Positions 1-61,475 of a DNA stretch of 61,475 nt are shown one piece after another. Source of the stretch: Meiothermus sp. Pnk-1 (GTDB taxonomy: Bacteria > Deinococcota > Deinococci > Deinococcales > Thermaceae); NCBI RefSeq assembly GCF_003226535.1, contig NZ_QKOB01000012.1, forward strand, positions 1 to 61,475, written 5' to 3'. Every line of letters begins with the position of its first letter. The stretch's first letter is position 1. The notes under the pieces are model-generated. The model made no database searches. It saw nothing but the letters and a program-made list of their open reading frames with translations, and was not told the DNA's origin. The position numbers and the translations under genes were made by a program.

Positions 1-128
1 ACCTTCTCCTGTGGCCTGGGCCCCACCTTCTGATCCACCACCCCCACCAAGCCGATGCGGTCCATGATGCCGGCCACCAGGCCCAGATGGGCCAGGTCGT
101 AAACCTGGAGCGCGGGTGTGGGTTCCAC
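1..128 (-). mobile_element. N-terminal fragment of an IS1634-like transposase, cut by the window edge
   Basis: Reading leftward from a GTG at 126-128, the frame gives VEPTPALQVYDLAHLGLVAG followed by IMDRIGLVGVV and stays open to the window edge. This resembles the N-terminal domain (DUF4277) of IS1634-family transposases, which carries a 'Y.L.HLG...G..D.IGLV..V' pattern. Only about 42 residues are visible, so it cannot be said whether the element is complete outside the window. No terminal inverted repeat was identified. The family assignment is recognition by eye. Confidence 0.65.
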
Positions 129-149
129 CCCAAAATCCTAAGGCCGGAG

Positions 150-320
150 GGGAGGGGTGCGGAATATCGGTCCATCTTTTCGTCCAGCTCCCCGAACACC
201 TCGAGGATGCGCTTGACCTCGGCGACGTTGGTGAGCCGGAAGGTGATGAAGTGGGTACACTGCCGCTGCACCACCTTGGAGAGGCCGCCGGCGCTGGCCA
301 TCACGCTCTGGAGCTCCCCT
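150..320 (-). pseudogene. Remnant of an ATPase-like gene, possibly HerA-type, next to the transposase
   Basis: On the minus strand a frame passing through 150-320 reads ...GELQSVMASAGGLSKVVQ, RQCTHFITFRLTNVAEVKR and ILEVFGELDEKM. Its codons are strongly GC-ending, as in real genes here. 'QC.HFI..RLTN' resembles the C-terminal half of HerA/VirB4-type ATPases, where a similar string precedes the arginine finger. The similarity stops around position 150, just before the transposase start, which suggests that an insertion truncated the gene. No start is visible and upstream sequence (320-413) shows nothing recognisable. The family guess is weak. Confidence 0.3.
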
Positions 321-413
321 GCTCTCGCCCCCCGGTGATGGCGTTTTGGCCCCCAGAGCAAGGGGCAGAAGGTGCGTGTCTATGCGGGGTATGCGCGGAG
401 TGCGAGTTTTGAG

Positions 414-1454
414 CTATCTCACCTGATTACGCTGGAGCACTGGGCCAGTACTGTTGCCCGGTCGCAGGGTGCAAGGCAACGACACGTACTTTGGGAAGCC
501 TATCCGCCCTAGCAGATGACTCACCAGAAGGCGCACCGCCTCGCGCCCCATTTCCTGGCGTGGTATTTCAAAAGAGGTCCATTCCGGGACGCCGCTCTCC
601 TCACCGAGGGGATCACCCAGTACCACGTAGGAGAGATCCCGAGGAACTTCCAGGCCTAGCCTGGCCACGAAGCTTTGTAGCTTGCGGGCGAAGCGGTCGT
701 TCTCCAACACGAAAGCGGTGATTTCAGCGCGCAGAAGGCGTTTGAACTGGGCTAGGGTGAATTCGGCAGGCTCGAGGACCACCACGCTGCCCACCCCGGT
801 TTGCTGGTAACCTAGGCGTCGGTCAAGGGCTGATTCTTGCTGGTTGGGCTCAGCCAGGTAAACAAACTTGCGGTGGCCTAATTCCAGGAGATACTCGACG
901 AGCTGGCGGGTGGCAGCGGCATAGTCGGCGCTGACGTACGAAAGGTTCCCGCCAGGAATCTCGCGACGGCCAATGAACACGCAGGGGTGGCCCTCAGCAA
1001 TAACTTGCGCTAGCTCCTCGCGGTGCGCAGTGTCCATGAAACCCAACAGCAGCGTGCCGTCGGCGATCAGGAGCCGATTGCTTCCGCCTTGGTAGATGCT
1101 TCGGCGGTTGCCCTTACCTACTGTGCGGGTGTGCAGCAAGAGATCGAATCCAGCTCGCGCCGCCTCCTCTTCGATGCCCTCCAGGAAGGGGTAGTAGAAA
1201 TCCTTGCGACTGGTAGGAAACACCGACTCATAGGTAAATACCCCCAGGATTCGGCTCATGCCCCCGGCCAGGTTCTGAGCGGCGATATTGGGTACGTAGC
1301 CCAGCTCACGCATGGCCTGCAGCACGCGCTGACGAGTTTCTTCATTGATGCGGATCTTGCCCTCACGGCCAGTCAATACCGTGGAGACAATGGCTTGTGA
1401 AACCCCCGCTCGCAGGGCAACATCTTTCTGGGTGACACGGCGCTTCTCGGACAT
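414..1454 (-). CDS. LacI-family transcriptional regulator
   Basis: A 346-residue cytosolic repressor. Residues 7-60 form the LacI helix-turn-helix (VTQKDVALRAGVSQAIVSTV followed by RVLQAMRELGYVPN). The rest is the periplasmic-binding-protein-like effector domain that senses a small sugar-type ligand. It is the last gene of a minus-strand operon and starts 3 bp after the FAD oxidoreductase stop. The operon encodes a CUT1-type ABC importer, so the protein most likely controls its own operon; a candidate operator lies at 6048-6077. The ligand cannot be read from the sequence. Length is normal for the family and the start ATG follows directly on the upstream stop. Confidence 0.93.
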   Translation of the reverse strand: MSEKRRVTQKDVALRAGVSQAIVSTVLTGREGKIRINEETRQRVLQAMRELGYVPNIAAQNLAGGMSRILGVFTYESVFPTSRKDFYYPFLEGIEEEAARAGFDLLLHTRTVGKGNRRSIYQGGSNRLLIADGTLLLGFMDTAHREELAQVIAEGHPCVFIGRREIPGGNLSYVSADYAAATRQLVEYLLELGHRKFVYLAEPNQQESALDRRLGYQQTGVGSVVVLEPAEFTLAQFKRLLRAEITAFVLENDRFARKLQSFVARLGLEVPRDLSYVVLGDPLGEESGVPEWTSFEIPRQEMGREAVRLLVSHLLGRIGFPKYVSLPCTLRPGNSTGPVLQRNQVR

Positions 1455-1457
1455 GGT

Positions 1458-3062
1458 TTAGTAGCTGGGGCTGGGAGTAAGGCGCTGGGGTTCAGGCCAG
1501 AAGAGTTCAAAGCCCATCTGAGTGATTAGTCGCTGGAAATCAGCCAACAGCGCCGGGGTGTTGCGTACCTGGCTGGGGGTGTAGCTGTGATCCAGGCAGT
1601 AGGCGGCCAAAGCCCCGGCAGCTTCCCCAATATTCCACTCTACCGGATGCAGCCGGTAGCAACCGTTGGTGATGTGGGTAACCCCCAGGTTCTTACAGGC
1701 CGGCAATAGGTTCTGTACCCGCACCGGAATCAGCGCTCCCAGGGGGATTTGGAAGGGCCAGCTGGCGATATCGACGTAGTTACGGCCGCCGGTGGAAGGG
1801 TGGAGGTCGATACGGTACTGGCCGATACCTACCGTGTCATGGAAGAGCTCCGCTCCTCGCAGCTTGCCCCGTGCTTCCACCCCGACGTGCTGCTCGAGCA
1901 CGGTGAACTCGGCTTTGATCCTTCGACTCTCCCGCACGTAGACCGCCTTGGCCAGGCCGTGGCCGGGCTCAGTGCCGGTGACGTCCCCGCGCAGCCGCAA
2001 TCCGGGGTAGCCCGTTCCCCCGTCGTGTCGTGGGGCCTCGGTTTGCATCCAGTACAGCAGCGATAGGCTAAGCTGGCGCGCCCCCTCGAGGTGCCGCTGT
2101 TGTTCCTCTTGGCTCACCCCAATAATCGGACCCAGCCAGTAGTCGTTCTGGGGCCAATTGACCAGGGTTACGTCGCTTCTATAGCGACCTTCAGGGTAGT
2201 GGCGTTTGGCGAAGATGCGGCGGAAGTGCCAGAGGTCGCCCTTATGAGGGATCTCCACCGGGTCGGAGAAAAGGTCGCGGTAGACCGCCTGGTGAGTGAT
2301 GGGATGACACAGCGTCCAGGAAAGTTGCTTTCCCGGCCAAAAGGGAGCCTGGTAGTTGCGCCAGAAATCGTATTGGGCGGGTTTGGGGATGGTGAAGTCC
2401 TCGCCTTCGACATAATCCATGGCGAAGCACCAGCTCACCGCCTGCTGGTTCAAGGGGTTGGCTTCGGGCAGGGCGTGGGGCTCACCGGTCTCGCCTTGGC
2501 CCTCCGCTCCGACCACGTACTCGACCCTCCCCAGCTCCAACAGCTCGCCGGTCTCGGTGGCATCAAGGATGTAAGGAGCCAGCAAGATTCGACGCTCCCC
2601 AAAGCAGATGTCCTCTACCGCTACCGCTAGTACCCGGTCTCCCTCAGTGTAAACCTGAACCGGGCGGGTGTTAAGCCAGATCTCCAACTGCCGGTCGGCC
2701 CGATAGGGGGCCAGCATCGCTTCAAGTACAGCTAGCGCTACTCGCGGTTCGTGGCACAACAGGCTCACGTTCCCTGCTCCGGGATTCAGGCGCGGATCGG
2801 CCTTGGATTCGGGCCGCAGGGGGTAATGGCGGCGGTAGAAGTTGCGCACCCCCTCGCGGAATTGCCGGTAGGTGGCCGTACAGCCCAGCTCCTCGATCCA
2901 CAGCCCCTCGTCGGGGGGCACGGCCTGGCTGGTGAGTTGACCGCCGATCCAGTCGGTCTCCTCGGTCATGATCACCGTCTTGCCCAGGCGCAGCGCCGAG
3001 AGGGCCGCGGCGATCCCGCCCAGCCCGCCGCCGATGATGAGTACGTCGCAGCGTCGCTCCAT
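1458..3062 (-). CDS. FAD-dependent oxidoreductase (PF12831-type)
   Basis: A 534-residue protein that opens with a Rossmann FAD-binding fold: [17 protein letters not shown] at residues 8-24, then an acidic strand end ([11 protein letters not shown]) that would bind the ribose. Family members oxidise or isomerise substrates in carbohydrate catabolism; some are annotated as xanthan-lyase-like without proof. No signal peptide is seen, so it acts in the cytosol. It sits 6 bp after the second sugar permease and 3 bp before the LacI gene. The context suggests that it processes the imported compound. The reaction is unknown. Confidence 0.82.
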
Positions 3063-3068
3063 GTGTGC

Positions 3069-3905
3069 TTATCCCTTCGTGCCGCTGTTGGCCAGGCTCT
3101 CGACAAACTGTCGCTGCGCCAGCCAGAACAGCAGCAGGACAGGAATGGCCACCAGGGTGCCGCCGGCCAGGGTCAGGTTCCAGAACACCCCGCCCAGCGG
3201 ATCGGTGAAGCGCTGGAGGGCCAGCGGCAGAGTCAACTTCGCTTCGGAGTTGAGGTAGATGAGTGGGTTGAAGTAGTCGTTCCAACTGTTGAGCATGGCG
3301 AAGATGGCTACCGTTACCAAGGCTGGGCGGCTTAGCGGTAGCATGATGTGCCAAAACACTCCCCAGTAGCTCAGGCCGTCTATTCGCCCAGCCTCCTCGA
3401 GTTCTTTGGGCAGGGTGATGAAGTGCTGGCGCATCAGGAAGACAGCCAGGGCACCGGTGGCGCTGAAGACTTGCAAGAGGATCACGGGTAGATGGGTATT
3501 GATGGCGCCCAGGTTTTTGAACAGGATGAACTGGGGTACCGCAGTGAGTTCGTTGGGGATCATCATGGCCCCCAGGGTTAGGATAAATAGCGCTTCCCGA
3601 CCCCAAAAACGCAGCCGGGCAAAGGCGTAACCAGCCAAGGCCGAGAGCAGAGCGGTCAGCGGGATCACGATGGCCAGGATGTACAGGCTGTTTAGGTATT
3701 GGCGGACAAAGGGGTACCTGGCGAAGATCTCCCTGAAGTTGTCGAGGGAGAGCTTGGCAAAGTCGAGTTGGAAGGGGCTACTGAAGATTTCGGCGCCGCT
3801 CTTGAGCGAGCTGAGGAACATCCAGGCGATCGGCACCACAAAAGGCACCGAGACCATCACCAAGAAGGCCACCAGCAAGGCGTTCCAGTAGGGGTTAGCT
3901 CTCAT
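3069..3905 (-). CDS. Carbohydrate ABC transporter permease, MalG-like
   Basis: A 278-residue inner-membrane protein with six predicted helices. The first is at about residues 10-32 and the EAA loop is near '[20 protein letters not shown]', which docks the ATPase. It belongs to the MalG/UgpE branch of CUT1 importers, and its length matches the family. Its start overlaps the end of the MalF-like gene by 11 bp, so the two are probably translationally coupled. No ATPase gene lies in this operon; CUT1 importers in this phylum often share an MsmK-type ATPase encoded elsewhere. Confidence 0.92.
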
Positions 3906-4767
3906 AGAACACCAACCGCCTGCGCAGGTTCCACTGAAGGACCGTGAGCCCCAGCACCACTACGAAGAGCACCACCGCCACCGCTGAGGCGTAGCCAAAC
4001 TCGAAGAAGCTGAAGCCCTGCTTATACATGAAGAGGATCAAGGTGGTGGTGGCCCCGGCAGGGCCGCCCCCGGTGAGCACAAACACCGGGGTGAAGAGCT
4101 TCAAGGCCCCGATCAGGGTCACGATAAACACCAAAAACACGGTGGGGGAGATGAGCGGTAGCGTGATGCGAAAAAAAGCCTGCACAGCGGCAGTGCCGTC
4201 GAGCATGGCCGCTTCGTGCATTTCCTTGGGCACTCCCTGTAGGGCGCTCAGGAAGATTACCGTGTTCAGCCCCACCGCTTTGATTACCTCGATCACTATC
4301 AAAAGCCAAAGGGCCAAGGACGGTTCGAAGAGCCAGTTGGGCCCCTGCACTCCTGCGGAAGCCAGAATTTGATTGATCGGTCCCTCGGGTTGTAGCAAGA
4401 ACTTCCAGACCAGTGCCCAGGCCACCACCGGCATCACCACGGGGGAGAAGATAATGGTACGGAAGATGCCGATGCCACGCAGCTTTTGGTTGAGCAGCAC
4501 GGCCAAGCCCAATGCACTGGAGATGTTGAGCACGAGAATGCCCACAGTGAAGAGCGTGGTGACCCTCAGCGAGTGATAGAAGTCGGGGTCCTGGAGAAGC
4601 CGCTGGTAGTTCTTCAATCCTATCCAGCGGGGCTCGTCCAGCAGCGACCAGCTGGTCCCAGAGATCACCCACACCGCCAGCAGCGGCAGGATGACCAGGA
4701 CCAGCATCCCCAGGGCGTAGGGCAGGGTGAAGAATAGCCCGGTAAGTTGTTCCTGCCGTCGCAGCAT
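3895..4767 (-). CDS. Carbohydrate ABC transporter permease, MalF-like
   Basis: A 290-residue inner-membrane permease of the MalF/UgpA type. I place the start at the ATG giving [20 protein letters not shown], because the open frame upstream overlaps the binding-protein gene and encodes no membrane sequence; a purine-rich GAAGAGG lies before this ATG. Six transmembrane helices and an EAA loop ([20 protein letters not shown]) are visible. It pairs with the overlapping MalG-like subunit to form the membrane channel. Confidence 0.92.
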
Positions 4768-4783
4768 GGGGGCCTCTTCCCGG

Positions 4784-6019
4784 TTACTGGAGGGCGTCCA
4801 CCTGGCGGCAAATGTCGCCGAGGACGGCCTTGATGTCGGCGTTGGGCTGATATAGGCGATCGAGTCCGGAGGTGATGACGTCATTGGCCCGCAGCCAGTT
4901 GGTGGGGGCAAGGAAAACCCTGGCCGAGGAGATCTGGTTTACTAAAGCAACTCTCAAGCTCTCTGCCGGAATAAGCGGGTTGCTGCTCAGGTAAGCCGGG
5001 TTAGCCAGAACGCTCTTGCGGGGCGGGGGGAAGAAGCGGGCAGTACGGGCCATCACGTCCTTGGAGGCCAGGAAGGCCAGGAACTCAGTCGCCTCCTTGG
5101 GGTAGCGGGACTTGGCGAAGACCACGTAGCCCGCCTGCCCGAGCTGGGTAATGCGTCCATTGGGTCCCTTGGGCATGGGAGCGATGCCCCACTTGAAGCC
5201 GACGGTGCGCAACTGGGCGGAGTAGCTCACATTGTCCATGTACATGCCCAGGCGACCGGTCTCAAAGGTAGTCTGGTCGCCGAGGCGGGGCATGCTGCCG
5301 CTCTTGAACATCATCTCGTGCATGAGAGTGAAGCCCCGCAGGCTGCCCTCACTGTCTAGGGCGCATCTGAACTTGTCATCGTAGACCCCTCCGCCATATG
5401 ACCACAGCACCGCCAGGGTGCCGCTCGACCAGGCTTTGGGATCGAGGCGCATGATGCGAGCCCCGAAGGCCCCGGTCTTCTCTTTTATGGTGTCGGCGGC
5501 TTTCTGAAAAGCGGCATAATCCCAGGATCCCTTGGCGTACTGGGTCATTGGGTCGGCCACCCCTGCTTTGGCGAAGAGGTCCTTATTGTAAAACAGGACT
5601 TGCGGGGAGTTGGAGAAGGGCACTCCATAGATTCCACCGCCCTTACGCCAAAGGCTGAGGGTGCTGGGTGGGAAATCGGCCGCGTCAAAGGTGCTATCGG
5701 CATAGAGGCTGGCCCTCAGGTCTACCAGGGCATTGTTGGCCAGAAAGGCGGGAACGTCTCGCTCGGCCAACCAACCTACATCCGGGGCGTCGCCGGAGGC
5801 CACTTGGATCGCTACTTTGCGGGGGTAATCGGCAAAGGGAGTGACTTCGACGGTGACGTTCACCCGTGGACTGCTGTCGCTGTACTCTCTGGCCAGCTGC
5901 TGTAAGAGGGCCAGCCCGTCACCTCCTGCCCAGGTAGAAAAGCGCAGACTGATCTTTTGCTGAGCTGAAGCAGAGCCCAGGGCCAAAAGAACCACCAGCA
6001 TCAAAAACGTTTGCTTCAT
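4784..6019 (-). CDS. Sugar-type ABC transporter solute-binding protein
   Basis: A 411-residue exported binding protein of family 1 (MalE/UgpB-like). The chosen ATG gives a clear signal peptide, [20 protein letters not shown], and has a GGAGG about 7 nt upstream; an in-frame start at 6100 would bury it behind a non-signal sequence. The typical 'FYNKDLF.KAGV' segment (residues about 165-175) supports the family. It is the first gene of the operon and lies 26 bp downstream of a dyad likely bound by the LacI regulator. The substrate is not identifiable. Confidence 0.92.
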
Positions 6020-6047
6020 CGCGGCCTCCGGATTACCCCAAGATGTT

Positions 6048-6077
6048 GATAATACGTATAGGGTTATGCGTATTATT
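6048..6077 (-). promoter_or_regulatory. Candidate LacI operator upstream of the sugar operon
   Basis: An inverted repeat with arms GATAATACGTAT (6048-6059) and ATGCGTATTATT (6066-6077) matches at 10 of 12 positions around a 6-nt centre. The left arm itself holds the palindrome ATACGTAT. It lies about 30 bp before the binding-protein start, where a repressor would block transcription. That the operon's own LacI protein binds here is inferred from position and symmetry. The rest of the gap (6078-6196) shows nothing recognisable. Confidence 0.55.
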
Positions 6078-6196
6078 AGACTCGAAATGCGGTAAGTCAA
6101 CAGGGGATCGGCGGGTCAAGCCGGGGCTATAGGCGAGGCAGGGCTCGAGGGCCGTCATAGCCTCGACCTCTCGTGCTCCTGACCGCAGCGACGCGT

Positions 6197-7386
6197 TTAT
6201 CCCAGCGGGATCACCAGCGCCTCGTGCGTGCGGGGGTAGTCGGTGAGCAGTTCAACTCCCTTTGGGGTGATGAGTACTGTATCCGAGTGGCGGAAGCCCC
6301 CTAAGTCCGGCACGTAGAGACCGGGCTCGACGCTCAAAACCATCCCAGGCTCGAGTGTGGCTACCTCCCCGACGTCGAGAAAGGGGCTTTCGTGAATGCG
6401 CTGCCCTAGGCCGTGACCCACACCACATGGTGTCGCCAGTAGGGGATCAGGCCCTCCCGTTCATAATAAGCCCGCACGATGCGATCAACCTCAGCGCAGG
6501 CTCTACCGGGGCGCAACTGCTCTAGTGCCAGCTCCTGCAACTCGAGCATGTGGCGGGAGTAGCGTCGCTGCTGGGGAGAGGGTTCACCAAGAAACATGGT
6601 GCGCTCCAGCTCGCTCAGATAGCCCCACACCCCCGCACTAGCCCCGGTGACCAGGTTGTCGCCGGGCTTGAAGGCCGCATTGGTGCTGATGGCGTGGGGC
6701 AGGGCGCTGGTGGGGCCGATCTGGCCACGGAACAACGCAACCGCCCCACTGACCCACTTGTTCTGGCTGCGAAACCCCGGTCCCATCGCAGCCTGGAGGG
6801 CTTGGGTGGCCTCTTGGGTAGCCCTCGACTCCACCTCGGATTCCCTGAGACCAGGGCGGGTATATCGTTGCAGCAAACGGTGGGCATACTCTGCCCAGCG
6901 GGCGCTCTCTCGGATGAGGAAGAGTTCGTGTTCGGACTTCAGGGCCATCTGGCGGTCCAGTGCGGTGGATACCCGCCGGACTGCACACAGCTCGCTTAGC
7001 GCAGGGCCGCTGTAGCCCATGACCGGGGGGTAGCCGTCGTAGTCCACACCGATGAGGCCGCGCCCAAGGCCCAGCTTCCCCAGGAGCTTGCCCAGGAGCT
7101 GCAGGGGGTGTTGCTCGCCCGGAAACTCGGGATAAGAACTTACCTCTTCGACCTGGGCGCTCTCGAGGGCGTGCTCGTGTTCAAGGCGAGGAACGAAAAG
7201 TGTCCGGTGACCCTCGCGGGTGATGACCAGAGCGACGGGGCGCTCGGTGGGGATAAAGACAAAGCCGGTGTAGTACTGGATAAACTGATCGTCGAAGAGA
7301 ACCAGCCCTGCCAGGTCTGGTCCGGCGAATTCAAAAGCCCGCTGGGCCCGGTAGGCGCGCTCGTCAGGGGAGATGGGGTTGATCAT
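6197..7386 (-). pseudogene. Frameshifted Xaa-Pro aminopeptidase (peptidase M24)
   Basis: An N-terminal part (7386 down to 6406, 326 residues) has the creatinase/prolidase N-domain and most of the M24 fold. It ends in ...YWRHHVVWVTA and a stop. A second frame beginning at 6421 continues the family with GHGLGQRIHESPFL and the metal-ligand Glu in 'LEPGMVLSVEPGLYVP'. The expected motif HHVGHGLG is split: between the GTG for Val and GGT for Gly there are 5 extra nt (or 2, with an added Val). Start ATG overlaps the upstream hydrolase stop as ATGA. As written the enzyme lacks its last metal ligands and is inactive, unless the shift is a sequencing error. Confidence 0.8.
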
Positions 7387-8225
7387 CGCGGTTGCGCGGC
7401 CAGATGGCGCTCGAGGAAATCTCGCACCACCTGTAAATACCGTCCTTGCTCCTCCATGTGGGGTGAGTGGCCGCTGTGCTCGAAGACCACCAGCTCGCTA
7501 TTGGGGAGCAGTCGGTGCAACTCCTGGCTGGCCTCGAGGGGGGTAATCCAGTCGTGGCGACCTACCGTCACCAAGACTGGTACCCTGATTTCGGACAACC
7601 TCGAGGTGAGGTCGTAGTGGGGCTGGTTGCGGCTGAAGGCCCAGTTGTGGGTCTGGTAGCGGAAGGGGATGGCTGCCAGCCGCCGGGCTTCTGCTACAGG
7701 GTCGCGCTGGACGGTGTAAAGCGGCTGGATCATGGCGAAGCTCTCGCGGAAGTCCTCATCGGAGGTCATCCGCCCGTCGAAGAGCCGGTCCAATCGCTCC
7801 GCATCCATCGGGAAGCCGCTCTTTAGGGCGCGCTGCTTGCTGGTGTACCGGTATTTGTTGCTAGCAGCGGTGTCACGCAAGATGAGGGCATGCAGGTTCT
7901 CCTGGTGGCGCAGAGCGTATTCCAGGGCGATGAAACCGCCGTACGAGCCTCCTAGCAGGATGATCTTGCCCAAGTCCAGTTGCTGGCGCAGGGCCTCGAG
8001 GTCGGCCACAAACTGCTCGTGTGAATAGGGCTCGCGGCTCTCTGACTCGCCGTTGCCGCGCTGGTCATAGCTGATGAGGCGGAAAGTATCGGTAAGGGGT
8101 TGGAAGGCGGTCCAGTCCCCCTTGCGGCTACCCATGCCGGGGCCGCCGTGCAGGGTGACAAAGGGAATCTTGTTGCCGCCTGAGTCGTCGTAAACCAGCT
8201 GTACCCCGTTGACTTCAATCCTCAT
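7383..8225 (-). CDS. Alpha/beta hydrolase, proline iminopeptidase-like
   Basis: A 280-residue cytosolic serine hydrolase. The oxyanion-side motif HGGPGMGS (from residue 29) and the nucleophile elbow GGSYGG are typical of proline iminopeptidases (S33), which remove N-terminal proline from peptides. The catalytic Asp and His lie in 'GRHDWITP' and 'FEHSGHSPH'. The start ATG gives MRIEVNGVQLVYDDSGG and lies 11 bp after the M19 dipeptidase stop. Its neighbours are peptide importers and peptidases, so a role in degrading imported peptides is likely. Other hydrolase specificities cannot be excluded. Confidence 0.85.
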   Translation of the reverse strand: MRIEVNGVQLVYDDSGGNKIPFVTLHGGPGMGSRKGDWTAFQPLTDTFRLISYDQRGNGESESREPYSHEQFVADLEALRQQLDLGKIILLGGSYGGFIALEYALRHQENLHALILRDTAASNKYRYTSKQRALKSGFPMDAERLDRLFDGRMTSDEDFRESFAMIQPLYTVQRDPVAEARRLAAIPFRYQTHNWAFSRNQPHYDLTSRLSEIRVPVLVTVGRHDWITPLEASQELHRLLPNSELVVFEHSGHSPHMEEQGRYLQVVRDFLERHLAAQPR

Positions 8226-8236
8226 GGCTAACGCTC

Positions 8237-9439
8237 CTAGCGGTACCAGACTTCCTTCAGCACCCGCATGACATTGCCTCCCACCACCTTGGCGATATCC
8301 TCGTCGCTGTAGCCGTGTTTGACCAGCCAGCGCACGATGTTGGGGAAGGCTTCGGCGGGGTTCTCCAGGCCGTCCACCCACTCTACCTGGGGGTACTCGA
8401 GCTTCCCCCGGCTGGCCGCGATGGACAATGCCTCCGAGAGGGTGTGGTGCAGGCCCACGTGGTCGCCAAAGAGCACGTCCGGGCCGAAGGCTACGTGGTC
8501 GATGCCCACCAAGTCCACGCAGTACTCGAAGTGTTCCATGAAGCTCTCGATGGAGTGACGGGGGTTCTTTTGGGTGATGGTAGTGTGGGGGGCGGCCTCG
8601 ATGCCAATGACTCCGCCCTTCTCGGCACAGGCTTTGATCACCTCGTCGGGCTTGAGGCGGTTGGAGTTCCACAAAGCCCGGGCTCCGGCGTGGGTGATGA
8701 AGACCGGCTTCTCGCTGAGTTCGATGGTGTCCATGGAGGTGCGGTCGCCGGAGTGGGAGATGTCGATGGCGATGCCTAGCTTGTTCATGCGCTTAACCGC
8801 CTTGCGACCGAAGACGGTGAGTCCGCCGTCGTTGGGCTCGCGCAGGCCCCCGCCGAGCTGGTTGCCCTCGCTGTAGGCGATTCCTAAGCAGCGCACCCCT
8901 AGGCCGTAGAGGATGTCCAGTCGGTCGAGTTCGTTCTCGATCATAGCCGCGCCCTCGAGCGAGACCACGAAGGCGATCTGACCGTTCTGCTTGGCTCGCA
9001 CGATGTCCTCGGTGGTCGTCGCCAGCACCACCATGTCCTGGTGCGCGATGTCGGACAGGCGCATGCCTAGATCGTAGATGATGTCGTCCCACTTCCACCC
9101 CGAGCGCGAGGTAATCATGGCGGTGCCGTTCATGAGGTTGTCAAAGACGCAGTCCAGGCCGCTGACGCTCAACCCCTCGTAGCCGGTCCAGTCGCGGCCC
9201 TGGCGGCGGAACTCGAAGAAATCGGCGAGGTTCTCGGGGGCCACGAAGCAGTGGTCGTGCAGGGAGATGATGAGGTTTTCTTGAAAGATACGTTTTACTC
9301 GCTCTTCCTGCTCGGGAGTAACCTCCACCCCTCGGCTCGGCACCCGGTTCAGCTCCTTAGCCAGCTTGAAAGGCTTGTAATCGACGCCAGGTTCGAGGTA
9401 CTGGAAGGATTTGTATCCACTGTAGCGTTTTTTCTGCAT
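8237..9439 (-). CDS. Membrane dipeptidase family (peptidase M19)
   Basis: A 400-residue zinc dipeptidase of the renal dipeptidase family, which cleaves dipeptides including those with a D-residue. Metal-binding features visible are 'LHDHCF' (near residue 60), 'VSLEGA', 'DISHSG' and 'ITHAGAR'. The start ATG gives MQKKRYSGYKSFQYLEPG; the open frame extends far upstream but there overlaps the DppC gene and has no family similarity. No signal peptide is present, so it probably acts in the cytosol on imported dipeptides. Confidence 0.9.
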   Translation of the reverse strand: MQKKRYSGYKSFQYLEPGVDYKPFKLAKELNRVPSRGVEVTPEQEERVKRIFQENLIISLHDHCFVAPENLADFFEFRRQGRDWTGYEGLSVSGLDCVFDNLMNGTAMITSRSGWKWDDIIYDLGMRLSDIAHQDMVVLATTTEDIVRAKQNGQIAFVVSLEGAAMIENELDRLDILYGLGVRCLGIAYSEGNQLGGGLREPNDGGLTVFGRKAVKRMNKLGIAIDISHSGDRTSMDTIELSEKPVFITHAGARALWNSNRLKPDEVIKACAEKGGVIGIEAAPHTTITQKNPRHSIESFMEHFEYCVDLVGIDHVAFGPDVLFGDHVGLHHTLSEALSIAASRGKLEYPQVEWVDGLENPAEAFPNIVRWLVKHGYSDEDIAKVVGGNVMRVLKEVWYR

Positions 9440-9465
9440 AGATTCGCTCCCGTTGCGGTGAGAGG

Positions 9466-10332
9466 CTAATTCCGAGGGTCGAGCACATCCCGCAGCGCGT
9501 TGCCTAAAACATTGAAAGCCAGCACCGTCACCGCGATGAAAAGCCCTGGCCAGATCGCCAGCATGGGGTTGGAGTAGAGGTAGGCCTGGGCGTTCTGCAG
9601 CATGTTGCCCCAGGAGGCCAGGGGGGGCTGGATGCCCAGCCCCAGGTAGCTGAGGGCGGCCTCGGTAAGGATGGCCCAGCCCACCCCCAGCGTCGCCAAC
9701 ACGATGGCTTGCGGCAGCACCTGGGGGAAGATGTGGCGGAACATGATGCGCGGGTGCGAGGCCCCCAGGGCGTGCATGGCCTCGACGAACTCCCGCCCGC
9801 GGTACTTGGTGAACTCGGCGTAGACCACCCGGGCCATCTGAGCCCAGAAGCCCACCCCCACTGTGACCACCACGGTCAGGGGGTGGTTGCCGAAGGCCGT
9901 CACGATCACCAGCACCAAGAAGAAGCTGGGGATCGACATGAACACGTCTACCAGCCGCATCACCACGGTCTCGGTCCAGCCCTTGAAGTAGCCCGCCACC
10001 CCCCCGGCCAGCGTGCCGATGGTCAGGCCCACCAGCATCGAAAGCAGGCCCACTGCGAGCGAGATCCGACCACCGTAGAGCAGGCGGCTGAGCATGTCCC
10101 GCCCCAGCTCGTCGGTGCCCAGGGGGTGGGCGGGGTTCGAGGCGGCCAGGATGTTGAGCGGGTCGGTGGTGTCGGGGGCCACGCGGTAGAAGACCGGGCC
10201 GAGGACCACCAACAGCGTCAGCAGGCAGATCATCAGGAAGGCCGCCAGGCCCACCGGGTTGCGGCGAACCCGCAACCACAAGCGGCTCTGGGGTCGGGTT
10301 GGGGCGGCAGAGCTCGGCGCGGAGCTATTCAT
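9466..10332 (-). CDS. Peptide ABC transporter permease, DppC/OppC-like
   Basis: A 288-residue inner-membrane protein with the OppC N-terminal helix (residues about 28-50), the 'HPLGTDELGRDMLSRLLYGG' signature before the transport domain, and an EAA-type loop 'EAMHALGASHPRIMFRHIFP'. It forms the translocation channel with the DppB subunit, whose gene it overlaps by 8 bp. Length is normal. No cognate ATPase genes are adjacent; a fused DppD-DppF ATPase lies at 35575-37275. Confidence 0.93.
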   Translation of the reverse strand: MNSSAPSSAAPTRPQSRLWLRVRRNPVGLAAFLMICLLTLLVVLGPVFYRVAPDTTDPLNILAASNPAHPLGTDELGRDMLSRLLYGGRISLAVGLLSMLVGLTIGTLAGGVAGYFKGWTETVVMRLVDVFMSIPSFFLVLVIVTAFGNHPLTVVVTVGVGFWAQMARVVYAEFTKYRGREFVEAMHALGASHPRIMFRHIFPQVLPQAIVLATLGVGWAILTEAALSYLGLGIQPPLASWGNMLQNAQAYLYSNPMLAIWPGLFIAVTVLAFNVLGNALRDVLDPRN

Positions 10333-11272
10333 GGCTGATCCGAGGGTCCACGGCGGCGTAGAGGACGTCGACGAGAAGGTTGACCGCCACTACGATGGTG
10401 CCCACCAACAGGGTGACGCCCAGGATCACCGGGTAGTCGCGCCCGTTGGCGGCCTCGATGGCCAACCGACCCAGCCCGGCCCAGCCGAACACGCTCTCCA
10501 CCACCACCGAGCCCGAGAAGAGCACGGTGGTGATGAGGCCGAGGATAGCGATCACCGGGACCATGGCGTTCTTGAGGGTGTGCTTGAGCAGCACTACCCG
10601 CTCCGAGAGGCCCTTGGCCCGGGCGGTGCGGACGTAGTCGGAGGTCAGCACCTCCAGCAGCGCCGAGCGGGTGATGCGGATGACATTAGGCATCAGGGTA
10701 AAGGCCAGCACCCCCGCGGGCATGGCCAGGTGGCGCAGCCGGTCGGCGAGGGAGAACTCCTGCCCCACCGTGAAGATGCCCGAGGAGGGCAGCCACTTGA
10801 GCTGCACCGCGAAGACGATGATGGCCACGATGCCCAGCCAGAAGGCCGGGACCGACATGCCCACCGTGGCCAGGCTGCCGATGAGGTGGTCGGGCCAGCG
10901 GTTTTTGTATAACGCCGAGAGAGTCCCCAACACTATCCCCAATATGGTCGTGAGCCCCAGGGTAGTGAGGGCGAGTTGTAGGGTGTTGCCCATCCGTTGC
11001 GCCAGCAGCGAGGCAACGGGGAGACCCTGGTTGTAGGAATTGCCCAAGTCCCCCCGCAGCACCCCGCCCAGCCAGTCGAAGTAGCGCACCAGCACCGGGC
11101 GGTCGAGGCCGTACTGCCGGAGCACGGCCTCGCGCTCCTCAGCGGTGCGGCCTAGACTCACCGCCGAGGTGGGGCCGCCGGGGGCCAGGTTGATGAGCAG
11201 GAAGGTGACCGCCGAGATCAAAAACAGCACCACCACCCCCTGGAGGAGCCGGCGGACGATGTAAGCGGCCAC
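10325..11272 (-). CDS. Peptide ABC transporter permease, DppB/OppB-like
   Basis: A 315-residue inner-membrane permease. I place the start at a GTG giving (M)AAYIVRRLLQGVVVLFLIS because an AGGGAG lies 6 nt upstream and DppB proteins begin in just this way. The upstream in-frame extension would overlap the binding-protein gene. Family markers include 'LAPGGPTSA', 'YGLDRPVLVRYFDWLGGVLR' and the EAA loop 'RTARAKGLSERVVLLKHTLK'. It lies 13 bp after the binding-protein stop. Confidence 0.92.
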   Translation of the reverse strand: MAAYIVRRLLQGVVVLFLISAVTFLLINLAPGGPTSAVSLGRTAEEREAVLRQYGLDRPVLVRYFDWLGGVLRGDLGNSYNQGLPVASLLAQRMGNTLQLALTTLGLTTILGIVLGTLSALYKNRWPDHLIGSLATVGMSVPAFWLGIVAIIVFAVQLKWLPSSGIFTVGQEFSLADRLRHLAMPAGVLAFTLMPNVIRITRSALLEVLTSDYVRTARAKGLSERVVLLKHTLKNAMVPVIAILGLITTVLFSGSVVVESVFGWAGLGRLAIEAANGRDYPVILGVTLLVGTIVVAVNLLVDVLYAAVDPRISHE

Positions 11273-11285
11273 CTTCAGCTCCCTC

Positions 11286-12881
11286 CTAGCGCTTGATGAA
11301 CCATTCCGAGGAGTACTGGAAAGCCGTGGCGGTGTTGATGTCAGCCATGCCACCGACCCGTTCGTTGCGTACGGAGATGATGTCGGGGTACCACAGGTAG
11401 AGATAGGGAAGTTGCTCGGCCAATAGGCGCTGGATCCGCCGGTAGACGAGCACTTGCTCCTGGATTCCGCGGGCCTTGAGGCCCTCCTCGAGCAGCTTAT
11501 CCAGTTCAGGATTCTTATAGTTGGGGATATTGTTGCCCTTGTCGGCGGCGACAGAGGCGTAGTAAGGGGTGACGTCGGGGGTGGGTGGGGTGCTCCACCA
11601 GGCCAGGGTGGCCTCGTACTGGCGATTGACGAACATCTTCTGGATGTAGGCGTTCCACTCCATCACGTTGACATTGGCCTTCACCCCGATGGCCTTCCAG
11701 TACTGCTGCACGAGCAGCGTGGCCGGCACCAGGTAACCAAACTGTCCGGTAGGCATGTCGATTTCGAAGGGCTTGCCATCTTTTTGCAACACGCCGTCGG
11801 GGCCGGGGGTCCAGCCAGCCTGAGCCAGCAACTGTTTGGCTTTCTCCGGGTTATAGGGATATTGGGGTACGTCCTTCACGTAAAAGGCTTTTTGCAGGGG
11901 GGCGATAGGGCCGGTGGCAATGGTCCCGTAACCGCGCACCACCGAGTCAATCATGGCCTTGCGGTCAAGGGCGTAAAGCAGAGCCTGGCGCACCCGCACG
12001 TCGCGGAAGCGGGGGTCATTCTGATTAAGCGCCACAAAATAGTAGAGATTTTGGCTCTGACGCAGCACCTGTAGCTTGGGATTGCGCTCCACACCGGCCA
12101 GTAAGGCAGGGTTGGAGACCCCCACGAAATCTAGCTCCCCGGAGATAGCCTGGGCCATCTGGGTATTGGGGTCGGGTACGATCTTGAACACGATGGAGTT
12201 GATCTTGGGGGTACCCCCCCAGTACTTTTCGTACTTAACCAAGCGCACGTAGGAACCCGGCACAAACTCGGCTACCCGGAAGGCTCCGGTGCCGATGGGG
12301 CTCTTCTTGTTGAAGCTGGCTACCTGCAGGGGGTTATCGGCGTTGCCCAGGACGTGCTTAGGCAGGATGCCTGCGTAATAGGCCAGATAGTAAGGTAAGG
12401 AAGAAAAGGGCGCGTTGAGCACAAAGCGCACCGCGTAGGGGTTGATCACCTCTACGCTCTTAACTTTGCTGAAGTTGCCGGCGTTTTGTGCACCCAACTT
12501 TTTATTGAGCACCACATTGTTAAAGGTAAAGGCCACGTCTTCGGCGGTGAAAGGCTTGCCGTCGTGCCAGGTCACCCCTTTTCGCAGGTTGAAGGTCCAG
12601 GAAAGCCCGTCCTCGGCAACCTTCCAGCTCGTGGCCAGGCCGGGGGCTGGGCTCAGGTCCTTCTTGTTGTAGCGCACCAACTGGTCGAAGAGAATGGTGT
12701 TGATCAGGTTGGACTCCACCACCGCTCCCGGGGTCCAGGGGTTGAGGGTAGGGTCGGCGTTGGTTGCCAGGTTGAGCGTTGCGTTGGGATCGTAGTCCTG
12801 GGCCAGTACCCAGCCTAAGCTGAGTGTTCCTGCCAGCAGCGCTGCGCGTATACCGCCAAACTTCCACCGTATGCCTTTCAT
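11286..12881 (-). CDS. Peptide ABC transporter substrate-binding protein (family 5)
   Basis: An exported binding protein of 531 residues (DppA/OppA family). A signal peptide (residues 1 to about 27, ending in VLAQ) is followed by the family pattern 'LNPWTPGAVVESNLINTILF' and 'WTFNLRKGVTWHDGKPFTAEDV'. Two starts are possible: GTG at 12887 (3 nt after GGAGG) or ATG at 12881 (9 nt after); the second has the more usual spacing. It follows the IclR regulator gene closely and precedes DppB. Substrate is probably peptides, judged from the peptidase genes downstream. Confidence 0.92.
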   Translation of the reverse strand: MKGIRWKFGGIRAALLAGTLSLGWVLAQDYDPNATLNLATNADPTLNPWTPGAVVESNLINTILFDQLVRYNKKDLSPAPGLATSWKVAEDGLSWTFNLRKGVTWHDGKPFTAEDVAFTFNNVVLNKKLGAQNAGNFSKVKSVEVINPYAVRFVLNAPFSSLPYYLAYYAGILPKHVLGNADNPLQVASFNKKSPIGTGAFRVAEFVPGSYVRLVKYEKYWGGTPKINSIVFKIVPDPNTQMAQAISGELDFVGVSNPALLAGVERNPKLQVLRQSQNLYYFVALNQNDPRFRDVRVRQALLYALDRKAMIDSVVRGYGTIATGPIAPLQKAFYVKDVPQYPYNPEKAKQLLAQAGWTPGPDGVLQKDGKPFEIDMPTGQFGYLVPATLLVQQYWKAIGVKANVNVMEWNAYIQKMFVNRQYEATLAWWSTPPTPDVTPYYASVAADKGNNIPNYKNPELDKLLEEGLKARGIQEQVLVYRRIQRLLAEQLPYLYLWYPDIISVRNERVGGMADINTATAFQYSSEWFIKR

Positions 12882-12899
12882 CGCCACGAGCCTCCTTCT

Positions 12900-13685
12900 C
12901 TATCCGGTGTAGCCAAGTTGCCTCGAGATGGCCTGGGCTACGCGGATAATGAGCTCACTGAAGCGGCGGAGAGTTGCGTCGTCTACCCGAAAAGCAGGCC
13001 CTCCGACGCTGATTCCACCGATTACCCTGCCGCTTTGGTCGAAGATCGCTGCCCCTACCCCTCGTGCGGCTACGTCATAATCGCCGTCGCTCACCGAATA
13101 GCCTTGTTCTCTTATACGGGCCAATTCCTGCCTTAACTTAGCGGCTTCCAATAGGGTGCGTTCGGTGTAGCGTGGGTAGTTGCTCAGGCGGCTCAATATA
13201 CGCTCCCGATCAGCTTCGGGCAGATGGGCCAGGATGGCTTTGGGGACTGCCCCGGCGTGCAGGTGTACGGCCTGACCGAGCACTGAGGCTACCCGCACCC
13301 GCTGAGGGCTGTCCCGCCGATCAACGCAGACTGCAGAATCGCCTACCAGCACGAACAGGTTCACCGACTCCTTGGTTTCGGCAGCTAGCTGGTCCATAAA
13401 GGGGGCTGCTAGGTCCACCAGTGATACGGGTTGATTCTCTGCTGATGCGGCTCCCAACACCCCCAGTACCGGGGTGAGGGTGAAGCGCCCATCGGCATCC
13501 ATACGCAGGAAGCCAGCCTCCTCGAGCGTCTTCAAGGAGCGGTAGACCTGGTTTTTTTCCAGCCCCATGCGCTGTGTGACCTCACTCAAGCTGAAGCGGT
13601 GGGGCGGCGCAGCGAACGCCAACAGCACCTGGAGGGTGCGGTAGGAAGAGTTCATCACGTACTGACTCTGAGGTTGGCTCGCCAT
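12900..13685 (-). CDS. IclR-family transcriptional regulator
   Basis: A 261-residue regulator. The N-terminal winged helix is at residues about 6-65 ('LSEVTQRMGLEKNQVYRSLK'), followed by the GAF-like ligand-binding domain ('YSVSDGDYDVAARGVGAAIF', 'ISVGGPAFRV'). The ATG start (MASQPQSQYV) has AAAAGG 7 nt upstream; a GTG 15 nt further up lies inside a palindrome. It leads the peptide-uptake operon, so it most likely controls both itself and the operon through the palindrome at 13695-13709. The inducer is unknown. Confidence 0.92.
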   Translation of the reverse strand: MASQPQSQYVMNSSYRTLQVLLAFAAPPHRFSLSEVTQRMGLEKNQVYRSLKTLEEAGFLRMDADGRFTLTPVLGVLGAASAENQPVSLVDLAAPFMDQLAAETKESVNLFVLVGDSAVCVDRRDSPQRVRVASVLGQAVHLHAGAVPKAILAHLPEADRERILSRLSNYPRYTERTLLEAAKLRQELARIREQGYSVSDGDYDVAARGVGAAIFDQSGRVIGGISVGGPAFRVDDATLRRFSELIIRVAQAISRQLGYTG

Positions 13686-13694
13686 GTAAAACCT

Positions 13695-13709
13695 TTTCAC
13701 AATGTGAAA
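13695..13709 (-). promoter_or_regulatory. Perfect 15-bp palindrome, candidate IclR operator
   Basis: TTTCACAATGTGAAA is a perfect inverted repeat around a central base. It is placed 10 bp upstream of the IclR start, overlapping its ribosome-binding region. IclR proteins commonly bind short A/T-flanked palindromes of this size. Binding by the adjacent regulator is inferred from position. Confidence 0.6.
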
Positions 13710-13990
13710 CTACGTAGGTAGGTTACTCCGAGATGGCTGTTTTGTCAAGATCGGCAGGGCTTTGCTGAGAGCCGTGTCCAACCGCACAGCTGTTTGTTCT
13801 ACCGTTTTATGCCGCACGTTGCGCGCTTTAGAAGAGAGAGGTTTTGCCTCCAGGGTTTGTCCCGGCCTCGAGCATCGTTCAGACGGCACGAGATCGGCTC
13901 AAGGAATCATCGCTCCGCGCTTCATGGTGAGTTCACCTCCCCTCGCCATACTGCCCCCGTGACCGAGAGGTCACGGAAAGCGAGGTACGC
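13710..13990. other. Gap between the IclR gene and comEA, with a hairpin
   Basis: No gene is supported here. A strong hairpin lies at 13957-13976: an 8-bp perfect stem (CCGTGACC / GGTCACGG) closed by a GAGA tetraloop. It sits 14 nt before the comEA start with no T-run after it, so it is more likely a 5'-leader structure than a terminator. The rest holds the outward promoter of the IclR gene. Confidence 0.45.
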
Positions 13991-14296
13991 GTGAGACAGT
14001 TCGCACGGTCAGCCCTGGTGGCCTTGGCGATGGTGGGCGGCTCGTTCATGGCCTTCGCCGCTTCGGGGAACACCGCTGGGGCGAGTAAAGCCACCATGTC
14101 CATGAAGATTGCTCCCGTGCATATCAACACCGCCACCCTGGCCCAGCTCGAGACGCTGCCGGGCATTGGCCCTAAGCTGGCCCGGGAGATCCTCAAGCAC
14201 CGCCCTTACAAGAACGCCCAGGAACTCCAGCGCAAGGTAAAGGGCATCGGTCCCGCCACCTGGAAGAAGATCGCGCCGTACGTGCTGTTCAACTGA
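13991..14296 (+). CDS. comEA: ComEA-like helix-hairpin-helix DNA-binding protein
   Basis: A 101-residue exported protein. A GTG start 5 nt after GAGG gives a signal peptide (MRQFARSALVALAMVGGSFM, ending about residue 24). The C-terminal half has two helix-hairpin-helix motifs, seen in 'NTATLAQLETLPGIGPKLAR' and 'VKGIGPATWKKIAPY', the standard ComEA domain that binds incoming double-stranded DNA during natural transformation. It lacks the comEC neighbour usual for competence operons. It could instead be one of several small ComEA paralogues of unknown role. Confidence 0.8.
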   Translation: MRQFARSALVALAMVGGSFMAFAASGNTAGASKATMSMKIAPVHINTATLAQLETLPGIGPKLAREILKHRPYKNAQELQRKVKGIGPATWKKIAPYVLFN

Positions 14297-14495
14297 GGGC
14301 GCGGGTGGCTGGATTTATGTCTTACGTCGTACGCTAGGCGCGGTGGATCATCGAAGAACAGGCCATCTTGTATAAGCATCCCTCAACCTTTAGCGAAAGG
14401 AACTGATCTACTCCACATGGAAGACGCTGGCAGTTACAACCCCAAGCCAAGTCCCCCTGGGGGTAGCGCTTTACCCTGAATGGCCGCTGGGCCAG
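14297..14495 (+). other. Structured leader upstream of an importer; no gene seen
   Basis: Between comEA and the permease gene lies about 320 nt without a credible gene. It contains short complementary segments, among them GGGTA/TACCC near 14460-14475 and GGCC/GGCC near 14482-14492, and a GTCCCC at 14451-14456 that could pair with GGGGAC at 14503-14508 inside the terminator arm. Such competition is what an attenuator or riboswitch would show. It matches no riboswitch class I can name. The first part also holds a copy of the GCGTACGACGTA motif (14323-14334, reversed). Confidence 0.35.
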
Positions 14496-14533
14496 CCTCC
14501 TTGGGGACCTAGTCGAATCCAAGGAGGTTTTTT
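14496..14533 (+). terminator. Intrinsic terminator before the double permease gene
   Basis: A perfect 9-bp stem CCTCCTTGG (14496-14504) / CCAAGGAGG (14519-14527) with a 14-nt loop is followed directly by six T residues (14528-14533). It either ends comEA transcripts or acts as an attenuator for the permease gene starting 85 nt downstream. Confidence 0.75.
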
Positions 14534-14617
14534 CGTGCTCGACATCCTGCTTGCTGACCGTTTCTCCCCTTATACCCTAACCTCGCCCAAGAAACCGCGG
14601 TCTTTGGGGGTGCGCCC

Positions 14618-16633
14618 ATGAGGCAGGTGTTCCCCTCCCCTGAGGCCCTGCGGCCCCGCGCGCCCTTCTCCCGCTGGGACCTGGTGGTGATCCCCGGGGT
14701 TTTGGCCCTGCTCGCGCTGTTCACCCTGGCCTTGCAAGGGGCCACCCAACCCTTTGGCCCCGCCTCGCCCAACCTCACGGTGAGCCTGGACCCGGCCCAC
14801 CTGCCCTACTACGGGCTGCGTACCCTGCTAAGGATGCTGGCGGCGCTGCTGCTGTCGCTTGTGTTCACCGTCGTTTACGCCACCGTAGCCGCTAAGGTGC
14901 CGCGTACGGAGCGGGTGCTCATTCCCATCCTGGACTTTTTGCAGTCGCTACCCATCTTGGGCTTTCTCACCGCGACCACCTCGATCTTTTTGGGGTTGTT
15001 TCGGGGGAATCTGTTTGGCCTCGAGGCGGCCAGCATCTTTGCCATCTTCACCTCCCAGGTCTGGAACATGACCTTCAGCTTCTACGCTTCGCTGCGCACG
15101 GTGCCCAAAGAGCTGCAAGAGGCCGCCGCCATGCTCCGGCTCTCCCCCTGGCAGCGCTTCTGGAAGTTGGAGGTGCCTTTCGCCCTGCCGCACCTGGTCT
15201 GGAACGCCATGATGTCGGTCTCGGGGGGCTGGTTCTTCGTGGTGGCCTCCGAGGCCATCAACGTGGTGGGGCGCGACCAGGCGCAGTACCTGCCGGGGGT
15301 GGGATCGTACATCGCCCTGGCCATCCAACAGGCCAACACCCAGGCCATGCTCTACGCCGGGGTCACCCTGTTCCTGCTGGTGCTGCTCTACGACCAGCTA
15401 TTTTTTCGCCCCATCGTGGCCTGGGCCGAGCGGTTCAAGTTCGAGCAATCCGAATCCAGCGATACGGCCCAGTCTTGGGTGCTGACCCTGCTCAAGCGCG
15501 CCCGCCTCTCCCAGCGCATCGCCCGGCTACCCCAGCCCCTATGGGAGTGGTTGTGGCGCAAAAGCGCCCGCAAGGGACGGCCGGGTGAAGCCCTCGAGCC
15601 CCCGCCCCGGCGGCAAGGCCAAGCCCGCCTGGCCGACCTCGGCTTCAACCTGGGGGTAGCCCTGGGCTCGTTGGGGTTGCTGGGGGTGCTGCTGGGGTAC
15701 CTATTTGGCCCCGGCCTGGGCTTCCAGGGGGGGCGCCCGCTCCAACCCAACCCCAACCTCAACCTCGAGTTATCCCCCGAGATCGCCCAACGCTTTGCGG
15801 CCGTAGGGATCCGCCCCGGCGCCGACGGGACGGTTTGGCTTTCCCAGGTGTGTGCCGCCACCCAGGGGGGAAAGCAGCTCGATAGCCGCCTGAAGGCTTT
15901 GCTGCACGAGCCCGGAGTGCGGGCTCCAGCGGACCTGGCGGATTCTTGCCGACGTCCGCTGGCCCCGGCAGGCAAGGTCTCCTGGCCGGAGGTGCCCGAG
16001 GTGTTGAAATACGGCCTTTTCACCGCGCTACGGGTCACTTTCTTTGTGCTATTGGTCACGCTGGTCTGGCTGCCGGTGGGGGTGTACATCGGCCTGCGGC
16101 CCCGCCTCACCCAGTGGGCCCAGCCCCTGGCCCAGTTCGGCGCGGCCTTCCCGGCCAACCTGCTATTTCCCCTTTTTGTCGTGACCATCGCGCACCTCAG
16201 GCTCAACCCGGAGATCTGGGTCTCGCCGCTGATGGTGCTGGGCGGCCAGTGGTACATCCTCTTCAACGTGATCGCGGGTACCGTGGCCATCCCCAACGAC
16301 CTCAAGGAAGCCGCCCGCATGTACGGCCTGCGGGGTTGGGGCCTCTGGCGGCGGCTCCTCCTCCCGGCGATCTTCCCTGCGTTCGTGACCGGAGGCATCA
16401 CCGCCACCGGCGGGAGCTGGAACGCCAGCATCGTGGCCGAGGTGGTGCGCTGGGGCCAAACCACCCTGGTGGCCACCGGCCTGGGGGCCTATATCGCCCG
16501 CTGGAGCACCGGCGAGTTCAACCCCCACGTGGGGCTAGGGATGCTGGTGATGGGCCTGCTGGTGCTGGCCTACAACCGGCTCATCTGGCGGCGGCTGTAC
16601 CAGCTGGCCGAGGAGCGTTACCGCCTGGACTGA
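14618..16633 (+). CDS. Double-length ABC transporter permease (NitT/TauT-like)
   Basis: A 671-residue inner-membrane protein with two permease units. Unit one spans about residues 60-280 with the EAA loop 'ELQEAAAMLRLSPWQRFWKL'; unit two spans about 450-660 with 'DLKEAARMYGLRGWGLWRRL'. Both resemble the BPD_transp_1 permeases of the nitrate/sulfonate/bicarbonate group. The middle (about 290-450) is a non-membrane insert containing a helix near 345-365. The ATPase follows 19 bp later. No binding-protein gene is present, which is unusual for an importer. Substrate unknown. Confidence 0.85.
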   Translation: MRQVFPSPEALRPRAPFSRWDLVVIPGVLALLALFTLALQGATQPFGPASPNLTVSLDPAHLPYYGLRTLLRMLAALLLSLVFTVVYATVAAKVPRTERVLIPILDFLQSLPILGFLTATTSIFLGLFRGNLFGLEAASIFAIFTSQVWNMTFSFYASLRTVPKELQEAAAMLRLSPWQRFWKLEVPFALPHLVWNAMMSVSGGWFFVVASEAINVVGRDQAQYLPGVGSYIALAIQQANTQAMLYAGVTLFLLVLLYDQLFFRPIVAWAERFKFEQSESSDTAQSWVLTLLKRARLSQRIARLPQPLWEWLWRKSARKGRPGEALEPPPRRQGQARLADLGFNLGVALGSLGLLGVLLGYLFGPGLGFQGGRPLQPNPNLNLELSPEIAQRFAAVGIRPGADGTVWLSQVCAATQGGKQLDSRLKALLHEPGVRAPADLADSCRRPLAPAGKVSWPEVPEVLKYGLFTALRVTFFVLLVTLVWLPVGVYIGLRPRLTQWAQPLAQFGAAFPANLLFPLFVVTIAHLRLNPEIWVSPLMVLGGQWYILFNVIAGTVAIPNDLKEAARMYGLRGWGLWRRLLLPAIFPAFVTGGITATGGSWNASIVAEVVRWGQTTLVATGLGAYIARWSTGEFNPHVGLGMLVMGLLVLAYNRLIWRRLYQLAEERYRLD

Positions 16634-16652
16634 ATATTTGGAGGTCTACCCC

Positions 16653-17963
16653 ATGGTGCAGACAACCCGCGATACCCTGCTCCAAGCCACCCACCTCACC
16701 AAGCGCTTCACCACCCCCGAGGGCAAACCCTTTACCGTCCTGGAGGGAGTCGAGCTCGAGCTGAAGGAGGGCGAGATCGTGGCCCTCCTGGGCCGCAGCG
16801 GCTCGGGGAAGAGCACCCTCTTGCGCTGCCTGAGCGGGCTTTTGCGGCCCTCCGAGGGCGAGGTGCGCTACCGCGGCCAGGCCGTGCGCGGCCCCATGCC
16901 GGGCATGGCCATGGTCTTCCAGAGCTTCGCCCTGTTTCCCTGGCTCACCGTGCAGCAAAACGTGGAGCTGGGCCTGGAGGCGATGGGCATTCCCGCCCCC
17001 GAGCGCCGCCGCCGGGCCCTGGAGGCCATCGACCTGATCGGGCTGGACGGTTTCGAGAAGGCATTCCCCAAAGAGCTTTCCGGGGGGATGCGCCAACGGG
17101 TGGGGTTTGCCCGGGCGCTGGTCACGGAGCCCGAAGTGCTCTTTATGGACGAACCCTTTAGCGCCTTGGATGTGCTCACCGCCGAGACTTTGCGCAGCGA
17201 GCTTTTGAAGCTGTGGGGAAGTGGGCGCATCCCCATTCAGAGCCTCCTGCTGGTGACCCACAACATCGAAGAGGCGGTGTTGCTGGCCGACCGCATCCTG
17301 GTGCTCTCGGCCAACCCCGGCCGCATCCGGGCCGAGGTGGCGGTGAGGCTCCCGCACCCGCGGGAGCGCGAGGACCCGGCGTTTCAGGAGCTGGTCGAGG
17401 AGGTCTACCGCATCCTGACCACCCGCCCCACCCCCGAGCGGGCCACCCCCGAACCCCTCACGCTGGGCCACCGCCTGCCCAAAGCCCCGGTGGGGGCCCT
17501 GACCGGGCTCTTGGAGCGGGTGGCCGAAGGCCCCGACTACGGCAAGGAGGACCTGCCCCGCCTGGCCGAGGAGATGCGCCTCGAGGTGGACGACCTCTTC
17601 CCCCTGCTGGACGCCGCCGAACTCCTGGGCCTGGCGGTCTTGCAGGAAGGCGACGTCCGCCTGACCCCGGAGGGTCAGCGCTTCGCGCAGGCCGATCTGG
17701 AGGAGCGCAAGAAGATCTTTGCCGAGCGTCTTCTGCTCCAGGTGCCCCTGGTGGGGCACATTCACCGGGTGTTGCAGACACGCCCCACCGGGCAGGCTCC
17801 CGAGGAGCGCTTCTTGAGGGAACTGGAGGATTACATGTCCACCGAGGACGCCGAGGCAGTGCTGGCCACGGCCATCGACTGGGGGCGCTACGCGGAGCTT
17901 TTTGAGTACGACTACAACCGGGGGGTGTTGCTGCGGGAGGCTGCAATCGGTCGCCACCTCTGA
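16653..17963 (+). CDS. ABC transporter ATPase with C-terminal AAA-associated domain
   Basis: A 436-residue ATPase. The ATG start lies 8 nt after GGAGG. Walker A is GRSGSGKST, the signature LSGGMRQRV, and Walker B VLFMDEPFSALD. Residues about 1-260 are the usual NitT/TauT-type ATPase. The C-terminal 150 residues ('VGALTGLLERVAEGPDYGK', 'ADLEERKKIFAERLL', 'ATAIDWGRYAELFEYD') match the PF09821 AAA-associated domain, of unknown function. It energises the preceding double permease; the pair probably forms a compact importer. Confidence 0.88.
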   Translation: MVQTTRDTLLQATHLTKRFTTPEGKPFTVLEGVELELKEGEIVALLGRSGSGKSTLLRCLSGLLRPSEGEVRYRGQAVRGPMPGMAMVFQSFALFPWLTVQQNVELGLEAMGIPAPERRRRALEAIDLIGLDGFEKAFPKELSGGMRQRVGFARALVTEPEVLFMDEPFSALDVLTAETLRSELLKLWGSGRIPIQSLLLVTHNIEEAVLLADRILVLSANPGRIRAEVAVRLPHPREREDPAFQELVEEVYRILTTRPTPERATPEPLTLGHRLPKAPVGALTGLLERVAEGPDYGKEDLPRLAEEMRLEVDDLFPLLDAAELLGLAVLQEGDVRLTPEGQRFAQADLEERKKIFAERLLLQVPLVGHIHRVLQTRPTGQAPEERFLRELEDYMSTEDAEAVLATAIDWGRYAELFEYDYNRGVLLREAAIGRHL

Positions 17964-18401
17964 GGTTCTTACGGGAGCTAACCCTCTCGCCGGGCTTAGC
18001 GCGATCTGCTCTCGGAGCCTTTGGCGAAGGCCCGCTGCGCGGCCGCCTAGCTTGGGGCTTTGTCGGGTAGTACGAAAAGAGCGATCCCCTTCGCCAAAGG
18101 TCGGCAAACTCCAAGGGGCCTGCTGCGCAAAGCCGCCTTATCAGTCATGAACCCTGCACCACCCCGATGGGGAAAGGGGCTTGGGCTGCCAGGCTGGCCG
18201 TGCCCCAGCGATGCGGGAGAAGCGGGTGGAGAGGTCGATGGACGAGCAGGGCTTGAGCTCCTGGTGTACAGCGGTGGGCGGCTCGAGCCCGGCCCCGCGG
18301 GCGATCTATACGTGCGGGTCTGCGGATCGGCGTGTTGGCTTGGGGCCCGAAGCGCGGTGTGGCGCGCCTGCCGATGGCGAGCTTTTGGATTTGTGACGGT
18401 A
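17964..18401. other. Gene-free stretch with a spaced 13-bp inverted repeat
   Basis: About 440 nt with no supported gene. CCTTTGGCGAAGG at 18018-18030 is perfectly repeated in inverted form as CCTTCGCCAAAGG at 18088-18100, enclosing 57 nt; a GCGATC also occurs before each arm region. Reading frames across 18120-18400 give no recognisable protein. The inverted repeat may be a small mobile-element remnant or an RNA fold. Confidence 0.4.
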
Positions 18402-19304
18402 CTAGACGGGATTGGTCGTGAGCTGGGTATAGATCGCCTTAACCTCATCCCCTAGGGCTCGAGCCACCGGGCGCTTAAGCGCTCCTTCCCGATGGATCAA
18501 GTAAACCGTGCGGCCCATCCTGGGCTGTAGTGGGCGAAGGTGGCTCCGCTTGGACTGTGGCAGGGTCCACAAGGCCACCTCGGGCAGCAGGGTTATCCCC
18601 CCCATCTCCTCGACCAGGTGCATCAGGGTTTCTAGGTCCCCACTCTGAAACTCCACCTGGCGCCGGGTTACCCCGGGACGGCAGAGCGAGAGCACTTGCT
18701 GGCGGAAACAGTGTCCCTCTGCGAGAATCCAGGTGTCCTCCAGGGGAATTTCTAAAGGGTGCAAGGTGGGGCTGGAGTAGAGCGGGTGGTTGCAGGAGAC
18801 ATAGGCTATGAATGGCTCCTCGAACAGGGGAGCGCCCTCGAGACCAGGCAGTTTCTCTGCGGTGCCGATCAAGCCAGCGTCGAGCCGGCCCTCCAGCAAG
18901 TCCCGCAGGATGTCGGGGGTGAGTTCTTCCCGCACCGAAAGCTCCAGCTGGGGCCACTGCTGGATGATTCGCGGTAACAAGCGAGGCAGGAGGTAGGGAG
19001 CCAACGTTGGAATGACCCCTACCCGAAAAGGGCCCTGAAACAGTTGGGCTTCTCCGTTGACCCCAAGCTTGATTTTTTCCACCTCCTCCAGGACCCGCCG
19101 GGCTTGTGCCACTACCGCGCGCCCCGCCTCAGTAGGTTCTAGGGGCCGCTTGTTGCGATCAAAAAGGCGTGTTTTGAGTTCCTCCTCGAGCCTGCGAATT
19201 TGCACACTCAACGCCGGCTGGGTCAAAAACAGCCTCTCCGCCGCTTGCGTAAAATTGCCCTCCTCAGCCAGTACGACCAGGTAACGCAGCTGCTCCAAGG
19301 TCAT
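18402..19304 (-). CDS. oxyR: OxyR-type LysR regulator of peroxide response
   Basis: A 300-residue LysR-family regulator. The winged helix is at residues 1-60 ('FTQAAERLFLTQPALSVQIR'). The effector domain contains AEGHCFRQQVLSLC, which puts cysteines at 199 and 208, the same numbering as the redox pair of Escherichia coli OxyR that forms a disulfide on contact with H2O2. The gene is divergent from a manganese catalase, the expected target. A TATAAT (19316-19321, minus strand) lies 11 nt before the ATG, so the transcript may be leaderless. Confidence 0.9.
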   Translation of the reverse strand: MTLEQLRYLVVLAEEGNFTQAAERLFLTQPALSVQIRRLEEELKTRLFDRNKRPLEPTEAGRAVVAQARRVLEEVEKIKLGVNGEAQLFQGPFRVGVIPTLAPYLLPRLLPRIIQQWPQLELSVREELTPDILRDLLEGRLDAGLIGTAEKLPGLEGAPLFEEPFIAYVSCNHPLYSSPTLHPLEIPLEDTWILAEGHCFRQQVLSLCRPGVTRRQVEFQSGDLETLMHLVEEMGGITLLPEVALWTLPQSKRSHLRPLQPRMGRTVYLIHREGALKRPVARALGDEVKAIYTQLTTNPV

Positions 19305-19315
19305 AAATTTATTTT

Positions 19316-19393
19316 ATTATAATGCGCCCACAATCTATTGGATTTATGCGCGTTCGCCCGCTAGGGTGAGAGCTGTCCGGCTAAGCCGGACAG
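19316..19393 (+). promoter_or_regulatory. Divergent oxyR/catalase promoter region and leader hairpin
   Basis: Toward the catalase, TTGGAT (19338-19343) and TAGGGT (19362-19367) are spaced by 18 nt, fitting -35 and -10 boxes. AATC-N5-GATT (19332-19344) overlaps the -35 and is a candidate OxyR contact site. The 5' leader then has a perfect 10-bp hairpin (19373-19393, arms CTGTCCGGCT / AGCCGGACAG) just before the GGAGG of the catalase, so it could affect translation or mRNA stability. Toward oxyR, the opposite strand holds TATAAT at 19316-19321. Confidence 0.6.
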
Positions 19394-19403
19394 GAGGTGC
19401 AGG

Positions 19404-20312
19404 ATGTTTTTGAGGATAGACCGTCTGCAAATCGAGCTACCCATGCCCAAAGATCAAGACCCCAACGCTGCTGCCGCCGTACAGGCCCTTCTGGGAGGGC
19501 GCTTTGGGGAGATGTCTACCTTGATGAACTACATGTACCAGTCCTTCAACTTCCGGGGGAAGACGGCCCTCAAACCCTACTACGACCTCATCGCTAACAT
19601 CGCCACCGAGGAACTCGGGCACATCGAACTGGTTTCAGCCACGGTGAACAGCCTGCTGGCCAAGAACCCCGGCCAGGCTCAAGAGAACCCCGTAGACCCG
19701 GCCGGCGCGCCCCTGGGCTTTGCTAAAGATGCCCGCAATGCCGCCCACTTCATAGCTGGTGGGGCCAATACCCTGGTGATGGGGGCGATGGGTGAACCTT
19801 GGAATGGAGAGTACGTCTTCACCAGCGGGAACCTGATCCTGGACCTGCTGCACAACTTTTTCTTGGAGGTGGCCGCCCGCACCCATAAGCTTCGGGTCTA
19901 CGAAATGACCCAAAACCCGGTAGCCCGCGAGATGATCGGCTATCTGCTGGTGCGCGGCGGGGTGCATGCGGCCGCTTACGGCAAGGCCCTAGAAAGCCTC
20001 ACCGGGGTGGAGATGACCAAGCTGCTCCCTATTCCCCGCATCGATAACAGCAAGATCCCCGAAGCCAAGAAATATATGGACTTGGGCTTCCACCGCAACC
20101 TCTACCGCTTCAGCCCCTCCGATTACCAGGACTTGGGCCTTATTTGGAACGGGGCTTCGCCAGAGGACGGAAGCCCCGTGGTGGTGGTGGATGGGCCTCC
20201 TCAGGGCGGCTCAGTCTTCGACGCCGGCCATGACTCGGCGGAGTTCGCTCCGGAGTTTCAGGTGGAAGATCTCTTCGAGATCGCCAAGAAACTCTACGAG
20301 AAGGCTAAATAA
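19404..20312 (+). CDS. Manganese (pseudo)catalase
   Basis: A 302-residue cytosolic dimanganese catalase that dismutates H2O2 to water and oxygen. The five metal ligands are all present: Glu36 (in 'GEMSTLMNYMYQ'), Glu70 and His73 ('TEELGHIE'), Glu155 ('NFFLEVAART') and His188 ('GGVHAAAYG'), with numbering that fits the Thermus thermophilus enzyme as I recall it. GGAGG lies 7 nt before the ATG. The divergent OxyR is the likely activator. The 134-nt gap after it shows no clear terminator. Confidence 0.95.
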   Translation: MFLRIDRLQIELPMPKDQDPNAAAAVQALLGGRFGEMSTLMNYMYQSFNFRGKTALKPYYDLIANIATEELGHIELVSATVNSLLAKNPGQAQENPVDPAGAPLGFAKDARNAAHFIAGGANTLVMGAMGEPWNGEYVFTSGNLILDLLHNFFLEVAARTHKLRVYEMTQNPVAREMIGYLLVRGGVHAAAYGKALESLTGVEMTKLLPIPRIDNSKIPEAKKYMDLGFHRNLYRFSPSDYQDLGLIWNGASPEDGSPVVVVDGPPQGGSVFDAGHDSAEFAPEFQVEDLFEIAKKLYEKAK

Positions 20313-20446
20313 TCCACCCTCGCTCCGCTCGGCGAAACTACGCCACGCCAGGTGGACCCAAGGCCGCCCGCGCCCCGGCTGGCCCCTGGGGCGCGCACCC
20401 CCGCTGCTTCATCCCTACTTCAGCAGGGAGGCTTAGCCTTCTGGGT

Positions 20447-21253
20447 ATGCCCAAGGCTCGCTTCAGCGACCGCCACAGGGCTCGCTTCAGCGACCGCCAC
20501 GTGGCCCGGTTTTGGATCCTGGGAGTCTTGTTAGGCATCGCCGCAGCTCAGGCCACACCCCCCCTTCTTCCCGACGCCGCCAAGACCCCAGGAGACGTAC
20601 TCACCACCGACGCCTCCCTGGTTTGCCAGAAAGGGTACAGCGCATCGGTAAGGAATGTCCCTCCTGCGCTAAAGCAGCAGGTCTTTGCCCTGTACGGCCT
20701 CACCAAGGCACCGGGCCAGGACTGGGAGGTCGACCATCTGATCTCCCTCGAGCTTGGCGGCTCCAACTCAGTGAGAAATCTCTGGCCTCAAGCGGGGTTC
20801 ATCACCCCCTGGAACTACCACGTCAAAGATCGACTGGAAAACGCCCTGCACTACCTGGTGTGCCGCGGGGAACTGCCCCTCTCGGTGGCCCAGCACGCCA
20901 TCGCTAAAAACTGGATCGAAGCCTTTAAGGCCGTCTGCGGTGACGCTGCCGAGGGCTGTGCGGCCTTCCGCTTCGGCGCACGCTATCCAGAAGCGTTCCA
21001 TCTAACTCCGGAAGCCAAGCAAAGGCTCTTTGCCCTGGGCCAAGATGCCCCACCGCCCCCCGCGTATACCCCGCAAAGCGCCCGCCCAAACCCGGACGGC
21101 TCCTGCCCGGCGGAAGCGCCCATCAAAGGCTCCAAGGCCCGCGTCTACCACCCCCCAAGCGACCCCTATTACGCCGCTACCCGCGCGGTAGCCTGCTTCC
21201 CGAGCGAAGAGGCGGCGCGCAGTGCTGGGTACCGCCCGAGCCGCGGGAGGTGA
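20447..21253 (+). CDS. Secreted HNH-type nuclease with C-terminal sunset-like domain
   Basis: A 268-residue protein. A hydrophobic segment (about residues 22-36, FWILGVLLGIAAAQA) is a signal peptide or anchor. 'WEVDHLISLELGGSNSVRNLWPQ' (about residues 94-116) is an HNH/ββα-metal core, with the His of 'DH' and the following Asn as typical catalytic and fold residues. The C-terminus (CPAEAPIKGS... to SEEAARSAGYRPSRGR) has the small domain often found at the end of secreted nucleases, with 'YH.P...YY' and 'EEA.SAGYRP'. The first 18 residues come from a tandem DNA repeat; a GTG at 20501 just before the hydrophobic segment is an alternative start. Likely role is cutting external DNA. Confidence 0.75.
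   Translation: MPKARFSDRHRARFSDRHVARFWILGVLLGIAAAQATPPLLPDAAKTPGDVLTTDASLVCQKGYSASVRNVPPALKQQVFALYGLTKAPGQDWEVDHLISLELGGSNSVRNLWPQAGFITPWNYHVKDRLENALHYLVCRGELPLSVAQHAIAKNWIEAFKAVCGDAAEGCAAFRFGARYPEAFHLTPEAKQRLFALGQDAPPPPAYTPQSARPNPDGSCPAEAPIKGSKARVYHPPSDPYYAATRAVACFPSEEAARSAGYRPSRGR
20455..20500 (+). repeat. Tandem 22-bp direct repeat at the 5' end of the nuclease gene
   Basis: Two exact copies of a 22-nt unit starting GGCTCGCTTCAGCGACC lie at 20455-20476 and 20479-20500, with a 24-nt period that keeps frame and encodes ARFSDRH twice. If translation begins at GTG 20501, the repeat is in the 5' leader. Confidence 0.85.
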
Positions 21254-21311
21254 GGCGTATTTTCGCCGAGCGTAGCGAGGCGCTTGTTTCGGCGCAAGCC
21301 GTGGGGTGGCT

Positions 21312-21590
21312 ATGAAAATACGCATCGCAGGAACAGAGGTGGAGTACAGCGCTTTCGGCGAGGGCCTCGAGGCCCTTTCGGATCCCCCCACACCCCAAGA
21401 AGAGACCGCTCTGGCAGCTCTTTTCGCGGCGATCACCGCCCAGGGGCTCACCCCGCAGAGGGTGGAGAGCTACCGCAGCCTGGGGATGGGCCAGAAGGGC
21501 CGCTTTTTGCTGCGCTCCACCGACCCGGCCGGCCACCCCAAGGAGCACTACGGGCGCCTGGTGAAGGGAAAGGCCCTCCTGGAGGGCTAA
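21312..21590 (+). CDS. Small hypothetical protein
   Basis: A 92-residue protein beginning MKIRIAGTEVEYSAFGEGLE; a GTG two codons upstream is possible. It has no signal peptide, membrane segment or motif I recognise. GC-ending codons and position between two real genes support coding. It lies 58 nt after the nuclease gene; the gap holds an imperfect GCCGAGCG/CGAGGCG dyad. Function unknown. Confidence 0.6.
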   Translation: MKIRIAGTEVEYSAFGEGLEALSDPPTPQEETALAALFAAITAQGLTPQRVESYRSLGMGQKGRFLLRSTDPAGHPKEHYGRLVKGKALLEG

Positions 21591-21620
21591 CTTGCCGTAC
21601 ACCCTACCGCCTGCAAATGC

Positions 21621-23066
21621 TCAGTTGGGAAAGCAAACGGTGGTGTCGGTCAGCACCCGGTCGGCCTGTAAGAGTCCGTAGCCGGTCTGGGCATCGTAGG
21701 CGCCGCCATTGCTGGCCGTTTGGGTGAGGCAGCGCCGGGTCTGATCGGGGGTGGGTCCCTGGCCGTAGCGGGCGGCGAACTTGGCCACATATAAAGCCGC
21801 CACCCCGCTCACCTGAGGGGCGGCAAAGGACGTACCGGCCCAGGCGGCGTAGTTGCCCAGGCTTTGGTAGTAGGGGTAATTTTGACCGATGGCCAGCGAG
21901 TAGAGGAGTTGCTGGGGGCTCTTGTTCCCCGCCGCGGCGAGCACCAGGTACTTGGGCTGGGAGGAGTAGTTGGAGAAGTCGGCGCGCCCCCCATCCAGCC
22001 GGGCCGCACCCGCCGCTAATACGCCCGGGTAGGCCGCCGGGTAGTCGAGGCCATCCGCGCCGTCGTTTCCCGAAGCCGCTACCGGCAGGGCCCCCTTGGA
22101 TAGGGCGTAGTCTAGGGCTTGCTGGACGGCCGGGTCCAGCGGTGTGGGGCTGCCCAGGCTCAGGTTGATGACCGCGGCCTTCTGGTCGGCGGCGTAGCGG
22201 ATGGCGTTGGCCAGCACATCGGAGGAAACGCTATAGCTAGTGCCCACCCAGTAGAAGACCTTGATCGGGAGTACCCTCGCGTAGTTGAGGCCCACTCCGG
22301 GTATCCCCCGCCCGTTGTTCGCCGCCGCCGCGACCAGGCCCGCCACCCCCTCACCGTGGTCGGCCTCCCCTTGCAGATAGCTGCTGCCCTGGGGAGGTGG
22401 GGCGGGGCTCAGGTCATCTGGGCCCAACCCGTCCGGGGTCAGGTTTTTCCCGGCGAGGAGGTTGGCCTGTAGGTCGGGGTGAGCCGGGTTGAAGGCCGTG
22501 TCCAGCACCGCCACTACCGGTGTGCAGCGCGGCGTGCCCACGCTGTCCCAGGCGGACTCCAGGTGAATTTCTTGGTAAAACGGCCGCAGGCGGTACGGAT
22601 CCGCGAGGCTGGCCGGGTAGAGCGGATCGTTGGGCTGGTAAAGGGGGAAGTAGAGGTAGTTAGGCTGCACCCAGCGGGCACCCGCCGTTCGCAAGGCCTC
22701 CGCCTTGGCCCACTCCTGGCCCACCGGCACGCGCAGGCGAAGGAAGCCTTCCGCCAGGCGATCCTGGAGCTGGATTCCCCCCACCCGGGCGGCGAGGGTC
22801 TGGGGGGCGATGCCTCCGGATAGGGCCAGGAGTTCGCCCGGCACATGGGGGGCGAGAAAGTCCCCCAGGCCCTGGGGAAGCGCGAGCGGGCGGGCCTGGG
22901 TCGAGGGGCTGGGCACGCAGGGGGCGAAGCCTGAGGGGGTGGGCGCAGGAGCCACCGAGCTGCAAGCGGAGAGCGCCAACCCCAGCAGGAGCGCCCACCC
23001 CCCAACGAGCAGGTGGGCCAGGGTTGGCGACCGCGAACCCTTGGCTTGCCGGTGCAACGGCTGCAT
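21621..23066 (-). CDS. Subtilisin-like serine protease, lipoprotein (peptidase S8)
   Basis: A 481-residue exported protease. The signal peptide ends in the lipobox LSAC with Cys35, so it is probably anchored by lipid. A propeptide-like region (about 40-160) precedes the catalytic domain. Asp189 (VVAVLDTAF), His237 (ADHGEGVAG), oxyanion Asn334 (AASGNDG) and Ser413 (GTSFAAPQVSG) form a full catalytic set. The motifs around Asp and His differ from the canonical DTG and HGTHVAG. The gene starts 6 bp after tatA. Confidence 0.9.
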   Translation of the reverse strand: MQPLHRQAKGSRSPTLAHLLVGGWALLLGLALSACSSVAPAPTPSGFAPCVPSPSTQARPLALPQGLGDFLAPHVPGELLALSGGIAPQTLAARVGGIQLQDRLAEGFLRLRVPVGQEWAKAEALRTAGARWVQPNYLYFPLYQPNDPLYPASLADPYRLRPFYQEIHLESAWDSVGTPRCTPVVAVLDTAFNPAHPDLQANLLAGKNLTPDGLGPDDLSPAPPPQGSSYLQGEADHGEGVAGLVAAAANNGRGIPGVGLNYARVLPIKVFYWVGTSYSVSSDVLANAIRYAADQKAAVINLSLGSPTPLDPAVQQALDYALSKGALPVAASGNDGADGLDYPAAYPGVLAAGAARLDGGRADFSNYSSQPKYLVLAAAGNKSPQQLLYSLAIGQNYPYYQSLGNYAAWAGTSFAAPQVSGVAALYVAKFAARYGQGPTPDQTRRCLTQTASNGGAYDAQTGYGLLQADRVLTDTTVCFPN

Positions 23067-23072
23067 GACGCT

Positions 23073-23279
23073 CTAGGGTTTGGCCTTGTCTTGCTCGGTG
23101 GCTGCGGGTTTGGGCGGTTCCGGCGCCGCGGGTTTGTCCTCGTCTAAGAGCCCCTCAGCGCCCTTCTTGAACTCCCGAATGCTCTGACCCAGCCCCCGGG
23201 CGAGCCCAGGGAGCTGCTTGGGCCCGAGCAGCAGCAGGGCGATCAAAAGGACCACTACCAGATCTTGACCGGCCAGCAT
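23073..23279 (-). CDS. tatA: Twin-arginine translocase subunit TatA
   Basis: A 68-residue protein with one N-terminal helix (about residues 6-20), the 'LLLLGPKQLPGLARGLGQSI' hinge with the conserved Phe-Gly-like 'LGP.(K/R)LP' turn, an amphipathic helix and a charged, proline-rich tail. It forms the pore of the Tat export system for folded proteins. The nearby sulfite oxidase carries a twin-arginine signal. No tatC is in the window. Confidence 0.88.
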   Translation of the reverse strand: MLAGQDLVVVLLIALLLLGPKQLPGLARGLGQSIREFKKGAEGLLDEDKPAAPEPPKPAATEQDKAKP

Positions 23280-23311
23280 AGTATCCCCCTCGTAACAGGA
23301 TCAGCCTGCGT

Positions 23312-23326
23312 TTGGCGTACGACGTA
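23312..23326. repeat. Recurrent intergenic motif GCGTACGACGTA, copy 1
   Basis: TTGGCGTACGACGTA occurs here and identically at 26087-26101; a reversed copy of its last 12 bases is at 14323-14334. All three copies are in gaps between genes. In this gap (23280-23406) nothing else is recognised apart from the tatA upstream region. Confidence 0.6.
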
Positions 23327-23406
23327 GGTACGGGAAATCGAGTTACCCATGCACCAAGTTTCCATCTGGCCGTGAAATGTAGATGAAAGAGGCGGGGGGT
23401 TTGTCC

Positions 23407-23766
23407 CTAGCGCCGAAGGAGAAGGTGCAGCGCCACGCCGATGAGCAGCAGGGCCAGCCCCACCCGGAGGGCCCCTTCGGGGAGCTGCCAGGCCAGCCTG
23501 GCTCCGAAAAAGGTTCCTAGAAGGAGCCCCAGGGCTACCAAAGCGGCTACCGGCCAGCGTACCGCCCCTTCCCGGGCATAGGCCAGCACCCCCAGGATTC
23601 CCACCGGCAAGAGGAGGGCAGCCAGCGAGGTCCCGGTGGCCGTGCGCTGGTCCAGGCCCAAGAGGAGGATGAGGGCGGGTACCACAATGACCCCGCCCCC
23701 GATTCCGAAGAGCCCCGAGAGCAATCCGGCGGAGAGGCCGATCAGAGCGGAGAGGAGGAGATGCAC
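23407..23766 (-). CDS. Half-size TSUP (TauE/SafE) family exporter
   Basis: A 119-residue membrane protein with about four helices and the TSUP repeat start 'GLLSGLFGIGGGVIVVPAL'. Full TSUP proteins have two such repeats (about 250 residues); this one has a single repeat and would have to dimerise. It starts at a GTG 1 nt after the cytochrome stop and ends the sulfite-oxidation operon, so export of sulfite or sulfate is a reasonable guess. Confidence 0.82.
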   Translation of the reverse strand: MHLLLSALIGLSAGLLSGLFGIGGGVIVVPALILLLGLDQRTATGTSLAALLLPVGILGVLAYAREGAVRWPVAALVALGLLLGTFFGARLAWQLPEGALRVGLALLLIGVALHLLLRR

Positions 23767-23767
23767 C

Positions 23768-24223
23768 TTATTTCAAGCCCAGCGCCTTGCGGGCCTCGAG
23801 GACCTGGGCCGCGGTCAGCTTCTGGGCCCGCCCCGCCCCCACCTCCTCAGGGGTAAAGGGCTTCTGCCCCTCGGGGAACTTGTTGCCCCAGGCGGTGCTG
23901 ATGTAGTTCAGGATGGCCGCGATCTCGCCGTCCTTGAGCTGGCTCCAGGCGGGCATGGCCCCGCCGGCGTATTTGCTCCCTTTGACCTCAATGGGGCCCT
24001 GAAGGCCATACAGCATCACGCGAACGAGGTACTCCCGGCCCCCTTTGGCCTCCAGGATCTGGGGCACATGGCCCGCCAGGGGAGGGAAGACGCCGGGGAT
24101 GCCCTGGCCAGTGGCCTGGTGGCACCCTGAGCAAGCGCTGTACAGTTTCGCTCCATCAAATTCTTGGGCAGCGGCCAGGCCACCCAGCAGCAGAAAGGAG
24201 AGGAGGAACGGTTTCATCTTCAT
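23768..24223 (-). CDS. c-type cytochrome, class I
   Basis: A 151-residue exported monoheme cytochrome c. The signal peptide is residues 1 to about 20 (MKMKPFLLSFLLLGGLAAAQ). The heme site is CSGCH, preceded by 'GAKLYSACSGCHQATGQGIP', and the distal Met is probably in 'GGAMPAWSQL'. Its start overlaps the preceding cytochrome gene by 4 nt. It is likely to take electrons from the sulfite dehydrogenase complex and pass them to the respiratory chain. Confidence 0.9.
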   Translation of the reverse strand: MKMKPFLLSFLLLGGLAAAQEFDGAKLYSACSGCHQATGQGIPGVFPPLAGHVPQILEAKGGREYLVRVMLYGLQGPIEVKGSKYAGGAMPAWSQLKDGEIAAILNYISTAWGNKFPEGQKPFTPEEVGAGRAQKLTAAQVLEARKALGLK

Positions 24224-24627
24224 TTGCGGGTCTCCGGGGTGTAGTGGGCTTGGAGATAGGCGGTGATGGCCTTGGCGGTGTCCTCGGGGATCTGAGCCCC
24301 GTAGGTGTTGATCATCTTGGTGACCTCGGCTTGCCACGTGGCCGCGGGCAGCGGGGGCTGCATGGTGATGTAGGTGGTGCTGTGGCAGACCTGGCAATAG
24401 CCCTGCACCAGCTCCTTTCCGGGGCCATCGGCCAGCTCCGGGGTGTAGAGGGGGTAGGCCCCCACGCGGTACACCGAGCCCTCGCCCGCGGGGGCGGGGA
24501 GGGGCTGGATGATCTGGCCCAGGGAGCCTGGGGTGTAGCTGCCGGCCTCCACCAGGCCCATGTTCTCCTCGCTTTGGGCCAGGGCCAAAAGGCCGAAAAG
24601 GGCTAAAGCGAAATACGCTTTGCGCAT
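24220..24627 (-). CDS. Cytochrome c subunit of sulfite dehydrogenase, SorB-like
   Basis: A 135-residue exported cytochrome with signal peptide (residues 1 to about 17) and one heme site CQVCH at about residues 79-83. Met ligand candidates lie in 'TYITMQPPLP' and 'VTKMINTYG'. It begins 9 nt after the molybdoenzyme stop, the arrangement of SorAB sulfite:cytochrome c oxidoreductases. Pairing with that enzyme is inferred from order. Confidence 0.87.
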   Translation of the reverse strand: MRKAYFALALFGLLALAQSEENMGLVEAGSYTPGSLGQIIQPLPAPAGEGSVYRVGAYPLYTPELADGPGKELVQGYCQVCHSTTYITMQPPLPAATWQAEVTKMINTYGAQIPEDTAKAITAYLQAHYTPETRK

Positions 24628-24636
24628 GGAAGCCTC

Positions 24637-25920
24637 CTAACCGATCACCACGACCTCTTGGCGCTCGATCTTGTTCCAGAGATATCCCCCGGGGTTCCAG
24701 ATGGCTTGGTCGGGTTGCACGTTGCCCTTCTCGTCGGTGGCCCGCACCGCCAGGGTGTAGCGCCCCGGGGCCTTGGGGGTCCAGGAGTAGGTGAAGGTGC
24801 GGAAGGCGTAGGGGCCCAGATACTCTCCCAAGGCGGCCACGCCCCAGCTTTGCCCGCCGTCGGCGGAGACCTCTACCCGCACCACCCGGCCGCTCCCGCT
24901 AAAGGCCACCCCGCGCACTGCCACCGGCATCCCCTTGACCAGCGGGGCGGAGCCGTCCGGATCCACGATGAACGAGCGCACCGGCATTTGGAAGTGGCCG
25001 ATGGGCACGGTCTTGACCTTGCCCGCGGCGGCATCTTCGGGGGTGGTGGAGCCGTTGGGGGTATCGGGGACGCGGTAGGCGGAGGCCATCCAGAAGTTCT
25101 TGTCCTCCTCGGTGAGGGCCCGGATCCAGGTGACGTGCTTGAGCCAGTAGGTGGCGAACTTGCCGGGGACCACCAGCCGCAAGGGAAAGCCGTTGAGCAT
25201 GGGCAGCGGCTCGTCGTTCATGGCGTAGGCCAGAAGGCACTCCTCCAGCACCGGGTCGTTCAGGTCGAGGGACTTTATGAAGCGGCTCGAGCCCTTGCCC
25301 TCCGGGCCGTGCCCCCGGTCCAACCCCTCAAACTGGATCTGCAGCGTGCCCGGCTTGGGCTTGGCCATCTCCAGGAGGGTTTTCAGGGGAATCCCGGTCC
25401 ACTTGGCGCACCCCATGGCCCCGTTGCCCCACTGGCCGCCGGGAACCCTGGGCTGGAAGCGGCTGCGGGAGTTGCCCGAGCACTGGTTCACCGCCACGAT
25501 GCTCCTGGACTCCAGCTTGAGCAGGTCATCGAAGCCGAGGCTCTGCGGGCGCTCGAAGTTCCCTTCCAGGTTGAGCCGCCACTTGGCCAGGTCGATGGCG
25601 TTGGGGAGAATGTCCAGGTGGTAGCGCACGTAGAAGGCCGGGTTGGGGGTAAGGGCGGTGAGGAAATACGCCCGGGGGGTCTCGAGCTGCACGCCCCGGT
25701 CGGTCAGGCGCAGCAGGGGAAGCTTCTGCGGATAGACCACGTAGGGGTTGACCCCGTTCCAGTAGGGATTGGGCCCCGGACCTGTGAAGGAGGGCAGGGC
25801 CTCTTCAGCCTGGGGCGCGGTCTGCGCCCGCACCAGGCCGCTGGCCAGGGCACCCAAACCTGCGGCGAGCAGGCTGCGCCGTTTCAGGGAGCGCATGGAA
25901 AGGGTTTGCAACGGATCCAC
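24637..25920 (-). CDS. Molybdopterin sulfite dehydrogenase, SorA/sulfite oxidase family
   Basis: A 427-residue Tat-exported molybdoenzyme that oxidises sulfite to sulfate. A GTG start 5 nt after AGGAGG gives a Tat signal with '[10 protein letters not shown]'; an ATG at 25896 is a weaker choice. The Mo-binding Cys147 is in '[14 protein letters not shown]'. The C-terminal dimerisation domain has '[16 protein letters not shown]' and ends in '[11 protein letters not shown]'. It heads an operon with two cytochromes and a TSUP exporter. Candidate LysR site at 26002-26018. Confidence 0.9.
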
Positions 25921-26269
25921 GACCACCTCCTCGACGTGCACTGTGTTCCTGTTCTACTTCAGGCAAGCGGATGGAGGAAGCGCACGGATAGCTATACCCC
26001 CCATAAGTAATCCTTATGACCCCACCTGGAGGCTAAGTGGTCTAGTAACAAGATTTGCCTACTGGGCGGTACCCCGCAGCTCGCGCTTGGCGTACGACGT
26101 ATGACGTGGGACTCGAGTGCAGCCCAATACCCCAAAAATCAAACTGCCAGAGCACTAAGGGTTTAGGGGTAGCACCAAAGCACCCTTCGCCGCTGGCCGG
26201 GAAAACCATCGACTGCCCTGAAGCGGTGCCACGGGCGCGCTCGAGTTCGCCGGCAAGTGCGCCCCCTAC
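25921..26269. promoter_or_regulatory. Promoter region of the sulfite operon with LysR-type dyad
   Basis: On the minus strand TATAGC (about 25991-25996) is a -10 candidate. An inverted repeat CATAAG-N5-CTTATG at 26002-26018 lies where the -35 would be, the usual place for a LysR-type activator site. The second copy of TTGGCGTACGACGTA is at 26087-26101. The remainder up to 26269 shows no gene. Confidence 0.5.
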
Positions 26270-27157
26270 TTACTTTCCCGCGCCTTTGGATGCCTCCACA
26301 AAGGCCCGGGCGGCGCGGGAAAGGAGGGCCTCGGGGGGGCGGAGGAGGGTGAACGGCCGTTCCAGACCGGGCAGATCCACCTCGGCCACCCCCAGCAGGC
26401 CCGCTTGCACTTCCGCCTCCACCACGTACCCTGAGAGGAAGGCCACCCCCAGGCCCAGCCGTACGGCTTGTTTTACCGCTTCGCTGCCCGGAAGCTCGAG
26501 CGCCGTTTTGAGCTCCAGCCCCCGTAGGGCCCGCTCGGCCACCTGGCGGGTTCCGCTGCCCTCCTCGCGCCAGACCACTTCCAAGCCGGCGAGCTCCCGC
26601 GGCCCCACCCGGCGTCCGGCCAGCGGATGGCCGGGTGGGGTGACCAAGAAGAGGCGGTCCTGGGCCAGCACCTCGGCCTCAAAGCCGGCGGGAAGCCGGG
26701 GCAGGTGCCCCTCCACCAGGCCGAGTTCGACCTCCCCCGCCTGCAACAGGCTCAGCACCTCCTGGCTGTTCCCCACCCTGAGCGCCACCTCCAGACCGGG
26801 GTGGACCTGGCGGAGGCGGGCCAGGGTTTTGGGCACGCAGTAGTGGGCGATGGTGGTGCTGGCGGCCAGCCGTAGCCGCCCGGTTTTTAGGCCCTCGAGG
26901 GCCTGCACGGCCTCCACCGCTCCCTCTAGGGCCCGTTTTAGGGCCAGGGCGTGGGGCAGCAGGGCCTCCCCCGCGGCGGTGAGCCGCACCCCTTGGGGGT
27001 GCCGGGTGAACAGTGGCTCCCCTACCCGTTCGGCCAGCTTGGCCATCTGGCTCGAGATGGCGGGCTGGGTGCGGTGAAGCTGGCGGGCGGCTCGGCTCAG
27101 GCTGCCCTGCTGGGCCACCACGGTGAAGGTGAGCAGGCTCTCGGGATCCAAGCGCAT
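26270..27157 (-). CDS. LysR-family transcriptional regulator
   Basis: A 295-residue regulator. The ATG start gives MRLDPESLLTFTVVAQQGSL and the winged helix ('LSRAARQLHRTQPAISSQMA'); an upstream in-frame ATG adds only a non-conserved stretch. The effector domain is of the CbbR/CysL type ('LRLAASTTIAHYCVPKTLAR', 'WREEGSGTRQVAERAL'). It is divergent from the YeiH-type exporter and convergent with nothing, suggesting control of sulfur genes on both sides. Effector unknown. Confidence 0.9.
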   Translation of the reverse strand: MRLDPESLLTFTVVAQQGSLSRAARQLHRTQPAISSQMAKLAERVGEPLFTRHPQGVRLTAAGEALLPHALALKRALEGAVEAVQALEGLKTGRLRLAASTTIAHYCVPKTLARLRQVHPGLEVALRVGNSQEVLSLLQAGEVELGLVEGHLPRLPAGFEAEVLAQDRLFLVTPPGHPLAGRRVGPRELAGLEVVWREEGSGTRQVAERALRGLELKTALELPGSEAVKQAVRLGLGVAFLSGYVVEAEVQAGLLGVAEVDLPGLERPFTLLRPPEALLSRAARAFVEASKGAGK

Positions 27158-27230
27158 ATAAACTTTATTTTGATAGATTATAAAAGACAAAAATTTGACT
27201 TATATTACTTTTCTCCCTAGCGTGGACTCC

Positions 27231-28232
27231 ATGACGCGACCTGCCGCACTCAAGTTCTTTCCCGGTTTGACGCTGGTCCTTCCCCCGGTGATCCTGGCCT
27301 TCACCCTGGCCAATCTGCCCGGCCTCAAGGCGGTAGGCCCGTTGGGCTTGGCCTTGCTGGTGAGCCTCACGCTCCGCCTGGCGTACACCCCTCCCGCGGC
27401 GGTGCGGCCGGGCCTGGAGTTTGCCGCCAAGAGCCTGCTGCGGCTGGGGGTGGTGCTGCTGGGGGTGCGCCTCAACCTGGGCCTGCTCTTCCAGGCGGGG
27501 CCTTTGATCTTGCTGCTGGACCTCGGGGTGATCGCCCTGGCCCTGCTGCTGGTCAACGCGGTGGGTAAGGCCATGGGGATGCCCCGTGGCCTCCGCCTCT
27601 CCCTGGCCTTGGGCACCGGGATCTGCGGGGCTTCGGCTATCGCGGCCGGGGCCTCGGTGGTGCGGGCCAAGGAGGAGCACGTCTCGCTGGCTGTCGCGGT
27701 GGTGAGCCTGATGGGCACCCTGGGGGCGCTCGGCCTGACCTTGGTTGCCCCCTGGTTTCACTCCCAGGCAGCCTTGGGGCTGCTGGCCGGGGCCACCCTG
27801 CACGAGGTGGCCCAGGTGCTGGCGGTAGGGGCAGCCCTAGGGCCCAGCGCCCTGGATCTGGCCACCCTGGCCAAGCTCACCCGGGTGGCCCTCCTGGCCC
27901 CTACGCTCCTCCTGCTGGGGGTGATCCTGGCCCGGCGGGAGCCCTCGGGGGTGGTTCAGCGGGGCCACCGGCCCCCCCTTCTGCCCCCCTTCCTCCTGGG
28001 GTTCCTCGCCCTGGGGGGCGTGGCCAGCCTGGGGCTGATCCCTCCGGAATTGAAGAGCGGCCTCCAGACCGCAAGCCAGGTGCTCACCGCCTTTTCCATG
28101 GCGGCCATCGGCCTGGGGGTGGATCTGAAGAGCCTTAGGGGCCACGGCCTCCCGGCGGCCTGGGTGGGCCTGGTGGGGTTTGCCTTCTTGCTCTTGGCGG
28201 CTGGCCTGGCCCTGCGGCTGGGCCACCCCTAG
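27231..28232 (+). CDS. YeiH/UPF0324 family putative sulfate exporter
   Basis: A 333-residue membrane protein with about ten helices. Family markers are 'LLRLGVVLLGVRLNLGLLF', 'LALGTGICGASAIAAGASVV' and 'GATLHEVAQVLAVG'. Proteins of this family lie near sulfur regulators, but direct transport evidence is limited. The ATG at 27231 is chosen; a GTG 9 nt upstream is also possible and neither has a clear ribosome site. The 73-nt AT-rich gap to the LysR gene holds both promoters. The 236-nt gap after it shows no gene. Confidence 0.88.
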   Translation: MTRPAALKFFPGLTLVLPPVILAFTLANLPGLKAVGPLGLALLVSLTLRLAYTPPAAVRPGLEFAAKSLLRLGVVLLGVRLNLGLLFQAGPLILLLDLGVIALALLLVNAVGKAMGMPRGLRLSLALGTGICGASAIAAGASVVRAKEEHVSLAVAVVSLMGTLGALGLTLVAPWFHSQAALGLLAGATLHEVAQVLAVGAALGPSALDLATLAKLTRVALLAPTLLLLGVILARREPSGVVQRGHRPPLLPPFLLGFLALGGVASLGLIPPELKSGLQTASQVLTAFSMAAIGLGVDLKSLRGHGLPAAWVGLVGFAFLLLAAGLALRLGHP

Positions 28233-28468
28233 ATATGCTGGCCTCACGACTTCATAGCAAAGGACGCCTCCTGTAGGGGTAACCACAAAAATGCAATGCC
28301 CTCGGGGCTTCTTATGGCGGGCATGGGTTTGGCGAAGGTTGGCCTCAGGTCGTCGCATCCCCCGCACTGCCCAGCTCAAGGTCTTCCTGAACCGGACAGT
28401 TTTCCCAATCGGCGCGGAGAGGCTTGCCGCGCGCTCCGGTAAAATAGCCACATGTTCGGGGGCCGCCC

Positions 28469-31400
28469 ATGATCTCGCCCCAGTTCGACCCGCTGACCGG
28501 GGCGCTGAGCCGAGCTGAGCTCTTCCCCACCCTCGAGGCCACCCTCAGCGCGGCGGAGCTCACCGGCGACGAGACCGCCCTGCTGATTCTGGACCTCGAC
28601 CACTTCAAGAGCATCAACGACACCTTCGGCCACGCCCGCGGCGACGCCGTCCTGCGGGAGCTGGTCGAGCGCATCCAGGGCGCGATCCGGGCGGGCGACC
28701 GGCTGTTTCGCTACGGCGGCGACGAGTTCGTGTTGCTGCTGCCGGGCACCGACCACGCCCAGGCCGTCCTGCTGGCCGAGCGGCTGATGGAGGTGGTCCA
28801 GTCGCGGCCCTTCGCGGGCGACCCGCCCCTGTCGCTGACCCTGAGCGTGGGGCTGGCCACCAGCCGGGCCGGTGCCGATACCCCCCAAGCGCTCTTCGAA
28901 CGGGCCGACCAGTACCTGCTCGCCGCCAAGCGGCAGGGGCGTGCCCGGCTGGCGGAGGCGGGGGGCGAGGGCGAGCCCCAGCAGACGCGCTGGCTCGAGC
29001 GCGAAGCCGCCCAGCTTGGCTTGCAGCACTTCCTGCGCGCCTTGCCCAAACATCAGCGGGGGCTGCTGCGGTCGGTGGGACCCGGCGGGGCGGGACACAC
29101 CCGCTTCCTCGAGGAAGCCCAACGTCACGCCCGGCTGCTGGGTTACCGTACCTTCTGGCTCACGGGCCGCCGGGCCTACGCCACCCACCCCTATGGGGCG
29201 CTGCTCGACGGGGTGGGCCTCGGGCTCACCGAGGCCGTAATCCGGCAGGGCAGCCCCGCCCTAAAGGCGCTGGAGGGGCCGGTGCTGTGGCTGGTGGACC
29301 GGCCAGGGGAACTCGACGTGGCCAGCCGCAAGGTGATCGCCGAGTTGCTGAGCGACCCGCAGGGGCCGGTGATGGGTCTGGTTGTCGGGGGAGATGGCGC
29401 CGAGTGGCCCGTGCCCGCGCTGGTAGAGGAGGTCGAGCTGCGGGCCCTCTCGCTTGAATCGGCCCGCGTCCTGCTGCGCAGCCGCCTGCGCTGGGAGGCC
29501 CCCGAGGACTTCGTGGGGTGGCTGTGGCGGGAAACGGGGGGCTGGCCCCGGCCCCTGCTGGAGTGGCTGGAGCAGGCCGAACGCAGCGGGGTTCTGCGCC
29601 CGGGCGGCAAAGGGTACACCCTAAGCCCTGACTACGCCCAGAGGCTGAGGGAGGCCGAAGCCCCGCCCCCGCCCACGCCGGGCCTCCCCGTCCCCAAGCA
29701 CAGCCTCATCGGGCGCGACCGCGAGTTGCTGGAGCTCAAGCGGCTCTTGCGCGAGCGCCGCCTGGTGACGCTGGTAGCCCAGGGGGGCATGGGCAAGACC
29801 CACCTGGCCATGCAGGCCGCCCTCGAGGTGGCCCACCTCTACCGCGACGGGGCCCACTTCGTCTCCCTGGCCGGCCTGGACCAGGCCGAGGCGCTGCCCA
29901 ACCGCCTCATCCAGGAATTCGGGCTCAAAACCTCCGGCGATCCCCAGGAAAGCTTGGTGCAGCACTTCGCGGGCCGCCAGGTGCTGTGGGTGCTGGACAA
30001 CTTCGAGCAGCTGCTCGAGGCCAGCGAGTTCCTGCGCGCCCTGCTACAGGCCCTGCCCGGCCTCACCCTGCTCTTGACCTCGCGCGAACGGCTGGGCCTG
30101 CCGGAGGAGTGGGTGCTGCCCTTGGAGGGGCTGGCCCTGGAGGGGAGCGACTCGGCGGCCATGCGGCTGCTGCTGCAGGCCGTCCAGCGGGTCAACCCCG
30201 GCCTGCGCCTGAGCCAGGCCGAGCTCGAGGCCGCCCGCCGCATCTGCCGGGTGGTGGAGGGCCTGCCGCTGGGGCTGGAGCTGGCCGCGGCCTGGGCCAA
30301 GGTGCTGAGCCTAGGGGAGATCGCCCAGGAGATCGAGAAAAACTTGGGCTTCCTGACCGCCCCAGGGGGCGACGAAACCCGTCCCGAGCGCCACCACTCC
30401 CTGCGGGCGGTGTTCGAGTCGTCGTGGAAGTTGCTGCACCCCGAGGAGCAGCAGATCCTGGCGCGGCTTTCGGTTTTCCGGGGCGGCTTCGACCGCGAGG
30501 GGGCGGCCCGGGTGGCCGGGGCTTCGGTCTCGGGCCTGCTGGGGCTGGTCAACCTCTCGCTCGTGCAGCGCGACCCCCACCACGACGGACGCTACCTGAT
30601 GCACGAGCTGCTGCGGCAGTTCGCCCAGGAGAAGCTCTCGCCCGAGGCCCTCGAGCCCAGCCTGGCCGCCCACGCCGAGTACTTCTGGGGCCTGGCAGAG
30701 CGGGCCGAAGCCGCCCTACAGGGCCCCGAGCAAAGCCGCTGGGTGCGGCGCATCGAGCTCGAGTTCGACAACCTGCGGCTGGCCTTCTCCACCCTGCAGC
30801 GCCTGGGCCGGGCCGCCCAGGGCCAGCAGATGGCCACCTGGCTCAGCCATTGCTACGCCTGGCACGGCTTCTACCGCGAAATCGCCCACTGGCACCAGGT
30901 GTTTTTGGAGATGCCCCATCCGGTGCCCCCGGCGGTGCAGGCCAAAACCCAGCAGTCGCTGGCCCTGCAGCTCAAGAACCTGGGGCTCTGGGAGCAGAGC
31001 ATGGCTTTGGTGGAGCAGAGCCTCCGGGCCAGCCGCGCCTTGGGCGACCCCGGGCTCTTAGCCGAGGCCCTGCACCTGAAGGGGTTGCTGCTGCGCGAGG
31101 CGGGCGAGTTCGCGCAGGCCCTGGCGGCGTTCGAGGAGTCGCTAGCCCTCAAACGGGAAATTGGCGATCGCTATGGCGAGGCCACCACCCTCAACGACCT
31201 CGGCATCGTCTACGGGTTGCAGGGAGAGGACCGCACGGCCAGCACCTACTTCCTGCACAGCCTCGAGCTCAAGCGGCAGGTCGGCGATGAGAAGGGCGTG
31301 GCCTACGCCCTGGGAAACCTGGCGCTGGTCAGCGAAGACCCCGAAGAGGCCCTGCGCTGGCTGTACGAGAGCCTGGAGATCAAACGGCGGCTCAAGGACC

Positions 31401-31777
31401 AGCAGGGCATCGCCAACGCCTACGCCAACATCGCGGCCCGCCTGCTGGAGGCTGGGCGCCCCCTCGAGGCCTGGCCGCTTTTGCTGGAGAGCCTGTCCCT
31501 CTTCCGCCAGATGGGACAGGTGGCCTCGCTGGCCCTGGTGCTCGTGAGCTGCACCCAGGCCCTGCTGGCCCTGCACCGGCCGGCCCAGGCCCTGCAGATC
31601 GCGGCCTCGGTGCGGCGCTGGGACCAGGAACATCCCACCAAGTTACCCCCGGGCACCCGGCGAAACCTCGAGGAGCAGCTCCAAAAGGCCAAAGAGGCCC
31701 TGGGGGCCGGGGCTGAACCCCCTCCGCTGGGCCTCGAAGAGGCCTGCCGGGTCGCGCTCGAGGCCCAGCCTCTCTGA
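28469..31777 (+). CDS. GGDEF domain fused to STAND ATPase and TPR repeats
   Basis: A 1102-residue cytosolic protein. Residues 1-165 are a diguanylate cyclase domain: substrate and metal motif 'LDLDHFKSINDTFGH' at 41-55, active-site GGDEF at 83-87, and an inhibitory RxxD at 74-77 exactly five residues before it. Residues about 170-400 resemble a degenerate AAA region. A P-loop (GGMGKT, 439-444), 'LWVLDNFEQLL' and 'LLTSRERLG' form an NB-ARC/STAND ATPase. From about 750 to 1060 there are TPR-like helices ('EALHLKGLLLREAGEFAQAL', 'TTLNDLGIVYGLQGE'). No DNA-binding domain is seen. TAAAAT upstream (28440-28445) is a -10 candidate. Confidence 0.85.
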   Translation: MISPQFDPLTGALSRAELFPTLEATLSAAELTGDETALLILDLDHFKSINDTFGHARGDAVLRELVERIQGAIRAGDRLFRYGGDEFVLLLPGTDHAQAVLLAERLMEVVQSRPFAGDPPLSLTLSVGLATSRAGADTPQALFERADQYLLAAKRQGRARLAEAGGEGEPQQTRWLEREAAQLGLQHFLRALPKHQRGLLRSVGPGGAGHTRFLEEAQRHARLLGYRTFWLTGRRAYATHPYGALLDGVGLGLTEAVIRQGSPALKALEGPVLWLVDRPGELDVASRKVIAELLSDPQGPVMGLVVGGDGAEWPVPALVEEVELRALSLESARVLLRSRLRWEAPEDFVGWLWRETGGWPRPLLEWLEQAERSGVLRPGGKGYTLSPDYAQRLREAEAPPPPTPGLPVPKHSLIGRDRELLELKRLLRERRLVTLVAQGGMGKTHLAMQAALEVAHLYRDGAHFVSLAGLDQAEALPNRLIQEFGLKTSGDPQESLVQHFAGRQVLWVLDNFEQLLEASEFLRALLQALPGLTLLLTSRERLGLPEEWVLPLEGLALEGSDSAAMRLLLQAVQRVNPGLRLSQAELEAARRICRVVEGLPLGLELAAAWAKVLSLGEIAQEIEKNLGFLTAPGGDETRPERHHSLRAVFESSWKLLHPEEQQILARLSVFRGGFDREGAARVAGASVSGLLGLVNLSLVQRDPHHDGRYLMHELLRQFAQEKLSPEALEPSLAAHAEYFWGLAERAEAALQGPEQSRWVRRIELEFDNLRLAFSTLQRLGRAAQGQQMATWLSHCYAWHGFYREIAHWHQVFLEMPHPVPPAVQAKTQQSLALQLKNLGLWEQSMALVEQSLRASRALGDPGLLAEALHLKGLLLREAGEFAQALAAFEESLALKREIGDRYGEATTLNDLGIVYGLQGEDRTASTYFLHSLELKRQVGDEKGVAYALGNLALVSEDPEEALRWLYESLEIKRRLKDQQGIANAYANIAARLLEAGRPLEAWPLLLESLSLFRQMGQVASLALVLVSCTQALLALHRPAQALQIAASVRRWDQEHPTKLPPGTRRNLEEQLQKAKEALGAGAEPPPLGLEEACRVALEAQPL

Positions 31778-31789
31778 CCAGCCCCGCGC

Positions 31790-32785
31790 TTATCCCATCC
31801 GCCGGGCGAGGTAGACGAAGAAGGGCGCCCCCAGCGCCACCACCAGGATGCCCACCGGGGTCTCGAGGGGGCGGTCGATGAGCCTCGCGGCCACGTCGGC
31901 CAAGGAGAGCAGGCTGGCCCCCAGCAGGGCCGAGAGGGGGATCACCCGCCGGTAGTCGGGGCCCACCAGCCAGCGGGCCAGATGGGGCACTACCAGGCCC
32001 AAAAACCCGATAGGCCCGGCCACGCTCACCGCCGCCCCGGCCAGGAGCACCGCCACCCCGGTAGCGGCCAGGCGTACCCAGCCCACCCGGGCCCCCAGGC
32101 TCTTGGCCACCTCCTCGCCTAGGGAGAGCAGGTTGACCTGCTGCGATAGGGCCAGGGCCAGCAGCAGCGCCGGGAGGGTCCAGGGCAGGATGGTCCAGAG
32201 GTGCTCCCAGCCGCGCCCGGCCAGGCTGCCCGAGAGGTTGATGAAAGCCCCCCGGGCGCGCTCCTCGAACATGATCAGGAGAAAGCTGGCCGCCGCCCCC
32301 AGCATGGCCCCCACCGCGATGCCCGCCAGGGCCAGCCGTACCGGGGTCAGGCCCACCGCCGCGGTGATGCTGTAGACCAGCACCGCCGCCCCCACCCCGC
32401 CCAAGGCGGCCAGCAGCACCGTGGCCCAGGCCGGCAGGCCGGGGAAGAAGACCACCCCCAGCAACAGGGCCAGCGCGGCCCCTGCGTTCACCCCCAGGAT
32501 GCCCGGCTCGGTGAGGGGGTTGCGGGTGACGCCTTGCATCATGGCCCCCGAGACCCCCAGCGCGGCCCCCACCAGCAAGGCCACCAAGGCCCGGGGCAGG
32601 CGCAGGGTGTGCACGATGAGGCTCGAGTTGGAGTCATCAGGCCAGAGGAGCAGCCGCCATACCTCGCCCAAGGGGATGTCCACCGCCCCTACCGAGATGG
32701 CCAGCAGGAAGGAGAAGGCCGAGAGCCCCGCTGCCAGCACAAACACCAGCGGCAGGGCTTGGACGTGGCGGCGGGAGAGCACCAT
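31790..32785 (-). CDS. Iron-siderophore ABC permease, FecCD family (second subunit)
   Basis: A 331-residue inner-membrane permease with about ten helices. The start ATG (MVLSRRHVQALPLVFVLAAG) follows the binding-protein stop with overlap-like spacing. Family markers: 'GAALGVSGAMMQGVTRNPLTEPGILGV' region and 'GPIGFLGLVVPHLARWLVG'. It closes operon 3 and should pair with the FecCD protein at 34517-35518 to form a heterodimeric channel. The 12-nt gap to the GGDEF gene stop means the two transcripts converge. Confidence 0.92.
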   Translation of the reverse strand: MVLSRRHVQALPLVFVLAAGLSAFSFLLAISVGAVDIPLGEVWRLLLWPDDSNSSLIVHTLRLPRALVALLVGAALGVSGAMMQGVTRNPLTEPGILGVNAGAALALLLGVVFFPGLPAWATVLLAALGGVGAAVLVYSITAAVGLTPVRLALAGIAVGAMLGAAASFLLIMFEERARGAFINLSGSLAGRGWEHLWTILPWTLPALLLALALSQQVNLLSLGEEVAKSLGARVGWVRLAATGVAVLLAGAAVSVAGPIGFLGLVVPHLARWLVGPDYRRVIPLSALLGASLLSLADVAARLIDRPLETPVGILVVALGAPFFVYLARRMG

Positions 32786-32787
32786 GC

Positions 32788-33708
32788 TCAAGGCTTGAAG
32801 GCGTAGCGGGAAGCGGGGGGCTGATCGGCCAGAAGGCCGCTGTCGATCAGCTCGGCCAGGATGAGGCGGGTGGCCAGCGGGCCCCGGGTCCAGTTGTCGC
32901 GGTCGAACTCGTACACCCGGCCCCGCTTCACCGCCTCGAGCCTCTGCCACAGCGGGTTCTTGGCCCAGCTCCGCACGATGGGGGTTTCATCCGGGGCGGT
33001 GAAGAGCACCAGGGTGGCGGGGTTCAGCGCCAGCAACCCCTCCAGGCTCAGCTCGTACTGGCTCTGGTTGTTCTGCGGCTTGGCCAGGCTCTTGCGCCCC
33101 AGCCGTTCCAGCAGCGAGCCGATGAAACTCTCGTTGGAGTGCACGGTGAAGCTGTTGGGGGTGGCCACCCCCAGCAAAACCGGGGGGGCTTTGGGGTTGG
33201 CGAAGGCCCGGGCCTTTTGCAACAGCCGCTCCTGGTCCTCGAGGATCTGCCGGGCCTGGGCCTCTTTGTCCACCAGACGCCCGATCAGCAGAACTTGCTG
33301 GTTCAGGTCCTCGAAGCTGCCCCGCCGCGATTGGAAGGCCACCACCGGGGCGATGCGCCCGAGCTGGGGGATCAGGTCCTTGTGTACGAAGGCGTCGGCC
33401 AGGATCACCTCGGGCTTTGCAGCCAGGATGGCCTCGAGGCTGGGCTGGGCCCGCGAGCCGATGGAGGGTACCCCCGCCGCCCGCGGGCGCAGGTAGGGCG
33501 GTACCCCGCGGTCGCCGCCCTGGGTGCCGGTGGCGGCCCCCGCCGGGTTCACCCCCAGGGCCAGCAGGGTATCTAGGAAGCTGTACTCCAGCACCACCAC
33601 CCGCTTTGCGGGAGCGTTCAGGGTGAGGGTGCCTAGCTCGTGCTGGATTTGAACCTGGGCCAGCGCCAGGCCCAGGAGCGCCAACAAGCCTGTCAGGGTT
33701 CGTTTCAT
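32788..33708 (-). CDS. Iron-siderophore binding protein, FecB/FhuD-like (SBP 1)
   Basis: A 306-residue exported binding protein with signal peptide (MKRTLTGLLALLGLALAQ). 'RVVVLEYSFLDTLLALGVNP' and 'KPEVILADAFVHKDLIPQL' mark the class III SBP fold of iron-chelate proteins. A C-terminal 'DNWTRGPLATRLILAEL' is shared in pattern with the proteins at 38717 and 41376. It overlaps the ATPase stop by 4 nt. Sits between ATPase and second permease, so it is the dedicated receptor of this importer. Confidence 0.92.
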   Translation of the reverse strand: MKRTLTGLLALLGLALAQVQIQHELGTLTLNAPAKRVVVLEYSFLDTLLALGVNPAGAATGTQGGDRGVPPYLRPRAAGVPSIGSRAQPSLEAILAAKPEVILADAFVHKDLIPQLGRIAPVVAFQSRRGSFEDLNQQVLLIGRLVDKEAQARQILEDQERLLQKARAFANPKAPPVLLGVATPNSFTVHSNESFIGSLLERLGRKSLAKPQNNQSQYELSLEGLLALNPATLVLFTAPDETPIVRSWAKNPLWQRLEAVKRGRVYEFDRDNWTRGPLATRLILAELIDSGLLADQPPASRYAFKP

Positions 33709-34520
33709 GGTTTTTCCTCTGCCAGTTCAAGGGGCTCCCTACGCGCCAGGGCGTAGGGGATGCAGTGCGGGGTGCCGGTCTCGGGGTCGCGCAGGAAGTG
33801 AGCCTTGAGGCCGAACACCTCGCGCAGGATGCGCTCGTTGAGCACCGCCTCGGGGGCTCCCTCCGCCACCACCCGGCCGGCGTTCACCGCCACCAGGTGG
33901 TGGGCGTAGCGCGCCGCCTGGTTGAGGTCGTGCAGCACCATCACGATGGTCTTTCCCCCCTCGCGGTTGAGCCGTTGCAGAAGCTGCAAGACCTCGAGCT
34001 GGTGGCTCAGGTCCAGGTAGGTGGTGGGCTCATCCAGGAGCAGAATGGGGGTCTCCTGGGCCAGGGCCATGGCGATCCAGGCCCGCTGGCGCTGGCCGCC
34101 GGAGAGGGTCTCCAGGGGCCGGCTGGCGAAGATCCGCATGCCGGTCTGGTCGAGGGCCCACTCCACCACCCGCCGGTCGTGCTCGCTGCGCCCCCCAAAG
34201 GCGCTTTGGTAGGGGTAGCGGCCAAACCAGACCAGCTCCTCCACGCTCAGCCCCTCGGGGGCCTGGGGCATCTGGGGCAGGAGGGCCAGATGGCGGGCCA
34301 CGGCCTTGGTGGGCAGGGCGTGGATGGCCTTGCCGTCGAGCAGCACCGCCCCCTCTTTGGGCTTTAGGAGCCGGGCCAAGGCCCGCAGCAGGGTGGACTT
34401 GCCGCAGCCGTTGGGGCCGATGAGGGCGGTGACCTGCCCTTTGGGCAAGGAGAGGTTGAGGCCCTCGATGACGCGGCGTTCGTCGTAGCCTAGGGAGAGT
34501 TGTTGGGCTTGCAGACTCAT
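33705..34520 (-). CDS. Iron-siderophore ABC transporter ATPase, FecE/FhuC-like
   Basis: A 271-residue ATPase. Walker A GPNGCGKST near residue 35, signature LSGGQRQRAWIAMAL, Walker B ILLLDEPTTYLDL and the switch His in 'VMVLHDLNQAARYA'. It overlaps both neighbours by ATGA, indicating tight translational coupling in operon 3. It energises the FecCD pair. Confidence 0.95.
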   Translation of the reverse strand: MSLQAQQLSLGYDERRVIEGLNLSLPKGQVTALIGPNGCGKSTLLRALARLLKPKEGAVLLDGKAIHALPTKAVARHLALLPQMPQAPEGLSVEELVWFGRYPYQSAFGGRSEHDRRVVEWALDQTGMRIFASRPLETLSGGQRQRAWIAMALAQETPILLLDEPTTYLDLSHQLEVLQLLQRLNREGGKTIVMVLHDLNQAARYAHHLVAVNAGRVVAEGAPEAVLNERILREVFGLKAHFLRDPETGTPHCIPYALARREPLELAEEKP

Positions 34521-35518
34521 CGCACCCGCCCTGCCTTTCGCATCAGGTAGAGGAAGTAGGGGGCTCCCAGCAGGGTGGTGAGCAGGCCCGCCGGGATCTC
34601 CAGGGGGGGCACCAGGCCCCGCCCCAGGGTATCGGCCCCCACCACCAGCAAAGCCCCCAGCAGCATCGAGGCGGGGAGCAGCAGGCGGAACCTGGACCCT
34701 ACCAGCAGCCGCGCGGCGTGGGGGGCGATGAGCCCCACGAAGCCCAGGATGCCCACCCCCATCACCGCCACCGCGGCCAGGGCCGTACCCAGGCCCAAGG
34801 CCACCAGCCGGGCCGGCTCGAGGCGCATCCCCAGGCTCTTGGCGGTCTCTTCGCCAAAGGAGAGCACGTCCAGCCGCCGGTGGAGCACGAGAGCCAAGGG
34901 GATGAGGATTGCCGCAAACGGCAGCACCCGAAACAGCCGCTCCCAGTCGGCCCCGTACACCGTGCCGCTCAGGAAGATCAGGGCCTGGGCGATGGAGTCG
35001 TCGGCCCGCACCAGGATGAGCCGGCGCAGCCCGTCCAGCGAGGCCTCCACCGCCACCCCGATCAGGGCCAGGCGGATGGGCAGCACCTCCCCGGCCTTGC
35101 GCGCCAGGAGGTACACCAGCCCGAAGGCCGCCAAAGCCCCCCCAAAAGCCCCCACCGGCAGGCCCCAGGCCGGGGCCTTGGGCAGCAGGATCAGGGTGAA
35201 GACCGCGGCCAACCCCGCCCCCGCCGCCACCCCCACGATGTCCGGCGAGGCCAGGGGGTTGCGCACCACCCCTTGCAGGATGGCCCCCGAGGCCGCGAAC
35301 AAGGCCCCGCAGACCGCCCCCACCAGGATGCGCGGCAGCCGCAGCTCGTAGAGGATGCGGGTGTAGGTCTCGTCGCGCGGCCCGGCCAGCGCCTGGATAA
35401 CTTCCACAGGCCCCATCCGCACCGCCCCGGTGCCCAGGGCCAAGACGCCCAAAGCCAACAAGGCCAGGGCCAGCAGGGGGAGCAGGGCGGGTTTGGAGAA
35501 GGTGGGGCGGCCTAGCAT
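34517..35518 (-). CDS. Iron-siderophore ABC permease, FecCD family (first subunit)
   Basis: A 333-residue permease. 'GALFAASGAILQGVVRNPLA' and 'GVGILGFVGLIAPHAARLLV' are FecCD signatures. It is the first gene of operon 3 and begins only 3 nt after the TATTCC-type motif, so transcription probably starts at or just before the ATG. It pairs with the permease at 31790-32785. Confidence 0.93.
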   Translation of the reverse strand: MLGRPTFSKPALLPLLALALLALGVLALGTGAVRMGPVEVIQALAGPRDETYTRILYELRLPRILVGAVCGALFAASGAILQGVVRNPLASPDIVGVAAGAGLAAVFTLILLPKAPAWGLPVGAFGGALAAFGLVYLLARKAGEVLPIRLALIGVAVEASLDGLRRLILVRADDSIAQALIFLSGTVYGADWERLFRVLPFAAILIPLALVLHRRLDVLSFGEETAKSLGMRLEPARLVALGLGTALAAVAVMGVGILGFVGLIAPHAARLLVGSRFRLLLPASMLLGALLVVGADTLGRGLVPPLEIPAGLLTTLLGAPYFLYLMRKAGRVR

Positions 35519-35521
35519 GGG

Positions 35522-35541
35522 TATTCCAATCGACTTACTCG
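35522..35541 (-). promoter_or_regulatory. Shared iron-island motif, copy at operon 3
   Basis: TATTCCAATCGACTTACTCG agrees with the copy at 40425-40444 in 16 of 20 positions. It lies directly before the first permease start (ATG at 35518), so a bound protein would cover the promoter. A metal-sensing regulator (Fur or DtxR type) is inferred from the gene content only. Confidence 0.55.
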
Positions 35542-35574
35542 GGTTTGCAGTCTATGCCCCGTCGGCGGATTTCG

Positions 35575-37275
35575 TCAAGCGCTCTGCTGGCGTGCCGCCA
35601 GGTAGGCCTCCGGGTTCCAGGGGATGCGCTCGCGCTTGATGCTGGGGTCGGGGATAGGGATGGCCGAAAGCAGGGCTTTGGTGTAGGCGTCCTTGGGTTC
35701 GCGGTAGATGCGGTGGCTGCTCGAGACCTCCACCAACCGGCCTTTGTACATCACCGCCACCCGGTCGGAGATATCCTCCACCACTGCCAAGTCGTGGGAG
35801 ATAAACAGCAGGGTGAGGCCCATCTTAGCCCGCAGCTCCTTCAGGAGCTCGATGATCTCGGCGCGGATAGAGACGTCCAAAGCCGAGACGCACTCGTCGG
35901 CCACGATAAACTCGGGGTTGAGGGCCAAGGCCCGGGCGATGCCGATGCGCTGGCGCTGCCCTCCGGAGAACTCGTGGGGGTAGCGGCGGGCGTGATCAGG
36001 CGAGAGCTGCACGGTCTGCAAAAGCTCGGCCACCCGCTCCTGGCGCTCTTTGGGGCTGCCCACCCGGTGGATGACCAAGGGCTCGGCGACGATATCCCCC
36101 ACGGTCATGCGCGGGTTGAGCGAGGCGTAAGGGTCTTGGAAGATGATCTGCATACGGCGGCGGAAAGCCCGGAGGGCCCCTTTGGGCAGGGAGGTGATCT
36201 CCTGGCCGTCGAACCAGATGCGCCCTCCGGTGGGCTCGATGAGGCGCAGCAGGCTGCGGCCTAAGGTGGTTTTACCCGAGCCCGACTCCCCCACCAGCCC
36301 CAGCACCTCGCCCTTATAGACCTCGAGGGAGACGTCATCTACGGCCTTGACGTGTCCCACCACCCGCGAAAGCACCCCTGCCCGTAGGGGAAACCAGACC
36401 CGCAGGTTCTCCAGCCTCACCAGCACCGGCAGGGCGGCCTTCTCGGGGGGAGCGGGCTTCTCTTGGTCTATGCGCGGCACCGCGGCGAGCAAGCGCTGGG
36501 TATATTCCTCTTTGGGGGCCTTGAAAAGGGTGTGCACATCGGCTTCTTCTACCTTCAGCCCGTGCTGCATCACCACCACCCGGTCGGCCATCTCGGCCAC
36601 CACCCCCAAGTCGTGGGTAATGAAGAGCACCGCGGTGCCGATCTCGGCCTGGAGCTTTTTCATCAGCTCCAAGATCTGCGCCTGGATGATCACATCCAGC
36701 GCGGTGGTGGGCTCGTCGGCGATGAGCAGCGAGGGGTGGCAGGAAAGCGCCATGGCGATCATCACCCGCTGGCGCATCCCCCCCGACATCTGGTGGGGGT
36801 AGTCGTCCACCCGCTTGTGGGGGTTGGGGATTTCCACCAGGTTGAGCATCTCGATGGCCAGCTGGCGGGCTTCCTTCCGGCTTTTGCCCTGATGGAGCAC
36901 GATGGCCTCGGCGATCTGATCACCCACGGTGTAGACCGGGTTCAAGGAGGTCATGGGCTCTTGGAAGATCATGGCGATGTCGTTGCCCCGGATTCGGCGC
37001 AGGGTGGCTTCCTCGGCTTTCAAAAGGTCCAGCACCGCCCCATTCTTGCGCCGAAAAAGGGCCTGCCCGCCCACGATGCGCGCGGCCGGCTTGGGCAACA
37101 GCTGCATCAGGGCCAGGGCGCTTACCGACTTTCCCGACCCCGACTCTCCTACGATGGCCAGGGTCTCGCCTTGTTTCAGGCAGAAGGAAAGCCCCTTCAC
37201 CGCTTCGACCAGCCCGTCGTCGGTGTGAAAATTAACCGCCAGGTCGCGCACCTCTAGCAAGTGGTCTTCCTGCAT
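35575..37275 (-). CDS. Fused DppD-DppF type peptide ABC ATPase
   Basis: A 566-residue protein with two complete ATPase units. Unit one has [24 protein letters not shown] and '[13 protein letters not shown]'; unit two (from about residue 290) has [26 protein letters not shown] and '[13 protein letters not shown]'. The ATG start has GGAG 5 nt upstream and overlaps the flavodoxin stop as TAATG. It belongs to the dipeptide/oligopeptide/nickel group. No permease partner lies in operon 2; the DppBC permeases at 9466-11272 lack ATPases. The second Walker B has Cys where Pro is usual. Confidence 0.92.
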
Positions 37276-37766
37276 TAACACTCCTTTCTCCAGGGCTCAG
37301 CCCCGCTTTCCAAGTTGGCTACCAGGGCCGCCGCCCAGTCGCAAAGCTCGGCCCAGCCCTCCACCGGCGCCGCCAGCTCGAGGCGGCCCTGTAAAGGGCG
37401 GGCCCCGAGCTGGCCCAGAAGCTGGGTGTAGATGCTCCCGGCCTTGCAGAAGTAAGGCCCATAGGCCCGCTCCCCCAAGGCGCAGATCCCGTAGCGCAAG
37501 CGGGAGAGGTTGGGCCGCCCCGCCCTCAGACGCTCATACAACCAGGCCGCTCCCTGCGGCAGCAACTCCGTGGGCGTTCTAGGGCGCTGGGTCCAACACC
37601 AGGTAGAGAGGCAAAAGATGACCCTTTCCTCTCGCGCCAGCTCCGCAGGGCGAAGCTCTTCGGCGAAGACCAAGCGAGAGGGGTAGCCCCACCCTTGCAA
37701 GCAGCCTTGTAGTCGCTCGGCCACCTCGAGGGCGGTCAGGGTCTGGGTTCCTACCACGATCCGCAC
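37275..37766 (-). CDS. Flavodoxin-like protein
   Basis: A 163-residue protein with a flavodoxin-type fold: '[20 protein letters not shown]' provides a phosphate-loop-like segment, and '[22 protein letters not shown]' resembles the later flavin-side loop of sulfite-reductase-type flavodoxins. The usual T/S-x-T-G-x-T loop is degenerate (GTQTLTA). In an iron operon it may deliver electrons to reduce imported ferric complexes. Flavin binding is not certain. Confidence 0.7.
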
Positions 37767-37774
37767 CCGGCCCC

Positions 37775-38713
37775 CTACTTTTGCGCTCCGGCCTCTAAAA
37801 GCCGGAGTATGCCCTCGATGCGGCGCAGGTCGGTGATGGGTCCCGACTGGGGCTCCTGCACGTCGAGCAAGAAGCGGTAGATGGGTACTTTGCTCTGCTT
37901 GAGCATGCGCTCGCTGGTCAGCTCGGGGTAGCGACCATCGGGGCTTTTAGGCCGCAGGTAGAGGGCCCAGTCGCTTTGCACGTTGAGCAGCATCTCGGTC
38001 GAGATAGGGGCGTAGGAGCGGTCAGGGATCGAGACCCCGGGGATGCCCGCCAGCTCAAACCCCAGCCGGGTCAGGGCGATGGAAAATCCAAAGCGGGGGC
38101 CAAAGATACCTGTGGTCTCCTCGTTGTAGAAAAACAGTACGGTCACCCGGGGCATGCGGGCTACGAAAGGGGCTGCCCGGGAGCGGTAGGCCTCGAGCTG
38201 CTGGGTGTAGCGCTTCAAAGCCTCCTCGGCCTGTTTTTCCCGCCCGAGGATCCGCGCGGTCTCGCTGAAGGCCCGGCGCCAGCCCACCTTTTCGTCGCGG
38301 TTGTAGTCCCAGCCTACAGTGGGGGCGATTTTCTTGAGGGTTTCTGCCACCGATTTGGGCGCGGTGGCCCAGAAGAGGATGAGGTCGGGCTTGAGCGCGG
38401 TGATGGCCTCCAGGTTGGGCTGGGTATAGGCATCTCCCACGAAGACCGCCGGGCCGATCTCCTCGGGGCGGTAGTAGGTCAGCCCCTCGACCTTTCCTCC
38501 CACCCGCGCCCCATTCAGCCGGCTCGAGCCATAGCCCACCGGTTTGACCCCCAGCGGAATGAGGAGTTCCATTAGCTCCTCCCCCAACACCACAATGCGC
38601 TCGGGTTGCTTGGGAATGACCGTCTGGCCGGCGTCGTGTTGCACCTGCAGGGGGTACTGGGCCAGGGCCAACCCCGAAATGAAGAGGGCGCTAAGCCAAA
38701 GAATCCTACGCAT
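37775..38713 (-). CDS. FecB-type iron-complex binding protein (SBP 2)
   Basis: A 312-residue exported binding protein with signal peptide ending near residue 18. 'HDAGQTVIPKQPERIVVLGE' and '[20 protein letters not shown]' are class III SBP features. It most resembles the protein at 42266 in its mature N-terminus. It has no permease or ATPase of its own in operon 2 and probably feeds one of the two FecCD transporters nearby. Confidence 0.88.
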   Translation of the reverse strand: MRRILWLSALFISGLALAQYPLQVQHDAGQTVIPKQPERIVVLGEELMELLIPLGVKPVGYGSSRLNGARVGGKVEGLTYYRPEEIGPAVFVGDAYTQPNLEAITALKPDLILFWATAPKSVAETLKKIAPTVGWDYNRDEKVGWRRAFSETARILGREKQAEEALKRYTQQLEAYRSRAAPFVARMPRVTVLFFYNEETTGIFGPRFGFSIALTRLGFELAGIPGVSIPDRSYAPISTEMLLNVQSDWALYLRPKSPDGRYPELTSERMLKQSKVPIYRFLLDVQEPQSGPITDLRRIEGILRLLEAGAQK

Positions 38714-38716
38714 CTT

Positions 38717-39646
38717 TCACCTCCGGGTCATGCTCTCCACCACCATGGCCACCAGCCGCTCCGCCGAAAGCGGTCCGCCAAAAGTCCAGGTGTTGCCGGG
38801 CAAGCGGTAAGCCCGGTGATTGCGCACGAAATCCAGGCGTTTCCACAATGCCTCCGCGCTGCTTGTAAAGACGTTGTCGTCGTCATGGACGATGTAGATG
38901 AAGTGATCGGTCTGGATCTGGCTCAGGGCCTCGAGGCCTACCTCGGTGTAGCCGTAGGGCTGGGGCGTATCCTCCCAAGCGTTTTTGAGACCGATGCGCT
39001 CCAAGATCTGGCTCGCCAGGCTGTTGCGGGTAAAAATGCGCATGGTGGCGAGGTTTTGCCTGCTGGTAAAGGCCTGGGCCAGCACGAAGCGCTGGCCTCC
39101 CAGGCCCGCTTTTTGCAGGCTCTGGCGGGCTTGGGCAAAGTGGGTCTCCATCCGGGTGAGGACGGTCTGGGCTTGGGGGGTGCGCCCTAGCACCTTGGCG
39201 ATGGTTTGGAAGGTATTTACCATCTCCGCGTAGGGGCGGACTCCCTCAGCAAAGGGGTCGAAGGTCAGGGTAGGAGCGATTTGTGCAAGGCGGGGATAGA
39301 TCGGCTTAACCCGGAAAGCTGGAGCCAGGATCAAATCGGGCTTTAGGGTGGTGAGTACCTCGAGGCTAGGCTGCGATCGCAGCCCCACCTCCACCACGTT
39401 TTTATCCAGGCCCAAAGGGAGGCCCACCCATTCCTGATAGCCCTGGATCTCCGCCACCCCCACCGGTTGCACCCCCAAGGCCAAGAGGTCTTCTACGTAG
39501 GTCCATTCCAGGGCCACCACCCGCTGGGGCACCCCCACCACACAGGTCTCGCCCAGAGCATGCCGCACGAGCTGGCCGGTGCAGTTCTGGGCCAGGGCCA
39601 ATCCGAGCCAGCTCATCCCCATTAGCAAAAACCCTATACGTCGCAT
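38717..39646 (-). CDS. FecB-type iron-complex binding protein (SBP 3)
   Basis: A 309-residue exported binding protein. The mature N-terminus NCTGQLVRHALGETC has two cysteines that could form a disulfide, exactly as in the protein at 41376. 'RVVALEWTYVEDLLALGVQP' and the C-terminal 'NTWTFGGPLSAERL' are family features. It starts 12 nt after the VOC gene and ends 3 nt before SBP 2. An orphan receptor without its own permease. Confidence 0.9.
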   Translation of the reverse strand: MRRIGFLLMGMSWLGLALAQNCTGQLVRHALGETCVVGVPQRVVALEWTYVEDLLALGVQPVGVAEIQGYQEWVGLPLGLDKNVVEVGLRSQPSLEVLTTLKPDLILAPAFRVKPIYPRLAQIAPTLTFDPFAEGVRPYAEMVNTFQTIAKVLGRTPQAQTVLTRMETHFAQARQSLQKAGLGGQRFVLAQAFTSRQNLATMRIFTRNSLASQILERIGLKNAWEDTPQPYGYTEVGLEALSQIQTDHFIYIVHDDDNVFTSSAEALWKRLDFVRNHRAYRLPGNTWTFGGPLSAERLVAMVVESMTRR

Positions 39647-39658
39647 CGCACTCCTTTC

Positions 39659-40387
39659 CTAGTCGGCCTCTGGGGCTAACGCAAAGACCGGATCGCCCAA
39701 CAACATCAGCGGCACCCCCAAGGTCTGTTCGGCCTCGAGCCGCCCCCACAGGGCGTAGCGGCTGCGCAGGATGAGGCCTGAAAGCCCTTCCCGCTCGGCC
39801 CCTTGCAGGTAGATGAAGTGCTCTCCCACGGCAAACACCGCTCGCCTCTGCCCTTCATGGTTCTCGAAGCCCAGCGGGGGGCCCAGCAGGCGGCGGTGCT
39901 GGGCCAATGCGGCGGGATAGGCCGGGCTGCCCACCACTAACGCGTGCAGGCCGGTCACTCCGTTGGGGTGCTGGGTTTGCTCGGGTCCGGGTTGGGGGGT
40001 GAGGGGCCCGAGCCACAAGGGCAGCGGCGGCGGGCACACCAGAAGCTGAGGCAGGAGCCTGCCCCCCAACGCCCGGTGGGGAATCTCTCGCCCCTCGAGC
40101 CAAACCGAGGCTTGCTCGAGGGCAGCCGTGGAGCCAAGGGCGTAGTCCAACAGCCCCATCTTTCCCGCATAAAAGTGCCGCCGACGCTCCAGCAGCTCGT
40201 CCTCTTCGCGGCCAAACGGCAGATGGGCCAGGGAAAACAGCTCCAGCACCACCCCATCGGCCAGGAAAATCAGCGCCTTGCCCCCCAGTCTGGGTTGGAC
40301 CACCCGGAAACCCAGCCGAGTATAGGCCCGGGTGGCCTGTTCGAGGTCGGCAAAGCCTAACCATACCCTCGATACCCTGTGCGTCAT
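39659..40387 (-). CDS. VOC-superfamily glyoxalase-like protein
   Basis: A 242-residue cytosolic protein. The ATG (MTHRVSRVWLGFADLEQATR) begins the βαβββ glyoxalase-like fold: 'AYTRLGFRVV' and 'IFLADGVVLELFS' are typical of the VOC module, and a second half begins near residue 135 ('TGLHALVVGSPAYPAAL'). Substrate and metal are unknown. First gene of iron operon 2, downstream of the shared motif. It could modify or bind a siderophore-like ligand, but nothing in the sequence proves it. Confidence 0.75.
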   Translation of the reverse strand: MTHRVSRVWLGFADLEQATRAYTRLGFRVVQPRLGGKALIFLADGVVLELFSLAHLPFGREEDELLERRRHFYAGKMGLLDYALGSTAALEQASVWLEGREIPHRALGGRLLPQLLVCPPPLPLWLGPLTPQPGPEQTQHPNGVTGLHALVVGSPAYPAALAQHRRLLGPPLGFENHEGQRRAVFAVGEHFIYLQGAEREGLSGLILRSRYALWGRLEAEQTLGVPLMLLGDPVFALAPEAD

Positions 40388-40424
40388 GATTTCCGCCTGC
40401 CCCTTCACATAGCTAAAACACACA

Positions 40425-40444
40425 TATTCCAACCGATTTACTAT
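40425..40444 (-). promoter_or_regulatory. Shared iron-island motif, copy at operon 2
   Basis: TATTCCAACCGATTTACTAT lies about 38 bp upstream of the VOC gene, first gene of operon 2, in the only gap of this operon's 5' side (40388-40486). It matches the copies at 35522 and 51661. No other site of this form was found inside the island. Confidence 0.6.
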
Positions 40445-40486
40445 AGATTGCGCCGCTATGACACGAAACGGCCCTCGGGGGGCTTT

Positions 40487-41365
40487 TCAGTCTTCCTGCC
40501 AGCGCACCAAGCTCTCCAGGCTGGGGTACTTGCGCGGGGCCAGAGCCCGCTTGGCGAAGCCCATGTAGAAAAGCCCCAAGAGCCGGTCGGGGGGCTCGGC
40601 CCAGCCGAAGTAGGCCGCCAGGTCAGGGTGGGTGGCCACCGGGCCGCTGACCCAAAGCCCCCCCAGGCCCTGGGCCGCGGCCATCAGGTGCAGGTTCTGC
40701 ACCGCCATGCTCACCGCGGCCAGCTCCTCCCACTCCGGCATGGGCCGCTCGCGGCGGGGCTGCATCCCGATGGCGATCCAGACCGGGGCCCCCAGGATGA
40801 GCTTGCGGTAGTTCTCCAGCCAGCGCGGATCGTAGCCCGGCAGGGCCTTGGGGAAAACCTCCCGCACCTGGGCAAAGAGGTCTTCCTTGGCCTTGGGGCC
40901 GGTGATTACCACGAAGCGGAAGGGGTGGGTGCGCCCGTTGTTGGGGGCGTAGCGGGCCGCATCCAGGCAGCGCTCGATGAGGGCGCGGGGCACCGGGTCG
41001 GGCTTCAGGGCCTGCACCCCGTAGCTGCGCCGCCCTTGAATGACCGCCTCGAGGGCCTCGGCGTCGAAGCTGGGGTAGGGCCGGTGGGGCAGCTTGGGCC
41101 GGCTCATCAGCGCCACCAGCATCTCTCGCAGGTGCAAGGCGTCCTTGGCCGGCTCGGCAAAGCGGTGCTCAAAGCGCTCGCTCCGTTCGCCGTCCCAGAC
41201 CAAGGCGGTGAAGCCTTCCGGGCTGAGCTGGGTCATCTCGGCGCTCTCGGCCCACTCCGGGCCGCCCAAGGCCTTGATGGTGGCCAGAAGCTCCTCGGCG
41301 TGGTCGTCGTTGATGTGCTCGAGGTAGGCCAGCAGCCGCTCGGGGGTCAGGTCGGTGGTGGTCAT
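40487..41365 (-). CDS. DUF2470-nitroreductase fusion protein
   Basis: A 292-residue protein with two domains. Residues about 5-78 ('LLAYLEHINDDHAEELLATI') match DUF2470, the heme-contacting domain of HugZ-type heme utilisation proteins. Residues about 100-285 are a nitroreductase (FMN) domain: 'GRRSYGVQALKPDPVPRALI', 'AARYAPNNGRTHPFRFVVI', 'MAAAQGLGGLWVSGPVA'. It is the last gene of operon 1, which starts with a heme monooxygenase. A flavin-driven step on heme, biliverdin or a ferric chelate is a plausible role, but this is inference. Confidence 0.82.
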   Translation of the reverse strand: MTTTDLTPERLLAYLEHINDDHAEELLATIKALGGPEWAESAEMTQLSPEGFTALVWDGERSERFEHRFAEPAKDALHLREMLVALMSRPKLPHRPYPSFDAEALEAVIQGRRSYGVQALKPDPVPRALIERCLDAARYAPNNGRTHPFRFVVITGPKAKEDLFAQVREVFPKALPGYDPRWLENYRKLILGAPVWIAIGMQPRRERPMPEWEELAAVSMAVQNLHLMAAAQGLGGLWVSGPVATHPDLAAYFGWAEPPDRLLGLFYMGFAKRALAPRKYPSLESLVRWQED

Positions 41366-41375
41366 CCAAATCCTC

Positions 41376-42269
41376 CTAGCGTAGGAAGCGCTCCAGGTCG
41401 TCCATAACCTTGTAGGCTCCTAAAATTCCGATGGCCAAGAACCAGGTATCGTCGTCTACGGCGAAGGCCCGCTTGTTCTGCACCGCCCTCAGCCGGCCCC
41501 ACAAGGGGCTGGCCAGGGCGGCAGCCTGGTCGGTTTTGAGTGGGTCGCCGAAGGTGGAGTAGAAGAGGTAATCGGCGTCCAGGTCGGGCAGGCGCTCGAG
41601 GGAGATGTAGTCGGCAAAGCTGTCCTTGTTCTGGAAGGCCGGGCGCGGCAGGCCGATGTCGGCGAGGATGGTGCCGATAAAGTTGGCCTTGTTCATGCTG
41701 CGGATCTGCCCCGGGACAAAGCGTAGGATGCTCACGGTGGGCAGCCGCCCGCGCCCGCCCAGGCGGTTGCGGAGCTGGCCCGCCCGCCGCTCGTACTGGG
41801 CCAGCAAGACCCGGGCCTGGGTGCTGCGGCCCAACGCCTCCCCGGCCAAGAGGAGATTTTCCTTCCAGACCACCCCCACGCTCTCGGCCATCACCGTGGG
41901 AGCGATGCGCGAGAGCTGCTCGTAGATGGCGCTGTGGCGAAGCTTGTTGGTGAGAATGAGGTCGGGCTTCAGGGCTAGGATTTTCTCCAGACTAGGTTGC
42001 TGGATGGTCCCCACCACCTCGATGCCCTGGGTCTGGTCACCTAGGTAGCGCTGAAAGGGCTGGCCAAGGGTAGCGGTTACCGCCCCCACCGGCTTGACCC
42101 CCAGGGCCAGGACGCTATCCAGCTCGCCGGTATCCAGCACCACCACCCGCTGCGGCACCTTGGGCACACAGCTTTCCCCCATGGCGTGTTTGACGATGCG
42201 GCCATTGCAGGGCTGGGCCAAGGCCAGCCCTGCACCCAACACCGCCACCAGCAAACCCCAGGCCCTCAC
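41376..42269 (-). CDS. FecB-type iron-complex binding protein (SBP 4)
   Basis: A 297-residue exported binding protein. After the signal peptide (ends LALAQ) it begins [15 protein letters not shown], the same paired-Cys pattern as SBP 3. '[20 protein letters not shown]' and '[20 protein letters not shown]' fit the family. It overlaps the next gene upstream by 4 nt. No permease gene is dedicated to it. Confidence 0.9.
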
Positions 42270-43216
42270 TGCTTCACCTTCTCCAGAATCAGCCGGGTCA
42301 GCTCGCTCACGTTGCGCAGGCTCACCAGCGGGCCGCTGTAGGGGCTAAAGGGCTCGGGGGTGTAGAGGATGGCCTGGTCTTTGAGCTTCTGTCCCACCGG
42401 GCTGTCGAAGAAGGCCTTGGAGCCGTCGTACTGGCCGCCGGGCGGGAAGACCACCACCAGGGTCTGCTTGTCCAGGCTGATGAGGGCCTCGTCGCTGACC
42501 TGGGCCCCCACGCCCAGGGTGACCTCCTTGGGGGTGTAGCCGTCCTTGAAGCCCATGGCCCGCAGGTCGGGGATGAGCCGCACGTTGGTGTAGACCCAGT
42601 TGCCCCCTCCGGCGAAGGGGGCCACCACCACTACCTTGGGGTACTTCTGGAAGACCCCCGCGTTGCGCAGGCGGGCGGCCGCGGCCTGGTAGGCCCCCCG
42701 CACCTGGCCGATGACCCGCTCGGCCTCGGTGCTCTTGCCGAAGATGCGCCCTAGGTCGCGCAGGCCCCGCTCCCAAAACCCCTTGCCGCCTTCTTCATAG
42801 CCGATGGTCGGGGCGATCTGGCTCAGCTTGTCGTAGTACTTGTTGCCCTGCCAGGTGAGCCGCACGATCAGGTCGGGCTTGAGGGTGAGCAGGGTCTCCA
42901 GGTTGGGCTCGAGCCAGGAGCCGATGTAGGCCGGGTTGTTGAGCTTGGCTCGAGCTAAAAAGCCCTTCTGCAGCACCTCGGGCTTGATACGCCCGCCGCT
43001 GATGTCGGCCGGGGTGAGGTAGGCGCTGGCCAGCCCCACGATGCGGTCGCCCACCCCCAGCGCGGCCAGCCAGCCCAGGGCTTCCTCGTCCATCACCACC
43101 ACCCGCTTGGGGTTGAGGGGCACCCGGCTGGTGCCCTCGTCGTGCTCGAGGGTGAGGGTCTGGGCCAGGGCAACTCCTAAAATCACGAGCGATCCGGCGA
43201 GATTTTTTAGGTTCAT
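42266..43216 (-). CDS. FecB-type iron-complex binding protein (SBP 5)
   Basis: A 316-residue exported binding protein; signal peptide residues 1 to about 19. '[20 protein letters not shown]' is close in pattern to SBP 2. '[20 protein letters not shown]' and '[20 protein letters not shown]' support the fold. It overlaps ferritin upstream and SBP 4 downstream, so all three are translationally coupled. Confidence 0.9.
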
Positions 43217-43695
43217 TCCTCTTCTCCTTTGGGCAACAGGCTCTCGGCCAAAAAGGGGTTAAGGCCGCTTTCCAGCAGGGATACCAGTCGGCTGAACTGG
43301 CTCTCTTCCTCGATTTGCTCTTGCAGGTACCACTGCAAGAACGCGTAGGTGGTATGGTCGTTCTCCTCCAGGGCGGCCTGGGCCATGGCCTGGAAGTCGC
43401 GGGTGACTTTTTGCTCGTAGGCCAGCGCGGCCTGGTTGGCCTCGAGCAGGCTGGCGTACTCGGTCTTCACCTCCGGCAAGGCGGGCAGCCGAACCGGAGC
43501 CCCAACCTCGAGGAGAAAACGAAAAATCCTCAAGGCGTGGGTGCGCTCCTCCTCCGACTGGCGCTCAAAAAACGCCTGCCAGCCCGAGAGGTTCAGCCCC
43601 CCGCAGTAGGCCGCCATGCCCAAGTACTGCTGGCTGGCCGTCAATTCGTGGCCGATTTGCTGGTTGAGCCTCTCCTGTAAGCGCTTACTGATCAT
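43213..43695 (-). CDS. Non-heme ferritin (FtnA-like)
   Basis: A 160-residue four-helix iron-storage protein. Ferroxidase ligands are visible: Glu in '[18 protein letters not shown]' , '[15 protein letters not shown]' (Glu and His), and '[20 protein letters not shown]' (Glu and Gln-Glu). Length is normal. It lies 8 nt after the FTR1 permease gene, linking iron uptake with storage of the imported iron. Confidence 0.93.
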
Positions 43696-43703
43696 GCCTC
43701 ACC

Positions 43704-45923
43704 TCAAGACGGCTGGGCGGCCCGCAGCGTTCGACGCTTGAGAGCCTCGGCTAGGAAGTAGCTGCCCAGCACCGCCCCCACCGCCAGGACCTGCGCCAGC
43801 AGCCCCTCCCAGGTGGGGTAAAGCCCCAGCCACATCCCCGCCCAGTAGGGAAGGGCCAGCCCTCCGATGGGGTGCACGGGAAGCCAGCCCACCACCTGCC
43901 AGACGTGCACGGTGGTGCCCACCATGGTGAAGAGCACCAACAGCAGCAGCACCCCGGTGGCGATGAGCATCCGCTTGTAGGGCAGCCTGGCCTGCAGGGC
44001 GAAGACCACTAGGCCCACCCCCAAGGTGGCCAGCAGCCCCAAGCCGATGCCCAGAAGTACCGGGGCCAGGCTGGACTGTAGCACCAGGGACTGCAAGAAG
44101 AGCACCGTCTCGAAGCCCTCGCGGTAGACGCTCACGAAGCCCAGGGAGATCAGCCCCAGGTACTGCCCGGTCTCGGCCCGCAGCAGGCGCTGCTTTTGCT
44201 GGTGGAAGCCGGCCAGGTGGTCGGTCCAGTAGACCTGGTGGAAGAACCAGTTCATGATGAGGAGCAGCACCGCGATGGCCAGCAAGGAGACCACCGCCTC
44301 GAGCCGCTCGCCGTAGCGGGCGAACTGGTTCAAAAGCCCGCGCATGGCGAACCAGGTCAGCACCGTCACCCCAAAAGCCAGCAGGGCCCCCTGCCACAGC
44401 GGACGGCGGAAGCGGCGCACCTCGGGGCGCTTCAAGCTCCCCAGGAGAGCGGCCAGGATCAGCACCGCCTCCAGCCCCTCGCGGAAGACGATCACCGCGG
44501 CGTTGGCTAAGGTGGCGGCGGGGGCGCTCTGGGTGGAGAGGAAGCCGCCGGCCTCGTTCAGCCTGGCCTCGAGCTGCCGCCGCGTCTGGCGCACCTCGCC
44601 GGGCGGGGCCTTTTGCCGGATCAGGCGGGCTAAGCCGTCCGGGTTGCGCCCGTTCCAGAACAGGTCCTCGATCGCTAGGGCCAGGGCCGGGGCGAAGACC
44701 CTGAGCCGGGCCTCGGGCCCCGACTCCAAGAGGGCGTAAGCGTCCATGCGGGCGGTCTCGGCCAGGTCGTAGCGGCCCTGGGCCACCGCGTTTTCCAGGG
44801 CCTTGAGCTGCTGGCGGATCACCTCCAGGTCGCCCGCGGGGTCGGCCCGGCGCCACTCGGCGGGCAGCAGGGCCTCGAGCCGCTGGCGCAGCGCCCCCAC
44901 CCCATCCTCCAGGGCCTGGGCGGTGGGAGGGTTTTCCCCCCGGTGGGCGGCCTGCAGGCCCTGCTCGAGTTCTTTGAAGCCCCGGCGAACCCCCTCCACC
45001 TGGGCTACCGGGAACATCGGCTCCAGGTCGCTCCAGGCAGCGCGGGCGCTCTCCAGAAAAGCCGTGGCCTCCTCGATCTCCAACGCCTTGGTGACCCGCA
45101 CCGCCCCCGCCGGGCCCGCCACCCCCCGGCCGTACTCCACCGCCACCAGGTCCAAAAAGCGCAGGGTCTGGCCCACCCGCCGGGCCCGCTCGCGGGGGGA
45201 GAGGGGGGCGGCCTGGAAGCCTGCGAGGGCCTCCCGGATGGCCCCAAGCGAGCCCGAGGCCAGCGCCTGGCGGGCCTCGGCGAGCTTCGCCGCTCCCCGC
45301 GCCTCCCGGTAGGCCGGGGCCAGGATCTCGAAGTAGCCCTGGGCCAAGGCCCGCTGCTCGGCGGCCCGAACGGGCTGGCCCTGGGATTGGGCCGCCTCGA
45401 GGTCGCGCAAAGCCGCCTCGAGCCGGGCCTGGTAGGCCCCCAGCAGGTCGGCGCGCACCGCCAAGAGGGCCTCCTCGGGCTTCAGGCGGCCCTGGCGCAG
45501 CTCCTCCAGGGCCAAGGTGGCCTCGGCCTGGGGCGCGGCGTAGCGGGTGGCGGGCCGGTACTCGCGCAACAGGGCCCAGCTCTGGGCCGCCGCGAAGTCC
45601 CCCGAGCGCACCGCCTCCTCCAGCCGGGAGTAGCCCTGGCGCAACAGGTCGGTCCACAAGCGGGCCCGCGCCCTGGCAAAAGCCGCCTCGTCCCGCGCGC
45701 CGAGGGCCCCCTCGAGGGGCGTTAGGTCCACCCTCAGGCCCACCCCGGCCAAAGCCGCCGCCTCGGCCTGGGCCGCTTTCAGCAGCCCAGCCGCGGCCTG
45801 AGGGTCGAAGGCCAGCTCGAGCTGGGCCTCCACCAGCTTGGCCCTGAGCCCTTCGGCCCGCTCGGCCGGGGACTGGGCCAGCGCCAGCCCCAGAGCCAAC
45901 AACAACCCCACCCAGCGTTTCAT
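43704..45923 (-). CDS. FTR1/EfeU-type iron permease with large N-terminal domain
   Basis: A 739-residue protein. After a signal peptide (residues 1-16, ending LALAQ) there is a helical, Ala/Glu/Arg-rich exported domain of about 450 residues. The C-terminal 270 residues are the FTR1 permease, with two REGxE iron sites: REGLEAVL at about 480 and REGFETVL at about 599, inside membrane helices. Such proteins take up oxidised ferrous iron. It overlaps the imelysin gene by 4 nt. EfeB, the usual peroxidase partner, is absent from the window. Confidence 0.92.
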   Translation of the reverse strand: MKRWVGLLLALGLALAQSPAERAEGLRAKLVEAQLELAFDPQAAAGLLKAAQAEAAALAGVGLRVDLTPLEGALGARDEAAFARARARLWTDLLRQGYSRLEEAVRSGDFAAAQSWALLREYRPATRYAAPQAEATLALEELRQGRLKPEEALLAVRADLLGAYQARLEAALRDLEAAQSQGQPVRAAEQRALAQGYFEILAPAYREARGAAKLAEARQALASGSLGAIREALAGFQAAPLSPRERARRVGQTLRFLDLVAVEYGRGVAGPAGAVRVTKALEIEEATAFLESARAAWSDLEPMFPVAQVEGVRRGFKELEQGLQAAHRGENPPTAQALEDGVGALRQRLEALLPAEWRRADPAGDLEVIRQQLKALENAVAQGRYDLAETARMDAYALLESGPEARLRVFAPALALAIEDLFWNGRNPDGLARLIRQKAPPGEVRQTRRQLEARLNEAGGFLSTQSAPAATLANAAVIVFREGLEAVLILAALLGSLKRPEVRRFRRPLWQGALLAFGVTVLTWFAMRGLLNQFARYGERLEAVVSLLAIAVLLLIMNWFFHQVYWTDHLAGFHQQKQRLLRAETGQYLGLISLGFVSVYREGFETVLFLQSLVLQSSLAPVLLGIGLGLLATLGVGLVVFALQARLPYKRMLIATGVLLLLVLFTMVGTTVHVWQVVGWLPVHPIGGLALPYWAGMWLGLYPTWEGLLAQVLAVGAVLGSYFLAEALKRRTLRAAQPS

Positions 45924-46942
45924 TGGCCCACCTTGAGCCCCAAGAGGGCCGCGGCCTGCACCAGCTTGCCGGTGACGGCGGTGGCCCGGTTGTCGGCCTC
46001 CTTGTAGACGAGCTCGGCCTGCTCCAGGCTGAAGCGGCGGGTCTTCTCCTGGGCCACCAGCCGCTCGGCGTAGGCCTTTAGGCCCGCGAGCCCTTCGGCG
46101 ATTTGCCGGTCTAGCGCGGGATCCTTGGCGCGAACCTGGCTGGCTACCCCGGCGTAGAGCTCCTGCCAGGAGCGGATGTTGTTCACCAGGTCGTCGAGCG
46201 AGGAGATCACGTTGAAGTCGCGCCGGGTGGCCTTATCGCCCAGCACAAAGCGGGAGGTCTTCCACCGGGCCACAAAGACCGAGGCCGCGGTGGGCACGTT
46301 GGCCACCAGGGCTCCAAAGACGTCGCTGGGGGTCGGCTTCCACCCCTTGGCCGCGGCCAGCAGCCCCCCGGTCAGCTCGTCCAGCTTGGCCGCCCCGGCT
46401 TTGAGCACATGGGCGTCGGGCAGGTAGTCGCCGAAGCCCAGCCTGCCGTCGCCGTCCACATCGAAGCGCACCCCGCTGCCAAAAGCCCGCTCGCTGCCCC
46501 AAAGGGTGCCCTCCAGCACCCCGAAGGCGTTGCCGGGGCGCTTCAGCACCTTGCCGTTGTCCAGGTGCAAATCAAAGGTGACCACCGCATCGCCCCCCTC
46601 GGCGGCGGAGGCTCCGGCGTCGAGGTTCAGGTCGAAGTCGGCGAGCGACTCCACCCCGGCCACGATCCCCTCCACGCTCTCGTAGAGGGGGCTGGCCTTG
46701 ACCCAGGCCGCCCTCGCCGCTTGCAGGCTCCGGCGCAGCGGGCCGGGCTGGGCCTGGGCCAAGCGGCGGTAGTCGAAGCCGGCCTTCTGGGCCAAGGCGA
46801 AGTACTCCTGGCTGGCCTTGACCAGGGCCGCGGTGGCGGCTTTCTGCTCCTCCACCCGCCCGATCAGGTAACCCTTGACCGCCTCCACCCCCTGGGCCTG
46901 GGCCAGGCCCAGCAGCACCAACAGGGCTATCCATCTGTACAT
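45920..46942 (-). CDS. EfeO-like imelysin family protein (M75)
   Basis: A 340-residue exported protein of the imelysin fold, thought to pass iron to the FTR1 permease. The ATG giving MYRWIALLVLLGLAQAQ starts a signal peptide; it overlaps the preceding stop as TGATG. Mid-protein 'ESVEGIVAGVESLADFDLNL' and 'NNIRSWQELYAGVASQV' fit the family. An insert DVDGDGRLGFGDY (about residues 170-182) is a perfect 12-residue EF-hand/dockerin-type calcium loop, not usual in EfeO. Confidence 0.82.
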   Translation of the reverse strand: MYRWIALLVLLGLAQAQGVEAVKGYLIGRVEEQKAATAALVKASQEYFALAQKAGFDYRRLAQAQPGPLRRSLQAARAAWVKASPLYESVEGIVAGVESLADFDLNLDAGASAAEGGDAVVTFDLHLDNGKVLKRPGNAFGVLEGTLWGSERAFGSGVRFDVDGDGRLGFGDYLPDAHVLKAGAAKLDELTGGLLAAAKGWKPTPSDVFGALVANVPTAASVFVARWKTSRFVLGDKATRRDFNVISSLDDLVNNIRSWQELYAGVASQVRAKDPALDRQIAEGLAGLKAYAERLVAQEKTRRFSLEQAELVYKEADNRATAVTGKLVQAAALLGLKVGQ

Positions 46943-47595
46943 CAACGATCCTCCACCCAAACAAAGCTCAGGCCGAAGTTCTCGGCGCGGTGGTTGTACT
47001 GCCCGGCGAGGAAGAGGGTGTAGGTCTTGCCCGCCTCGAGCCTATACGCGGGCACCGGGATACCCCGCTGGGTGTCGCCGGCTGCGAATAGGACCGGCTC
47101 GAGGTTCCCCCCTGCGTCCACCAGCCTGTACTCGCTGGCGCTGGCAAACCCCAGGTTCTGGGCCAGCAGCGCCCCGTCCTTGCTGCGGATATCCAGGCCC
47201 GGAAAGTTCGGCACCGCGTGCACCAGGCGCAGGCGGGCCTTGCCGCTTTCGACAGGGACGGGGGCATCTGCGATCAGGGTGGGTTTGAGCTGGGCTTGCA
47301 GCCCGATAAGGGCCAGGGTGTAGCTTCGGCCCGCCTCGAGCCGTACCCGGGCCTCGATCCGCGGGCCGGTTTGGCCTGCGGGTACCACCGCAAGCTCTAC
47401 CTCGCCTGCCGGAAGGCTCTGGTACGCCGAGACCGCCTTAAAAGCCAGCTTAGAGAAGGCTTCCACTTTGTTTCCCCCCACCCAGATCTCCACCGCAGGG
47501 GCATCCGGGGAGAGGTGGGCTACCCGCAGGGCCGCGGTTTGTGCGACCCCCAAGCCGGCCAGCGCCACCAGAAGAACTCCGATGATCTTGTTCAT
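46942..47595 (-). CDS. Exported DUF4397-domain protein
   Basis: A 217-residue exported protein; signal peptide residues 1 to about 19. 'LRVAHLSPDAPAVEIWVGGN' is the DUF4397 start, repeated in part as 'LRLVHAVPNFPGLDIRSKDG', so the domain is two related beta-rich halves. Function is unknown. It lies between flavodoxin and imelysin genes with 4-nt and 1-nt overlaps and so is fully embedded in the iron operon. Confidence 0.85.
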   Translation of the reverse strand: MNKIIGVLLVALAGLGVAQTAALRVAHLSPDAPAVEIWVGGNKVEAFSKLAFKAVSAYQSLPAGEVELAVVPAGQTGPRIEARVRLEAGRSYTLALIGLQAQLKPTLIADAPVPVESGKARLRLVHAVPNFPGLDIRSKDGALLAQNLGFASASEYRLVDAGGNLEPVLFAAGDTQRGIPVPAYRLEAGKTYTLFLAGQYNHRAENFGLSFVWVEDR

Positions 47596-48140
47596 CCCAA
47601 TACCTCCCGCTCAGCACAGCCCGGCAAAGCCATTTCCTCTGCGATTTGCTCGACCCAGGCCCGTATACGCACGCTGGAAAGCTCGGGCTGGTTGTCGTAG
47701 TCCAGGGCCAACCCCACAAACCGTCCCTCCTCCACCGCCAGGCTCTGGCTGAAAAAGTACCCTTCGGTAGAGGTAAAGCCCACCAACTCCCCCCCTGCCC
47801 GGCGCACCTTCTCCGCCAGGATGGCCAAAGCGTCCTGGAAGCTGTCGGGGTAGCCGTACTGGTCCCCTGCGCCGAAGAGGGCGACCTTTTTGCCCTGCAG
47901 CGGGGCCGCCTCGAGCTGGCCGATGCAGCGCGCCCAGTCGTCCTGCAGGTCCCCGAGGTTCCAGGTCGAGCAGCCCAGCAAGAGGGCATCGCACTCTTCC
48001 AGGCGCTTTAAGCCCTGATCGGCGACGTCGTGAAGCCATACTTCCCCGGTAAAGTACTTTTTGAGTTCATCGGCGATCTCGCAGGCGGCGTCGTAGGTGT
48101 TGCCGTAGGTGGAACCGTAGAAGATGCCCAGCGTGAACAT
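47592..48140 (-). CDS. Long-chain flavodoxin
   Basis: A 182-residue FMN electron carrier. The phosphate loop is GSTYGNTYDAA (residues 9-19). 'LLGCSTWNLGDLQDDW' and 'ALFGAGDQYGYPDSFQDALA' form the flavin loops, and the insertion that defines long-chain flavodoxins follows ('TSTEGYFFSQSLAVEEGRFV'). In many bacteria flavodoxin replaces ferredoxin when iron is short, which matches its place in this operon. Confidence 0.93.
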   Translation of the reverse strand: MFTLGIFYGSTYGNTYDAACEIADELKKYFTGEVWLHDVADQGLKRLEECDALLLGCSTWNLGDLQDDWARCIGQLEAAPLQGKKVALFGAGDQYGYPDSFQDALAILAEKVRRAGGELVGFTSTEGYFFSQSLAVEEGRFVGLALDYDNQPELSSVRIRAWVEQIAEEMALPGCAEREVLG

Positions 48141-48156
48141 GGCCAGCTTTCCTCCT

Positions 48157-48501
48157 TCAGTTCAACAATCTGGTAAAAGGCCCGCTTGAACGGGGTTCGG
48201 GCCGTTGCGACATCTCGGCTAAGGCCGAGTGGAGCATCCCGCGAAGCTCAACCTCCTCGGCGCGGCTCATCCGCAGGGCCAGGTTGCCTATCCAGAGCAC
48301 GAAAAGCGCCTCCGGCGGTTCGAAGCGGTTTCGTTCTACGGCTTCGTCTACTACCTCGACCAACCAGGCGAAATCCTTGAGGCTCAGGTGCAGGGTGGCC
48401 ACGTCCCAGGAAAGGTGCACGATACCCCCGCTACAGGGGCAGCTTTCGATGTAACGGAACTCGCTCAGGGTGGCCAGGCGGCGCAGGTGTGGGCAGCTCA
48501 T
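48157..48501 (-). CDS. Small Cys-containing protein of unknown function in the heme operon
   Basis: A 114-residue cytosolic protein. Cys3 with His5 ('MSCPHLRR') and Cys21-x-Cys23 ('IESCPCSGGIVHLSW') could form a metal or heme site. The segment 'CSGGIVHLSWDVATLHLSLKD' resembles a widespread small family of unknown function with a C-x-C-G-x-I-H-L core (DUF6686-like by memory). It overlaps the HmuV-like ATPase stop by 4 nt and precedes flavodoxin by 16 nt. A role in handling imported heme or iron is an inference from order. Confidence 0.72.
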   Translation of the reverse strand: MSCPHLRRLATLSEFRYIESCPCSGGIVHLSWDVATLHLSLKDFAWLVEVVDEAVERNRFEPPEALFVLWIGNLALRMSRAEEVELRGMLHSALAEMSQRPEPRSSGPFTRLLN

Positions 48502-49346
48502 GGGTTCGACACCCCCTTTGCTTTGTCCAGGTGTGGAAAGGGGCCGGATTGCAGGGCAAAACCTCGCTCGGCCGGGGATTGGGCCAGCGGCATCACCCAG
48601 GGGCGGCCGCTGGGGTGCTGGGCTAAGGCGAAGGGCAGGCCGTAGACCGCCTCGAGCCGCTCCGGGTGCAGCACCTCGGCGGGGTGGCCCAGGGCCACCA
48701 TCCGCCCCTGGTGCAAGAGCAGAATTCGATCCGCAAAAAGGCTCGCTAGGTTCAGGTCGTGCAACACCACCGCCACCCCCAGGCCGCCCTCGGCCAGGCG
48801 GCGGCACAGCGCCATGACCTCCACCTGGTGCTTGGGGTCGAGGTGGTTGGTGGGCTCATCCAGCAGCAGGAGGCGGGGTTCCTGGGCCAGCACCCGGGCC
48901 AGGTCCACCCGGCTTTGCTCGCCGCCGGAGAGGGTAGGGTAGAGCCGGGGGGCGAGGGAAAGGGCTTGCGTCTCGGCCAGGGCCCGCTCGGTCTGGGCGT
49001 GGTCCAGCGGCGCCTCGGGCCGGCGCTCGAGGTGGGGCAGCCGGCCCAGAAAGGCCACCTCGTAGGCGCTATAGGGAAAGCTCAGCTCCCGCCGCTGGGT
49101 CAGCACCGCGCGGGCAAGGGCCAGCTCGAGGGCGCTATACCCCCGCAAAGGCCGCCCCGCCAGCTCCACCCGCCCCTCGCTGGGCGGCTCCTCGCCCGAC
49201 AGCAGGCGCAGCAGGGTGGTCTTGCCGGCCCCGTTGGGGCCCAGCACCGCCAGCACCTCCCCGGCCTCCAGGGCGAAGCTCACCCCCTGCAACAGGGTGC
49301 GCCCCCCCACCCGGTACCCCAGCCCTTCGGCCAGCAGCAGGCTCAC
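48498..49346 (-). CDS. Heme ABC transporter ATPase, HmuV-like
   Basis: A 282-residue ATPase. A GTG start overlaps the permease stop as GTGA. Walker A GPNGAGKTT, signature LSGGEQSRVDLARVL, Walker B LLLLDEPTNHLDP and switch His in 'VVLHDLNLASLFAD'. 'LTQRRELSFPYSAYEVAFLG' is typical of HmuV. The open frame extends far upstream but overlaps the permease and is not coding there. Confidence 0.92.
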   Translation of the reverse strand: MSLLLAEGLGYRVGGRTLLQGVSFALEAGEVLAVLGPNGAGKTTLLRLLSGEEPPSEGRVELAGRPLRGYSALELALARAVLTQRRELSFPYSAYEVAFLGRLPHLERRPEAPLDHAQTERALAETQALSLAPRLYPTLSGGEQSRVDLARVLAQEPRLLLLDEPTNHLDPKHQVEVMALCRRLAEGGLGVAVVLHDLNLASLFADRILLLHQGRMVALGHPAEVLHPERLEAVYGLPFALAQHPSGRPWVMPLAQSPAERGFALQSGPFPHLDKAKGVSNP

Positions 49347-50368
49347 CGGGCCACCTCCCGCTTGTGGCGCAGGAGCAGCCAGATGAAGAAGGGGGCCCCC
49401 AGGAGGCTCGTCACCACCCCCACCGGCAGCTCCGCCGGGGCCACCGCGGTGCGGGCCACCAGGTCGGCCAGCAGGCTCAGCGAGGCCCCCAGCAGGGCCG
49501 CCCCAGGCAGCAGGTAGCGATGATCGGGGCCGGCCAAGAGCCGGAAGAGGTGCGGGGCCACCAGCCCGATGAAGCCCACCCCGCCCGCCGCGGCCACCGC
49601 GGTGCCCACCGCCAGGGCCGAGAGGGCCACCGCCCGGCGCTTGAAGGGCTCGAGGTTCACCCCCAAATGGAAGGCCTCCCGCTCCCCCAGCACCAGGGCG
49701 TTCAAGGGCCGGGCCAGGCGCAACAGGCCCCCAAGCGCTACCAGCCCGGTAGGGACCATGGCCAGCAGGGTCGGCCAGGTGGCCCCGCCGTAGCCCCCCA
49801 GGGTCCAGAAGGTGAGGCTTCTGAGCTGCTCGTCGGTAGCCCGGCTGATCAGAAGGCCGATCAAAGCCCCCGCCGCCGCGTTGAGGGCGATGCCGGCCAG
49901 CAGCAGGGTCAGGACCTGCACCCGCCCCTCGCTGCTGGCCAGCCGCCAGACCAAAAGGGTGGTGAGAAGCCCCCCCACGAAGGCCATGAGGGGCAGGGCA
50001 AAGGCCTGCAAGGCCCCTGCCCCCGGCAGCAGGATGATGAAAAGGGCCGCCCCCAGCCCGGCCCCCGAGGTCACCCCGATGAGCCCCGGGTCGGCCAGGG
50101 GGTTGCGGAAGAGGCCCTGCAGCACCGCCCCTGCAAGGGCCAGCAGGGCCCCCACCGCCGCGGCCAGCACCACCCGGGGCAGGCGGATCGAGACCAGCAC
50201 CGCATAGGCCTGGTCGGCCTTCTCCCAGAGGATGCGGGGAATCTCCAGGGGCGGGATGAAGTAGGCCCCGATTCCCGCCGCCAGCAGCAGCGCCGCCGGC
50301 AGGGCCAGCGCCAAGGCCAGCAGCGCCCGGCGATAGCGCGAGGTGGGGGGCAGGTGCAGGCGGGTCAC
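49343..50368 (-). CDS. Heme ABC transporter permease, HmuU-like (FecCD family)
   Basis: A 341-residue permease from a GTG start that overlaps the binding-protein stop. 'GALLALAGAVLQGLFRNPLA', 'DPGLIGVTSGAGLGAALFII' and 'GVGFIGLVAPHLFRLLAGPD' are HmuU-type signatures. Only one permease is encoded, so the channel should be a homodimer, unlike operon 3. Confidence 0.93.
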   Translation of the reverse strand: MTRLHLPPTSRYRRALLALALALPAALLLAAGIGAYFIPPLEIPRILWEKADQAYAVLVSIRLPRVVLAAAVGALLALAGAVLQGLFRNPLADPGLIGVTSGAGLGAALFIILLPGAGALQAFALPLMAFVGGLLTTLLVWRLASSEGRVQVLTLLLAGIALNAAAGALIGLLISRATDEQLRSLTFWTLGGYGGATWPTLLAMVPTGLVALGGLLRLARPLNALVLGEREAFHLGVNLEPFKRRAVALSALAVGTAVAAAGGVGFIGLVAPHLFRLLAGPDHRYLLPGAALLGASLSLLADLVARTAVAPAELPVGVVTSLLGAPFFIWLLLRHKREVAR

Positions 50369-51282
50369 GGCTGGGCCGGCTCCCCCGCGATGTAGAGCCC
50401 TTGGCGCTCGTAGGCCCCAATGAAGAGCTCGAGCGCCGCCCGCCCGGCCCGGGGGCCGAAACCCCCCAGGTAGAGGTCGTCGATGGCCACCACCCGCCCG
50501 GCCTGCCCGGCGGGGGTCTGCATCACCCCGGGGAGCTTGCGCAGGCCCTCCAGCCCCCCGATGCTCTCGAGCCCCTTGGTGAAGACCACGATCAGGTCGG
50601 GCTGGGCCGCCACCACCGCCTCGGCGGTCATCTGCTGGCAATCCTTGATGCCCTTGGCGGCGTTGGCGATCCCCGCCAGCTCCATCATCCCTACCGGGTT
50701 GGAGCCCTCCCCGCACACGTAGGTCACCTGGGTGCCCCGCAGGTAGAGGAAGAGGCCCTTTAGGGTCTTCTTCACGGTGGCCTGGCGCTGCTTGGAGCGC
50801 AGCACCAGAAGGTCGCGCTCCAACGCCCGCACCAAAGCCTCCCCCCGCTCCACCTGCCCCACCGCCGCGGCGATGGTGCGGATCTTCTCCTTGGCCCCTT
50901 CCAGGGTGGGCTTATCCGGCACCCGCACCACCGTCACCCCGGCCGCGGCCAGCTGGTCGAAGACCTGGGGTGGCTTGGCGTCCTCCCGCCCCAGCACCAG
51001 GGTGGGCTTCAGGGCCAGGATGCCCTCGGCGTTGAGCTGGAACTGGTAGCCCACGGTGGGCAGCTTGTTCGCCGCCGCCGGGTAGTAGCTGCTGGTATCG
51101 CGCCCCACCACCCTGTCGCCCACCCCCAAGGCGAAGAGGATCTCGGTGGTCACCCCGTTCAGGCTCACGATGCGCTCGATGGAGCGCACCGTGACGGTCT
51201 GGCCCCGGGCGTCCTTGACGGTGAAGGGCTGGGCCAGGCCGAGCCCCAGGGCCACAGAAGCGGCCCAAAGCAGCCTCTTCAT
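50365..51282 (-). CDS. Heme-binding periplasmic protein, HmuT-like (SBP 6)
   Basis: A 305-residue exported binding protein; signal peptide residues 1-18. 'RIVSLNGVTTEILFALGVGD', 'RVVGRDTSSYYPAAANKLPT' and 'VGYQFQLNAEGILALKPTLV' are characteristic of HmuT, which includes the Tyr region used for heme. It is directly followed by HmuU and HmuV-like genes with overlaps, and preceded by a heme monooxygenase. Confidence 0.92.
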   Translation of the reverse strand: MKRLLWAASVALGLGLAQPFTVKDARGQTVTVRSIERIVSLNGVTTEILFALGVGDRVVGRDTSSYYPAAANKLPTVGYQFQLNAEGILALKPTLVLGREDAKPPQVFDQLAAAGVTVVRVPDKPTLEGAKEKIRTIAAAVGQVERGEALVRALERDLLVLRSKQRQATVKKTLKGLFLYLRGTQVTYVCGEGSNPVGMMELAGIANAAKGIKDCQQMTAEAVVAAQPDLIVVFTKGLESIGGLEGLRKLPGVMQTPAGQAGRVVAIDDLYLGGFGPRAGRAALELFIGAYERQGLYIAGEPAQP

Positions 51283-51611
51283 GCCCGCTCCTCCCTGGCC
51301 TCGGCGGAGTCGGTGACCACCGAGAAGGTCTCCAGGCGGCTTTGCCCGCGGAAGGCCTCGCGCGGCAGGCTACCGCTTCGGGCGTGGCCCTCCTTGAACT
51401 CGGGGCTGTTCACCCAGTGCTGGAAGTGGGCCTCGCTCTCCCAGAAGGTCATCACCACGTAGGGCTCCTCGGCGGGGTTGGCCGGGCGCAGCACCAGGTT
51501 GCGGATGAAGCCCGGCATGCGGTCTACGAGCCGGGCCCGCTGGCGGAAATTCTCCTCGAAGCGCTCGGCGTGCTCCGGGTGGACCGGAATGCGGTTCATG
51601 GTCACGAACAT
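51279..51611 (-). CDS. Antibiotic-biosynthesis-monooxygenase fold heme oxygenase, HmoB/IsdG-like
   Basis: A 110-residue protein. The ATG has GGAGG 5 nt upstream. 'FVTMNRIPVHPEHAERFEEN', 'MPGFIRNLVLRPANPAEEPY' and 'VVMTFWESEAHFQHWVNSPE' match the ABM fold of IsdG/HmoA/HmoB, which opens the heme ring and frees iron. The His in 'EAHFQHW' region and the Trp and Asn of the family are present in part. First gene of operon 1, overlapping HmuT by 4 nt. Confidence 0.85.
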   Translation of the reverse strand: MFVTMNRIPVHPEHAERFEENFRQRARLVDRMPGFIRNLVLRPANPAEEPYVVMTFWESEAHFQHWVNSPEFKEGHARSGSLPREAFRGQSRLETFSVVTDSAEAREERA

Positions 51612-51920
51612 GCCTACCTCCACGGAGCCAAGGCTAGAACGCGCAGGGCTTAAAGTCAAGTATTCCGGTCGGATTTTACTATTTTAGCAGTAGTAACTAT
51701 TCCCAACAGCGCTTTCGCCTCACCTCGAGCTTTGGGCTTCTCGCCCAGGAGCCTCGCGTACATCCGGGCCGACATCCAGCACGGCTGGTCTAGGGCCATT
51801 CTGGAAGTCCAGGTCGAGACGGGGCGGTACCGGCGGCAGGGGTCTGCGCTGAGCGCCCCCAGTCCGAGCTCGCCCTGAGCAAGCCCCTGGGTGTGGGCCG
51901 CTTCGCCCCTAGCCCTCGGC
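51612..51920 (-). promoter_or_regulatory. Promoter region of iron operon 1, with the shared motif
   Basis: TATTCCGGTCGGATTTTACT at 51661-51680 is the third copy of the iron-island motif, with 2 extra nt in its right half. On the minus strand TTGACT (about 51654-51659) follows as a -35 candidate. A second TATTCC is at 51698-51703. Farther right (51720-51920) no gene is supported; a 47-residue minus-strand reading frame (51656-51799) overlaps the motif and is probably not real. Confidence 0.6.
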
Positions 51921-54707
51921 TTAGGCCGGCCGCGGGAGGGGCCCTTCCCCCACCTCCGCCCGCCGCCGGCAGGCCTCGCGCCAGACCGCCTCCCGGCCCG
52001 AGGGGGGCGTCGCCCGCAACAGCAGGCCCCAGGCCCGCTCGTCGTAGGGTTCCATCTCCACCAGCAGCCGCGCCAGCCGCTCGGCCTCGAGCGGGTCGGC
52101 CTGTATCAGGCCCTCCGCCTGTTGGCGCAGCCGCGCTACCAACCGGGCGCGCACGGGGCCGTCCCCGGGGTAGCCGCCGCGCCAGAGCTGGGGGCCCCCT
52201 CCCCGCAGGAACTCCTCCGCGTCGCTGGTCACCGCCCCCAAGGCGTACCCCTGGGGCACCTGCCGGATGAGGCCGCCGCCGAAACGCCGGCGCGCGCGGT
52301 AGATGAGCTGCTGCAGCGCGTGGCGGGCGGATGGCTCGTCCAGGCCGGGGTAGAGGGCGTCGAGCAGCTCGGGCAGGCTGTAGCCTTCGCGGCCTTGGAG
52401 GCGGGCCTCGAGCAGGCACAGCAGCAGGGCCTCGAGCTTCGGGGGCAGGGGCACCCCTCCGAGCCGGGGGGGCCCCAGCACCTCCAGGCGCAGGGCGGCG
52501 GGGGGCGGGCTGGCCCCTTCCCCCTCTCGCCAGCGGCGCACCTCTACGAGCCCCTGGGGGTAGCCCATGGCGGCGAAAATCCCCTCGGCCTCGGTCAGGT
52601 CGGCCTGGGCTTGGGCCTCCTGGCCCCTGCGCAGGCGGGCAATCCCGCAGGCCAGGAGCGCCCCGGCCAGACTGCCGCGCCGCTGGGCGCGTTGGGCCAG
52701 GGCGCGCGCCTCCTCGGCCAGGCGCAGCGCCCGGTCGGGGTCCCCGTGCGTGGCCTCGGCGAGGGCGGCGCAGTTGAGCGCGTAGCCCAGGGCGAAGGGG
52801 TCTTTAGAACGCCTGGCCGCCGCTAGGGCCTGGCGGGCATGCCAGAGGGCCGCCGTGGGGTTGCGCGGGCGCAGGACCTCCGAGAGGTTTCCCTCCACAT
52901 ACGCCAGGACCACCGGCTCGTCGAGCCGCAGCAGCTCCTCCCGCAGCGCGAGGAGCTGGGCCTCGGCCTCCTCCTGCCGCTCCAGCGCGATCAACACCCG
53001 GGCTAGCTTCTGCCGCGCGTCGAAGTGCCTATTCGTCAGGCCCCACCCGGCGGTCAGGCGCACCAGGGCTTGGGCGGCCTCCAGGGCCCGTGGGGTCTCG
53101 CCCAGGCACTCGTAGACGTAGACCAGGTTGAGCCGCACCCCGAGCGCCGCCGGGTTCTCCGGGCCAAAAGCCTCCAGGGCCTGTTCATAGGCGCGGGCCG
53201 CCTCGGCGTACTGGGCGCGGTGGGCATGGAGGTTCCCCAGGGCGTGCCAGATGAACCCCGCCTCGGTGCCCTCGCATCGGGCCAGGCGGCTTGCGCACAG
53301 CCCCTGGGCCTCCTCCCCGCGCCCCAGGGCCTGCAGGGCCGCGCACAGCAGCCGGAGGTCGGCCGCGCTGGGCTCCTCGTCCGTCCACAGCGCGACCAGC
53401 TCCTCAAAGCGCCGCTCCTCGTAGAGCAACCGCGCCCACAGCCGCCTGGGGGGGGCGGGGGCCGCCTCCAGCAGGGCACGGGCCTCCCCCAGGGAGGCTA
53501 CCTCCAGGAGCAGCTCGGCGAGGAGTTCCCGCGCCTCGGTGCGCGTCGGCCCTTCAGAGGCCAGGCGATAGGCCTTTTGGGCGATGGGGAGGGCCTGGGC
53601 GGGGAGGTGGGCCAGCTTCCGGGCCACCCGCAGGAGCGCGGGGGCGTCCTCGAGCAGCCCCGCCAGGGGGGCCAGCACCTGCGCACCGGCCCCCCCGCGC
53701 TCCAACCAGTCCGCCGCCTCCTCCGGCCGGAGCCGGGCCGCGGCCAGCAGGGCGGGAGGGGGTTCGCGCAAGCAGGGGAGCAGGCGGCGGGCTACCGACC
53801 GGGCCAGCTCGGGGTCTTCGCGTACGGCCACCTCCACCAGCAGAGGGTGGAAGGGCCGGCCTTCGCGCAGCAGGCCCAGGCCCTCCAGTTCGCGCAGGCG
53901 CTCCTCCAGCTCCTCGAGGGTATACCCCAGGGCCCGTGCGAGGGCGGCCCGGTCGTCCCAGACCCCGCCCAATCCCAGCGCCAACAAGGTCTCGGCCGCA
54001 GGCCGCGACCCCCAGACCGGCTGTAGGGCCACCGACAACACCGCCTCCAGCGCGACGGGGTGGCTGGGGTCGGGGCCGGGCTCCCGCCAGCACCATCGCC
54101 CTTCCTCCGGCCAGAGGTGACCCTGCCGCTGCAACAGGCGTATGTACTCCAGGGCGAACAGCGGGTTCCCCCGGCTGCGCCGGTAAATCCACGCACAGGC
54201 CTCGGGGGGCAGGCCCGGCAGGAGCTGGGCCAGCTCGGGCTCTTCCAGGGGCCGGACGCGGTGCGGCGTGAAGGAGGGGGAGGGGCGGGTCCGGCTGGTC
54301 GTCACCAGGCCCACCCCGCGCAGCCGGCGTACCCGCAGCGCCAGCAGCTCCCAGACCTCGCGCCAGGCGCTGTGGTGTAGGTCCTCCACCAGCAGTACCG
54401 CGGGGGCACGCGCGCTCAGCCAGGTGCCCAGCAGGTCTACCAGGGCCCTGGCCTCGAGGGCCCCGCCCTCCTCGAGCTGCTTCCACAGCCGCTGGGCCCA
54501 GGGCGGAAGCTGCGCAGGGGGCAGCCGCCTGAGCCAGTGCGAGGGGGGCAGACCGGCCTCGAGGGCGTAGCCGGGGAAGGGCAGGGCCTCGAGGATACGC
54601 CGGGCCAGGTGGCTTTTGCCGATGCCGGGCTCGCCCCACAGGGCCAGGGCCACCCCGCTGCGCCCCGAGGCGAGCCCGCGGAGCTTGGCCGCGAGGGCAC
54701 CTTCCAT
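51921..54707 (-). CDS. STAND ATPase-TPR regulator with C-terminal SARP-like winged helix
   Basis: A 928-residue cytosolic protein. The P-loop GEPGIGKS is at residues 25-32, Walker B-like 'AVLLVEDLHHSAW' at about 103-115 and 'LVTTSRTRP' follows. Residues about 400-720 are TPR-like helices ('FIWHALGNLHAHRAQYAEAA'). Residues 739-830 ('LRLEVLGPPRLGG', 'SARHALQQLIYRARRRFGGG') form an OmpR/SARP-type winged helix, and a bacterial-activator-like helical tail follows. So it is a DNA-binding switch protein. Its signal is unknown. It lies directly upstream of the iron operon and in the same direction. Confidence 0.8.
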   Translation of the reverse strand: MEGALAAKLRGLASGRSGVALALWGEPGIGKSHLARRILEALPFPGYALEAGLPPSHWLRRLPPAQLPPWAQRLWKQLEEGGALEARALVDLLGTWLSARAPAVLLVEDLHHSAWREVWELLALRVRRLRGVGLVTTSRTRPSPSFTPHRVRPLEEPELAQLLPGLPPEACAWIYRRSRGNPLFALEYIRLLQRQGHLWPEEGRWCWREPGPDPSHPVALEAVLSVALQPVWGSRPAAETLLALGLGGVWDDRAALARALGYTLEELEERLRELEGLGLLREGRPFHPLLVEVAVREDPELARSVARRLLPCLREPPPALLAAARLRPEEAADWLERGGAGAQVLAPLAGLLEDAPALLRVARKLAHLPAQALPIAQKAYRLASEGPTRTEARELLAELLLEVASLGEARALLEAAPAPPRRLWARLLYEERRFEELVALWTDEEPSAADLRLLCAALQALGRGEEAQGLCASRLARCEGTEAGFIWHALGNLHAHRAQYAEAARAYEQALEAFGPENPAALGVRLNLVYVYECLGETPRALEAAQALVRLTAGWGLTNRHFDARQKLARVLIALERQEEAEAQLLALREELLRLDEPVVLAYVEGNLSEVLRPRNPTAALWHARQALAAARRSKDPFALGYALNCAALAEATHGDPDRALRLAEEARALAQRAQRRGSLAGALLACGIARLRRGQEAQAQADLTEAEGIFAAMGYPQGLVEVRRWREGEGASPPPAALRLEVLGPPRLGGVPLPPKLEALLLCLLEARLQGREGYSLPELLDALYPGLDEPSARHALQQLIYRARRRFGGGLIRQVPQGYALGAVTSDAEEFLRGGGPQLWRGGYPGDGPVRARLVARLRQQAEGLIQADPLEAERLARLLVEMEPYDERAWGLLLRATPPSGREAVWREACRRRAEVGEGPLPRPA

Positions 54708-54761
54708 GGGACCATTGTAGGTGATCAGGCGGTGAGTGGGGTCCGGCTAGACTGAAGCCCC

Positions 54762-56105
54762 ATGAGAGCGCGTCTGCTTGTGCTGGGCTTGTCCGCCCTG
54801 CTCCTATCCTGCGGAGGCCAAAGCGGAGGCCCCGGCCAGCCGCCTGGCGACGGTGGCGGTGGAGGTGGGGGCGGGGCAGCCCCCAAGGCGGTCTTCCCCG
54901 ACCTCGGCAACCCGGGGGGGACCAACGGCACCCAAGGGAGCATCGCCCTGGCCCCGGGCGGGCGGGTGCACCTGCTCTATACCGGCTTCACCCGAAACAG
55001 CCAAGGTGTCTACCCCATCCGTTACGGAGAGTGCGGAGGGGACTGCACCAACGAGGCCAACTGGCGCTTCCTCACCCTGGACGACCACGGCCTCTTCGGC
55101 GGCTACGGGCGGATGGTGCGGGATGCCCGAGGGGGGCTGCACGCGGTGTGGCTGCGCGACACCGACGCCAACCGGATAGGCCCCGAGCGGCTGGTCTACG
55201 CCTACTGCGGCGGGGGTTGCACCCAAGGGGCCGGCTGGCAGCTCGAGGTCTTCCCCGAGGAGGACCTCGAGCCCGAGCTGCCCGCCCTGGCGGCGAGCCC
55301 CGAGGGGGAGCCGGCCATCGTCTACGCCCTGAGCAACTACGCCTCCTACGCCCGCTACTACCTCTTCCGGCAGGGGGGGAACTGGGCCCGGCGCAAGCTG
55401 GCCGAGGACGCTTCCTGGAGTGACTTCGCCCTGGCCATGGGGCCCGACCGGGGGGCCCAGCTGGCCTTCCGGCGCACCGACGGGCAGGGGCAGGATCTGC
55501 TCACCTACCTACGCTGCTCGGGCTACACCTGCGAGCAGACCAGCCAGGTGGACCTGGCCCCGGTGGCCTACCGGGGGAGCTTCTCCCTGGCCCTCAGCTC
55601 CGCCGGGGCTCCCCGGCTGGGGTTTTACTTTGGCCGCCGGGGGGACGACAACCCCGACGAGCGGGCGTACTTCTACTTAGCCTGTGACCAGAACTGCACC
55701 TCCAGGCAGAGCTGGCAGGCGGTGCGCTTTCCGCCTCCGCCCCAATCCCGCGAGCTGGTGGGGATCGGCCTGGCCCTGGACGCCCGGGACCGGCCCCGGA
55801 TGGTGGTGGCCGATGATTTCGAGGTGCGGCTGCTCTCCTGCGAGGGGAACTGCGCCCGGGACGGCGCCTCCTGGCGCGCGGCCCTGGTGGAGACGGGGGA
55901 TCAGATCACCCCACCCCCGCCGCCGCCTGGCGGCTGCCGGAACAACCCCCAGGCCTTCTGGTATCCCGGCTACGGGGCCAGCCTGAGCGTGAGCGAAACC
56001 GCCGCCCACCTGGTCTACGACGTGCGCAGCCTGCAGGGGTGCAACGGGACCTATGTGGGGGATGGCCCCCGGCTTATCCGCTATGCCAAACAACCCATAC
56101 CGTGA
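54762..56105 (+). CDS. Lipoprotein with repeated Cys-pair beta modules
   Basis: A 447-residue lipoprotein: signal peptide with lipobox LLSC (Cys17), then a long Gly-rich linker (about residues 20-40). The body has at least five modules, each with a short Cys-x2/3-Cys pair: CGGDC, CGGGC, CSGYTC, CDQNC, CEGNC, spaced by 60-100 residues and flanked by 'W/LVYAY'-type strands. This suggests a beta-propeller stabilised by disulfides. Function unknown. A TAGACT 10 nt before the ATG is a -10 typical of leaderless genes here. Confidence 0.75.
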   Translation: MRARLLVLGLSALLLSCGGQSGGPGQPPGDGGGGGGGGAAPKAVFPDLGNPGGTNGTQGSIALAPGGRVHLLYTGFTRNSQGVYPIRYGECGGDCTNEANWRFLTLDDHGLFGGYGRMVRDARGGLHAVWLRDTDANRIGPERLVYAYCGGGCTQGAGWQLEVFPEEDLEPELPALAASPEGEPAIVYALSNYASYARYYLFRQGGNWARRKLAEDASWSDFALAMGPDRGAQLAFRRTDGQGQDLLTYLRCSGYTCEQTSQVDLAPVAYRGSFSLALSSAGAPRLGFYFGRRGDDNPDERAYFYLACDQNCTSRQSWQAVRFPPPPQSRELVGIGLALDARDRPRMVVADDFEVRLLSCEGNCARDGASWRAALVETGDQITPPPPPPGGCRNNPQAFWYPGYGASLSVSETAAHLVYDVRSLQGCNGTYVGDGPRLIRYAKQPIP

Positions 56106-56111
56106 GGTGCG

Positions 56112-56543
56112 ATGATGCGCAAGATCAGGATCGTGTTGGTCGGGTTGGGAGTGGCGTTGGTGGCCTGCGGTGGCGGGCCCAAGAACATCGAGGGGACCCT
56201 GAGCGCCCCCTCCGGGGGCAGCGTGCGGGGCAGCATAGTTGCGGTCTGCCCGGTAGAGGGGGGAAGGATCTCCTGCGACGACCCACGGGCCAAGCAGGTC
56301 GAGGTAAACGCCTCCGGGCGCAGCGCGCCCTACAAGGTGGAGGGGCTCGAGGACGCCAGCTATGCGGTGGCCGCCCTGCGCGATAACGACGGGGACGGGC
56401 AACTGGGCGAGGGGGACTACTTCGGCTACTACGGTTACCCCGACGACCCGAAGGCGGTCAAGCCACCGGCCACAGGCATCAACGTTCAGATGCAAGTGCT
56501 GTCGAGGCAAAATCGCATGAGCCTGCCCTTCGGGGCTTGGTGA
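56112..56543 (+). CDS. Small lipoprotein with EF-hand-like loop
   Basis: A 143-residue lipoprotein with lipobox LVAC (Cys19). The mature part has a beta-sandwich look ('GSVRGSIVAVCPVEGGRISC') and a calcium-type loop DNDGDGQLGEGD (about residues 91-102), close to the loop inserted in the imelysin at 45920-46942. It starts 6 nt after the preceding lipoprotein stop, where TGAGG serves as ribosome site; the ATG at 56115 is equally possible. Probably cotranscribed with its neighbour. Function unknown. Confidence 0.72.
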   Translation: MMRKIRIVLVGLGVALVACGGGPKNIEGTLSAPSGGSVRGSIVAVCPVEGGRISCDDPRAKQVEVNASGRSAPYKVEGLEDASYAVAALRDNDGDGQLGEGDYFGYYGYPDDPKAVKPPATGINVQMQVLSRQNRMSLPFGAW

Positions 56544-56609
56544 GGGGCTAGAGCCTGCTAGGAAGCCAAACGTAAACCATCCAGGATTTGAGAAGGCCAG
56601 CCAGTGGAA

Positions 56610-56760
56610 GCCCTTGGGGGTGTCGGACAGGCGTGAAGGAGGGTGGAAGCAGGCCATCCAGGCCACAGCTCGATGCCTTCCCCGGCAGCGGCCTGCTTGG
56701 CTTGCAGGCCGCTGTGGCCCTGGTCTACGAAGGCGACCTCAACCTGCACGGCCTTGGACT
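56610..56760 (-). pseudogene. Remnant of an IS5-like transposase
   Basis: On the minus strand a short stretch reads VEVAFVDQGHSGLQAKQAAA then GEGIEL, similar to the 'FVDQGYTG..A...A...GI.L' block around the catalytic Asp of IS5-family transposases. Similarity ends on both sides, and no start, catalytic Glu region or inverted repeat is visible. The rest of 56544-56914 holds the CRISPR-like pieces listed separately. Confidence 0.5.
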
Positions 56761-56766
56761 AGCTTT

Positions 56767-56789
56767 TACGAGGCTAACGAACTTTCAAC
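56767..56789 (-). CRISPR. Half CRISPR repeat (leader-proximal half), family A
   Basis: This stretch, ending in CTAACGAACTTTCAAC, equals the right part of the full repeat at 57774-57809 except for one deleted G. The left half is missing and is replaced by unrelated sequence. It is followed by a 53-nt segment containing a perfect hairpin (CAGTGGGC 56794-56801 / GCCCACTG 56808-56815). Confidence 0.7.
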
Positions 56790-56842
56790 TCCTCAGTGGG
56801 CTTAATTGCCCACTGCAACATCCGCACCACGAATGTTCAGCC

Positions 56843-56879
56843 GTTTCAATCCTCACTCGAGCTTTCGCCCGAGTGCGAC
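56843..56879 (-). CRISPR. Isolated CRISPR-type repeat, family B
   Basis: A 37-nt stretch that begins GTTTCAATCCTCACTCGAGC and ends CCCGAGTGCGAC, with a 6-bp stem CACTCG/CGAGTG. On the minus strand it ends in GGATTGAAAC, the usual 3' end of type I and III repeats. Its stem differs from family A. Only one copy is present, so it is a relic rather than an array. Confidence 0.6.
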
Positions 56880-56914
56880 CGCGACCTGAGCCAGATGTGG
56901 CTGGACCATAGGGC

Positions 56915-57217
56915 CTAGAGGCCCAACCGGGCACGCCACGCCTCCCAGTCCGGGAGCCGGATCCCGAGGGCCTGAAGCCTTTCGCGCTCATCCCAGATCT
57001 CCCGGGCCAGGGATAGGGCGGCCTCGAGGTCGTGGCGCGCCGCCTCGGCGAGGTTCCGCCAAAGCAGGGGAAACTCCTCCACCACGGCCAAGGCCTGGTC
57101 GGGGTCGGTGCCCCCGGGGTGAAGGAGGCACTCCCGGGTCTCCCGCCAGTGGAGCCGGGCCACCTCTAGGGGGGTGAAAAGTGAGGCGGTACTCGCAGCC
57201 ATCGCACCTCCCGCCAC
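56915..57217 (-). CDS. Hypothetical protein between CRISPR relics
   Basis: A 100-residue, Glu/Arg/Leu-rich, mainly helical protein ('RLHWRETRECLLHPGGTDPD', 'LERLQALGIRLPDWEAWRAR' type segments). It overlaps the end of the preceding gene by about 50 nt; a later ATG (giving MAAST...) would reduce the overlap. No membrane segment or known motif. Operon with the 204-residue gene is likely. Function unknown. Confidence 0.6.
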   Translation of the reverse strand: MAGGAMAASTASLFTPLEVARLHWRETRECLLHPGGTDPDQALAVVEEFPLLWRNLAEAARHDLEAALSLAREIWDERERLQALGIRLPDWEAWRARLGL

Positions 57218-57780
57218 GGCATGTTCAGGTCGCTCAGGTCTTGGACGGAGTAGCCCGTCACCAGGGTTCCGCTCCAGAAGGAGTATACCACCAACCAGTA
57301 GCGCCCTATCTTAGGCCCACGCCACTCCTCAGGCACGGCCCACTCCGTGGGCACCAGAGCGGCCAGAACCGGCCCCTGGACCCGGGTATAGGCGAAAAGG
57401 GCCGCCCCGGGGTTCAGGGCGACCTCCCGGCACAGGCGCTCGTAGTCGTCCGGGCCGACTCCCGGGGCCAGGTCGCCCTCCCGCTGGCGCTTCCTCAGGT
57501 GCCACTCCAAGGAGGTGGCCCGGTCCTTCCCCATCCAAAGGCGGTCCTCCGCGGGTACCACCCGCTCCCGCCGGTTGAAGGGCGCGTGCATGGCGCCCGC
57601 GGCCCAGAGCCAGTCCACAGGGTCGGGGTCCGCCTCGCCCCGGGCAATCCGCATGAGGCGCTCCCGGCCCTCGGGGCTGAGCCGGGGCAGAGCGGCCACG
57701 TAGGCCCCCCAAAGCTCGGGGTGGTAGTCCCGGGGGTTCGGGCTCCACTCCCAGGATTGCGGGGCGTTGCCAAGTTTCAA
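57166..57780 (-). CDS. Hypothetical protein whose 5' end runs into a CRISPR repeat
   Basis: A protein of up to 204 residues. The only long start, a TTG at 57778-57780, lies inside the CRISPR repeat, so the natural 5' end has probably been replaced or lies further in (a GTG at about residue 28). The body ('EWSPNPRDYHPELWGAYVAA', 'YWLVVYSFWSGTLVTGYSVQ') has no family I recognise. Codon use is normal for the region. It may be a gene truncated by recombination at the repeat. Confidence 0.6.
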   Translation of the reverse strand: MKLGNAPQSWEWSPNPRDYHPELWGAYVAALPRLSPEGRERLMRIARGEADPDPVDWLWAAGAMHAPFNRRERVVPAEDRLWMGKDRATSLEWHLRKRQREGDLAPGVGPDDYERLCREVALNPGAALFAYTRVQGPVLAALVPTEWAVPEEWRGPKIGRYWLVVYSFWSGTLVTGYSVQDLSDLNMPWREVRWLRVPPHFSPP

Positions 57781-57809
57781 TCCTCTACGAGGCTAACGAA
57801 CTTTGCAAC
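57774..57809 (-). CRISPR. Single complete 36-nt CRISPR repeat, family A
   Basis: Read on the minus strand it starts GTTGCAAAGTTCGTTAGCCT and ends GTAGAGGATTGAAAC. From memory it differs at only two positions from a 36-nt repeat known in Thermus thermophilus. No second copy follows within 1 kb, so there is no spacer array. It is oriented so that the cas genes and a leader-like gap lie on its upstream side. Confidence 0.8.
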
Positions 57810-58046
57810 TCTCCCTCTAGGAAGCAGCTCCAGGTGGGGGCTCTTGGGGTCATTTTCGCACGCGGGGGAAATATGCGTCAAGCTGAGGGAGAAGAGCAGA
57901 GGTCAAAGGGAATTTTCCTGCACCTGGACGGGTGCGCACGCGAACAAGGGTAAAGGAAGGGTATGCAACCTCGAGGGGTGACCTCCTGCACGAGGAAAAC
58001 CCCCAGTTTGGCACCGGGGGTGTGCATAAGGTGACCTTCGCGCTCG
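57810..58046 (-). other. Leader-like gap between cas2 and the CRISPR repeat
   Basis: About 236 nt with no gene. Its place, between the end of cas2 and the repeat, and on the 5' side of the repeat in the minus orientation, is where a CRISPR leader with its promoter is expected. No strong -10/-35 pair was identified. Confidence 0.45.
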
Positions 58047-58331
58047 CTAGACGAAGTCGGGCTCCTCGAGGCGCTTCAACCCCTGGTGGCCGATGCGCCA
58101 GGTTCTACCTACGGCCTCGGGGGGAAGGAAGTAGACCGCGAGAATGTCCTCTTTCTTGTCCACCAAGACCTCGAGCCTGCCCTTGAGGTGGGCCCACTGC
58201 TCGCGGGTGAGCCGGGCCTCGAAGACCGAGTACTGCCGCCTTTCGCCAAAGCCCTTGAGCAGCTTGGCGAGTTGGGCCCGGCGGCGGTCGTCCGGGGTGT
58301 CGTAGGCGATGACCAGGTAAAGCTCTCTCAT
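58047..58331 (-). CDS. cas2: CRISPR-associated endoribonuclease-fold protein Cas2
   Basis: A 94-residue protein with the ferredoxin-like Cas2 start 'ELYLVIAYDTPDDRRRAQLA' including the conserved Asp, and 'QYSVFEARLTREQWAHLKGR'. It joins Cas1 as the structural centre of the spacer-integration complex. Its start overlaps the cas1 stop by 4 nt. Confidence 0.95.
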   Translation of the reverse strand: MRELYLVIAYDTPDDRRRAQLAKLLKGFGERRQYSVFEARLTREQWAHLKGRLEVLVDKKEDILAVYFLPPEAVGRTWRIGHQGLKRLEEPDFV

Positions 58332-59305
58332 CGTACTGTGAAGGGCTCGTACTGGGGCAACTCGCCCAGGAGGTGCTTGACCAGGATGCGGGCCTGGGCC
58401 AGCAAGGTCTGGCGGTAGGAGAGGCCCTTGCCCAAAAGGGGGTGACGCACCCGCTCGGCGAGGCGTTCCTCCCAGGCCCTTAAGAACTTAGGCCAGGCTT
58501 CCTTGCGCAGCTTTGGGTAGCCTTCGGTGTCGTCGAAGTCCTCGAGGGTGAGGCGGCGGTTGTTCAGCAGGGAAAGCACCACGGAATCGGCTAGAATGCT
58601 GCGAAACTCCTCCATCAGGTCCAGCGCCAGCGAGGCTCGGCCATAACGGATCTCGTGCAGAAAGCCCACGTAGGGGTCTAGCCCGGCGATCTGGAGGGCG
58701 CTTTCGCACTCCTTGGCCAGCAAGGTGTAGGCCAACGAGAGCAGGCTGTTGGCTGGGTCGCGGGGCGGGCGGCGGCTGCGCTCGGCGAACTGGAAGCCTT
58801 CGGGCAAGAGGCTCGCGAAGGCCCGGAAGTAGGCATCGGCAGCCATCCCCTCCACCCCGCGCAAGGTATCCTCGTCCAGGGCTCCCTCGGCATCGGCGAG
58901 AGCCCCTCGGAGGGTTTCCCAGCCAGGGGCTCCGTTGCGTCTGAGGAGCACCAGGCCATTCCTGAGCTTGCCCAGCACGAAGCGCCTGGCCAGGGCCAGC
59001 TTTTGGGCCGGGTCCAGATGGGCTTTGAACTGCGCCACCCGCGCCGGGGCGTTCTTGGCCGGGGTGCGGGTCAGGCCCGCGTAGTAGGCGCCCGCAGGGG
59101 ACATATAGTGCAGGCCGATGCCCTCCTGGGCGCAGTGTTTGAGGAGGGCCGGGGTCACCACCGCGTTGCCCAGCACCACGATCTCCTCCACGGCGATGAG
59201 CGGCTTTTGCAGCAGGACTTCCCGCCCAGCGCGGCGGGCTATCTTGAGGGTGCCTCCCTCCTTGGAAAGGTAGGCGTCGGGCTCGAGCACGTAGACTACA
59301 CCCAT
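58328..59305 (-). CDS. cas1: CRISPR integrase Cas1
   Basis: A 325-residue integrase. The ATG gives MGVVYVLEPDAYLSKEGGTL, a typical Cas1 N-terminal beta-domain. The catalytic metal residues are Glu152 ('RGVEGMAADAYFRAF'), His217 ('VGFLHEIRYGRASL') and the acidic pair at 232-233 ('LDLMEEFRS'). It overlaps the end of cas4 by 10 nt. With Cas2 it inserts spacers; Cas4 trims them. Confidence 0.95.
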   Translation of the reverse strand: MGVVYVLEPDAYLSKEGGTLKIARRAGREVLLQKPLIAVEEIVVLGNAVVTPALLKHCAQEGIGLHYMSPAGAYYAGLTRTPAKNAPARVAQFKAHLDPAQKLALARRFVLGKLRNGLVLLRRNGAPGWETLRGALADAEGALDEDTLRGVEGMAADAYFRAFASLLPEGFQFAERSRRPPRDPANSLLSLAYTLLAKECESALQIAGLDPYVGFLHEIRYGRASLALDLMEEFRSILADSVVLSLLNNRRLTLEDFDDTEGYPKLRKEAWPKFLRAWEERLAERVRHPLLGKGLSYRQTLLAQARILVKHLLGELPQYEPFTVR

Positions 59306-59871
59306 CCCGCCACCCCCTTGCGCCACAGCTCGGGCTGGCAGGCCTCCCGCACGCTGCACCCCTCGCACTTGGCCGGGGGCACCTCCACTCCCGGAGGCCT
59401 GGGGCTTGCGAGAAGGGCGCGCATCCGGGCCACGGCTTCCTCCACGGCGGCGAAAAGCGCTTCCGTGAAGGCCACCTCGCGGCGGGCGTGGCTCTGGTGG
59501 TAGTAAACGAAGCCTCGCTTGGCCTCGATCCCCCGCGACTCCAGCAGGCACAGGGCCTGGGCTGCGAGCTGGACGGCGTCGGAGTGGTTGGCCTGGGGGA
59601 AAGCCCGCCCCTTCTTGTACTCCACCACCGCGGCCTCTCCTTTCCTCCACTCCAGGCGATCCACCACCCCCACCAGCCCCAGCCGATCCGACCAAACCCA
59701 AAGCCCCGAGCATTCGCCCGGCTCGGTGTAGGCCCTCTCGTGCAGGTAGTGACCCTCGATGAGGTGGTGGTTGGCGTGGAGTTCACCCAGGACGTACTCG
59801 AGGTAGAACCGCCGAGGGCAGTAGGCGACGGTGTTGACCTTGGACACAGGTAGGTAATGGGCCTCCTCCAT
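59296..59871 (-). CDS. cas4: CRISPR-associated exonuclease Cas4
   Basis: A 191-residue protein with the Cas4 architecture: Cys18 ('AYCPRRFYLEY') and a C-terminal Cys cluster at 169, 172 and 178 ('KCEGCSVREACQ') for an Fe-S cluster, and nuclease residues Asp71 ('VVDRLEW') and Glu84-x-Lys86 ('VVEYKKG'). It trims protospacers and sets their orientation. First gene of the adaptation operon, divergent from the WYL gene. Confidence 0.94.
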   Translation of the reverse strand: MEEAHYLPVSKVNTVAYCPRRFYLEYVLGELHANHHLIEGHYLHERAYTEPGECSGLWVWSDRLGLVGVVDRLEWRKGEAAVVEYKKGRAFPQANHSDAVQLAAQALCLLESRGIEAKRGFVYYHQSHARREVAFTEALFAAVEEAVARMRALLASPRPPGVEVPPAKCEGCSVREACQPELWRKGVAGWV

Positions 59872-59904
59872 AGGCCAGCTTTAGCAGAGCCTTGTCGCAG
59901 CATT

Positions 59905-59918
59905 GAGCGAATTCGCTC
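59905..59918. promoter_or_regulatory. Perfect 14-bp palindrome between cas4 and the WYL gene
   Basis: GAGCGAATTCGCTC is fully symmetric. It lies in the 112-bp divergent gap, 34 bp from the cas4 start and 66 bp from the WYL start, so one bound regulator could control both directions. Binding by the WYL protein is inferred. Confidence 0.6.
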
Positions 59919-59983
59919 GTTCATGATTAGACTTAAGAGGTCGCGATTGCTGGAACGTGTCCTCAGATCCCGCGAGGGGCGCC

Positions 59984-60952
59984 ATGACCAATGAGAACGA
60001 CATTCGCCTAATTCAACGCCTGGAGGATGGTGCAGTACTGAGTGCGGCCGAGCTGGCGGAGTATTTGGGCATCAGCCGGGCCAGCGTGTACCGGGTTATC
60101 CAGCGCTGCGAGAACCGAGGATATAACATCCTACGGGAGAAGGGCCGCTTCCGGCTGGCTAGCCGCGACCGCGATGCCGGGCGCTTCGAGTTTAGCCTCA
60201 GCGCACAGCAGGCCCACGACTTGGTGGCAGCGGTGGAGAGCGTGCGCCGCCTCACGCCCTATGCTGCCGAGGCCCTCGAGGTCTTGCGCAAAACCCTCAT
60301 CGGCCCCAAGCTCGAGCGCCCCTCGGCCGTCTACTACCACTCCTACGACGTGATCGATCCGAAGGTGTACCGGCGGGTTGTCGCAGCTATCGAACAGCGT
60401 AAGGTGCTCGAGCTCACCTACAAGCCCACCAACGTCAAGCGTAGTCTCAGTGAGCACACCTTCGAGCCCTATCGCATCATCTTCTGGAACGGGCATTACT
60501 ACCTGGTTGGTCGTAGCCGCACTTTTAGCCACAAGCCAGGGGGTGGCCTGATGCACCTACGCCTCGACCGAATCCTCGAGGCCAAGGTCGCGGTAGCCTG
60601 GCACGAGGGCCAGAAGGTGCCCGACACCCTGACTTTCCCCGAGCCCGACTTCGACCCCCAGGCTTACGTCGAGCGCAGCTTCGGGACCTTCGGCGGCGAC
60701 GGCGAGCCCGAGGAGGTCGTGCTGCACTTCCCGGCCCACAACGCCAAGGCGGCCGCCGAGGTCCAGCGCCACCCCAGCCGGGAGTTGCTTCCCCAGGACG
60801 ACGGGTCGTTGATCTACAAGCTCACGGTGCCCGTCACCGAGGAGTTGGTGTGGTGGGTGGCTTCTTGGAAGGGCCTGCGGGTCCTCGCGCCTGATCACCT
60901 GCGCGAGAAGGTGCGCCGGCACTGCCTCGAGCTTGCCTATTTGAACCAGTAG
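59984..60952 (+). CDS. WYL-domain transcriptional regulator next to cas genes
   Basis: A 322-residue regulator. The ATG (MTNENDIRLIQRLEDGAVLS) has GAGG 8 nt upstream. Residues about 10-60 are a helix-turn-helix ('AELAEYLGISRASVYRVIQR'). The middle and C-terminus hold a WYL module ('KVLELTYKPTNVKRSLSEHT', 'FEPYRIIFWNGHYYLVGRSR'), a fold that senses nucleotides or nucleic acid. WYL regulators are often linked to CRISPR and other defence loci. It probably controls cas4-cas1-cas2. Confidence 0.88.
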   Translation: MTNENDIRLIQRLEDGAVLSAAELAEYLGISRASVYRVIQRCENRGYNILREKGRFRLASRDRDAGRFEFSLSAQQAHDLVAAVESVRRLTPYAAEALEVLRKTLIGPKLERPSAVYYHSYDVIDPKVYRRVVAAIEQRKVLELTYKPTNVKRSLSEHTFEPYRIIFWNGHYYLVGRSRTFSHKPGGGLMHLRLDRILEAKVAVAWHEGQKVPDTLTFPEPDFDPQAYVERSFGTFGGDGEPEEVVLHFPAHNAKAAAEVQRHPSRELLPQDDGSLIYKLTVPVTEELVWWVASWKGLRVLAPDHLREKVRRHCLELAYLNQ

Positions 60953-61001
60953 TTAATCTCCTACGGAGTTGATCATTTCCCTCTCCCATCGACGTCATAT
61001 C

Positions 61002-61020
61002 ATTTCGATCCTCTACGAGG
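61002..61020. CRISPR. Half CRISPR repeat (other half), family A, degenerate
   Basis: ATTTCGATCCTCTACGAGG matches the left half of the repeat at 57774-57809 in 17 of 19 positions. The right half is missing. Together with the half at 56767-56789 it flanks the cas module. The following bases again contain TACGAGG (61028-61034). Confidence 0.6.
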
Positions 61021-61330
61021 AAAAAGTACGAGGCCAGAATGGATTTCCTTAGAACGACGTTCAGCAAGCAATAATTTAGCTGCTTAAGTATGGCGCTTCA
61101 AGCCCCCGATGTTTTGGTTGATATAACGATATGGGGAGGGTTAAGGGAGGGGTTGAAAGGAGGTAAATGGTGCAGTATCATCTAGTACATAGACTTGAGA
61201 CCCCGCACCACCGCCAAGCAGTACAAGGGGTCTCAGGCCAGACTCCAGAAAGGAGGTGAGGACATTATACCAAACTGGAGCATCGACGATATCGCAGACC
61301 CCCTCATGGGTGTGTCCTGGATTTAGGCAA
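61021..61330 (+). other. Gap with two strong ribosome sites and a stem-loop
   Basis: AAAGGAGGT occurs at 61156-61164 and again at 61249-61257. Between them a 9-bp stem TGAGACCCC (61196-61204) / GGGGTCTCA (61227-61235) encloses 22 nt. A 30-residue frame (61168-61260) starts 3 nt after the first site and ends at the second. This may be a leader of a mobile-element gene or a small peptide gene; neither is proven. No larger gene is seen. Confidence 0.35.
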
Positions 61331-61475
61331 CTAGGCTGCAGTAGGGAAAGCGCCGTGTCGGACGGCGTGGAAAGGTGTGACGGGGCTGTGGGAGAAGAAC
61401 CGCGAGCGGACCAGGGCCTTAGCGCTCGCTCCGGATTCGCTCCAGTGGGCCCCGGTGATCTTGAGTCTTTGGCCG
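61331..61475 (-). mobile_element. C-terminal fragment of a probable transposase, cut by the window edge
   Basis: Reading leftward from the window edge the frame gives GQRLKITGAHWSESGASAKA then LVRSRFF, ending TPFHAVRHGAFPTAA and TAG at 61331-61333. 'G.R.K..G..WS..G' is a common C-terminal pattern of transposases of the ISKra4/ISLre2 type. Only 47 residues are visible, so the family is uncertain. Confidence 0.45.

Follow-up and report, generated by a model that had tools for sequence, protein, structure and literature searches.

How is a diguanylate cyclase controlled when its GGDEF domain stands at the very beginning of the protein? GGDEF domains work as dimers and are usually controlled from their N-terminal side (PMC1592074). 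The question is raised by an open reading frame of the heat-loving bacterium Meiothermus sp. Pnk-1, located at 28469-31777 on the forward strand of the window (the whole stretch of DNA analysed, 61,475 nucleotides of contig NZ_QKOB01000012.1), which runs from ATG to stop and encodes a single large protein of 1102 residues (Table 1). The frame stays open for only seven extra codons 5' of the ATG. TAAAAT or TAGAAT also lies 5' of the gene in C. roseus and in genomes G008 and G002, and the same three retain an ATG-opened frame of six codons ending in ATGA; the G-rich stretch at 28452..28472 may instead be a Shine-Dalgarno-like site. A pseudogene or decaying gene was ruled out, since the gene is intact in several species and dN/dS lies between 0.16 and 0.23 in all domains, as under purifying selection. 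The exception is the C-terminal tail, where identity is 45-52% (80-91% elsewhere) and dN/dS is 0.44-0.86, indicating relaxed selection.

Table 1. Features of the gene and its upstream region (positions in the window)
Feature	Residues	Position	Strand	Basis
Candidate -10 promoter element, TAAAAT, 6 nt 5' of an ATG		28440..28445	+	Sequence; function inferred
Possible 6-codon leader ORF (ATGTTCGGGGGCCGCCCATGA); stop overlaps the gene's ATG		28452..28472	+	Predicted from sequence
Whole gene: GGDEF, degenerate NTPase, STAND NTPase, TPR	1-1102	28469..31777	+	Intact orthologues; dN/dS ~0.2
GGDEF (diguanylate cyclase) domain	6-161	28484..28951	+	Pfam, NCBIfam, PleD fold
RxxD product-inhibition site, RAGD, 5 residues before GGDEF	74-77	28688..28699	+	Sequence motif
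GGDEF active-site motif	83-87	28715..28729	+	No variation among full-architecture members
NTPase 1, AAA+/STAND fold plus winged helix, degenerate	172-395	28982..29653	+	Relatives' profile matches; model fold
Degenerate Walker A of NTPase 1, GPGGAGHTRF, Lys replaced by His	204-213	29078..29107	+	Alignment with relatives
NTPase 2, STAND / NB-ARC-like	405-740	29681..30688	+	Profile matches; relatives above cut-off
Intact Walker A of NTPase 2, QGGMGKTHL (P-loop GGMGKT, 439-444)	438-446	29780..29806	+	Sequence motif
Walker B of NTPase 2, VLWVLDN	505-511	29981..30001	+	Sequence motif
GLPL motif, NB-ARC type	598-601	30260..30271	+	Sequence motif
MHEL, MHD-like motif	711-714	30599..30610	+	Sequence motif
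TPR array	~760-1060	30746..31648	+	Pfam TPR_12, E=6.7e-22; superhelix model
Variable C-terminal tail	1061-1102	31649..31774	+	Identity and dN/dS

At the N-terminus, residues 6-159 match the Pfam model PF00990 (E=1.6e-37, 129 bits against a cut-off of 23.8) and the domain matches the NCBIfam model TIGR00254 (E=2.9e-40, 137.7 against a cut-off of 37.4), while its structural model takes the PleD fold (Z 24, rmsd 1.3-1.9 over 155-158 residues). The original prediction, made from the sequence, had claimed an intact GGDEF active site at residues 83-87, an intact RxxD at 74-77, a P-loop at 439-444 and a TPR array; the three motifs were found at exactly these residues and the array was recovered by profile search. 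The metal and substrate residues are also intact (DLDHFKSIND at 42-51), as are the DPLTG and DxDHFKxxND motifs, and RxxD is kept in nearly all members of the family, with QNDD in G051b. By its motifs, this domain is a predicted diguanylate cyclase, a maker of c-di-GMP. In all members it starts within approximately 6-33 residues of the N-terminus, so that no sensor precedes it and control has to reach it from the C-terminal side.

On that side, the region near residues 425-607 gave Pfam matches to NACHT (1e-5), AAA_22 (2.6e-5) and NB-ARC (2.4e-4). The profile search proposed as a check on the STAND domain was thus only partly favourable: the window protein falls just under the cut-offs (25.9 vs 26.7 bits for NACHT, 20.9 vs 23.5 bits for NB-ARC), but in the corresponding region most relatives of full architecture exceed the cut-off for NB-ARC, and the STAND hallmark set is complete in NTPase 2, comprising Walker A, Walker B, a TSR-type sensor (residues 537-539), GLPL and an MHD-like motif. 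The Walker-A lysine of NTPase 2 is kept in every alignable member. In STAND proteins generally, a repeat array is the sensor, ADP/ATP exchange the switch, and an N-terminal domain the effector. The TPR array of the window protein was modelled at pLDDT 80-93 over much of its length and matched LGN (Z 27) and the peptide sensors Rap and NprR (Z 23-24), which bind peptides; its fold is thus like that of peptide-binding arrays, a likeness that need not mean that it binds a peptide.

The same STAND-TPR chassis is found in SARP/AfsR-type BTAD-STAND-TPR regulators, which are 41-44% identical over residues 385-1102 (for example L020 in G006, L021 in G018 and an annotated BTAD protein on the Allomeiothermus silvanus plasmid NC_014213.1) but carry a BTAD DNA-binding/activation module at the N-terminus, where the window protein has GGDEF and a degenerate NTPase. 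Four of the five Deinococcota chassis relatives tested contained BTAD (PF03704, E=5e-12 to 1e-14), and a Chloroflexota protein (L207) has a Ser/Thr kinase at the N-terminus of the same chassis. SARP/AfsR regulators are recognised by an N-terminal winged HTH plus BTAD; the window protein gave no BTAD match at E<=1 and falls outside that type. Since the nearest STAND-TPR relatives mostly have BTAD or a kinase at the N-terminus, the cassette of GGDEF and degenerate NTPase holds the output position, which agrees with the earlier proposal that the effector at one end of the STAND module would here be c-di-GMP synthesis. The reverse flow, in which GGDEF is the input, sensing GTP or c-di-GMP through its active site or RxxD and steering a STAND-TPR output such as the recruitment of partners to the TPRs, is unlikely. 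Degenerate GGDEF domains can act as nucleotide sensors and, GGDEF aside, no domain recognised in the protein would give the STAND-TPR part an output; however, sensor-only GGDEF domains usually lose the GGDEF motif and the metal/substrate residues, whereas here these are invariant at approximately 30% identity, and the chassis relatives hold their output domains at the N-terminus.

The predicted layout of GGDEF, STAND and TPR therefore stood, being supported by profiles and motifs, by the modelled structures and by its conservation across two phyla, but it had overlooked the degenerate NTPase at residues 172-395. In the window protein this region escapes every Pfam model, since its Walker A (GPGGAGHT, 204-211) has a His where Lys is expected; several relatives score at this position as AAA_16, ATPase_2 or nSTAND6. 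A model of the segment (pLDDT 75.3, pTM 0.68) matched Cdc6 (1fnn_A, Z 13.4 over 222 residues) and NLR resistosome chains (Z ~12.7; NRC2 9fp6_A, Z 12.8), and these Cdc6/Orc AAA+ and NLR matches covered approximately 200-220 of 242 residues, winged helix included. The fold of a nucleotide-binding domain (NBD) plus winged helix is present, and the Walker A departs from the GxxxxGK[ST] consensus. Structure prediction, another proposed check, gave recognisable folds for GGDEF, NTPase 1 and the TPR array; the full-length model was otherwise weak (pTM 0.37 with four sequences) and was left out of any reading of domain geometry or oligomerisation.

Among the aligned members, GKS or GKT is present at the Walker-A lysine site of NTPase 1 only in G050b, G051a and G051b, while the site reads GR in G319 and G810, GQ in G050a and G145, and GH in G494 and all Thermaceae members. 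This pattern suggests that the lysine has been lost repeatedly and replaced by differing residues. The absence of the lysine from most members would make part of the NTPase machinery a scaffold, and the TPR array resembles the protein-binding arrays of LGN; both observations would suit a constitutive cyclase that the STAND and TPR parts only place beside a receptor, serving a local pool of c-di-GMP with no gating by ATP. However, the P-loop, Walker B, TSR, GLPL and MHEL motifs of NTPase 2, for which a passive scaffold would have no need, are kept down to 30% identity, which makes such an arrangement quite improbable.

The architecture recurs in orthologues from C. roseus (L044, ~87% identity), G008 (83%), and G011 and G019 (~48%), as well as in distant orthologues at approximately 30-33% identity, and is therefore not a product of chance; the G002 copy is interrupted by a 100-N assembly gap in its middle. 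At search thresholds of 1e-85 to 1e-110, at which divergent copies could be missed, the full architecture was found in 6 of the 111 Deinococcota species genomes searched (own genome included), 3 of 396 Anaerolineae-class genomes and 4 of 400 evenly drawn Chloroflexota genomes (approximately 1% of those sampled, with GGDEF and the middle domain verified). In the other GGDEF loci checked (L047-L123), no STAND domain stood beside GGDEF beyond those in L044-L046. The architecture search suggested with the original prediction thus found the arrangement to be uncommon, and no description or characterisation of GGDEF or diguanylate cyclase combined with STAND, NB-ARC, NACHT, TPR or AAA domains was found among open-licence PMC full texts; the combination of GGDEF, degenerate NTPase, STAND and TPR is apparently rare and undescribed.

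The genomic place of the gene varies. G001, a genome of the same genus, lacks the gene, and its match to the window along the LysR-yeiH flank (89%) runs as far as position 28278; the G008 copy sits, together with a tatA-like gene, between matches to window 14031-14297 and 14395-14549, a site that is empty in the window; and the Calidithermus and G011/G019 copies are located at yet other loci. From species to species the gene has different neighbours, most of them with housekeeping or transport roles, and an operon partner was ruled out because no adjacent gene is shared from one genus to another. Unrelated neighbourhoods are as expected for a stand-alone module. Plasmid and viral carriage were also rejected, as plasmids gave only STAND-TPR matches and viral contigs only GGDEF matches, with no full-architecture copy on either. 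PADLOC matched no named defence gene in its search, returning only the generic TPR model PDLC01169. Also improbable is an anti-phage or conflict sensor of the Avs/bNACHT kind, with an invader read by the TPRs and c-di-GMP as the alarm signal. Conflict systems that depend on NTP do use GGDEF and cNMP cyclase domains to generate second messengers (Kaur et al., PMC7159879), and the gene is patchy and changes loci, but the PADLOC match is generic, no effector gene is kept alongside, viral contigs lack a full copy, and the closest chassis relatives are BTAD regulators rather than defence proteins.

The trees of the two parts differ. In the STAND tree, the five Thermaceae GGDEF members fall among the Deinococcota STANDs, next to BTAD types, and the GGDEF label is forced to change at least three times on well-supported branches, with the rooting arbitrary and L198 on a long branch. 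In the GGDEF tree, the family is nearly one group and compatible with a single origin, showing two changes, with one change in 40% of bootstrap trees (the bootstrap is not settled). In addition, none of the examined loci had the NTPase 1 domain without GGDEF. Taken together, these patterns suggest that GGDEF and NTPase 1 likely move as a cassette onto different STAND-TPR sensors, a claim held at likely because of the rooting, the long branch and the GGDEF bootstrap.

We favour, at a probability of roughly 60%, the reading that this one protein is by itself a diguanylate cyclase of the cytoplasm, gated by a ligand. At rest, the STAND domain with its bound ADP and the TPR arms would keep the protein monomeric, so that GGDEF, which is active only as a dimer, would be off. 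Binding of a peptide or protein ligand in the TPR groove would permit ADP/ATP exchange in NTPase 2, and the protein would oligomerise like NLRs and the AfsR/MalT-type STANDs. The catalytically silent NTPase 1, acting as a rigid adaptor or as a subunit of the oligomer, would set two GGDEF domains face to face; c-di-GMP would then be made, with RxxD limiting the output. In this manner, a cytoplasmic cue may switch c-di-GMP synthesis on through this domain combination.

The genome itself offers a messenger context for such an enzyme. It encodes six EAL domains, whose proteins would degrade the signal. GGDEF domains are present roughly a dozen more times, and the contribution of this one to the phenotype may therefore be minor. 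A search of this genome found no PilZ domain, and an ORF resembling PilF, with three MshEN domains, is a candidate c-di-GMP receptor; the likely receptor pathway would run through this type IV pilus ATPase. In Thermus, PilF binds c-di-GMP and the loss of binding lowers twitching and attachment (PMC11731258).

If the favoured reading is correct, c-di-GMP signalling would gain an entry route that is cytoplasmic, gated by ATP and read by TPRs, and STAND activation could be followed through the product of an enzyme in one thermostable chain. The protein also opens to experiment the role of a degenerate NTPase inside a STAND protein. More tentatively, and with appreciable doubt, the family may be a bacterial NLR-like receptor with c-di-GMP output, in which GGDEF and the degenerate NTPase form a portable module that has been joined to different STAND-TPR sensors on more than one occasion, and the inactive NTPase would be the lock or adaptor that turns STAND oligomerisation into GGDEF dimerisation under control from the C-terminal side.

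Several known systems share parts of this design. The mycobacterial proteins of the Rv0386 type, which join a class III adenylyl cyclase to an ATPase/NB-ARC region (and TPR and LuxR domains in some), are regulators with an NTPase that begin with a cyclase, and GGDEF is a distant relative of the class III cyclases. Their product is cAMP and they end in a C-terminal HTH; by description, the window protein is like them in its predicted N-terminal cyclase and NTPase, and would be set apart by making c-di-GMP in place of cAMP. The canonical diguanylate cyclases PleD, WspR, DgcB and SiaD have the GGDEF fold, active site and RxxD in common with it, but their sensors precede GGDEF and signal through a helix into its N-terminus (PMC1592074), whereas here GGDEF is the N-terminus and the cyclase would be the output of an NLR-like switch acting via the degenerate NTPase. 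The vWA-MoxR conflict systems likewise couple nucleotide-messenger domains to NTPase switches (Kaur et al. 2020, PMC7159879), but these are multi-gene ternary systems with other NTPases, in contrast to a single chain with STAND and TPR; in other conflict systems that depend on NTP, the use of GGDEF to generate the messenger is reported to be rare (PMC7159879). Finally, NLRs and Apaf-1/CED-4 are alike in having an NBD and winged-helix switch, GLPL and MHD-like motifs, a repeat-array sensor and an N-terminal effector, and resistosome chains are matched by NTPase 1; the window protein differs from them in its predicted c-di-GMP enzyme as effector, its tandem NTPases, one of them degenerate, and its TPR array in place of LRR or WD40 repeats.

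Where genome G008 carries a tatA-like gene and a copy of the gene for the predicted diguanylate cyclase (the GGDEF-STAND gene), the window has only about 100 bp. The intergenic stretch 5' of the nitrate/taurine-type ABC transporter is approximately 80% conserved in G008 and contains C-rich/G-rich pairs together with a run of T residues (AAGTCCCCCTGGGGG ... AAGGAGGTTTTTT). An Rfam search of this stretch gave no match, and it is possibly a leader RNA of a new type or an attenuator. Near the window end, the CRISPR-DR31 repeat, its degenerate copy, the Cas-like ORFs and the HTH/WYL-like regulator look like an almost empty CRISPR locus.

Features discussed (positions lacking a genome or locus label refer to the window)
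Feature	Location	Remarks
Site filled in G008	14297-14395	near-empty in window
Intergenic stretch	14400-14560	kept in G008
TAAAAT box and 6-codon frame	28440-28472	upstream of GGDEF gene
CRISPR-DR31 repeat	57774-57810	single; Rfam
Cas-like ORFs	about 58.0-59.9 kb	minus strand; named by eye
HTH/WYL-like regulator	about 59985-60950	named by eye
Degenerate CRISPR-DR31 copy	about 61005-61022	
PilF-like ORF (L175/L176)	G000:C4:192663-193904	971 aa
Paired full-architecture copies or likely copies	L046, L125, L127 (G051); G145:C3	Chloroflexota
Putative second G145 copy	C3:956059-959232	likely full architecture

Several Chloroflexota genomes contain two copies, or likely copies, of the full architecture (GGDEF, two NTPase domains and TPR). 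The PilF-like ORF, which has three MshEN domains, is a candidate c-di-GMP receptor of the window's genome (G000).

Upstream of the GGDEF gene, the ATG of a 6-codon frame (ATGTTCGGGGGCCGCCCATGA), whose stop codon overlaps the ATG of the gene itself, stands 6 nt 3' of a TAAAAT box, an arrangement also present in the upstream regions of C. roseus, G008 and G002. For the approximately 48% identical orthologues of G011 and G019, the -10-like box comes immediately before the gene's own ATG, at a distance of 6-7 nt, as it does in leaderless transcripts.
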